A model generated the notes under the pieces. The model did no database searches, had not been told where the DNA came from, and saw only the letters and a list, made by a program, of their open reading frames with translations. DNA of 35,335 nt. It comes from an uncultured Sphingomonas sp. (lineage in GTDB: Bacteria; Pseudomonadota; Alphaproteobacteria; Sphingomonadales; Sphingomonadaceae). A program made the position numbers and the translations under genes. The stretch spans positions 1 through 35,335 of the forward strand of contig CAJYJW010000231.1 of assembly GCA_913775025.1 (NCBI GenBank). The letters are read 5' to 3'. Positions 1 to 35,335 of this stretch are shown in pieces. How positions within the stretch are numbered: position 1 is the first letter of the stretch; each line of letters opens with the position of its first letter.

Positions 1-459
1 GTCGCACACGACCAGGTCGATCGCCTCGGGCACTGCCACGCGGGTGAGGTGGCGGGCGTTGGTCTGTTCGAGCACGATGACGCGCGGATCCTGCCGCAGC
101 TTCCACGCCAGCTGGTTCGTGCCGGAATCGACCGCGTAGACGCGCGCCGCGCCGTTCGTCAGCAGCACATCGGTAAAGCCGCCGGTGGAGGAACCGACAT
201 CCATCGCGACCGCCCCCTCCACGCCCCAGCCGAAATGCGCGAGGCCGTGCGCTAGCTTCACGCCACCACGCGAAACCCACGGGTGATCGCGCCCGCGCAC
301 CTCGAGCGCGGCGTCGAGAGAGAGAGCCTGCCCTGCCTTCTCCACCCTCCGCTCACCCGAGAAAACAAGACCCGCGAGGATAAGCGCCTGCCCCCGCGCC
401 CGGCTTTCCACGAGGCCACGGTCGACAAGCATCTGATCGGCGCGGAGGGTGTTTGCCAT
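1..459 (-). CDS. tlyA: TlyA family rRNA methyltransferase / hemolysin (C-terminus cut by window edge)
   Basis: TlyA proteins are SAM-dependent 2'-O-methyltransferases acting on 16S and 23S rRNA, with an N-terminal S4 RNA-binding domain followed by an FtsJ/RrmJ-like fold. Translating the minus strand from the ATG at 459-457 gives an S4-type start (ADQMLVDRGLVESRARGQALILAG), then the family signature W-V-S-R-G-G-x-K-L, then the SAM-binding motif DVGSSTGGFTD near residue 85 and the Y-A-V-D-x-G-x-x-Q-L-A-W block. The frame stays open for 153 codons to base 1, so roughly the last 90-100 residues lie outside the window. In many alphaproteobacteria tlyA sits close to dxs, and here dxs is just beyond the next gene on the same strand, which agrees with the call. 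The alternative name 'hemolysin A' is historical. Identification is by recognisable motifs and is strong; the exact rRNA target cannot be read from the sequence. Confidence 0.93.
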   Translation of the reverse strand, partial: MANTLRADQMLVDRGLVESRARGQALILAGLVFSGERRVEKAGQALSLDAALEVRGRDHPWVSRGGVKLAHGLAHFGWGVEGAVAMDVGSSTGGFTDVLLTNGAARVYAVDSGTNQLAWKLRQDPRVIVLEQTNARHLTRVAVPEAIDLVVCD

Positions 460-594
460 GGCACCGCCTTGCCCCAACATTCCGCCCCATAAAAGCCGCA
501 TTTGAACGCCGACCTCTTGTCAACTTCGTGAATAGACATAAGTTGGGTCGGACTCGGGAGCTGGGTGAGCGACCGATGGCTAGGGAGACGGTGC

Positions 595-1242
595 ATGTCG
601 CAAGCGTCCGAATTCAGCGGCCGGCGTCCGCTGATCCTCACCGTGCCGGGGCTGGGCGGCTCCGGCCCCGGCCATTGGCAGACGCTTTGGGAACAGACGC
701 GCGGCGACACCCGCCGCGTGGAACTCGGCATGTGGTCCACCCCGCGCCGCAACCCCTGGGTGACGAAGCTGGATCAGGCGATCCGGGCCGCAGAGGCTCC
801 TATCATCCTCGCAGCGCACAGCCTGGGTTGCCTCACCGTCGCCTGGTGGGCGGAACTTGCCGGGCAGCCGTGGGGATGGCCGGTGGCGGGCGCACTGCTT
901 GTCGCTCCGCCCGACGTGGATCGCGCGGACGCCTGCGGCGAGATACGCGGTTTCGGCCCCACGCCGCGCACGCCGCTGCCGTTTCCGACGATTTTGGTCG
1001 GCAGCGACGACGACCCCTATGCCAGCGCCCAGCGCGGGTTCGATATGGCACGGGAATGGGGCGCGCATTTCATCGATATCGGCCCGCACGGCCATATCAA
1101 TGCCGATAGCGGCCTTGGTTTGTGGCACGAGGGGCAAGCCCTGCTCGACCGGCTGATCGGCGTGGTGGAAGGGCCGATGGCGCGCGGTGCAGGCCTGGCC
1201 GAAGCGCAGGGCCTGATCGCCGGGGAAAGCGCGCGGGTCTAG
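595..1242 (+). CDS. RBBP9/YdeN-like serine hydrolase (alpha/beta hydrolase)
   Basis: A small single-domain alpha/beta hydrolase of about 215 residues, the usual size for the RBBP9/YdeN family. Visible features are the opening strand with [12 protein letters not shown], the nucleophile elbow A-H-S-L-G (catalytic Ser), an acidic residue in the G-S-D-D-D-P-Y motif late in the fold, and a final His in G-H-I-N-A-D-S-G. Together these give a complete Ser-Asp-His triad. The natural substrate is not known for most family members. I start at the ATG at 595 because AGGGAG ends 7 bases upstream. A GTG at 565 in the same frame would add ten residues that do not resemble the family. There is no signal peptide, so it is probably cytosolic. 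It converges on dxs, with the two stop codons interlocked in a CTAG. Confidence 0.85.
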
Positions 1243-3158
1243 GCCCGCGCCTCCGCCACGCCGACGCTATTGCGGCGGAGCGCGGCAAGCACCGTTTCGA
1301 CGATCGCATCGGCATCGAGCCCAGCCTCGGCATATTGCAGTTCGGGCTTGTCGTGATCCTGAAAGACATCCGGCAGGCGCAAGGTGCGCAGCTTGAGCCC
1401 GCCGTCGATCAACCCCTCGTCGCTCGCCAGCGTCAGCACATGCGCGCCGAGCCCGCCGACCGAGCCCTCCTCGACGGTGACGGCGACCTCATGGGTGGTG
1501 AGCAGGCGACGGATCAGCGCCTCGTCCAGCGGCTTGGCGAAGCGCAGATCGGCGACCGTGGTGGAGAGGCCCTGCGCATCGAGCCGGTCGGCGGCCTTCA
1601 ACGCCTCCTCCAGCCGGGTGCCGAGCGAGAGGATCGCGACGGACTTGCCCTCCCGCACGATGCGCCCCTTCCCGATCGGCAGTTCTTCGGGTGTGGGGAT
1701 CGTCACGCCGGTGCCGTTGCCGCGCGGATAGCGCACCGCGATCGGCCCGCTGTCATGCCGGGCCATGGTGTGCACCATGTGCGTCAGCTCCGCCTCGTCC
1801 GCCGCCGCCATCACGACGAAATTGGGCAGACTGGCCAGATAGGTGACGTCGAAGCTGCCGGCATGGGTCGCACCGTCCGCGCCGACCAGCCCCGCGCGAT
1901 CGATCGCGAAGCGGACGGGCAGGTTCTGGATCGCGACATCATGCACCACCTGATCATAGGCACGTTGCAGGAAGGTCGAATAGATCGCGCAGAATGGCCG
2001 CTGCCCCTGCGCCGCCAGCCCGGCCGCGAAGGTGACGGCATGCTGCTCCGCGATGCCGACATCGAAGGCGCGATCGGGAAAGGCCTTGGCGAACTTGTCC
2101 AACCCGGTGCCTGAGGGCATCGCGGCGGTGATGGCGCAGATCCGCGGATCGGCCTGCGCCTCCGCCAGCAGCGCATCGGCGAAGACGCCGGTGTAGCTTG
2201 GCGGCCCCGGCGGGGCCTTGGCCTGTACGCCGGAGACGACATCGAACTTCTGCACGCCGTGATATTTGTCCGCCGCCGCCTCGGCCGGGGCATAGCCCTT
2301 GCCCTTCTGCGTCACGACATGGACGAGGATCGGCCCCTCCCCCGCATCACGCACATTCTCCAGCACGGGGACGAGATGGTCGAGATTATGGCCGTCGATC
2401 GGGCCGACGTAATAGAAGCCCAGCTCCTCGAACAGGGTGCCGCCCATCGTCATGCCGCGGGCGAACTCGTCCGTCTTGCGCGCGGCATCATGGAGCGGGC
2501 GCGGCAGGCGGCGGGCGACCTTCTTCATCACGTCGCGCAGCGACAGGAACGGTCGCGAGGAGACGATCCGCGCGAGATAGGCGGACAGTCCGCCGACCGG
2601 CGGCGCGATCGACATGTCGTTGTCGTTCAGGATCACGACGAGGCGATTGCCGGCGGCGCGCGCGTTGTTCATCGCCTCATAGGCCATGCCGGCGGACATC
2701 GCGCCGTCGCCGATCACCGCGATCGCCTTGCCCGGCTTGTCCGCCAGCTTGTTGGCGACCGCGAAGCCGAGCGCGGCCGAGATGGAGGTGCTGCTGTGCG
2801 CCGCGCCGAACGGATCATATTCGCTCTCGCTGCGCTTGGTGAAGCCGGAGAGGCCCCCGCCCTGGCGCAAACTGCGCATCCCGCCACGCCGGCCGGTAAG
2901 AATCTTGTGCGGATAGGCTTGATGGCCGACATCCCAGATCAGCGTATCGCGCGGCGTATCGAACACATAGTGCAGCGCGACGGTCAACTCGACCACGCCG
3001 AGCCCCGCGCCGAGATGACCGCCCGTCACCGATACGGCCGATATCATCTCCGCCCTTACGTCTTCCGCCAGTTGCGGAAGTTGTTCGGGCTTCAAACCGC
3101 GCAGCGCGCGTGGATCCGGCACCTGATCGAGCAGCGGGGTCTTGGGAAGATCGGCCAT
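1239..3158 (-). CDS. dxs: 1-deoxy-D-xylulose-5-phosphate synthase
   Basis: DXS condenses pyruvate and glyceraldehyde-3-phosphate in a thiamine-diphosphate-dependent, CO2-releasing reaction. It is the first step of the MEP isoprenoid pathway and also feeds thiamine and pyridoxal synthesis. The 639-residue length is typical. Visible are the substrate-binding H in G-G-H-L-G (about residue 48), the D-V-G-H-Q-x-Y-P-H-K block (76-85), the ThDP/Mg motif G-D-G-A-M-S-x-G-M (150-158) completed by N-D-N-D-M-S-I, the D-G-H-N motif, and the transketolase-like pyrimidine-binding region around [11 protein letters not shown] with D-R-A-G-L-V-G-x-D-G-x-T-H-x-G. A transketolase C-terminal domain closes the protein. 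All expected residues are present and nothing looks damaged. The ATG at 3158 has an AGGA about ten bases upstream. It is probably monocistronic: upstream lies the stop of the zur-like gene after a 94-bp gap. Confidence 0.97.
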
Positions 3159-3252
3159 CTGAACGCTTTATCCTTTTGCCACGCCCTAGACCAAAGTCGG
3201 CGTCGCTGGAACACAGGACAGCAAGCGTACGGTCCCGCCCCAGATCGGGACT

Positions 3253-3732
3253 TCAGGCGGCATCCTGCGTGGCGGCGCAAGCGGCGCACAGCCCGCGCAC
3301 CTCGATGACCGGGCGGCGCGCGACGAAGCCGGCTCCACCCGCCGCGTCGCGTACGCCGATGGTAATCGCATCATCGTCGATATGGGTGACCTGGCTGCAG
3401 ATATCGCACACTAGGAAGATGCAGTCGTGCCGGCAATCGGGATGGGTATTGGCGATGTAGGCGTTGGCCGTCTCCACCCGTCGCGCAAGATTCTTCGCCA
3501 CGAACAGATCGAGGATGCGATAGACGCTGTTCGCCGCGATCCGCCGCCCTTCCGCCTGCGAGACGGCCTCGGCCACGTCATAGGCGGAGGCGGGGCGGGC
3601 GAAGCCGGCCAGCGCCTCGAACACCGCCGCGCGCATCGCCGTCCACTGCTCGCCTGCGCGTTCCAGGGCGCCGCGCGCCGCAGCACCGAGCGATTCGCCT
3701 TCGTGAAGAATATGATCGTGCGCGTGAGCCAT
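3253..3732 (-). CDS. zur: Fur-family transcriptional regulator, probably zinc-sensing Zur
   Basis: Zur represses zinc-uptake and zinc-sparing genes when zinc is replete. The protein has 159 residues: a winged helix in the first half (the recognition helix near residues 64-75 contains N-S-V-Y-R-I-L-D) and a dimerisation half carrying two CxxC pairs, C109-C112 and C149-C152, which form the structural Zn(Cys4) site of the family. Extra ligands are the His-rich start (A-H-A-H-D-H) and the H-x-D-C near 102-104. Zur rather than Fur or PerR is preferred because of the N-terminal His cluster, the I-A-N-T-H-P-D-C-R-H-D-C segment and the partnership with a MerC-like protein 45 bp upstream in the same direction. 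This pairing is one I associate with sphingomonads. The pair is preceded by a palindrome that could be its own operator. A different Fur subtype remains possible. Confidence 0.82.
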   Translation of the reverse strand: MAHAHDHILHEGESLGAAARGALERAGEQWTAMRAAVFEALAGFARPASAYDVAEAVSQAEGRRIAANSVYRILDLFVAKNLARRVETANAYIANTHPDCRHDCIFLVCDICSQVTHIDDDAITIGVRDAAGGAGFVARRPVIEVRGLCAACAATQDAA

Positions 3733-3777
3733 GGCCGGAAGGTAGGGCCGCCGGCGGCATGCGGCAAGCGACGGGCC

Positions 3778-4206
3778 TCAGCCGCGCAGCCGGCGCCGGT
3801 TGAGGTGATGGCCAAGCGCCACGAGCGCGACGCCGACGATCGTAAGCCCCGTCTCGCCGTAACCATGCTCGATCAACAGCGCGCTGCTCATCAAAGCGAG
3901 ACCGGTGAGACCGGTCAACGCAGGCCCTATCGCGCGATGGCGCAGCCACCCGCGCCCCAGCGCCACCGCTGCCAGCACGATGGCGATCGCCAGCCCTACC
4001 TCGTGAATAGCGGGATGCACCAGCAGCCCCCCCGCCGAGGCGAGTAGCGTCAGCACCAAGGTGGTGGCCACGCAATGCACCAGGCACAGGCCGGACAGGC
4101 CGATCGCCAGCCGATCGAGCAAGCCGTCTTGCCCTGCCGGGTCGTGATTCATGCCGTGATCGATGGGTCTCGCCCGTGCCATATCGTCCGCCTGCCGCCG
4201 CGGCAT
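3778..4206 (-). CDS. MerC-domain inner-membrane protein, likely metal-related
   Basis: A roughly 142-residue membrane protein with four hydrophobic segments (about residues 34-62, 68-85, 92-112 and 118-133) and a metal-ligand-like C-L-V-H-C motif (residues 41-45) at the start of the first segment. MerC of mercury operons is a four-TM mercuric-ion transporter with cysteine pairs. Chromosomal MerC-like proteins next to Fur/Zur regulators are more likely tied to zinc or another soft metal, which is inference from context. The gene is first in an apparent operon with the zur-like gene, and a palindrome lies 20-32 bases before the start. Alternative starts are the ATGs at 4182 and 4152. All retain the membrane region, so the N-terminus is uncertain. 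No mercury reductase or merR is nearby, which argues against a mercury-resistance role. Confidence 0.75.
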   Translation of the reverse strand: MPRRQADDMARARPIDHGMNHDPAGQDGLLDRLAIGLSGLCLVHCVATTLVLTLLASAGGLLVHPAIHEVGLAIAIVLAAVALGRGWLRHRAIGPALTGLTGLALMSSALLIEHGYGETGLTIVGVALVALGHHLNRRRLRG

Positions 4207-4225
4207 GTGCCACCAAATAAGCGAG

Positions 4226-4238
4226 GATACAACATATC
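4226..4238. promoter_or_regulatory. Candidate Zur operator upstream of merC-zur
   Basis: An imperfect AT-rich palindrome (GATA-N5-TATC, core GATACAACATATC) lies 20 bases before the first possible start of the MerC-like gene. It stands out in GC-rich surroundings. Zur sites in proteobacteria are AT-rich palindromes around a GTTATA/TATAAC-type core, so autoregulation of the operon is plausible. The assignment rests on position and symmetry only. Confidence 0.4.
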
Positions 4239-4301
4239 ATTCGCCGGTTAGTTGCATCGCGCGCGTTTGCGTGGCGGCGGCAGGAGGCGTAATCGCGCGC
4301 C

Positions 4302-5345
4302 ATGTCGATCGCCCGCCCCGCCGCCGCCTCTCCCCGCCCCTCAAGCATCGCCCGCTGGCTGCTGATCGTGGCCTGCATGGTCTTCGCGATGGTGGTGGTG
4401 GGCGGGATTACCCGGCTGACCGAATCGGGGCTGTCGATGGTGCGATGGGAGCCAATTTCCGGCACGGTGCCGCCGCTGAACGAGGCGCAGTGGCAGGCCG
4501 AGTTCGACGGCTACAAGGCGACGCCCGAATATCACAAGATCAATCGCGGCATGACACTGGGCGAGTTCAAGGGCATCTTTTTCTGGGAGTATCTGCACCG
4601 GCTGATCGGGCGGACGATCGGGCTGGTGTTCGCGCTGCCGCTGCTGTGGTTCTGGTGGCGCCGCGCGATTCCGCAGGGGTATGGCCCCCGCCTCTCTGCC
4701 CTGCTTGCTCTCGGGGCGCTGCAAGGGGCGATCGGCTGGTGGATGGTCGCCTCGGGGCTGGTCGACCGGCCGGACGTGAGCCATCTGCGCCTCGCGACGC
4801 ATCTGATCGCCGCGCTGTTCATCTTTTCAGGTCTGATCTGGACGGCGATGGACCTGTTCCGCTTCGCGCGCGATCCGGCGGCGCGGCCGGCGCGATTGCC
4901 GGGCATCGGTATTCTCGCGCTAGCGCTGCTGGGGACGCAGATCATGCTCGGCGCATTCACCGCCGGGCTCGATGCGGGCTATGCCTTTTCCAGCTGGCCC
5001 CTGATGGGCGACCGACTATTCCCGGCGGGGGGCTGGCTGGCCGACTGGTCGGCGCGTGCCAATCTCGTCGACAATCCGGTGGTGGTACAGTTCGTCCACC
5101 GGTGGTTCGCCTGGATCGCGGCGGCGGGCGTGCTGCTACTCGCGCACCGCGCGCGGCGGGCGGGGGCGATCGGGCCGGCGCATGCCATAGCGACGCTGGT
5201 GGCGGTGCAGATCGGCCTGGGAATCGCAACGCTGCTGAGCGGCGTCGCTCTCCCCATCGCCGTCGCGCATCAGGCTACGGCGGCGCTGTTGTTGGCGAGC
5301 GTGGTGGCGGCCAGCCATCGCCTGGGCACGCCCCGAACGACCTGA
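4302..5345 (+). CDS. ctaA: Heme A synthase (COX15/CtaA family)
   Basis: CtaA/COX15 oxidises the methyl group of heme O to the formyl group of heme A for aa3-type cytochrome oxidase, in the inner membrane. The 347 residues form eight hydrophobic segments. Family signatures are all visible: V-G-G-I-T-R-L-T-x-S-G-L-S at 33-45, the long periplasmic loop with W-E-P-I-S-G-T-x-P-P-L and E-F-K-x-I-F-x-W-E-Y-x-H-R, and the heme-binding histidines H99, H167, H266 and H323 in the contexts L-H-R, T-H-L, V-H-R-W and A-H-Q. This is the COX15-like (type 2) form usual in alphaproteobacteria, without the Bacillus-type cysteine pair. An AGGAGG lies 14 bases before the ATG, a longer spacing than usual. The gene is followed by rplM after about 140 bp on the same strand. 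Confidence 0.95.
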   Translation: MSIARPAAASPRPSSIARWLLIVACMVFAMVVVGGITRLTESGLSMVRWEPISGTVPPLNEAQWQAEFDGYKATPEYHKINRGMTLGEFKGIFFWEYLHRLIGRTIGLVFALPLLWFWWRRAIPQGYGPRLSALLALGALQGAIGWWMVASGLVDRPDVSHLRLATHLIAALFIFSGLIWTAMDLFRFARDPAARPARLPGIGILALALLGTQIMLGAFTAGLDAGYAFSSWPLMGDRLFPAGGWLADWSARANLVDNPVVVQFVHRWFAWIAAAGVLLLAHRARRAGAIGPAHAIATLVAVQIGLGIATLLSGVALPIAVAHQATAALLLASVVAASHRLGTPRTT

Positions 5346-5432
5346 AAAAGGCCAAGGTATCCTGATACCTCACGCAAAACGCCCGCTTTTGCTTGACGAT
5401 TCGGGCCTTTCCACGCATGAGCGACGCCGTAA

Positions 5433-5465
5433 GCGCCGCCCGATCGGGTGGCGCGCTTTCGTTTT
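5433..5465 (+). promoter_or_regulatory. Leader hairpin of the rplM-rpsI operon, possible attenuator
   Basis: The sequence at 5433-5454 folds into a 9-bp stem with a GATC loop (5' arm 5433-5441, 3' arm 5446-5454, one G-U pair). It is followed within a few bases by a T-rich run around 5456-5465. It lies 33 bases before the L13 start, downstream of a TTGACG at 5393-5398 that could be a -35 element. Ribosomal operons are often autoregulated through leader structures. Whether this hairpin terminates transcription or binds L13/S9 is inference. Confidence 0.45.
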
Positions 5466-5486
5466 ATCCGGAAGGTCAGCGAGCAC

Positions 5487-5966
5487 ATGAAAGCGCTCAT
5501 GAAGACCACCAAGTCGGCGACGCCGGCCACGGTGGAGAAGAAGTGGCACCTGATCGACGCCGAGGGTCTCGTCGTCGGTCGCGTTGCCAGCATCATCGCC
5601 AACATCCTGCGCGGCAAGCACAAGCCGAGCTTCACGCCCCACATCGATTGCGGTGACAATGTCGTCGTCATCAATGCGGACAAGGTACGCTTCACCGGCC
5701 GCAAGACGCAGCAGAAGGTGTATTACAAGCACACCGGCTATGCCGGCGGCATCAAGGGCATCACCGCCGCCAAGGTGCTGGAAGGCCGCTTTCCGGAGCG
5801 CGTTCTGGAGAAGGCCGTGGAGCGCATGATCCCGCGCGGTCCGCTCGGCCGCCAGCAGATGCGCAACCTGCGCGTCTTCTCCGGCGCGGAGCATGATCAT
5901 GCCGCGCAGAGCCCGGAAGTCCTCGATATCGCGGGCATGAACCGCAAGAACAAGGTGGGTGCCTGA
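5487..5966 (+). CDS. rplM: 50S ribosomal protein L13
   Basis: L13 is an early-assembling 23S rRNA-binding protein of the large subunit. The 159 residues start with [10 protein letters not shown] and continue with [16 protein letters not shown]-x-L-R-G-K-H-K, D[10 protein letters not shown], G-R-K[12 protein letters not shown] and the late signature [12 protein letters not shown]-x-N-L-R. The frame is open further upstream to 5448, but the ATG at 5487 gives the N-terminus I recognise from sphingomonad L13. Its stop codon shares one base with the ATG of rpsI (TGATG), so the pair is translationally coupled, as expected for the conserved rplM-rpsI operon. Confidence 0.96.
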
Positions 5967-6526
5967 TGTCCGACAACCGCCAGTCGCTGAGCGACCTCGC
6001 CGCGCTGACCAACGCGCCGGCCCCCGCCGCCGCCCCGGTGACCGATAGCTACGGCGCGACCGAGGACGCCGCCGGTACGCCTGCCTATCAGGCGCCCGCC
6101 CAGCCGACGATGCCGCTGCGCCAGCAGGAGATCGACGCGCAGGGCCGCGCCTACGCCACCGGCCGCCGCAAGGACGCGGTCGCCCGCGTATGGCTGAAGC
6201 CGGGTTCGGGCAAGATCACGATCAACGGCCGCGATCAGGAAGTCTATTTCGCCCGGCCTACGCTACGCCTCGTCATCAACCAGCCGTTCGGTGTCGCCGA
6301 ACGTGACGGGCAGTATGACGTCGTCTGCACCGTGAAGGGCGGCGGCCTTTCGGGCCAGGCCGGCGCGGTCAAGCATGGCATCAGCCAGGCGCTGACCCGC
6401 TATGAGCCGGTGCTGCGCGCGCCGGTGAAGGCGGCGGGCTTCCTGACCCGCGATCCGCGCGCCGTGGAGCGCAAGAAGTACGGCAAGGCGAAGGCCCGCC
6501 GCAGCTTCCAGTTCTCGAAGCGCTGA
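5966..6526 (+). CDS. rpsI: 30S ribosomal protein S9 with N-terminal extension
   Basis: S9 is a small-subunit protein whose C-terminal tail reaches the P-site tRNA. The usual core of about 130 residues begins near residue 60 with [15 protein letters not shown] and includes [17 protein letters not shown]-x-x-H-G-I-S-Q-A-L, and the terminal R-x-S-F-Q-F-S-K-R. The first 55 or so residues are an Ala/Pro/Gln-rich, low-complexity extension absent from E. coli S9, giving 186 residues. Similar extensions occur in sphingomonads as far as I recall. Ribosomal role is certain; the role of the extension is unknown. The gene overlaps rplM by one base and is followed 22 bases after its stop by a strong terminator. 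Confidence 0.96.
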
Positions 6527-6547
6527 TCCTTACCGGATCGAACAGCG

Positions 6548-6580
6548 AAGGGCGGTCCTGCGGGGCCGCCCTTTTCTTTT
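6548..6580 (+). terminator. Intrinsic terminator of the rplM-rpsI operon
   Basis: An 8-bp GC-rich stem (AAGGGCGG at 6548-6555 pairing with CCGCCCTT) with a 10-nt loop is followed by TTCTTTT. It is a classic rho-independent terminator placed directly after the rpsI stop. Confidence 0.9.
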
Positions 6581-6701
6581 GGTGTCACGCCGTTCGCATC
6601 GCTTGACACGATGTCCGCGCAGATACCGCGTTGGATAACCAGCCCGTGATGTGCGAGACGCAATAGACAGCCACGCCTGAGCCACCCGACCGGATCGCAC
6701 C

Positions 6702-7202
6702 ATGACCACCGGACACGCCGCCTCGCCGCCCCTTTCGCCCGACCGTACCGAGCGGGTGCTTGCGATCGCATCCGCCCTGCTGTTGGCGGCGGTGCTGACC
6801 GCTATCACGCGAGGCCATGCCCAATGGGGGCTGGTTCCGCGCGTCGTCTGGCTGCATCTGGCGACGATCGGGGTGGCGCTCGCCCTGACGCCGGCCATTC
6901 TGCTGCGGCCGCGTGGCAACCGGCTTCATCGCCGGCTCGGCTGGATATGGGCGATCTGCCTGTTCGCCACCGCGCTCGTCAGCTTCGCGATCCGTTTGTC
7001 GAATCCGGGGCACCTCAGCCTGATCCATATCCTGTCGGCATGGACGGTGGGGCTCGTACCGGTGATCGTCTGGTCGGCCGCGACGCATCGTGTAGCGCTT
7101 CACCGGCGGGCGGTTCGGGGCGCGGTGAGCGGAGCCTTGCTGATAGCGGGCTTCTTCACCTTCCCCTTCGATCGGTTATTGGGCCACTGGCTGTTCGGTT
7201 GA
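6702..7202 (+). CDS. DUF2306 predicted membrane protein
   Basis: A 166-residue protein with about five transmembrane segments (approximately 20-38, 50-70, 78-97, 106-122 and 138-155). The pattern matches the DUF2306 family: a His-containing segment W-L-H-L-A-T, then R-x-R-G-N-R-L-H-R-R-L-G-W-I-W, then L-S-L-I-H-I-L-S-A-W-T, and an H-R-R-A-V-R-G loop before the last segment. The conserved histidines facing the membrane suggest a possible heme or metal site, but no function has been established. Its 3' end overlaps the convergent metallophosphoesterase gene by 27 bp. It probably has its own promoter, because a strong terminator separates it from rpsI. Confidence 0.75.
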   Translation: MTTGHAASPPLSPDRTERVLAIASALLLAAVLTAITRGHAQWGLVPRVVWLHLATIGVALALTPAILLRPRGNRLHRRLGWIWAICLFATALVSFAIRLSNPGHLSLIHILSAWTVGLVPVIVWSAATHRVALHRRAVRGAVSGALLIAGFFTFPFDRLLGHWLFG

Positions 7203-7952
7203 GCCGAACACGGCCGGCGCCATCACCCGCACGCGCGCAGACAGGGCGCCATTCTCGATCGTCAGCTCGTTGAACGAGGGGGCAGCGGTCCGCACCCGTT
7301 CCGAAAGCGTGCCCGCGCCGATCAGACGCAGCGGCGCTCCGTCCGCGTTCCACGTCACGTCGAACGGATCGTGGACGTGTCCGCTCAACACCGCATCGGC
7401 CCCCGCCCCGGCAAGCGCATGCAGCGCCTCGACACCGCGCAGCGTCTCTCCATGCCCTTCCGAAACCCCTTCACCGGTAAGCGGGTGATGGCAGGTGACG
7501 ATCGCCAGTCGCCCGCGAGGGCAAAGCCGCAGGCGTTCCACCGCCTCTGCGAGGCTGCGGCGGCTCACGACGCCCCAGGACCAGTTGAGTCGCCACTGCG
7601 CGCGCGCGGTCGTCTTGAGTGGGACCAGCCAGACGCCCGGCAGGTCCAGCGGCTTTTCGAATTTGTGTTCGATCCGGTCGTACCGGCGGTAGGGCCAGAA
7701 GATGCGGGCGATCGGGTTGTGATACGGCAGATCGTGATTGCCGGGCTCGACCGTTACGGGGGCATCCAACTGCGCCAGCCACGCGCCGGCGGCGGCATAT
7801 TCCTTGGAGCGCGCCCGCATCGTGAGATCGCCCGTGATGACGACGGCATCCGGTTTTTCCATCTTCACCGTCCTGGTGAACCAGGCGATCGCCTCCTCAT
7901 CCTCCCGACCGAAGTGAAGATCGGAGACGTGAAAGATCCGTGTGTACGCCAT
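7176..7952 (-). CDS. Calcineurin-like metallophosphoesterase (Icc/CpdA type)
   Basis: A 258-residue phosphodiesterase of the calcineurin superfamily with the full set of dinuclear-metal motifs in order: D-L-H-F-G near the start, G-D-L-T around residue 43, G-N-H-D, then C-H-H-P and G-H-V-H near the end. The arrangement resembles class III cyclic-nucleotide phosphodiesterases (CpdA/Icc), but the substrate cannot be fixed from sequence. I place the start at the ATG at 7952 (M-A-Y-T-R-I-F-H-V-S-D-L-H) because the family begins only a few residues before the first metal motif. The frame is open to a GTG at 8036, which would add 28 residues without family resemblance. No clear Shine-Dalgarno precedes either start. 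Its stop lies within the DUF2306 gene, tail to tail. Confidence 0.85.
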   Translation of the reverse strand: MAYTRIFHVSDLHFGREDEEAIAWFTRTVKMEKPDAVVITGDLTMRARSKEYAAAGAWLAQLDAPVTVEPGNHDLPYHNPIARIFWPYRRYDRIEHKFEKPLDLPGVWLVPLKTTARAQWRLNWSWGVVSRRSLAEAVERLRLCPRGRLAIVTCHHPLTGEGVSEGHGETLRGVEALHALAGAGADAVLSGHVHDPFDVTWNADGAPLRLIGAGTLSERVRTAAPSFNELTIENGALSARVRVMAPAVFGSTEQPVAQ

Positions 7953-8101
7953 ACGGTAGGGAAAGCCGGAAAACGCCCCCGGGTTCCCCGAGCCGGGCAA
8001 GACGTGCCGGCCGGCACAGGCTATGATCGCCGTCACAGGTTCGCCAGAAACCTTTCGCTATGGGGAGACGCGAGGGCGTTGCGGGACATGGAGACGTAAG
8101 C

Positions 8102-8686
8102 ATGTGGGGGATAATCGGATGCTGGGGCATGGTCGCGGCGCTCGTTCTCGCCACGCCGACGATCGCGCATGGCGCACCCCCGCCGCCGGTTGCCGGTATG
8201 GACACGCCGGATGCCATCGTTTGCCAGCTTCTTTCCGGCTGCCCTTCATCCGATCCGGCGGCGGCGCCGCGTGGAGGTGGTCGCGTCGGCAAGACGCGGG
8301 GCTTCTCGTTCCAGAACGGCGGCAGCGAGGCGACGCCAGCCGCCGCGACCGGGCGTTATGATCTGCGTATCGGCTTCCTGTTCGCCTCCGCCGAACTGAC
8401 GCCCGCCGATCGCACCCGCGCCGCGACATTCGCCACCGCGCTGGCCGATCCGCGCCTAGCCGGTCGGCGTATCCGTATCGAGGGGCATACCGATTCGATC
8501 GGCAGCGATGCCGCCAACCTCGATCTCTCCCGCAGGCGTGCCCGCGCCGTCGGCGAAGCCCTGGTCGCGGCGGGCGTCGACGGTGCGCGCCTCGATCTGG
8601 AAGGCTATGGCGCGCGCCGCCCGCTCCCGGGGCTACCCGCGCAGTCCGGTGCGAACCGGCGGGTGATCGCATCGCTGGCGGACTAG
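8102..8686 (+). CDS. OmpA-family peptidoglycan-associated protein
   Basis: A 194-residue exported protein with an N-terminal signal peptide ending near A-H-G-A and a C-terminal OmpA domain (residues about 85-194). The domain carries the peptidoglycan-binding pattern I-E-G-H-T-D-S-I-G with L-S-x-R-R-A-x-A-V and the closing G-A-R-R-P ... N-R-R-V. There is no lipobox cysteine at the cleavage site, so it is likely soluble or loosely membrane-associated in the periplasm. A short linker with one C-x6-C pair (I-V-C-Q-L-L-S-G-C) follows the signal peptide and could form a disulfide. The ATG at 8102 has GGAG eight bases upstream; a GTG/ATG further up adds only non-signal residues. It converges on the YdiY-like gene with 4 bp between the stops. 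Confidence 0.83.
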   Translation: MWGIIGCWGMVAALVLATPTIAHGAPPPPVAGMDTPDAIVCQLLSGCPSSDPAAAPRGGGRVGKTRGFSFQNGGSEATPAAATGRYDLRIGFLFASAELTPADRTRAATFATALADPRLAGRRIRIEGHTDSIGSDAANLDLSRRRARAVGEALVAAGVDGARLDLEGYGARRPLPGLPAQSGANRRVIASLAD

Positions 8687-8690
8687 GCGT

Positions 8691-9689
8691 TCAGAAGCTG
8701 TAGGCGATCGTCGCCCGGGTGATCGTGTCGAGCGTGTCGCTGGTCGCCAGCGTGTTGCGTTCGTAGGTGACATTATAGGACAGCCTGGCCTTCAACGCGC
8801 CGATCAGCTTGGTATCCAGCGCGGTTGTGGCGGTGGCATTGTTATTCCCCTCCTCCACGAACAACGCGCCATCCTGCACGAAATTGAGCGTCGGCGTGAT
8901 TGCCCAGCGGACGCCGAGCGAGGCGCGCCCGGCGAGGCGCGTGGTGGCGCCCGTCTCCACGAAATCGGTACGGCGGAGCGCGGGCCCGCCCTCGAACTCC
9001 ACGTTCAGCGCCGGCCCGGCAACCAGCCGGTAGCCGATACCGCCGCCGCCGGTATAGCGATCCGTGTAGCCGAGCAGCCGGTCCCGCTCATATTGCGCGA
9101 GGCCATAGGTGTAGAGTCTGTCCGTCAACTTGTAGTTCGGCCGCCAGAGGGCGTTGCCGCGCTCTGTCACCGTTTCGCCGTTGGTGCGCTGGTAGTCGAT
9201 CCGGCCGGACAGGGTATTCCGCCAGCGCAACCCCTCCCGCACGAAGCTGACCGCACCGTACAGGCCGAAGCCGGCATTGTTGCCGGTGAAGCGTGATCCG
9301 CCCGCCTCGATCTCGCCCTTCCAGTTTTCCAGCAATGCCGCATTCGCCAGTGCATCGGCCCGCGCCCGGGCCGCAGCGGCTGTCTTGGCCGCCTGGCGGG
9401 CGGTAAATTCCGCGTCCAGCGCATCGATCTGGGCGATCGTTTCGGGATTGGTCTGCCGGGCGTACCGCAGGATCGCGGCAACGGCGGTCGCATCCCCGCT
9501 GGAAGTAGCGGCTTCGATCAGGGTGCGGACGGCCTCGGGCAGCTTGGCCGGCGGCGGCGGTGGCGCGGCGGGCGCGGCGGGCGCCTCGATGACCGGCACG
9601 ATTTCCGGCGCGGGGGCGATGACGAGGATCGGCTGGCTTGGGGCGGCGGCGGGCACCGTATCGACCAGCATCAGCATGAGCGGAAGCAC
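8691..9689 (-). CDS. DUF481/YdiY-like outer-membrane beta-barrel protein
   Basis: A 332-residue protein with a short hydrophobic N-terminus (signal-like, ending around A-A-A-P), a Pro/Ala-rich segment (residues 30-55), a predicted helical region with many alanines (about 55-130), and a C-terminal half of alternating beta strands ending in aromatic phenylalanine (I-A-Y-S-F). That ending is the usual insertion signal for outer-membrane barrels. The block G-E-I-E-A-G-G-S-x-x-T-G-N and strands such as W-R-N-T-L-S-G-R-I-D-Y resemble the DUF481/YdiY family, which in enterobacteria is an acid-inducible outer-membrane protein of unknown role. The start is a GTG at 9689, with GGAG seven bases before it. 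No ATG start gives a better signal peptide. Confidence 0.75.
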   Translation of the reverse strand: MLPLMLMLVDTVPAAAPSQPILVIAPAPEIVPVIEAPAAPAAPPPPPAKLPEAVRTLIEAATSSGDATAVAAILRYARQTNPETIAQIDALDAEFTARQAAKTAAAARARADALANAALLENWKGEIEAGGSRFTGNNAGFGLYGAVSFVREGLRWRNTLSGRIDYQRTNGETVTERGNALWRPNYKLTDRLYTYGLAQYERDRLLGYTDRYTGGGGIGYRLVAGPALNVEFEGGPALRRTDFVETGATTRLAGRASLGVRWAITPTLNFVQDGALFVEEGNNNATATTALDTKLIGALKARLSYNVTYERNTLATSDTLDTITRATIAYSF

Positions 9690-9803
9690 GATAATTCTCC
9701 GAAAGGCGGATCAGGCCGGTACGCCCGGATGCGATATCGGATCGGCTTTCCCTAGCAGGCATCGACAAAACGCGCCGCAATCACGGCGATACGCGAATGT
9801 CTC

Positions 9804-10121
9804 TCAGCCTTCGCCAAGCAGCAGGGTGCCACCCTTGCGCGCGATCACGTCCCGTATCCTGTCCGCGAACAGGCCCAGCATCGGTGGCAGGATCAGCGCC
9901 ACGCGAATGTGATCGTCTGTGACATCAGCGGTGGCCGAGACGGTTTGGCCCAAGGCTTTCACCTCGATCGCCATGCGATCTTCCGACGGCCAATGCGCCG
10001 CCACCTCGGCGACGCCGCCGGGGATATGGGCAGGCAATTCGCCGATGCGCGCCTTCATTCGCCGCCGCGCCTCGGCCCGGCCCAGCGTGTGGGGAATGTC
10101 GATGATCGTGGGATTTGCCAT
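9804..10121 (-). CDS. Polyhydroxyalkanoic-acid-system family protein
   Basis: A 105-residue soluble protein starting M-A-N-P-T-I-I-D-I-P-H-T-L-G-R-A-E-A-R-R-R-M, with the later pattern G-Q-x-V-x-A-x-x-D-V and a hydrophobic L-P-P-M-L-G-L-F-A-D-R-I segment. This matches the small proteins named after PHA granule regions (PHA_gran_rgn). Family members are often near PHA synthesis or phasin genes, but their biochemical role is unclear. No PHA synthase is in the window. The observation gains weight because an apparent PhaR-box-controlled sRNA lies 1.6 kb away. It is probably transcribed with the 2H phosphoesterase gene 48 bp upstream. Confidence 0.78.
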   Translation of the reverse strand: MANPTIIDIPHTLGRAEARRRMKARIGELPAHIPGGVAEVAAHWPSEDRMAIEVKALGQTVSATADVTDDHIRVALILPPMLGLFADRIRDVIARKGGTLLLGEG

Positions 10122-10169
10122 TCCACCTTCTACGGCAGGTGATGCCCCCCTGTCATCGCCGGAACCGCC

Positions 10170-10703
10170 TCAGCCCAAGAACATATAGCGATGGATCAAT
10201 TCCCACGGCCCGCCCCGATAATGATAGCTGGCCAGCCCCGTGATCGCGAGCGGGCGTGGCATGAAGCCGGCCGACAGCGCGGCGAGCAGCGCCTTTGCTT
10301 CGGCCGGGGCGACCTTGTTCTGGATCGTGACATGGGGCCGCCAGCCACCGCTGTCCTGCGGTGTGAGGCAGCCGGCGAAGGCCGCCGCCAGATCGGCGCG
10401 GATCGCCATCAACGCCTCGCTGCGTATGCCGACAGCTAAGCCGCGTCCCAGGGAAAACAGGCGATCGACTATCGCGGGCGGGCGCGGAACATGCGCCGTC
10501 GCCCGCCGCAGTCGCCCGTCCAGTTCCCCCGCCAGGCTGGGCGGCAGATGGTGAAAGAGCGTGAGATGCGCAGCGAGCACGTTCCGCTTCGGCGGGAAAT
10601 GCGCGCGGCGAAGGCCATCCAGCCACGTGAAGTCCGCCTTGCCAAACAGCGCGGAGACGATGATCGGCGCGCCCCCGGCATCCTTAGGCGGCGCCATAGG
10701 CAT
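10170..10703 (-). CDS. 2H phosphoesterase (2'-5' RNA ligase / cyclic phosphodiesterase-like)
   Basis: The protein has 177 residues and the two H-x-T-hydrophobic motifs that define the 2H superfamily: H-L-T-L-F at residues 46-50 and H-V-T-I-Q at 124-128. Such enzymes hydrolyse 2',3'-cyclic phosphates or 2'-5' linkages of RNA or nucleotides. The C-terminal tyrosine-rich strand (Y-H-Y-R-G-G-P-W-E) is typical of the LigT-like or YjcG-like branch. The length is normal and both motifs are intact. Its ATG lies inside the last 20 bp of the histone-deacetylase-like gene, so the two are translationally coupled. Physiological substrate unknown. Confidence 0.83.
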   Translation of the reverse strand: MPMAPPKDAGGAPIIVSALFGKADFTWLDGLRRAHFPPKRNVLAAHLTLFHHLPPSLAGELDGRLRRATAHVPRPPAIVDRLFSLGRGLAVGIRSEALMAIRADLAAAFAGCLTPQDSGGWRPHVTIQNKVAPAEAKALLAALSAGFMPRPLAITGLASYHYRGGPWELIHRYMFLG

Positions 10704-11598
10704 CTCCGAATGTCAGGATCGAACGGACGTGGCGCGCCGCCACCTCCTGGATGTCATGGCCGTAACCGCCGCCCAGCGTGCCGGCTACCGGAATAGCGCG
10801 CGCCTTGGCTACACGGGCGACAAAGCGGTCTCGCGCATCCAATCCCTCCTGCGTCAGGGAAAGCCGGCCCAGCCGATCCCCGCCGAATGGATCGACCCCG
10901 CCCTGCCACAGGATCAGATCGGGTCGAAAACTATCAAGCAGCGGCGGCAAGGTCGCTTCGAGTGCCGCCAGATAGGCGGTATCGTCGGCCCGGTCGGGCA
11001 AAGGCACGTCGCGCGTCGAATTTGCCTTGCGAGCCGGGAAATTACTCTCGCAATGGATCGAATAAGTAGCGATGGCAGGGTTCGCGGAGGTGAGAAGGGC
11101 GGTGCCGTCGCCCTGATGGACATCGCAATCCACGACCATCACACGATCCACCAACCGCTCCGCGATCAGCCGATTTGCTGCAATTGCGAGATCGTTGAAT
11201 ATGCAATATCCGGCACCGCTGTCATAGCGCGCGTGATGGCTGCCGCCAGCGCTATTGAAGGCAAACCCCTCCGTGCGGGCGAGTAGTGCCGCCGTCCATG
11301 TGCCACCTGCGACCAGGAAGGATCGGGCAGCGATTCGCTCATCGATCGCGAAGCCGATCCGCCGGACCTTGTCGGCCGGCACGCGGGCCTCAAGGACCTC
11401 GGCGACATAGGCGGGATCATGAACGGCGTTGAGCCATTCAAGGGGCATCGCATCGGGGACCGCCCAGTCCAACCGTCTGCCCGAATTGCGGAGACCGTCG
11501 CGAACAAGCGCGGTCTTGCTCCAGCGGTAGCGGCTGGTCGGGTCGGGCGGTACGACGTAATCGGGATGATGGACGATCGGAATAGTCATGGCCTGCAT
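10684..11598 (-). CDS. Histone-deacetylase-family (acetoin-utilisation-like) amidohydrolase
   Basis: A 304-residue zinc hydrolase of the class II HDAC/HdaH superfamily. Visible active-site elements are the twin histidines in G-G-S-H-H-A (H121, H122), the Y-C-I-F-N-D-L-A motif (131-137), the zinc ligands in V-D-C-D-V-H-Q-G-D-G-T (D159, H161), and the third ligand region G-G-V-D-P-F-G-G-D. The conserved C-terminal G-G-G-Y is present as L-G-G-G-Y. Bacterial members deacetylate acetylpolyamines, acetylated proteins or other amides, so the substrate here cannot be assigned. The start is the ATG at 11598; a second ATG nine bases downstream is equally possible. It heads an apparent operon with the 2H phosphoesterase and the PHA-system protein. 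A strong terminator for a separate upstream minus-strand transcript lies 160 bases before it. Confidence 0.88.
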   Translation of the reverse strand: MQAMTIPIVHHPDYVVPPDPTSRYRWSKTALVRDGLRNSGRRLDWAVPDAMPLEWLNAVHDPAYVAEVLEARVPADKVRRIGFAIDERIAARSFLVAGGTWTAALLARTEGFAFNSAGGSHHARYDSGAGYCIFNDLAIAANRLIAERLVDRVMVVDCDVHQGDGTALLTSANPAIATYSIHCESNFPARKANSTRDVPLPDRADDTAYLAALEATLPPLLDSFRPDLILWQGGVDPFGGDRLGRLSLTQEGLDARDRFVARVAKARAIPVAGTLGGGYGHDIQEVAARHVRSILTFGDAYGAA

Positions 11599-11761
11599 AT
11601 CGGCAGCCTGATGATGCGATCAAGAGAGGTTGGGGGAGAGCGCCTGCGGCCGCTCGATCCCCCGGGTGCCACTGACGAACCGATGCCGGTTTTCCGGCGG
11701 CTCCCCTCAGATTCTGTGTGCGAATCGTCGGCGGCAAAACCGCTATAGCGCCAGCGCGGCG

Positions 11762-11792
11762 AAAAAAAAGGCCGGTCCTTGCGAACCGGCCT
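11762..11792 (-). terminator. Strong intrinsic terminator on the minus strand
   Basis: Perfect 8-bp stem AGGCCGGT/ACCGGCCT with an 8-nt loop, followed on the minus strand by seven or eight T residues. No minus-strand protein gene ends here, since the nearest gene on the right (the glutathione transferase) is on the plus strand. It is therefore best explained as the 3' end of the candidate sRNA. Confidence 0.88.
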
Positions 11793-11822
11793 GAAAGTTT
11801 AGGAGAGGATGCCTGAAAGGCA
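11762..11822 (-). ncRNA. Candidate trans-acting small RNA, MmgR/alpha-r8-like
   Basis: On the minus strand three elements follow each other without any coding gene. First comes a 5-bp hairpin with a TTC loop (11822 to 11810). Then follows a 17-base region predicted unpaired, containing CCTCTCCT (11809 to 11793). Last is a perfect 8-bp stem with a T7-8 tail (11792 to 11762). This is the layout of the MmgR (alpha-r8) sRNA family of Rhizobiales, which has an unpaired pyrimidine-rich anti-Shine-Dalgarno core between two stems and limits phasin/PHB production. The start point near 11822 is inferred from a weak promoter-like pair (TTGCAA at 11856-11851 and CACAAA at 11833-11828, spacer 17). Family membership is from memory of the architecture; the existence of some terminated transcript is better supported. 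Confidence 0.6.
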
Positions 11823-11827
11823 CGTGC

Positions 11828-11840
11828 TTTGTGCATCGCA
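11828..11840 (-). promoter_or_regulatory. Candidate PhaR (AniA) binding box over the sRNA promoter
   Basis: The minus strand reads TGCGATGCACAAA. It matches at every position the alphaproteobacterial PhaR consensus as I remember it (TGC-R-N-Y-GC-A-S-M-A). It overlaps the putative -10 (11833-11828) and lies just upstream of the inferred sRNA start, the position expected for repression. The same bases could also act on the divergent glutathione transferase gene 134 bp away. Confidence 0.55.
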
Positions 11841-11875
11841 GCAGGCAATGTTGCAAGTGCGAAAAGCAAAACCAC

Positions 11876-11894
11876 GATTGCAATAGATGCAATC
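11876..11894. repeat. Perfect 7-bp inverted repeat, possible operator
   Basis: GATTGCA and TGCAATC are separated by ATAGA. The centre is about 63 bases upstream of the inferred sRNA start and about 89 bases upstream of the glutathione transferase start. Either gene could be the target of a dimeric regulator. No known site was recognised. Confidence 0.45.
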
Positions 11895-11973
11895 TTATCG
11901 GTCCCGACGATGCGTTTGCAACCCCACGTTCAAGGGGACGTTGCGACTCTGCCCAGCCGAGAAAGGACGCATA

Positions 11974-12567
11974 ATGGAACTCTATTTCAGCCCTGGAGCC
12001 TGCAGCCTTGCCACCCACATCGCGCTGAATGCCGGCAACATCGCCCACGATCGCGTCAAAGTCGATTTGAAGGCCAAAACCACGGAGCAAGGCGAGGATT
12101 ACCGGACGATCAATCCCAAGGGGTATGTTCCCGCCCTGGAAATCGAGGACGGCGCGCTGCTGACCGAGAACATCGCCCTATTGAGCTATGTCGGATCGCT
12201 GGCCCCCGCTCTCTTCCCGCCTGACGGCATGGCGCATTGGCGTACTCTCGAGACGCTAGCCTTCATCTCGACCGAATTGCACAAGAGCTTCAAGCCGCTG
12301 TTCAATCCCGCTTCCAGCGAGGCGGAAAAGGACGAGGCGAAAAAGACTCTGCGCGGACGTTTCGATCTGATCGAGCCGATGCTGAACGGACGCCCCTTCC
12401 TGAACGGCGATGCGATCGGCGTTACCGACTGCTATCTGTTCGTCACGCTGTTCTGGGCGAAGGAGAAATTCGGCATGGAGTTGTCGCCGACGCTGGCCGG
12501 CTATTTCAGCAGAATGCGGGAACAGCCAGCCGTCGCGCAGGCTTTGAAGGAAGAGGGCATTGCCTGA
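11974..12567 (+). CDS. Glutathione S-transferase family protein
   Basis: A 197-residue cytosolic GST with a thioredoxin-fold N-terminal domain (residues 1-78) and a helical C-terminal domain. The opening M-E-L-Y-F-S-P-G-A-C-S-L-A-T-H matches bacterial beta-class GSTs (GstA), with the Cys at position 10 that forms mixed disulfides with glutathione in that class. N-P-K-G-Y-V-P-A-L-E carries the cis-proline, T-E-N-I-A-L-L is the glutathione gamma-glutamyl contact, and G-V-T-D-C-Y-L-F-V is the N-capping motif of the C-terminal core. The frame is open upstream to 11887, but the ATG at 11974 has GAAAGGA seven bases before it and yields the family N-terminus. It converges on lepA across a long hairpin. 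The substrate is unknown. Confidence 0.9.
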   Translation: MELYFSPGACSLATHIALNAGNIAHDRVKVDLKAKTTEQGEDYRTINPKGYVPALEIEDGALLTENIALLSYVGSLAPALFPPDGMAHWRTLETLAFISTELHKSFKPLFNPASSEAEKDEAKKTLRGRFDLIEPMLNGRPFLNGDAIGVTDCYLFVTLFWAKEKFGMELSPTLAGYFSRMREQPAVAQALKEEGIA

Positions 12568-12573
12568 CATGAT

Positions 12574-12598
12574 CGGCCGGGGGTCAATCCCCCGGCCG
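12574..12598. terminator. Hairpin between convergent gst and lepA genes
   Basis: A perfect 10-bp stem (CGGCCGGGGG / CCCCCGGCCG) with a TCAAT loop sits 7 bases after the GST stop and 23 bases after the lepA stop. It lacks a long T tract, so it may stop both transcripts only partly or protect their 3' ends. Confidence 0.6.
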
Positions 12599-12620
12599 GC
12601 TTATCGCCGATGGGCCGTGT

Positions 12621-14441
12621 CTATTCGTCCCCCATCCGCAGCGCGGCGATGAATGCTTCCTGCGGGATCTGGACGGAACCATATTCCCGCATCCGCTTCT
12701 TGCCTTCCTTCTGCTTCTCCAGCAGCTTCTTCTTTCGGCTGGCATCGCCGCCATAGCATTTGGCGGTCACGTCCTTGCGCATCGCCGCGATCGTCTCGCG
12801 GGCGATCACCTTGCCGCCGATCGCCGCCTGAACCGGGATCTTGAACAGGTGCCGGGGGATGAGATCCTTCAGTCGCTCGCACATGCCCCGCCCGCGCGTC
12901 TCTGCATTCGCGCGGTGGACGATCATGCTGAGTGCATCCACCGCCTCGCCGTTGACCATGATCGACATCTTGACCAGATCGCCCTCGCGGTGACCGATCT
13001 GGTGATAGTCGAAGCTGGCGTAGCCGCGGCTGATCGATTTCAGCCGGTCATAGAAGTCGAACACCACCTCGTTGAGCGGCAGTTCATAGATCACCTGCGC
13101 GCGTCCGCCGACATAGGTGAGCTGTTTTTGGATGCCGCGCCGATCCTGGCAAAGCTTGAGGATCGTGCCGAGATACTCGTCCGGCACATAGATTGTTGCC
13201 TCGATCCACGGCTCCTCGATCGTCTCGATCCGGTTGGGATCGGGCATGTCGGCGGGATTGTGCAATTCGATGACCTTGGCGTCCTCGGTCTTTGAATGGC
13301 TCAGGTGCATCCGGTACACCACCGAGGGTGCGGTCGTGATGAGGTCGAGATCATATTCGCGGGTCAGCCGCTCCTGAATGATCTCCAAGTGCAGCAGCCC
13401 CAGGAAACCGCAGCGAAAGCCGAAACCGAGCGCCGCCGAGGATTCCGCCTCGAAGCTGAACGAGGCATCGTTGAGGCGCAGCTTGTAGAGCGAATCGCGC
13501 AGCTTCTCGAAATCGGCGGCGTCGATCGGGAAGAGACCGCAGAACACCACGGGCTGCACTTCCTTGAAGCCGGGCAGCGCCTCTGCCGTGGGCTTGCGGG
13601 CATCGGTGATGGTATCACCCACCGCCGTCTGGCTGACTTCCTTGATCTGGGCAGTGATGATGCCGATCTCGCCCGCCGCCAGCTCGGACAAGACCTCCAG
13701 CTTGGGGCGCATGCAGGCGACGCGATCGACCAGATGCAGCGTGCCGTTCTGCATGAACTTGATTTGCTGACCCTTCTTCAGGGTACCCTCGACCACGCGC
13801 ACGAGGATGACGACGCCGAGATACGGATCGTACCAGCTATCCACCAGCATCGCCTTCAGCGGTGCCTCGCGATCACCCTTCGGCGCGGGAATGCGCTGGA
13901 CGACCGCCTCCAGCACCTCATCAATGCCGATACCGGATTTCGCGGACGCGAGCACGGCATCCTCGGCGGATATGCCGATGATATCCTCTATCTCCGCCTT
14001 CACTTTTTCCGGTTCGGCGGCGGGCAGATCGATCTTGTTGATGACGGGCACGATCTCATGGTCGTGCTCGATCGATTGATAGACGTTGGCGAGCGTCTGC
14101 GCCTCCACGCCTTGCGCCGCGTCAACTACCAGCAGCGCGCCCTCGCACGCGGCGAGGGAGCGCGACACCTCGTAAGCGAAGTCGACATGACCGGGCGTGT
14201 CCATCAGGTTCAGCTCATATTCGAGCCCGTCCTTGGCGGTGTAGTTCAGGCGGACGGTCTGCGCCTTGATCGTGATCCCGCGCTCCTTCTCGATATCCAT
14301 GTTGTCGAGCACCTGCGCCGACATCTCGCGATCGGTGAGGCCGCCAGTGCGCTGGATGAGGCGATCGGCGAGCGTGGATTTGCCATGATCGATATGCGCG
14401 ATGATCGAAAAGTTGCGGATGCGGTCGAGCGGTGTGGACAA
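12621..14441 (-). CDS. lepA: Translation elongation factor 4 (back-translocase)
   Basis: LepA/EF4 is a translational GTPase that acts on the ribosome under ionic stress and in initiation/biogenesis. The protein has 606 residues, close to the usual 600. GTP-binding motifs are complete: G1 in A-H-I-D-H-G-K-S-T near residue 16-24, R-G-I-T-I (G2), D-T-P-G-H (G3), N-K-I-D-L-P (G4) and the S-A-K-S-G-I-G (G5). Domains II, III and V and the LepA-specific C-terminal domain follow, with signatures such as [27 protein letters not shown] and A-K-C-Y-G-G-D-x-x-R-K-K-K-L-L. The start codon is a TTG at 14441, because no ATG or GTG lies nearby in frame and [14 protein letters not shown] matches the family N-terminus. 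Confidence 0.96.
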
Positions 14442-14644
14442 GGCGGTTCTGCCGATCGGGTAAGGGGTTTGCGGCGCGCGATAGCATTGCGGGCCGGTGA
14501 TGCCAAACGGCCTTCCCCGATCGCCATGCGCCTTTCCGCGCCGTGCGATGCTTTGGATCGGGATAAAGTGGCGATTGATGCGGCGGGAACGACATGCCCG
14601 ACCGCCGGCATATCGAAGTCCCTCACGGAAATCGAATTGGGCGC

Positions 14645-14673
14645 TTGAACGATCCGAAAAGCCCCCCTATAGC
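14645..14673 (+). promoter_or_regulatory. Sigma-70-type promoter for tRNA-Pro
   Basis: TTGAAC at 14645-14650 and TATAGC at 14668-14673 are separated by exactly 17 bases. The expected start near 14680 is about 35 bases before the tRNA, typical for a short tRNA leader. This is the best-formed promoter in the window and a guide to the host consensus. Confidence 0.7.
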
Positions 14674-14715
14674 GACGCCGCTGTCGCACCGATCCCAAGC
14701 GGATACGGGCTCCGT

Positions 14716-14792
14716 CGGGGAGTAGCTCAGCCTGGTAGAGCACTGTCTTCGGGAGGCAGGGGCCGGAGGTTCGAATCCTCTCTCCCCGACCA
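14716..14792 (+). tRNA. tRNA-Pro (anticodon CGG)
   Basis: A 77-base cloverleaf with all stems: acceptor CGGGGAG pairing with CTCCCCG, a D arm with GCTC/GAGC, anticodon stem CTGTC/GGCAG around the loop TTCGGGA (anticodon CGG, reading CCG codons), a T arm with loop TTCGAAT, and an encoded 3' CCA. The CCG codon is heavily used here, for example in the (CCG)15 tract of the OmpA gene. Confidence 0.95.
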
Positions 14793-15163
14793 TCTATTAA
14801 CGGCCAGCCGAACGGGCCACCCACCTGAGTGTGGGGTGTAGAAGGCGGGTGGAAAGCGCCGCCCGCTTCGGCTTTCAGGCAGCGGAAGCCCGTAGAGATC
14901 CGCCGGCTTTATGATCAGACAGGCCGTAACGGCGAGCGGAGATCGGCTTTGGGTCGAGCACGGCGTCGACGGGGGCGGAGCTTTTTGGCTTCATAGGTAC
15001 GTCGAGCCGTTGGGAATGGATGCGCGCCGGTCGGCTGCGGGTTGCGGTCAAGACCCTGCGGGCTGCCCGCCAGTTAATTCATACCGGCACGGTTGTCGTG
15101 ACATTTAAGGACGATCGCGTCCCTTTAGCGAAGGCGTCTTTCGCCGGTCGGCGGGGAGTTTTC
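14793..15163. other. Intergenic stretch without a supported gene
   Basis: Between the tRNA and the TonB receptor terminator no reading frame has a convincing start signal or family resemblance. One 65-codon frame on the plus strand (14911-15108) has no Shine-Dalgarno and no recognised similarity. A GC-rich hairpin around 14846-14868 (GGCGGG...GCCCGC) may help end the tRNA transcript. Nothing resembling an integrase remnant or a repeated copy of the tRNA 3' end was seen. Confidence 0.6.
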
Positions 15164-15194
15164 ACAAAATAGGCCGGCGCGAGATGCGCCGGCC
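15164..15194 (-). terminator. Intrinsic terminator of the TonB receptor gene
   Basis: A 9-bp perfect stem GGCCGGCGC/GCGCCGGCC with a 5-nt loop is followed on the minus strand by TATTTTGT. It starts 24 bases after the receptor stop codon. Confidence 0.85.
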
Positions 15195-15217
15195 CCGAAT
15201 AAACCGCGTCGGACGGA

Positions 15218-18200
15218 TCAGAATTTCGCCTTAACGCCTGCATAGAAGGACCGGCCCTTGTTGTCGTACAGGCCGGTATTGCCGACGTTGTCGAGGCTGG
15301 GGCCGATGCCGGTTGAGCCGAACGGCCCGAAACGGTTCGTCAGATTGTCGACACCGCCATAGATTGCAAACTGATCGTTCACGGCCAGTTCGGCACGAAT
15401 ATCATGGTAGAACACGTTACCGTAGAATCGCGGATCGGAATAGTCCGGGTTCTGCGGCGGCTGGCCGTTGACCGAATAGGTGTTTTCGGCCGCGCCAAAC
15501 ACCTGCTTGCCGATCCAGCGGAGCTGATAGCCAAACGTCACCTTGCCGACAGTCGCATCCGCATTGGCGGTGAGACGATCCTTCGGCGTGCCCGCCTCGC
15601 TCAGGATACGATCCGCGAAGTTCGGATCGCTCGGGTTCAGATAATCGTTCCGTTCGAGGAAGCGGGTGTAGTTCACGCGGAACCCAGCGGTGACGGCGCC
15701 GAAATCGTGGCGATAGGCCAGCTCGGTGTCGATGCCGCGGGCGGTCAGCTTGGCGAAATTGAAGCTGGCCGCGAGCAGCGACCCTTCGAGAACTTGGAAC
15801 GGCGCCTCGCCGCGTGCGCCGCCACCTGCGCCGGCACGCGAGAAGAGACTGCAGAACGGATTGTCGAGGCTGGCCGAGTCATAGCAGTTGTTGAGGATCG
15901 TCTGCGCGTCGATCGAGGAGATGACCTTATTCACCGTGATATCGAAATAATCGACGGACAAGGACAGGCCGGGCACGAAACGCGGAGTGATGACGGCGCC
16001 TGCCGTATAGTTGTCCGAGGTTTCTTCCGTCAGGTTCGGATTGCCGCCTGACAGCACTTCAAGCGACTGTGTATAGACATAATCGTATCCAGCCGGGCGG
16101 CCCGCCGCCGCGCAATTCGCGGCGCGGTTCGAGGAACCGGCGTTGAGGTTGCGCGCCGAACACGGATCGTTCGGGGCGGGGGCGAAATTCTGCCCCTGCG
16201 CCGAATAAAGTTCGGTCAGGTTCGGGGCGCGAATGGCACGGGTGTAACTGCCGCGCAGGCTGATGTCTTGGATCGGCCGCCAAACGAGCTGGCCGCCATA
16301 GGAATAGACCGTGCCGGTCGCCCCCTTATAGTCTGAGATGCGGCCCGAGCCGGTCAGCGTCAGTTCCCGAAAGAATGGCCGGTCCTTTAGGATTGGCAGC
16401 AGCAATTCGCCATAGACTTCCTTCACTTCGAATGAAGGAGCACTGAAAGATGGGATAGCGTTATAGAAGGCGTATCCCTGCTGCGTCAGGTCGTCGAGCT
16501 CGTACTTCAGCGTCTCGCGGCGATACTCCGCGCCGATCGAGAAGCCGACCGGGCCTCCGGGAAGCTCGAACAGCTGGCTGGTGTCGCCGGCGATATAGCC
16601 ACTGGCGACGAACTGCGTGATCTTGCCGCTCGCCCGCGAATCGACGGTTACATAGTTGCGCGCCGCCTGGCTGCTTGTGCCCTCGCCAAAAGGATTGATC
16701 GGCACGCACGCCGCTACGTCCGCGGCAAGATACGGGTCGTTGGCGACGGTACGCGCATTACCGTCCGCATCGGTCAGTGCGCCAAGCGCGGCGGCCGGAT
16801 CCACTTGGGAGCGGCAGACGATCTGGCCCGCTGCGTTGCGCACGGTATCTATGCCGAGCAGGTAGCGCTGAACGTTGACGTTCGAGATGATCTTGTTCTT
16901 CTCGCGATGCTCGCCATAGTTAGCGGAGATCTCGTAGTTCCAGTCATCGTTGAATGTGCCGCGTACGCCCACCACGCCGCGATAGGTTTCACGCACGAGG
17001 CGCTCGTCGCGGATGCCGAAATCGAGCCAGTTGCGGCGAACGGTGATGCGCGTCGAGTCACGGGAGGCAAGGCCCGCTGCGGTGCGCGCGGCGGTGATCT
17101 GGGCGCGGGCTTGCGCCGTCAGATAGGGGTTGTCGAGGCGGATCTGTTCGCGGTTACCGGTTTCCGCCGGATCGCCCAGCGTGCCGCCCTGGACGAAGAA
17201 CGGACCACTCTGCGATCCTTGAGAGATTGAACGGACATATTTCGCCTCGAAGAAGGGCACGAACGCATCCGAAACCTCGAAATGGCCGAGGATGTTGGCG
17301 GAATAACGCTCCTGCTTCGGCAGCAGCAGCGAAAGTTCACCTTCGCGCCCGGAATAGCCGTTGCCGCCAAGGAAGCTCCCGTTCGGCGCCAAGCCGACGC
17401 GCTGGCCGGTTTGTGGAATGAGAGACCCGTCGGGCTGGAAGAGGTAGGTGCAGTTGTAGGCGGCACCCACGCCGTCGCGGCCGCAGGCGCCGTCCGGCCG
17501 GGCGACCGTATAGAAACCGCCCAGCGAGTTCGTCGTCGAACGGATATCGCGCAGGAAAACGCGATCGATAGTGTTGTCTGAGCTTGCGCCAACGTCCGAG
17601 TCGACAGTGATCAAGCCATTCGCCCGCCGCAGCTTCGACCGACCTGAGGAAAAATATTTGCCCTGATGCGCATATTCAAAGTTGGCGGCGATATTGCCAC
17701 GCCCGTCGGCGAAATTCTTGCCCGCCAACACCGAGACATACTGATTACCGCCATCGCCATACTGGCTGATGCCGGATTGGCCCCGCACCTGCACACCTTC
17801 ATAGCTTTGCTTGAGCTTGAAGTTGATGGCACCCGCGATCGCGTCGGATCCGTAAACGGTCGAACCGTAGCCGGTGATGACGTCGACGCTTTCGATCAGG
17901 TCGGTCGGGATGGTGTTGATATCGACTGAAACGCCGCTGTTCAGTACGTCACCCGCGACATGGCGACGCCCGTTGACGAGCGTGAGCGTACGCGATGTAC
18001 CAAGATTACGCAGATCAGCCAGGTTCAGACCGCGCGTGCCGAGGAAGCGGGTCGACTGCTGCTGGCTGAAGGTGGTCGCCAGCTGCGGCAGTTCGTTCAG
18101 AATATCGCCGACGGAGACCTTGCCCGTCTGGAAGAATTCCGCGCCGCTGACGGTCGCGATCGGTGCACCGGAGTCTAGATTCGGACGACGAATACGCGAG

Positions 18201-18403
18201 CCGGTCACGACGATGGTGCCGCTTTCGCTGGTATCAGTATCAGATGCCGTGGCGATGTCCGCGCTTGAGGCGACCGGCGGGGGCGCATCACTTGGATCCG
18301 GTACACCGATCGATGGCGTCGACGTTTGGGCCGAAGCCGCCATCGGCAGAAGCGCGATTGACCCAGCCAAGGCACTCGCCGCTAAAAGACTGATTTTTGT
18401 CAT
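15218..18403 (-). CDS. TonB-dependent outer-membrane receptor
   Basis: A 1061-residue TonB-dependent transporter. From the ATG at 18403 it has a clear signal peptide (M-T-K-I-S-L-L-A-A-S-A-L-A-G-S-I-A ... A-S-A-Q). A low-complexity Ser/Asp/Thr stretch follows, then a TonB-box-like segment G-T-I-V-V-T-G-S-R-I. The plug domain carries L-P-Q-L and V-N-G-R-R-H-V with I-E-S-V-D-V-I-T-G-Y-G-S-T-V-Y-G-S-D-A-I-A-G-A-I-N-F, and a long beta-barrel ends in aromatic-rich strands and A-K-F. GGGGG lies eight bases before the start. The frame is open to 18454, but the extra 17 residues would precede the signal peptide. Sphingomonads carry dozens of such receptors for siderophores, sugars or peptides; the substrate here cannot be told. 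No transport or regulatory partner is adjacent. It ends in a strong terminator. Confidence 0.93.
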   Translation of the reverse strand: MTKISLLAASALAGSIALLPMAASAQTSTPSIGVPDPSDAPPPVASSADIATASDTDTSESGTIVVTGSRIRRPNLDSGAPIATVSGAEFFQTGKVSVGDILNELPQLATTFSQQQSTRFLGTRGLNLADLRNLGTSRTLTLVNGRRHVAGDVLNSGVSVDINTIPTDLIESVDVITGYGSTVYGSDAIAGAINFKLKQSYEGVQVRGQSGISQYGDGGNQYVSVLAGKNFADGRGNIAANFEYAHQGKYFSSGRSKLRRANGLITVDSDVGASSDNTIDRVFLRDIRSTTNSLGGFYTVARPDGACGRDGVGAAYNCTYLFQPDGSLIPQTGQRVGLAPNGSFLGGNGYSGREGELSLLLPKQERYSANILGHFEVSDAFVPFFEAKYVRSISQGSQSGPFFVQGGTLGDPAETGNREQIRLDNPYLTAQARAQITAARTAAGLASRDSTRITVRRNWLDFGIRDERLVRETYRGVVGVRGTFNDDWNYEISANYGEHREKNKIISNVNVQRYLLGIDTVRNAAGQIVCRSQVDPAAALGALTDADGNARTVANDPYLAADVAACVPINPFGEGTSSQAARNYVTVDSRASGKITQFVASGYIAGDTSQLFELPGGPVGFSIGAEYRRETLKYELDDLTQQGYAFYNAIPSFSAPSFEVKEVYGELLLPILKDRPFFRELTLTGSGRISDYKGATGTVYSYGGQLVWRPIQDISLRGSYTRAIRAPNLTELYSAQGQNFAPAPNDPCSARNLNAGSSNRAANCAAAGRPAGYDYVYTQSLEVLSGGNPNLTEETSDNYTAGAVITPRFVPGLSLSVDYFDITVNKVISSIDAQTILNNCYDSASLDNPFCSLFSRAGAGGGARGEAPFQVLEGSLLAASFNFAKLTARGIDTELAYRHDFGAVTAGFRVNYTRFLERNDYLNPSDPNFADRILSEAGTPKDRLTANADATVGKVTFGYQLRWIGKQVFGAAENTYSVNGQPPQNPDYSDPRFYGNVFYHDIRAELAVNDQFAIYGGVDNLTNRFGPFGSTGIGPSLDNVGNTGLYDNKGRSFYAGVKAKF

Positions 18404-18426
18404 ACATAACCCCCACAGGCGATCGT

Positions 18427-18441
18427 GCGCATGCGATGCGC
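18427..18441. repeat. Perfect palindrome upstream of the TonB receptor
   Basis: GCGCAT-GCG-ATGCGC lies 24 bases before the receptor start, and outer GATC repeats at 18421 and near 18446 extend the symmetry. It may be an operator or a 5' UTR hairpin controlling receptor synthesis. No regulator is identified. Confidence 0.4.
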
Positions 18442-18770
18442 TCATGATCGCCATTCTGTCGGCTTGACGGGGTTACACAATATTAATGTGCGGTTCAGAG
18501 GCTGGAAAGAAACTTTTCCGACACTTGTCACGTATTTGCAACACCGACCACACGGAACATCAAACCGTGGAGTTAATTTGCATCATAACTAGCGGCGATA
18601 AAGAGCTTTCTCTGTGTCTCTCGGTGAATAAAATTCTTGGCGCTGAGTGACATTCCGTTCGCCGTAGCAGCAGGTAAAACTGATTATGCTAAGAGGATCA
18701 CCACCTAAGTCTATTTATATCTTTGATAGACTACATTATGATTAGAAATAACGTTTTCTATTATTTGCAG
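18442..18770. other. AT-rich intergenic region
   Basis: This stretch separates the start of the TonB receptor from the end of the heparinase-like gene. GC content is about 35 percent over 18661-18780, against roughly 60-65 percent in the flanks. No open frame of useful length, RNA gene or clear terminator was found. It presumably holds the receptor promoter and may bind a nucleoid protein. Small inverted repeats such as AGAAA-N5-TTTTCT near 18744 are present. Confidence 0.6.
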
Positions 18771-20525
18771 TTAGCCTTCGCGTCTCAAAAGCCAGCTGAC
18801 GCTTGCGCCTCCCGCGACAGCCTCTCCCTGGAGGACAAGTTGCAGCGTACCACGAGGTCTGCCGGTTGGGTCGATCCAGATGCTGTCATCAACCGATAGC
18901 GCGCCACCTTTGCAGCGAAATTGCCACAGAGGTCCATGCGGCAACTGCAGCAACGCACCCTGCCCATCCTCGCTAAGATGCGCCTCGACGCCGTGCGCGA
19001 GATGGAAGCGCACCATAAAGGCTGCCTCCTTCGCCCGGCGACGGCGACTGGCAGGGAAAAGAGATTCCTCGCCGACGAGTTCCCGCCCGTCTCCCGCCAG
19101 CCTCAACACGCGGCGATGGATGAAGCCGTAGCGCCGGACATAGCCATCATGGCTAACGTCCAATCGGCTGCCCCCTTCCTTTTCCAGCCGGTCAAGCTCA
19201 ACCTCGGTAACGCCACGTCCGAGCGACCCGTCTTCATGGATCGCGGTGGAGTTACTGTCTGCCAGCGTCAGCGTGGAGTGGGCCGCGGTGGAGCGAAGCG
19301 CTTTGGTCAGGTCTGCGGGCAGTACTCCGCCGCCATTGGGTCCGCCGCAGTTCACGATCAACCGATGTGCGCCGTCCGAGAATTCGAATGCAAGCGTTGA
19401 GGCGCATCCCCCGGACGCAAGACGGCTGGCGGGGGGGGGAGCCGCGTCGAGAACGAGTGTGGATTGGCCGCAGGAGAGGCGTTGGTAGCCCCAGTCCCGC
19501 GCCTGACGGAGCGGGCGGGTGCGTACTTCCGACGCCTCGACGGCAGCTCCCACGCGACCGGGGCCGATTGGGGCATCACCTTGCCAACTGGAGAGCCCCC
19601 CGTCCCCGAGAGTCGTGGCAAGCAACGCGGGCACCGCACGGGACAGCGCCTGCCTGACCACCTCCGGCGGCTCCCGGTGCAGACTGAGATAGAAAGCGCG
19701 AACCTGCGCAAGCACTTCGACAAGTTCGAGTTGTGCTACCGGAGATCGACTTGCCAGCCCACCGTCAGCATAGACCGACGCGGAGAGGGTGCGGTGAAGC
19801 CCCGCCTCGCCCGCCGCCAATCGCCCTTCGCTGCCGGGAATCAGAAGTCCGGCGGCGATCATTCCGCAGTAAGCAATGATACGAGCCGAGCCCTGCTGCG
19901 CCTTTTCCGCGCTACGGTCGAGGTGACGGGCGGCGCGTGCGAGATTGTTCAGTACTGCCGAGCGGTACACAATGTCTTCGCTCGAGAGGATGAGAGGCGA
20001 ATGCGCACCCCATGCGATGATGCGTCGGGCAACGATATCGGCACGCCATGCAGGTTCCGCCACTTGCTGACCATGGACCGTCAGCCATTCCCGGGTGATC
20101 GCCTCTGCCACCGGCGCGATCCGTTCACGTGGGCCAGCCGCCGCCAGATCGCGGAGCCATCCGAAGGCGTGGATGGAATCGATGAATACCGTGGATACAG
20201 GCAACGCCGCCATATCAAGGCCATTGAGATCCAGGCTTTCGCCGAGGTGGATCATCCGCCCGCCGACTAGCGCGCGACCGGCCCCAATGTCTCCTGCGAT
20301 GGGGTCATGTGGCACGGCGATGAGCTTTAGGGGATACCGGCCCCGCAAGCGCAAATCGTGCAACGGCGTGCGCCATATCAAGCGCCGGATGTGGCCGGAA
20401 ACACGGTCCATCAGGGATATGCTGCTATCGTCGGGGAGACGAATTAGCCGGCGACCGGGCTCTATCTCAGGCAGCGTCTCGTCAGGCTGGCTATCGCCTT
20501 CTGGTCGGCCGATCGGCCGCGCCAT
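18771..20525 (-). CDS. Heparinase II/III-family protein
   Basis: A 584-residue protein with an alpha-helical toroid in the N-terminal half (about residues 80-320) and a beta-sandwich C-terminal half, the architecture of heparinase II/III and alginate-lyase-type enzymes. Recognisable segments are G-W-x-R-D-L-A-A-A-G near 123, S-V-Y-A-D-G-G-L-A-S-R-S-P around 250, the C-terminal N-C-G-G-P block, the S-T-L-x-L-x-D-S-N-S-T motif and H-D-G-Y. No signal peptide is evident, so the family's usual role in cleaving exported uronic-acid polysaccharides does not transfer directly. Its ATG follows the rpe stop by two bases, so the two genes are coupled. In sphingomonads this gene is commonly found near rpe, purH and an rRNA methyltransferase as I recall. 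Substrate unknown. Confidence 0.85.
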   Translation of the reverse strand: MARPIGRPEGDSQPDETLPEIEPGRRLIRLPDDSSISLMDRVSGHIRRLIWRTPLHDLRLRGRYPLKLIAVPHDPIAGDIGAGRALVGGRMIHLGESLDLNGLDMAALPVSTVFIDSIHAFGWLRDLAAAGPRERIAPVAEAITREWLTVHGQQVAEPAWRADIVARRIIAWGAHSPLILSSEDIVYRSAVLNNLARAARHLDRSAEKAQQGSARIIAYCGMIAAGLLIPGSEGRLAAGEAGLHRTLSASVYADGGLASRSPVAQLELVEVLAQVRAFYLSLHREPPEVVRQALSRAVPALLATTLGDGGLSSWQGDAPIGPGRVGAAVEASEVRTRPLRQARDWGYQRLSCGQSTLVLDAAPPPASRLASGGCASTLAFEFSDGAHRLIVNCGGPNGGGVLPADLTKALRSTAAHSTLTLADSNSTAIHEDGSLGRGVTEVELDRLEKEGGSRLDVSHDGYVRRYGFIHRRVLRLAGDGRELVGEESLFPASRRRRAKEAAFMVRFHLAHGVEAHLSEDGQGALLQLPHGPLWQFRCKGGALSVDDSIWIDPTGRPRGTLQLVLQGEAVAGGASVSWLLRREG

Positions 20526-20527
20526 GG

Positions 20528-21190
20528 TTAGGCTGCCTTGAGTGCGGCGATGTTGTCCGCATATGCGGCAGGTCCACCCTTGAAGGTGGCGGTACCGGCC
20601 ACGAAGACATTGGCCCCCGCGTCGATCGCCGGGCGAATAGTGGTACGATCGATTCCGCCGTCAACTTCGATATCCACAGCCAGCCCCTGCCGGTCGATCT
20701 CTTTGCGTATCGCCTCGATCTTGCGAAGCTGGCTGGCGATGAAGCTTTGTCCGCCAAAGCCCGGGTTGACGCTCATGATTAGGACGAGATCGACCTCCTC
20801 CAGAACATAATCGAGCATCTTGGCGGGTGTGGCGGGGTTCAGCGATACACCAGCCTTCCTGCCCAGCCCGCGGATGCGTTGGAGCGTCCGATGGAGGTGC
20901 GGCCCAGCTTCCGGGTGAACGGTGATGATGTCTGCGCCCGCCTCGGCAAACGCCTCAAGATAAAGATCCACGGGGGAGATCATCAGATGGACGTCAAAGG
21001 GCTTCGCGCTATGCGGCCGCAAGGCCTTCACTACGGCGGGGCCGATCGTAATGTTCGGGACAAAGTGCCCGTCCATCACGTCTACATGAATCCAATCCGC
21101 GCCAGCTTTATCGATTGCACGCACTTCTTCGCCAAGGCAGGCGAAATCTGCGGAGAGGATCGATGGGGCGATACGGACAGGCACGGTCAT
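20528..21190 (-). CDS. rpe: Ribulose-phosphate 3-epimerase
   Basis: Rpe interconverts ribulose-5-phosphate and xylulose-5-phosphate in the pentose phosphate pathway and the Calvin cycle. The 220-residue TIM barrel is of normal length. It shows A-P-S-I-L-S-A-D-F near the start, the metal/catalytic signature [17 protein letters not shown] (residues about 36-52), [16 protein letters not shown]-x-F and the closing E-V-D-G-G-I motif with the catalytic Asp. All metal ligands are present. It lies 26 bp downstream of the PAP2 gene and 2 bp upstream of the heparinase-like gene, so it is probably transcribed with both. Confidence 0.96.
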
Positions 21191-21216
21191 GGCTTGCGGC
21201 TCTAGCCATCGCGTTG

Positions 21217-21852
21217 CTAGCGGGCAAGTTCGCTTCGCCGGTTGCGGGCACCGGTAGTGCGTTTCGAAAGCGCCGATTTTGCGATCTCTTCTGCCGCATG
21301 GACCACAGCTTCGGCTGCGAGGCCGACCGCCGCGCCGGCGGCAACATCGCTTGGATAGTGGGCACAGCGGGGAATCTGTATGACTGCGGCACCGGTCGCA
21401 AGAGCATATGCCGCCGCCGCCCTGTCGGGATGCCCTCGTGCGATCGCCCTGGCTACCGCGACTGCGCCCGCGGTGTGGCCGGAGGGAAAGCTATTCAGCG
21501 GGTGCGTATCCTTCTCCCCGGCATGCATGGCATAGTTCGCCCCCTCGACGACAAGATGAGGCCGGGTCCGTACGACACGTGCCTTGATAGCCGATTTCAC
21601 CACCGTCGAGAGAAGATGCGACGCCAACATTCGGCCACCTGTCCTTGCCAATCGGGGATCGCTACGAGCGAGGCCCAAAAGAATTACAGAACCCGAAATC
21701 AATATGAGCGGCGGTTGATCGGCGAGTTCACTGACGGCCGCCAATACCCTCGTCACACGCGAATGTCTTATCGGCGCAATCGCCTTCGTCACGGCAATAT
21801 CCGCTCGTTCGACGGATGTTGAGTCTTCGGAGAGCGGTCGATCCTGCTGCAT
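21217..21852 (-). CDS. PAP2-family membrane phosphatase
   Basis: A 211-residue protein with the three-part PAP2 active site. Counted from the ATG at 21852, these are K-x6-R-P at residues 90-98, P-S-G-H at 123-126 and R-x-x-H-x-x-x-D at 162-169. Such enzymes remove phosphate from phosphatidic acid, undecaprenyl pyrophosphate or related lipids in the membrane. Hydrophobic segments lie between the motifs. The frame is open to a TTG at 21909, but the ATG at 21852 with GGA a few bases upstream is preferred. The gene diverges from the EEP-family gene 78 bases away, and the pair may share a control region. Substrate not determinable. Confidence 0.85.
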
Positions 21853-21930
21853 TCTGATCCAACCGATCGAAATCGGCGAAGTTGCGTCATTCGAAGGCAC
21901 CGGAAACAAAGGGCAACCGGCTCGTTGCGG

Positions 21931-22644
21931 ATGACGATGACGGAGAGGGGAAGGATGCTCGTCGCAAGCTACAACATACGGAAAGCTATAGGGTCGGATC
22001 GGCGGCGTAGGCCCGATCGCATTCTCGATGTCTTGCGGGAACTGGATGCTGACATCGTGGCCTTACAGGAAGCGGATCGTCGTTTCGGCGCAAGGCTGAG
22101 CGCGCTTCCATTTCATATGCTTGCCGAGCATAGCGATTACCGCGCCGTTCCGTTCGACATTCGGCCTGGAAGCATAGGGTGGCACGGCAATGCTATACTG
22201 GTGCGAAAATCAATCATTGTTACGCACCATGCACCATTGACTCTTCCCGCGCTGGAGCCCCGCGGCGCTGTCATGGCGGACGTGAGACTCGGCGATCATG
22301 AAGTCCGGATCGTGGGAATGCATCTCGACCTTTCAGGCCTTTGGCGCCGGAAACAGGCGCATGCCGTGATGGCGCATATCAACCAGCAACCGAAACGGCT
22401 CCCGACAGTCATGATGGGGGATATGAACGAATGGCGACGCTCAGGCGGCTGCCTCAGTGACTTTGCTCAGCATTACGCCTTCGCCGACACCGGCCCTAGC
22501 TTCCATGCGCGTCAACCGGTTGCTCGCCTCGACCGGATCATCGTCAGCCCTGGCATTCGGATCGCTGAAACCGGTGTACATCGCTCGCTGTCTGCCCGCA
22601 CCGCTTCTGATCACTTGCCGATATGGGCACGGCTTCATGTTTGA
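21931..22644 (+). CDS. Endonuclease/exonuclease/phosphatase (EEP) family protein
   Basis: An EEP-fold Mg-dependent hydrolase of about 237 residues. Family motifs in order: A-S-Y-N-I-R-K near the start (Asn metal contact), L-Q-E-A-D-R-R (catalytic Glu) around 50, H-L-D-L-S around 135, G-D-M-N-E-W (Asp/Asn) around 168, and S-D-H-L-P-I-W-A at the C-terminus. Relatives act on DNA, lipids or sugar phosphates; many in alphaproteobacteria neighbour PAP2 or phospholipase genes, so a lipid-linked role is possible. The start is uncertain: possible codons are TTG 21925, ATG 21931, ATG 21937 and ATG 21955, and a purine-rich GAGAGGGGAAGG precedes the last one directly. Confidence 0.85.
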   Translation: MTMTERGRMLVASYNIRKAIGSDRRRRPDRILDVLRELDADIVALQEADRRFGARLSALPFHMLAEHSDYRAVPFDIRPGSIGWHGNAILVRKSIIVTHHAPLTLPALEPRGAVMADVRLGDHEVRIVGMHLDLSGLWRRKQAHAVMAHINQQPKRLPTVMMGDMNEWRRSGGCLSDFAQHYAFADTGPSFHARQPVARLDRIIVSPGIRIAETGVHRSLSARTASDHLPIWARLHV

Positions 22645-22707
22645 TCGCCGGTTGGAAAGTGCGATCGGTTTCAGTATCGGCAGGCCAGATCCACCAAGGG
22701 CGAACCT

Positions 22708-22989
22708 ATGTCAGAAACCCCCCCCGACCGTCTCTCGAATAATCCGAAGAGCCCGTTCTATCTCCCCGAGCACCTGATGCGAGGAATAGGCATTCGTTTC
22801 AACGGAGTCGAGAAGACAAATGTTGACGAGTATTGCGTAAGCGAGGGGTGGGTGAAAATGGCCATCGGCAAGACAGTTGACCGAAAAGGCAATCCTTTGA
22901 CCATCACTGCCAAAGGTATAGTTGAGCCGCGGTATCTTTCGGCGTCATCCAGCGGAGATATCTCGACGGAGGACGTGGAGGGCAGCTGA
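22708..22989 (+). CDS. DUF3297 family protein
   Basis: A 93-residue soluble protein with the well-conserved family pattern P-P-D-R-L-S-x-N-P-x-S-P at the N-terminus, R-G-I-G-I-R-F-N-G-V-E-K-T-N-V-x-E-Y-C in the middle and G-N-P-L-T-I-x-x-K-G near the end. No enzymatic function is known for the family. The C-terminus here carries a Ser/Asp/Glu-rich extension of about fifteen residues beyond the V-E-P motif at which I remember relatives ending. AAGGGCG lies about seven bases before the ATG. It is followed by a bidirectional terminator and by the convergent OmpA gene. Confidence 0.85.
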   Translation: MSETPPDRLSNNPKSPFYLPEHLMRGIGIRFNGVEKTNVDEYCVSEGWVKMAIGKTVDRKGNPLTITAKGIVEPRYLSASSSGDISTEDVEGS

Positions 22990-23061
22990 TATTCTTACGC
23001 TTAGATACTGTTGACCTGATCAAATCACTGATGACATCAAGCTACTATTTGTAGCGCGCGT

Positions 23062-23104
23062 AAAAAAAGGGGGAGCCAACCAAAGTTGGCTCCCCCTTTT
23101 CCCG
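23062..23104. terminator. Bidirectional intrinsic terminator
   Basis: A long stem (GGGGGAGCCAAC / GTTGGCTCCCCC) with a CAAA loop is flanked by A7 on the left and T4-5 on the right. It can end both the plus-strand DUF3297 transcript and the minus-strand OmpA transcript. Confidence 0.9.
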
Positions 23105-23114
23105 TCGAACTACC

Positions 23115-24203
<1,089 letters not shown>

Positions 24204-24400
24204 ATTAATCCCCTTTCAAACAAGGTCCTTCCGGAACCTCGGTGTACGTAACCAAAGCAGAACAGGCGCGCAAGCGTACCAGCCCCACATCTGTTGCGGA
24301 ATTGTCGCAGTTTCCGATGTGAAACGGAACGACCCCCTGCTCAGATAACCGCTAAACTCATCCTCCGGCCCTCGGTTTCTCGCATCGCGAAAAAAAGACG

Positions 24401-24901
24401 TCAGGTGGCAATAAGACCATGCTCTCTGAGCGCTTGTAATATCCCTGTCACTGCGGCTCGGGCCTCCGTATCGATCAGACTGCCCCCGGACGGTGACACC
24501 ACCGCAGATTGCTGCGCACCAACCACTCGGACCCCGTCGATTCGCAGACCCATCGATGCCGGAAGATCGTCACGCCAGGCCATGCCATCGTGCCACGCCC
24601 ATCTGCTGGTGTCTTTCAGCCACACCCGCAAGCCCGGTACGGGTTTCGTAAAGCGCCAGCCTCCGCTGGTCCAGGTCGCGAGATGGCCAACCTGCCCTTC
24701 CCAGACTCCGCTTCCACTCGCTCCGACGATGAAACTATCACCTGCAGCCGGTGCACTGGGCGGGCTCTCCGTTGAAATCGCCTCCACGGCAGGGCTCAGT
24801 AGCCCGTCGATCGCCGTCAACGCCTCGTTATGGAAGAGTTCCTTCTGCGCTTGACCAGCTTGGAGCAGCGGAAGGGCAAAACGCGCGGTGGCCTCGGTCA
24901 C
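24401..24901 (-). CDS. DUF2793 domain protein, last gene of the GTA cluster
   Basis: A 166-residue protein with the DUF2793 signature: A-R-F-A-L-P-L-L-Q-A-G-Q-A-Q-K-E at the start, N-E-A-L-x-x-I-D, then P-x-x-P-A-A-G-D-S-F-I-V and a W-x-G-x-x-x-x-L-A-x-W-x-x-G-G-W block. The domain is found in tail or fibre proteins of phages and GTA-like clusters in alphaproteobacteria, and longer versions end in adhesive modules. The version here is short and ends in a helical stretch. Its ATG overlaps the stop of the gp15-like gene by 4 bp (ATGA), tying it to the GTA transcript. It could be a head-fibre or tail-tip accessory subunit; this is inference. Confidence 0.8.
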   Translation of the reverse strand: MTEATARFALPLLQAGQAQKELFHNEALTAIDGLLSPAVEAISTESPPSAPAAGDSFIVGASGSGVWEGQVGHLATWTSGGWRFTKPVPGLRVWLKDTSRWAWHDGMAWRDDLPASMGLRIDGVRVVGAQQSAVVSPSGGSLIDTEARAAVTGILQALREHGLIAT

Positions 24902-27096
24902 GATCGTTCTCCTGTGGTATCGAAGGTCGCTAAGACCGGCAACGAAGTCGCGATGGTCCCCACCTGAACGACGCTGACCGAAAGCATCCCAGCCACCATC
25001 GCATCAACAGCGATCATCGCCGACGTGTAGAGAAATTCCGCCACGTCGATCTCGGCGGTGCGGGCGGTGCCGTTCGCCGGCTGGATAGTGATCTGATAGC
25101 GCTCCTGCTCCTCACCGATCGGGGCGTCGCGGGCATCTGCCCAAACCCATCCGCTTCGGCTCCGCCTCGTCCACGAAAATCGCAGTCCGCCGTCGTCAAG
25201 CCGCCTGGCGCGCAAATGCACCGGGGCCGGGGGGCGTACAGCGTTGCCGGCGATCAATGTGCTCGCTTCCACGCCTACACCGTCGCCAACGCCAACCGCG
25301 ATCGCCCGCATCGTCCCACCGATACGCCCGGACGGCACGGAAATCGGCAGCAAGCTATCCCTGTCGATCAAGACGAACGCTTCGCCCGCCGCATGGCCAC
25401 CGATCGCGAATTCCGTGCCCCGCCGCCCCCTTAGCAAGCGGGACAGGCGCCAGCTTCCATTGGCCAATCTCACCGCCTTGCCGAATTGAATCAGCTCGCT
25501 CCCCAACATCGCGGCGTTCGCCCCCCCGGCCACAGCATCATCATCGCGCGACATCAACGTCATCTCGTCGTTGAGCAGCCTGACCTCGACGCTCGTGTCG
25601 GTGTCGAACAAGGCAGGGTCTCCGGGGGGAAGCGCCGTCCGTGCAGCACCCATGATCGCCGGAAGCGCTGTCGCGCCGGCATCGCTCCAGCTTGCGCCGT
25701 CATCGATGCTGACAATCACGGCCGCCCGTCGCCAGGCGGGGGACTCTCCTGCCGCCGCGAGCCACAAACGAAGAGTCGTCTCACCCTCGTCAGAGAGTGG
25801 CGGCAGATCCATCAGGGCGATCCGCGTCGGCCCATGTGGAAGATCGATCGAGGCCGTTGCGCGTCCCGGCCGTGCGGGTGCGATCCCGGCTTGCCGGTCT
25901 GCCACACCGCGCAGCTTCAACGTCAAAACCATGCCCTCAAGCGTCCAACGGTTGATCTTCCAAGGCGTCGTCTCGTCCAGCATGATGTCATCGCCAGGTC
26001 GAAGATCGAGATGTCGCCATGGCAAGGCCGCTCCCCCAGTCGCCCGGCCAGCCCACCTTTCCGCGAGGTGGCGTTCCGCCATGGCCTTGGCGTTGCCGGC
26101 ATCCAATGCGGCGGCAAGTTCCACGGCCTCGCTTCGCCGCGCCGGGCCGCCTGCTCGGCGCGCTCGTTGAAGGCCCGCCTGATAATCCCGAGATGGTTCG
26201 TAATAGGTGATGCTCACCTCGTCCGGCAGGGTTCCGACGGCCTGCCGATCGATGCTTCGGCGATCCACGCGAGTTGCCCCCGCCTCGCTGCCGAGGTCCG
26301 CCGTATCTACACGCGTCGTCTTCCCCGTCACGTCAGACAGGATCAGTCGATGGCCATCGTCTCGAACGCAGACAGGCAGGACACAGCCCAAAGTCTCGAT
26401 GGCCGCGCGCACGCTATCGCCTCCGGCGGCATACCCTCCCAATGCGGCGTCAGTTTCACCGGATGCCGCCCCGCCGCTCAACTCGTTGGCGATCTGCCCA
26501 AGCGAAACTGGAGTGGCGTCTGCCTCCACCTCGAATGTGAGGGAGGGGATGCGATTACCGAAATCGGCGAGCTGCATGTCTTCGAACACGGCGTAGGCGA
26601 GACCGCGGTAAGCCGGCGTACCGCTTTGCCCCTCCGCTGCTGCAAGCAACGGATCGATTGCCTGCCCCTCATCCCCTTTATGCAAGCGGAAGCCCGTCTC
26701 GCTCTTCCAGTCACCGACCGCACCGCGCAGCAGTTTGCCGTCTGCCCAGATACGATGCACATCCTGGATTCGACGGCCTGAGATCGCCACTGCGAAAGAT
26801 GCGGAATAGCTATAGCTCGTCGTACCGGGCCGGCCCTTGCCGCCGCCGGTTTTCTGCTTCTCCTCCCGCAGATCGGTCGCCCAGATGACCGTTCCGGCCA
26901 CCCGCAGGGTGCCGAAGATTTTCGGTATCGGCTGCCCGTACGCGGAGGTCTGAACGGTCAGCGCGCCGAGCCGCGCCCCCTGCCGTCGCGGCGCGAGGAA
27001 ACGTTGATCCACCTGATTGCCGATCAGCGCACCGATCGCCCCGCCAACCGGTCCGCCTATCGCGGTGCCTACGGTCGTCAAGACCAGCGTGGCCAT
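24898..27096 (-). CDS. GTA gp15-like tail protein lacking the TIM-barrel insert
   Basis: A 732-residue protein with the RcGTA gp15 (Rcc01698) N-terminus: a glycine-rich hydrophobic stretch (M-A-T-L-V-L-T-T-V-G-T-A-I-G-G, 1-27), then Y-G-Q-P-I-P-K-I-F-G-T-L-R-V-A-G-T-V-I-W near 52-71, the S-Y-S-A-S-F-A-V-A-I region, I-W-A-D-G-K, and A-Y-R-G-L-A-Y-A-V-F-E-D with F-G-N-R-I-P-S-L-T-F-E-V at about 165-190. In R. capsulatus a TIM-barrel domain follows this point and the protein is about 1,300 residues. Here the Phage-tail_3-like region follows directly, explaining the shorter length. It is a baseplate/tail-tip protein, thought to form the host-contact hub. Start ATG at 27096 lies one base after the gp14 stop. 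Confidence 0.85.
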   Translation of the reverse strand: MATLVLTTVGTAIGGPVGGAIGALIGNQVDQRFLAPRRQGARLGALTVQTSAYGQPIPKIFGTLRVAGTVIWATDLREEKQKTGGGKGRPGTTSYSYSASFAVAISGRRIQDVHRIWADGKLLRGAVGDWKSETGFRLHKGDEGQAIDPLLAAAEGQSGTPAYRGLAYAVFEDMQLADFGNRIPSLTFEVEADATPVSLGQIANELSGGAASGETDAALGGYAAGGDSVRAAIETLGCVLPVCVRDDGHRLILSDVTGKTTRVDTADLGSEAGATRVDRRSIDRQAVGTLPDEVSITYYEPSRDYQAGLQRARRAGGPARRSEAVELAAALDAGNAKAMAERHLAERWAGRATGGAALPWRHLDLRPGDDIMLDETTPWKINRWTLEGMVLTLKLRGVADRQAGIAPARPGRATASIDLPHGPTRIALMDLPPLSDEGETTLRLWLAAAGESPAWRRAAVIVSIDDGASWSDAGATALPAIMGAARTALPPGDPALFDTDTSVEVRLLNDEMTLMSRDDDAVAGGANAAMLGSELIQFGKAVRLANGSWRLSRLLRGRRGTEFAIGGHAAGEAFVLIDRDSLLPISVPSGRIGGTMRAIAVGVGDGVGVEASTLIAGNAVRPPAPVHLRARRLDDGGLRFSWTRRSRSGWVWADARDAPIGEEQERYQITIQPANGTARTAEIDVAEFLYTSAMIAVDAMVAGMLSVSVVQVGTIATSLPVLATFDTTGERS

Positions 27097-27097
27097 A

Positions 27098-27499
27098 TTA
27101 ATGCCCCTTATTCAATGTCCATGCCGCTGAAATCGGCCAGGGGAAGAAACCGGGAACCTCCGTCACGCGACGCAGTGTCGCATCCGCATGAATGAAGCCG
27201 GTTCCCGTCGACACGGCGAGATGCCATTGCATCGGCCCTGTTTCGAACAGCAGGAGATCGCCTGCTGCTGCCGCCTGCACGGCGATGGCATGCAGGCCGG
27301 TCTGTGCCACCAAAGACCGTATTCCCGCCTCGCTCCCGCCTCTCAGGGCATAAGAGGCTGGGATCGGCCCGCTCAATCTGGTGCCGTAAGCTATCGCTAC
27401 GACGCCTACACAATCGAGCCCTGATGCCGGATTCCGCCCCTGCGGTCGGAAACGCGCCCCCACGACGGCACGCGCCGCCGCGACGATATCGGCCCTCAT
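27098..27499 (-). CDS. GTA gp14-like NlpC/P60 cell-wall peptidase
   Basis: A 133-residue NlpC/P60 cysteine peptidase. The nucleophile Cys30 lies in G-L-D-C-V-G-V and the catalytic His93 in Q-W-H-L-A-V. A further His104 in G-F-I-H-A-D could complete the catalytic site. Length and position match RcGTA g14, a tail-tip peptidase believed to cut peptidoglycan cross-links during DNA entry. Its start codon overlaps the gp13 stop in an ATGA, and its stop is one base before the gp15-like start, so translation of the three tail-tip genes is coupled. Confidence 0.88.
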   Translation of the reverse strand: MRADIVAAARAVVGARFRPQGRNPASGLDCVGVVAIAYGTRLSGPIPASYALRGGSEAGIRSLVAQTGLHAIAVQAAAAGDLLLFETGPMQWHLAVSTGTGFIHADATLRRVTEVPGFFPWPISAAWTLNKGH

Positions 27500-28308
27500 G
27501 CTCCGGGGTAACGGGTCAGCAAATCATTTCCCGCGAGATGCGGCTCGCCCCGGAAATTGATGCTGTTAGCGAAACGGTCGCGACAAGTTTCGAAAGCCTT
27601 GTCGCACCCCTCGCTAATTTCGATATAATCCCCGTTGTGCGCTGCGAAAGGCGGCGGCTCCCGCAGTTGGATTACGACGCCCGCCCCTGAACGGATAGCG
27701 CTTGTCAGACCACTATTCGGGCCATCGATCCAGCGCAGCCTGCCGTAAGCGTAGTCGCCCTCGCCCGCCGTATCGATCGTGATATCAGACGGCCCTGAAA
27801 AAGTGACGATCCGGGCCATATGCCGCCGTCCCGCCATATCGACGCGGCATCGGCGATCGCCAAGTTCGGCCCGGCATTCGGGCGAAGTCAATTCCACCGC
27901 CGGTCGTTCGAGCAATGCCGTCGGGCCGCGTAGTTCCGCGGTGAAACGACTGTCCCGTATCTCCACATCGCCTAGCTCGCCGCGTGTCAGGGGAAGCACA
28001 CGTCGTGCGGGATCTGCCCAGTCGGTGGCGAACAGCCGCAGCGCGGCTCCGTCCCAGCGCCCCGCCGCCAGATCCACGTCACGGATAGACGCGTCGCTCA
28101 ACGCCCCCGTGATATCGAGCGTGTCAACGTCGAAGCCGTCCGATACCGAGATCGCGGACGGAAGCATTCCGGGCGCCGCCCGATACGGAAGACCGTCGAT
28201 GATCATGTCGCGATCATGGCTGGTAAATCCCAACGTCACCCCGTCCCGCCGGTCGAGCCGCCAGCAAAAGGCAAGGGTAGTGAGTTCCCCCTGAAGCCAC
28301 GGCGTCAT
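27496..28308 (-). CDS. GTA gp13-like tail hub protein (DUF2163)
   Basis: A 270-residue protein of the DUF2163/phage BR0599 type. The N-terminal L-A-F-C-W-R-L-D-R-R-D-G-V-x-L-G-F-T-S-H-D-R-D and the C-terminal E-G-C-D-K-x-F-E-T-C-x-x-R-F-x-N-x-x-N-F-R-G-E-P-H-L-x-G-N-D are diagnostic; the latter has two cysteines that may bind an iron-sulfur cluster or form a disulfide, as proposed for phage hub homologues. It overlaps both neighbours by 4 bp (ATGA). It is part of the GTA tail tip between the gp12-type protein and the peptidase. Confidence 0.9.
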   Translation of the reverse strand: MTPWLQGELTTLAFCWRLDRRDGVTLGFTSHDRDMIIDGLPYRAAPGMLPSAISVSDGFDVDTLDITGALSDASIRDVDLAAGRWDGAALRLFATDWADPARRVLPLTRGELGDVEIRDSRFTAELRGPTALLERPAVELTSPECRAELGDRRCRVDMAGRRHMARIVTFSGPSDITIDTAGEGDYAYGRLRWIDGPNSGLTSAIRSGAGVVIQLREPPPFAAHNGDYIEISEGCDKAFETCRDRFANSINFRGEPHLAGNDLLTRYPGA

Positions 28309-30620
28309 TCCACATCCTCGCGGATTTCGATTAGCGGAACGCTCGCCATGGTCGCGGCGCCATGAGTGGCGCGGTTCACTTCGAGCCGGTCCTCGGCAAA
28401 GCGAACCGGTACATCGAAACGATAGCCCGCCGTCACGATCGCGCCTGCGGCAGGCGGACGATCGAACTGTACGATTCCCCCCGCCTCGATGGACCAGCCA
28501 GCGATCTGCTGCACGCCATCCAGCCCTATCCGAACGCTGCCCGGCACCGGCCGCGTGATCCGCCGCCGTTGCGGATCCTCCGCGCCATATAGCTTGACGA
28601 GAGGAAACCGCGTGACGGTCCCGTCTCCGGTGCCTATTCGTTGATCCTTGAAACCGGGCACCTCGCTCGATGCGTTGTCGAACGGATCGCGAAAGCGGAA
28701 ACCGCGCGCCGCGCCGCGCCGCGCCCGAAAGAATGCCAGCAAGGCATTTACGTCAGCCTCCGATCGCACGCCCGGCCCGGCATCGAAGCGCAGCCGGGCG
28801 TCCGCCCAATCGCTGTTACGCTGCTCGTGCCCGGATGCGGTCGTCACGATGGCGGTGGAAAAGCTGGGCTCCACGCTTGCCTCGCGCCCCAGCGCGATCG
28901 GAAATGCTACGTCGTCGAAGGCCTGCACCCTGGTGTCTCCCCCGCTATCGAAATGGACGAAGCCGTCGCGGACCACCTGTGGCAGCGCCCATATGAAGGT
29001 TTCGGCGGTGCCGCGCGCGCGCGCCGCCTCGGCCGCCGCGTCGATCGCCTCCCACTGGCCGGCATCCTCGGGCCGCAAAACGAAGCCGCTCAGATAATGC
29101 TGCTCTTCGATGGGATAGCCCAGCCGGGCGGTCACGGCGGCGATACCACGCGCCGTGGAACCGAGATCCCTCGCCGTCACCCAATCATAGTCCTCCAATT
29201 GCAGCACGTCGAAAGAGGGGCGCGCCCAGCCGACCGGAACGTTGGCTCGCTTGGCGTGTGGCGCACCCTCATCCAGCACGGTCGGCAGATAGACGAGCAG
29301 CAGCACCTCTGCGTCGGCCGCCTCCACGCGTACCGCGTCGCGCAGCGCCAGCGTGGACTGGGCGAGCAGCGCTCCCGCCGCATCGAGGAGGGCGAGTTGC
29401 GTGGGAGACATGGCCGATGTCCGCATGGTCGGGATAGACGGCATCGCCCCGCCCATCGCCGATCGCGCGGCATCATCATACAGACACGGTCTACCGTCCG
29501 CCGGCATCACCCACCACCAGGGTTCACCGATCTGGAAGCGCGGATGGAGACCCGCCGCCACTGCGATGCTTACGAACGCGCGCGCCACTGCCTGGAGATA
29601 GGCCATCGCATCGTCGTTGGCCGGCGAAAGCAGGGTGGACGGTGGTATCCAACCGGTCAAAGCCGGGTCACCGTTCTCCGCCCGCTGCTTCCAGGCAAGC
29701 GGGCAATGCGCATCGAACAGCTCATATGAGAGCGAGAGAATGACCGCATAGCCGAGCGCCCTGGCGCGGACGGCGAAATCGCGATGCCATGCCGCAGCCG
29801 CCGCATTCAGCACGCCGCCCGCCGTCGTCACCGTCAACGGTACGCCTGCAAGCCGGAAATAGTGGCTCATCCCGACGTAATGATTGATCGTCCCGCGATA
29901 CCCCAATTGCACGACGTTACGAAGCATGCGCGCGGGCGTCACATCGTAGAGATCGTCATACCCGGTCGCGATATTCACCCCGTGCGACGGCACCATCGCC
30001 TCGCCGATCGCCAGAACCGAGTCCGGTCCATCGCAGACGATATCGCTCATCTCGGCCCAGCCCTCGGCCGGGGCCGGCAGCGGGGCATCGCTGCCGTCGT
30101 ACCCGAGCGCCACCAGCGACAGGAACATGCGATCCACATCGCCCGCCCACACCGGGTCCGCCTCTCCCGGCAAGAGGAAGCCGCCGTCCAAGCGCGCGAA
30201 ATCCAGCGAGACCACCGCATCGTCCGGCGCGCCCTGCGCATAGTTCCACAGGCGTACGTACCAGGCGCGGGGCATGCCGTGCGCATCCCGTCCCTCGATC
30301 GTCAAAGTCGGGCCATGCAAGGCATCGAGCGGCCTCACGCCCGCCGAGCGCCAGCGGAACCGCAACGTACAACCTCGGAAGTCCCGCGCCGTCTCATAGG
30401 CCAGCAAAGGGTGATCGTGCTTGTCCTCGGCAGACCAGATCAGCCCCGCCAGATCGTTGCGTCGATAGAAGGCGGCATCCATCCGCAAGGTATGCGGGCC
30501 GCTGGTGGTAACGGCCGCCATCATCGGGCGGGGGAAATTCACGGTCCAGAAACGCGGGTCAAATCGCTTGATGAACCCCGTTTCCAACGCATCTCCGGGT
30601 CGCGCCAGTCGCCATCCCAT
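28305..30620 (-). CDS. GTA gp12-type DUF2460 protein fused to a large barrel-like N-terminal part
   Basis: A 771-residue protein. The last 200 residues (from about 571) are the DUF2460 distal-tail domain of RcGTA gp12, with S-F-S-T-A-I-V-T-T-A-S-G-H-E-Q-R-N, L-R-F-D-A-G-P-G-V-R, F-x-R-x-R-G-A-A-R-G-F-R-F-R-D-P-F and the closing V-N-R-x-T-H-G. RcGTA gp12 itself is only about 200 residues. The first 560 residues are extra. Residues about 30-205 look like a beta-sandwich (W-Y-V-R-L-W-N-Y). Residues about 225-560 look like an (alpha/beta)8 glycosidase-like barrel, with S-Y-E (E300), G-E-P-W-W-W (E366) and Q-L-E-D-Y-D-W (474-480) at strand ends. Proteins of this type have been called non-contractile tail-sheath proteins as far as I recall, but I am not certain. 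Start at 30620 is one base after the gp11 stop. Confidence 0.78.
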   Translation of the reverse strand: MGWRLARPGDALETGFIKRFDPRFWTVNFPRPMMAAVTTSGPHTLRMDAAFYRRNDLAGLIWSAEDKHDHPLLAYETARDFRGCTLRFRWRSAGVRPLDALHGPTLTIEGRDAHGMPRAWYVRLWNYAQGAPDDAVVSLDFARLDGGFLLPGEADPVWAGDVDRMFLSLVALGYDGSDAPLPAPAEGWAEMSDIVCDGPDSVLAIGEAMVPSHGVNIATGYDDLYDVTPARMLRNVVQLGYRGTINHYVGMSHYFRLAGVPLTVTTAGGVLNAAAAAWHRDFAVRARALGYAVILSLSYELFDAHCPLAWKQRAENGDPALTGWIPPSTLLSPANDDAMAYLQAVARAFVSIAVAAGLHPRFQIGEPWWWVMPADGRPCLYDDAARSAMGGAMPSIPTMRTSAMSPTQLALLDAAGALLAQSTLALRDAVRVEAADAEVLLLVYLPTVLDEGAPHAKRANVPVGWARPSFDVLQLEDYDWVTARDLGSTARGIAAVTARLGYPIEEQHYLSGFVLRPEDAGQWEAIDAAAEAARARGTAETFIWALPQVVRDGFVHFDSGGDTRVQAFDDVAFPIALGREASVEPSFSTAIVTTASGHEQRNSDWADARLRFDAGPGVRSEADVNALLAFFRARRGAARGFRFRDPFDNASSEVPGFKDQRIGTGDGTVTRFPLVKLYGAEDPQRRRITRPVPGSVRIGLDGVQQIAGWSIEAGGIVQFDRPPAAGAIVTAGYRFDVPVRFAEDRLEVNRATHGAATMASVPLIEIREDVE

Positions 30621-30621
30621 T

Positions 30622-31182
30622 TCAGCGCTCCGCCATTTCGATCGCGGTTCGTACTGCCCGTGCCACCTGCCGGCCCGATCGCGCTAGCGCCTGCGGCGCG
30701 CCATCGGCCGGCGCGTGCAAGGTGATTGCGACCCGCACATCCCGGGCCGTACCGCCGCCCGTTTCTATCCGCCCGCTCGCCGTCGGAACGAATAACTCCG
30801 GTCCTCGCTCCCCGACGAGATAGCCCCTGCCCGGCGCTACCGCCCCGCCGGTCGCCCGCCCCGGCAGGCCCAGCACAGCACCAAGCAACGTCGTGCCGAT
30901 GCCGGCCAAACCCTTGCCGCCCCCGATCGCGCCGCCCCCTGCCCGCAAGGCCGCGCCTGCGATGTCGTTCAACGCACCCAATGCCACGCGGCGAAGGTCA
31001 TCGAAGCCCAGTCGGCCCGACCGCGTGGCGCGGGCCAGGGCCGTCTCGATCCCCCGCCCCGCCCGCTCCGCACCCGCGCCCAAAGGGCCGTCCAGCAGGC
31101 CGCGCATCGTCGCGACATCCCGCGCGAAACCGCTGGTGTCGGCGCGCACGCGCACCACCAACCGGTCGATTTCCTCATCCAT
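30622..31182 (-). CDS. GTA gp11-like short tape-measure protein
   Basis: A 186-residue protein starting M-D-E-E-I-D-R-L-V-V-R-V-R-A-D-T-S-G-F-A-R-D-V, the opening typical of lambda-like tape-measure proteins. An Ala/Gly-rich helical middle and the late G-R-A-T-G-G-A-V-x-P-G-R-x-Y-L-V-G-E-R-G-P-E-L-F-V-P block follow, the latter shared by tape-measure C-termini. The small size agrees with a short GTA tail; RcGTA gp11 is around 200 residues. It overlaps the chaperone gene by 8 bp. Confidence 0.86.
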   Translation of the reverse strand: MDEEIDRLVVRVRADTSGFARDVATMRGLLDGPLGAGAERAGRGIETALARATRSGRLGFDDLRRVALGALNDIAGAALRAGGGAIGGGKGLAGIGTTLLGAVLGLPGRATGGAVAPGRGYLVGERGPELFVPTASGRIETGGGTARDVRVAITLHAPADGAPQALARSGRQVARAVRTAIEMAER

Positions 31183-31369
31183 CGGGAAACATCTCCTTCA
31201 TCCGCGCCAGATCCGCAGAGAGCGCCGGCTCGCTTATTTCCTCGCCGAACAGCGCCGTCAGCACGCCGGCAAGCTCCGCCGGGGTTGCGTGCCAAAATTC
31301 ATCCGGTCGCCATCCCAGCAGCGCGCCGGCGATCCCGCCCAGCCGCGCCGCGCCCTCGGTGAAGCGCAT
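31175..31369 (-). CDS. GTA tail assembly chaperone (g10.1-like)
   Basis: A 64-residue protein with the pattern F-x-E-G-A-A-R-L-x-G-x-A-G-x-L-L-G-W-R-P-D-E-F-W-x-A-T-P-A-E-L, matching the phage_TAC family (Rcc01693-like) present between g10 and g11 in RcGTA. Such small proteins coat the tape measure during tail assembly. Its ATG shares one base with the gp10 stop (TGATG) and its end overlaps the tape-measure start by 8 bp. Confidence 0.85.
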   Translation of the reverse strand: MRFTEGAARLGGIAGALLGWRPDEFWHATPAELAGVLTALFGEEISEPALSADLARMKEMFPDG

Positions 31370-31671
31370 CAGCGTCCCTGGAGAATCTGGCCGAGCAACA
31401 TGCGAAGCGCCGGCGTCGCCGTCGCGAGGCCGCCCGCCGCCACCGCCTCGCCCAGCATGTCACGGGTCATCGCCGCTGGTGCATCATGGCGGCAGTGCCA
31501 AAACAACGAGACCAGCTCGCTCAGCCGCAATTCGCCCGCCGCTGCGCGCTCCACCAACGCGAACAATGGCCCCAGCTCTTCCTCCGCGGCCACCAGCGCT
31601 TGGAAGCTTGGCCGCAACGTCACCGTCTCGCCGGCGATGCGCAGCGCCGCCTCTCCCCGCGCGGGGTTCAC
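31369..31671 (-). CDS. GTA gp10-like protein
   Basis: A 100-residue protein of the GTA-gp10 family (N-P-x-R-G-E-x-x-L, L-R-P-S-F-x-A-L-x-x-x-E-E-x-L-G-x-L-F-x-L-V-E-R). This is a GTA marker family and likely tail-assembly chaperone. The start is a GTG at 31671 overlapping the major-tail-protein stop in GTGA. Position directly after the major tail gene matches R. capsulatus. Confidence 0.88.
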   Translation of the reverse strand: MNPARGEAALRIAGETVTLRPSFQALVAAEEELGPLFALVERAAAGELRLSELVSLFWHCRHDAPAAMTRDMLGEAVAAGGLATATPALRMLLGQILQGR

Positions 31672-32075
31672 GCGGACACCACCGCGCCGGAGCTTTCCAG
31701 CGCAAGCGTGTACGTCCGCTCCCCGTTGAAATCGCCGGCGAAAGCCAGCCGCGTCACCAGAAAACGGCCCCGCAACGTCTCGCCACTTTCGAACCGCAAT
31801 TCGTAATCGTCGAGCACGCCGGAAAGCGCGCTTCCCTTCACGCGCGTTTCCGCCGCCGATCCGGTGAAGACCCCCGCCGCCGATACCGAAACCGATCGCA
31901 CCCCCGCGCCCGAAAGCAGATCCCGCCAGCCGCCGGAATCCTTCGTGGTGACGACAACCGCCTCGCCGTTGATCTGCGCCTGCGTCGTCCGCATTCCCGC
32001 CACGGTCGAATAGACCACGGGGTTCGCGCCGTTCCCCACCTTCAGCAAGAATGCGCTGCCCTTTTCCGCCGCCAT
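31668..32075 (-). CDS. GTA gp9-like major tail tube protein
   Basis: A 135-residue tail tube subunit of the TP901-1/gp9 type: M-A-A-E-K-G-x-A-F-L-L-K-V-G-x-G-A at the N-terminus, then T-T-Q-A-Q-I-N-G-E-A-V-V-V-T-T-K-D-S-G-G-W-R-D-L-L-S-G-A-G-V-R-S-V-S-V-S-A-A-G-V-F-T-G and the closing Y-T-L-A-L-E-S-S-G. AGGAG lies about eight bases before the ATG at 32075, one of few genes in this part of the cluster with its own clear ribosome site, fitting its need for many copies. It is preceded by a 10-bp gap after the tail terminator gene. Confidence 0.88.
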   Translation of the reverse strand: MAAEKGSAFLLKVGNGANPVVYSTVAGMRTTQAQINGEAVVVTTKDSGGWRDLLSGAGVRSVSVSAAGVFTGSAAETRVKGSALSGVLDDYELRFESGETLRGRFLVTRLAFAGDFNGERTYTLALESSGAVVSA

Positions 32076-32085
32076 ACCAGTCTCC

Positions 32086-32478
32086 TCACTCTTCCATGGT
32101 TCGCGCGCGATATGCGACGATGCCGGCCCACGGCCCGTCGCCACGCTCCCGCAGCATTCGCGTCCGCAGATGCACGAGGCTGACGATGCGATGACCGCCC
32201 ACCATGCGCGGCATCGTCTCGATCGCGGTTTCCAGCACGTCGGCCAGTGCGACCGCGCGATCCGCATCGTCATCCCACACGGACGCACCGATCCGGACCT
32301 CCCGGCCCCGCGCCGTCTTGTGGCTCCAGTCGCTGCTCGCAGCACCGCCGATCGCGACATAAGGGTAGGTTGCGCGTGGCGGCGGGCCGTAATGGATGCC
32401 GCTTACCTGCGATGCCAGGGGCGCATGGCCGCGCAATGCCGACGCCAGCGCCGCCTGAATGGCTGCGAGCGCGGTCAT
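32086..32478 (-). CDS. GTA gp8-like tail terminator (DUF3168)
   Basis: A 130-residue DUF3168 protein: A-A-I-Q-A-A-L-A-S-A-L-R near the start, then P-P-R-A-T-Y-P-Y-V-A-I-G, W-S-H-K-T-A-R-G-R-E-V-R and the late R-x-M-x-R-x-x-x-G-x-W-x-G-I-V-A-Y-R-A-R-T. In RcGTA and related phages this protein caps the tail tube at the head end. It overlaps the 63-aa gene by 4 bp (ATGA). Confidence 0.88.
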   Translation of the reverse strand: MTALAAIQAALASALRGHAPLASQVSGIHYGPPPRATYPYVAIGGAASSDWSHKTARGREVRIGASVWDDDADRAVALADVLETAIETMPRMVGGHRIVSLVHLRTRMLRERGDGPWAGIVAYRARTMEE

Positions 32479-32666
32479 CGCCCGGCCCCCGCCAACCCCC
32501 GCAGCCGCGCATCGTCCGCCAACGCGCGTAACAGCCCGTCGCCGCGGATCACCACCGCGCCGCCCTCCCGCACGGCGTTCAGCCCGGGCGGCAGGTCCGC
32601 AGCCGCCATGCGCGCCAGCACCGTCTCCACCCGCATCCGGGCGATCCTGTCGATGCGCTCGTTCAT
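32475..32666 (-). CDS. Small unknown GTA protein (63 aa)
   Basis: I do not recognise this gene. It encodes 63 residues, M-N-E-R-I-D-R-I-A-R-M-R-V-E onward, with an amphipathic helical first half and a hydrophobic strand-like V-R-E-G-G-A-V-V-I-R-G. It has 4-bp ATGA overlaps with both neighbours (head-closure gene before it, tail terminator after it), which is good evidence that it is translated. RcGTA has no counterpart at this position as far as I know. A role at the head-tail junction is an inference from position. Confidence 0.68.
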   Translation of the reverse strand: MNERIDRIARMRVETVLARMAAADLPPGLNAVREGGAVVIRGDGLLRALADDARLRGLAGAGR

Positions 32667-32971
32667 CGCACCTCCTCCACCTTCAGCACGATACGGTCGG
32701 GCGTCGTGGGATCGACGATCACGCCGCGCACCTTCAATAAGCGTGGGCCCCAGCCCACGCGGTCGCCCGGCAGGGCCTCCACGCCAGCCCGCATCGTGAT
32801 CAGAAAGCGCGGGGCGGCGCTCACCGCCTCGCCGGTCACCGCCTCGCCCGCCCCATCGGGACGAATGGCGGCGTAGCGCGTCAGCGGCATCGCCCCCGCC
32901 CCGTCCGCCGCGCGCATGATCGTCACCCGTGTCCGCAGGGTTCCGGCGAACTCTCCGTCGCGCGCACTCAT
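32663..32971 (-). CDS. GTA gp7-like head closure / head-tail adaptor protein
   Basis: A 102-residue protein starting M-S-A-R-D-G-E-F-A-G-T-L-R-T-R-V-T-I and containing D-R-V-G-W-G-P-R-L-L-K-V-R-G-V-I-V-D-P-T-T-P-D-R, the pattern of phage head-tail joining (SPP1 gp16-like) proteins. Its ATG overlaps the connector stop by 4 bp. The position matches RcGTA g7. Confidence 0.82.
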   Translation of the reverse strand: MSARDGEFAGTLRTRVTIMRAADGAGAMPLTRYAAIRPDGAGEAVTGEAVSAAPRFLITMRAGVEALPGDRVGWGPRLLKVRGVIVDPTTPDRIVLKVEEVR

Positions 32972-33471
32972 CGCAGACGCATCCGCCGCCAGGGCCGCCA
33001 CAGGGCGACGACCGCCGCCGGCGGCCCTTCCTCGTCCGCCTCGTCGCGGTGCGCGTAGAGATGCGCCACCAGCCGCAGGATCCCCTGCCGCAGTGGGTCG
33101 GGCAGGCCCGCCGCATCGGCCGAAATGCCCGCCTCCACAATGACGACGGCACGCCCCGAACCCGGCACGCGCACCCATCCGTCGCTTCTCGCGTCGATAT
33201 CGATCGCATAGCTGTCCACCGGCAAAACGATGGGCACGCCAGTGATCGATACCCCCTCCACCTTGGTGATCGCTCGCACCGGCGTCGTCCGCAGCCGCCG
33301 CCATTCGCCGGACGCAGCGACCGTTTCCATAACGGTCCGCGCGATCAGCACCTGGCCGATGAATTGCTCGCAAAGCGTTGTCGCCGTCACGATCAACCGC
33401 GTGATAAGCGCGTCTTCCGCCGCATCCTCGATCCGTAGATAGGCCTTCGCCTCCTCAAGGGTCGCCGCCAT
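32968..33471 (-). CDS. GTA gp6-like head-tail connector
   Basis: A 167-residue connector of the HK97 gp6/DUF3199-like type. It starts M-A-A-T-L-E-E-A-K-A-Y-L-R-I-E-D-x-x-E-D-A-L-I-T-R-L-I-V-T-A-T-T-L-C-E, typical of phage gp6-like proteins that form the ring under the portal. The C-terminus has the L-P-x-P-L-R-Q-G-I-L-R-L-V-A-H-L-Y-x-H-R-D helix. I place the start at 33471 because it shares one base with the preceding stop (TGATG). The longer open frame to 33798 runs through the coding sequence of the small adaptor gene in another frame. Confidence 0.87.
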   Translation of the reverse strand: MAATLEEAKAYLRIEDAAEDALITRLIVTATTLCEQFIGQVLIARTVMETVAASGEWRRLRTTPVRAITKVEGVSITGVPIVLPVDSYAIDIDARSDGWVRVPGSGRAVVIVEAGISADAAGLPDPLRQGILRLVAHLYAHRDEADEEGPPAAVVALWRPWRRMRLR

Positions 33472-33752
33472 CAGCCGGTGCCTCCCACCCGCACCGCGAA
33501 GCCGCGTGTCGCCACGCCGCCATCGGCGAACGTCGCGTGGCCCTGCACGCGATAGGTGCCGCCGGCCACGCCGCCGGTCAGCGTTGTGCGCGTCACCGTA
33601 TCGCCGGTCACGCGCACCGCCACGTCGAGCCCGCCCGGCTCGGCTGGCGTAATGCTCCAGTCGCTGGCCGTCAGCCGGCGGCCGTTCAGCGCCCCGCCCC
33701 AATCGACCAGATAGTCGAGCGGGCGCTCGGGATGCTTGGGGTAGATCGTCAT
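33471..33752 (-). CDS. Small GTA beta-rich adaptor protein, fibre-tail-adaptor-like
   Basis: A 93-residue protein, M-T-I-Y-P-K-H-P-E-R-P-L-D-Y at the start, then alternating strands ending T-R-G-F-A-V-R-V-G-G. It resembles small beta-sandwich 'phage fibre-tail adaptor' proteins (lambda-like Gp77 type), though I am not certain. It lies between the major capsid and connector genes, a place empty in RcGTA. Its stop overlaps the connector start by one base. An 84-bp gap with a strong hairpin precedes it. Confidence 0.7.
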   Translation of the reverse strand: MTIYPKHPERPLDYLVDWGGALNGRRLTASDWSITPAEPGGLDVAVRVTGDTVTRTTLTGGVAGGTYRVQGHATFADGGVATRGFAVRVGGTG

Positions 33753-33785
33753 CGCCGTCTCCGCTCGGGCGGTGGAAAAGGGGCA

Positions 33786-33818
33786 GGGGCGCGGCCAAGG
33801 GGATGAAAACCGCGCCCC
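33786..33818 (-). promoter_or_regulatory. Hairpin after the GTA capsid gene
   Basis: Nine perfect GC-rich pairs (GGGGCGCGG / CCGCGCCCC) with a 15-nt loop lie 18 bases after the capsid stop and are followed on the minus strand by TGCCCCTTTTCC. It could be a weak terminator or mRNA-stabilising structure that lowers expression of the downstream head-tail genes relative to the capsid gene. Confidence 0.5.
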
Positions 33819-33836
33819 CGCGTCTCTCGCCGTCGC

Positions 33837-34973
33837 TTACGCGGCGGAGAACTTCATCAGCTTGATCGCCTCCGAATTGGCCACCGCCCCGCCGATCCGC
33901 TTGGCGGCGTAGAAGTGGACGAACGGCTTGTTGCTGAAGGGATCGCGCAGAATCTGCGTCTCGGTGCGCTCGGCGATCACATAGCCGGCGGCGAAGTTAC
34001 CGAAGGCGATCGCATAGCTGTTCGCCGCGATGTCCGGCATGTCCTCGGCCTCCACGATGGGATAGCCCAGCAGCGTGTCGGGCCGCCCTTCGGTCAGCCC
34101 CGGCTGCCACAGGAACGCGCCGTCCGCCGACTTGAACTTGCGGATCACGGTCAGCGTCGCCGAATTCATCACGAACGACGCGCCCTGCCGATAGGGGGAG
34201 CGCAGCGACTGGATCAGGTCGATCAGCCGGTCTTGCGGGCTGGTGCCGGGGAAGCCCGCCGCCTGCCCGCTCGGCAGATACTGGATCGTGCCGAACGCGC
34301 GGACGCCATCCGCCTCCGCCGTGATCGTGCCGGCCAGAAAACCCTTGGGCTTGTTGACGCCGTTGCCGTTCACGAAGGCGGCACCTTCGGCCCGGGCGAA
34401 TTCGGTCGCCACCTCGCGCGCCAGCCAGTCCTCCACGTCGAAAGCGGCATCGTCCAGCATCGCCTGCGTGGCGGCCGGATTGGCGTAAAGCTCGCCCATC
34501 GGCGGCGCGATCTCCTGAAAGCGCGGGCTGTCGGTCTCCGGCCGCCCCGCCGTCTCGGCGACCCAGCCGGATGCCACGCCGCCCGTCGTCACCAGCTTGC
34601 GGTAGCCCGCCGTCCCGACCTTCACCACGTTGGCGATGCTGCGGATCGGCGAGATCGCCTTCAGGGTCGCATCGATCATCGCGTCGATTTCGCGCGGCAC
34701 GGCATAGCCGCCCGTCTCGCCGGCGGTAATGGCGAGGCTCTTCAATTCCACCCCCGTCTCCGCGCCACGCCGCAGATAGGCGTCGACGAACGCCTTGCGT
34801 TCGGGCGACACATCCGCCTTCGCGCCGGACAGCGCCGGCCGCGCCGCCGCCACCGCGCGGGCATCCATCCGCGCCTTCATCGCGCCCAGCTCGGCACGCA
34901 GTTCCGCCACCTCGTCGATGCGCGCCACCGCCTCGAAGCTGTCCTCCAGCGCATCCGATTTCACTTCGTACAT
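33837..34973 (-). CDS. GTA major capsid protein (HK97 fold, gp5-like)
   Basis: A 378-residue HK97-type capsid protein. The first roughly 100 residues form a charged coiled-coil delta domain (R-I-D-E-V-A-E-L-R-A-E-L-G-A-M-K-A-R-M). The core follows with G-G-Y-A-V-P-R-E-I-D, S-P-I-R-S-I-A-N-V-V, G-W-V-A-E-T-A-G-R-P, F-V-N-G-N-G-V-N-K-P-K-G-F-L and the conserved end Y-A-I-A-F-G-N-F. The prohead protease encoded just upstream is expected to remove the delta domain during head maturation. GGGAG lies six bases before the ATG at 34973. It is separated from the protease by 12 bp. Confidence 0.95.
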   Translation of the reverse strand: MYEVKSDALEDSFEAVARIDEVAELRAELGAMKARMDARAVAAARPALSGAKADVSPERKAFVDAYLRRGAETGVELKSLAITAGETGGYAVPREIDAMIDATLKAISPIRSIANVVKVGTAGYRKLVTTGGVASGWVAETAGRPETDSPRFQEIAPPMGELYANPAATQAMLDDAAFDVEDWLAREVATEFARAEGAAFVNGNGVNKPKGFLAGTITAEADGVRAFGTIQYLPSGQAAGFPGTSPQDRLIDLIQSLRSPYRQGASFVMNSATLTVIRKFKSADGAFLWQPGLTEGRPDTLLGYPIVEAEDMPDIAANSYAIAFGNFAAGYVIAERTETQILRDPFSNKPFVHFYAAKRIGGAVANSEAIKLMKFSAA

Positions 34974-34985
34974 GCAAGTCTCCCG

Positions 34986-35335
34986 TCAGGCTTCGGTCGT
35001 GGAAAGATCGGCAACCGCGTGCACGCGCGCGCCCGGTTGCATCGGAAAGGTGACGAGCGAGACCTCGACGAGATCAAGGTCGCGCAACTCGCGCACGGCG
35101 CCCACGTCGGCGTCGCGCACGCGGTATCCAAAGCTCAGGCCGCGCACCGCGCCGTCGCGCAGCAGCGCCGCCGCCTCGCGCCCCGCTGCGGAGGTTTCGG
35201 AAAGGCGGCCGATCACACGCAGGCCGCGCGCATCCTCGGCGATATGCTCGATCCGGCCGATCGGCTTGGCCGGGGCATGCTGCCACAGCAGCGGCACGCC
35301 CTCGGGCCCCGCCGCCACCGCGCGTGCGAAAGCGC
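34986..35335 (-). CDS. HK97-family prohead protease (gp4-like), 5' part beyond window
   Basis: The visible C-terminal part, about 116 residues, shows the family pattern P-L-L-W-Q-H with P-I-G-R-I-E near its beginning and the S-F-G-Y-R and V-S-L-V-T-F-P-M motifs near the end. The His and Ser match the catalytic residues of HK97 gp4 proteases. The frame stays open to the right edge of the window, so the N-terminus is outside. It precedes the major capsid gene as in RcGTA g4-g5. Confidence 0.9.
   Translation of the reverse strand, partial: AFARAVAAGPEGVPLLWQHAPAKPIGRIEHIAEDARGLRVIGRLSETSAAGREAAALLRDGAVRGLSFGYRVRDADVGAVRELRDLDLVEVSLVTFPMQPGARVHAVADLSTTEA

Follow-up and report, generated by a model that had tools for sequence, protein, structure and literature searches.

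A protein-free gap in the genome of an uncultured Sphingomonas sp. raises the question whether it encodes a small RNA of the MmgR type and whether the promoter of that RNA is controlled by PhaR. The window, i.e. the whole stretch of 35,335 nucleotides that was analyzed, belongs to a draft genome of 3.57 Mb in 346 contigs. The alpha-r8 RNA family, SuhB in Sphingopyxis and the binding of PhaR at mmgR of S. meliloti are already known. A report of PhaR acting at a sphingomonad suhB was not found in the openly licensed literature, a scope outside which the primary papers on SuhB, on mmgR and AniA and on mmgR phylogeny fall. The analysis described below makes it probable that the window locus is a suhB gene for a trans-acting sRNA, with a promoter directly targeted by PhaR, released by PHB and leading to silencing mediated by the core of the RNA.

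The RNA gene and its surroundings

A search with the Rfam covariance model RF00519 (suhB, 'Makes More Granules Regulator RNA', covering MmgR and alpha-r8) matched the minus strand at 11755-11828 with 52.5 bits, above the gathering cut-off of 41, which bears out the MmgR-like sRNA of the original prediction. MmgR of S. meliloti belongs to the same Rfam family. For the ends of the RNA given in Table 1, the last T of the run was taken as the 3' end and the 5' end was placed so as to give 61 nt, the length reported for the sRNA SuhB of Sphingopyxis granuli TFA (PMC6563040). The locus has the layout of the family: a weak 5' hairpin, an unpaired anti-Shine-Dalgarno core and a Rho-independent terminator. 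The hairpin, the unpaired stretch and the terminator with its T tail (T8, ending at 11762) are all present on the minus strand as had been described, and a 111-nt stretch around the sRNA folds 2.42 s.d. better than its shuffles (z -2.42).

Core and stems are conserved in relatives. The core ATCCTCTCC is unchanged in all 34 aligned Sphingomonadaceae loci. The four consensus pairs of the 5' hairpin are kept in 34/34 loci and are almost invariant, so that the hairpin is conserved and gives no covariation signal. Changes on both sides that keep the pair were found in these 34 loci at 7 of the 12 consensus pairs overall, all seven within the terminator, where they make up 7 of 8 pairs; at a given terminator pair, pairing is broken in up to 7 of the 34 sequences. 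The core of the window locus reads AUCCUCUCC, whereas UUUCCUCCCU is given for Caulobacter (PMC12559287), and CCUCUCC stands here against CCUCCC in most loci of the class. The unpaired stretch TCCTCTCCTAAACTTTC is likely the seed that pairs with mRNAs. SisA-D of Caulobacter crescentus are reported to be alpha-r8 RNAs as well, with several copies per genome and an anti-Shine-Dalgarno core (PMC12559287). The Sphingomonas genome likewise has a second alpha-r8 copy (L002, G000:C17:1720-1795), which scores 34.1 bits, under the Rfam cut-off. Judged by family model, fold and conservation, the window locus is a gene for an sRNA of the MmgR/SuhB (alpha-r8) family with a predicted transcript.

Table 1 Features of the suhB locus and its neighbourhood (positions in the window)
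Feature	Position	Strand	Basis
PHA_gran_rgn protein gene (PF09650), two genes downstream of the sRNA, same strand	9804-10121	-	Pfam, E 1.4e-10
Histone-deacetylase-family (HDAC-like) gene, downstream of the sRNA	10684-11598	-	PF00850, E 1.8e-54
Predicted 61-nt sRNA (SuhB/MmgR, alpha-r8)	11762-11822	-	RF00519 match and end of T run
Intrinsic terminator, GC-rich stem-loop (11769-11792) and T8 tail ending at 11762	11762-11792	-	Fold
Unpaired core TCCTCTCCTAAACTTTC, anti-Shine-Dalgarno type	11793-11809	-	Single-stranded in fold
5' hairpin TGCCTTTCAGGCA	11810-11822	-	Single-sequence fold
Predicted PhaR box GCCTGCTGCGATGCACAAAGC, core TGCGATGCA at 11832-11840	11826-11846	-	Phasin-promoter matrix (11.8 bits) and position-specific excess in relatives
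Predicted -10 CACAAA, overlapped by the PhaR box	11828-11833	-	Inferred from spacing to the -35-like hexamer and similar layout in relatives
TTCGCACTTGCAACA, near-invariant alpha-r8 promoter element, containing -35-like TTGCAA (11851-11856)	11849-11863	-	Pattern in family loci
Glutathione S-transferase (GST) gene, divergent, upstream of the sRNA	11974-12567	+	GST_N_2 and GST_C, on longer frame 11887-12567

An N-formylglutamate amidohydrolase gene, reported as a usual but non-defining neighbour of alpha-r8 genes (PMC12559287), is not found at the window locus, which is flanked by the HDAC-like and GST genes. Within flanks of 1.5 kb, the window locus is the only one of 56 family loci with an HDAC or GST gene adjoining alpha-r8, and two genus mates share this arrangement; the HDAC gene adjoins alpha-r8 in genus mates G196 and G197. 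The claim that the RNA sits beside a PHA-system gene did not hold, as the PF09650 gene is separated from it by the HDAC-like gene and a 2'-5' RNA-ligase-like gene. The genome does carry the phaR (TIGR01848, E 1.3e-45, G000:C211:205-519) and phasin genes that the proposed regulation presupposes, with two phasin-family genes and phaC.

A PhaR-like palindrome over the predicted -10

PhaR of S. meliloti is reported to recognize a palindrome with the core YGCRNYGCR (PMC12542648). Since circularity was to be avoided, the scoring matrix was built from phasin promoters, namely from 66 palindromes upstream of phasin domains in Sphingomonadaceae, some of them surely chance occurrences (scores down to -14.4). 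Many of the phasin-upstream palindromes in this family are paired, about 47 nt apart, and the phasin of the window genome is preceded by two, of 15.3 and 23.4 bits. The mmgR site of S. meliloti, left out of the matrix, scored 22.3 bits with this sphingomonad matrix.

At the window locus the 13-base PhaR-like sequence noticed earlier was confirmed at 11828-11840, and the full 21-base site scores 11.8 bits, a value reached by 8.3e-5 of background positions. Taken alone this score is modest, amounting to a chance of about 1 % per 156-nt window, and the case for the box is made by its conservation in relatives rather than by its own score. Phasin-type sites are present at both alpha-r8 copies of the genome, the site of the second copy (23.1 bits) being stronger than that of the window copy. 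The palindrome lies over the likely -10, as had been proposed, and recurs in relatives above chance; the -35-like hexamer is located 17 nt from the predicted -10. Whereas the mmgR site of S. meliloti is experimentally bound by PhaR (PMC12542648), the window box is predicted from sequence, and its centre is at about -14 from the predicted start compared to about -23 at mmgR (coordinates from PMC12542648 and PMC7143759).

With a threshold of 10.3 bits and a search range of 156 nt upstream, sites were found at 28 of 56 Sphingomonadaceae alpha-r8 loci versus 6 of 912 control windows of the same loci, counts that, like all box counts within the family, are inflated by shared descent of the sequences. 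The other 28 loci have no site within 156 nt upstream; counted by genus, 13 of the 20 genera in this sample show at least one. The 56 loci represent 51 genomes, chosen approximately by descending score out of 196 genomes of the order, with weak copies under-represented; two phaR-less genomes from other families were taken in place of the hits of G150 and G160, and one locus (L134) failed one sequence pattern. In the genus mates, the four copies that possess the core all carry the palindrome at the position seen in the window, with 14.0, 16.3, 18.0 and 8.7 bits, the last being under the threshold of 10.3 bits, and a fifth, weak genus-mate match (L267, 36.2 bits) without the core was left out of box scoring. 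Two Sphingopyxis genomes, neither of them the record of strain TFA itself, resemble the window locus, each having one RF00519 match above cut-off with a 23.5-bit site at the same place over the -10. In G110, G470, G454 and G205, which have several alpha-r8 copies, one copy carries the box over the -10 and the others do not, as if paralogues split the control.

The palindrome might still be no PhaR operator in front of a genuine suhB gene, its right half (GCACA) being part of the -10 and its left half a product of chance or inheritance. The moderate score of the window site fits this explanation, as do the absence of the box from many family promoters and the frequent occurrence at the -10 of GCATAT or GCACAT unaccompanied by a left half. 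A second list of promoters, chosen solely by TTGC and the first stem of the RNA and overlapping the 56-locus sample in part of its genomes, bears on this point; it comprises 140 unique promoters among the 150 listed matches used, with 272 of 397 genomes matched. Of these 140 promoters 32, belonging to 10 of 36 genera and including 5/5 of the own genus, have the palindrome at the same exact distance, and 108 have no box at that exact position. The left half occurs at the palindromic spacing in 32 of the 46 promoters with a right half-site, at any of nine other spacings in at most 3 of the 46, and in only 3 of the 94 promoters without a right half-site, while 2000 spacer shuffles gave at most 1/140. 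Because the left half tracks the right half at exact spacing, the half-sites are coupled. This coupling, and the sites found at other distances as well as in further families of the class, speak against the non-operator explanation, which is regarded as quite improbable.

Matrices with a permuted core performed less clearly as a control within the family. They found up to 20/56 loci in 60 trials, and in 150 trials (mean 1.54, median 0) two matched 38 and 29 of the 56 loci compared to the 28 observed. The high-scoring permuted matrices apparently fit the near-invariant -35 element. Because this control fails in the family, the case there is based on the comparison with control windows and on the coupling of the half-sites, and the confidence in direct control by PhaR was slightly lowered. 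By the latter two tests, the predicted PhaR-like box of Sphingomonadaceae is lineage-variable yet not due to chance.

The survey of the order gave an RF00519 match in 178 and a PhaR match in 160 of 196 genomes. Since every Sphingomonadaceae genome in this sample has phaR (absentees having been worked out by exclusion), phaR and the box cannot be contrasted within the family. In the other families of the order none of 76 alpha-r8 loci, 13 of which are below the Rfam cut-off, has a site; the genomes concerned bear phaR for 39 of these loci and gave no PhaR match for the other 37. At least 120 loci with both box and RNA stem are present among the named genomes scanned, a set selected for the box and hence giving no frequency; the genera among the 80 titled matches listed include Sphingomonas, Sphingobium, Sphingopyxis, Croceicoccus, Novosphingobium, Erythrobacter, Stakelama and Rhizorhabdus.

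A class-wide sample gave sites at 48 of 69 loci (42 of 58 genomes) versus 12 of 548 control windows. RNA matches were obtained in 81 of 142 genomes; the scan covered 69 loci from 58 of these, taken approximately in order of score and leaving out six further copies, two Sphingomonadaceae genomes and L404. None of 150 core-permuted matrices reached the observed 48/69 (mean 1.03, best 11), and 60 earlier trials gave up to 10/69. The box centres are mostly 20-50 nt upstream of the model start. Because the boxes at 48/69 loci exceed the controls, PhaR control of alpha-r8 RNAs is read as common in the class; the data suggest that it is common in Alphaproteobacteria and was lost in part of the Sphingomonadales. 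As to the idea that the circuit extends beyond the Rhizobiales, such boxes are indeed present in Sphingomonadaceae and widely in the class sample, but the sphingomonad alpha-r8 RNA as such had already been published as SuhB (PMC6563040). A point against such control is that the Caulobacter study describes no conserved motif upstream of its four alpha-r8 genes (PMC12559287). Tandem boxes 19-22 nt apart were seen at 10 of the 69 class loci at a laxer threshold of 5 bits (e.g. L335, L340, L342, L348, L353 and L375), a spacing of about two helical turns.

A second element around the -35

The pattern TTYGCA-N-[TG]TGCR, chosen after the sequences had been seen, is present at 53 of 56 family loci and in none of 1234 control windows. 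Outside the family the TTYGCANTTGCR element was found at 4 of 69 class loci (L356, L361, L366 and L391), all four without a PhaR box, and at none of the 76 loci in the other families of the order. The element was considered as a PhaR site and rejected, its half-sites being wrongly spaced; part of it may be the -35 itself. A related pattern gave, in three genomes of the genus, 9 matches, 4 of them at alpha-r8 loci, compared to 1 for the reversed control. One such match (L315, G196:C1:2970354-2970368) precedes, at a distance of about 60 nt, an ORF resembling, by eye, propionyl-CoA carboxylase beta, which we take to be a possible lead to a regulator responding to short-chain acyl-CoA.

These data raise the possibility that suhB is controlled mainly via the TTYGCANTTGCR element, by an as yet unnamed regulator or through sigma-factor preference, with PhaR modulating some lineages. 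Besides the near-invariance of the element in the family, its confinement to box-less loci in the class sample and its absence from the other families, the genus-mate match in front of the carboxylase-like ORF would agree with this. The element may however simply be the -35, and its pattern was defined post hoc. Such control is compatible with direct targeting by PhaR, and as the main mode of regulation it is considered possible, if rather doubtful.

Proposed regulation, targets and significance

Direct control by PhaR would operate as follows. In cells without stored PHB, free PhaR would occupy the box over the -10 and block transcription of suhB, occlusion being suggested by the position of the PhaR-like site over the predicted -10. 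Once PHB granules form, they would sequester PhaR and the sRNA would be made. Its exposed CCUCUCC core would then pair with the ribosome-binding sites of mRNAs for carbon metabolism and lower their translation. For the window locus we infer PhaR binding, repression, the sign of the response, the class of targets and the epistasis. In S. meliloti, His6-PhaR was reported to bind the mmgR promoter, depletion of PhaR raised MmgR, and, as PHB accumulates, PhaR becomes bound to the granules (PMC12542648); stored PHB should therefore release suhB. This sign agrees with that given for S. granuli TFA, in which suhB is said to be transcribed more readily when PHB granules are present, SuhB together with Hfq lowering ThnR translation (PMC6563040).

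The original prediction was narrower in regard to targets, viewing the RNA as an MmgR that mainly represses phasins from within a PHA locus. MmgR of S. meliloti is reported to lower PhaP1 and PhaP2 post-transcriptionally, directly or indirectly (PMC8401924), and the PF09650 gene is only about 1.6 kb away. Target prediction, however, lends no support to a phasin effect at the window locus: the start region of the own phasin pairs with the sRNA at an unremarkable -9.1 kcal/mol, in the upper middle of the ranking, and the phasin mRNA does not stand out as the evident target. The start region of phaC pairs best of the 25 usable ones (-15.1), a rank that is uncertain since any strong Shine-Dalgarno sequence would score and the phaC start codon is itself uncertain. 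The start regions were picked from the ORF list, with the GST start off by one and one row (phaP(C94), cut at an ATG inside phaC) excluded, which reduced 26 regions to 25. To see whether phaC might be targeted in relatives too, 17 loci were scanned, 12 of which gave a phaC match, with uncertain start codons. With two genes also lying between the sRNA and the PHA gene, a mainly phasin-repressing RNA is thought unlikely. Direct targeting by PhaR, with silencing of carbon metabolism, is the preferred explanation.

On a wider scale, PhaR and alpha-r8 may form an ancient, class-wide circuit that converts PHB status into post-transcriptional catabolite repression. It would have been lost in much of the order, and in Sphingomonadaceae the operator would have moved onto the -10 and joined with an unrecognised regulator of the TTYGCANTTGCR element. 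This broader scenario is put forward tentatively, doubt slightly outweighing belief.

The findings are of value because they offer a mechanism, open to direct test, for a gap noted in the literature, and because of the pattern across the class. In a review on S. granuli, catabolite repression is described without any transcriptional regulator having been found, PHB favouring suhB and, through suhB, repression (PMC6563040); the review makes no mention of the word PhaR. For this gap, the putative PhaR operator over the suhB -10 offers a specific protein acting at a specific site, which a simple genetic experiment could check, and the strong boxes over the -10 in Sphingopyxis are a candidate route by which PHB may favour suhB transcription. 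The class sample suggests that Alphaproteobacteria in general include an sRNA arm in their PHB-sensing regulon; documentation of such an arm was found only for S. meliloti. With such boxes recurring in many relatives, the suggestion that gene silencing is linked to carbon storage can be put to the test.
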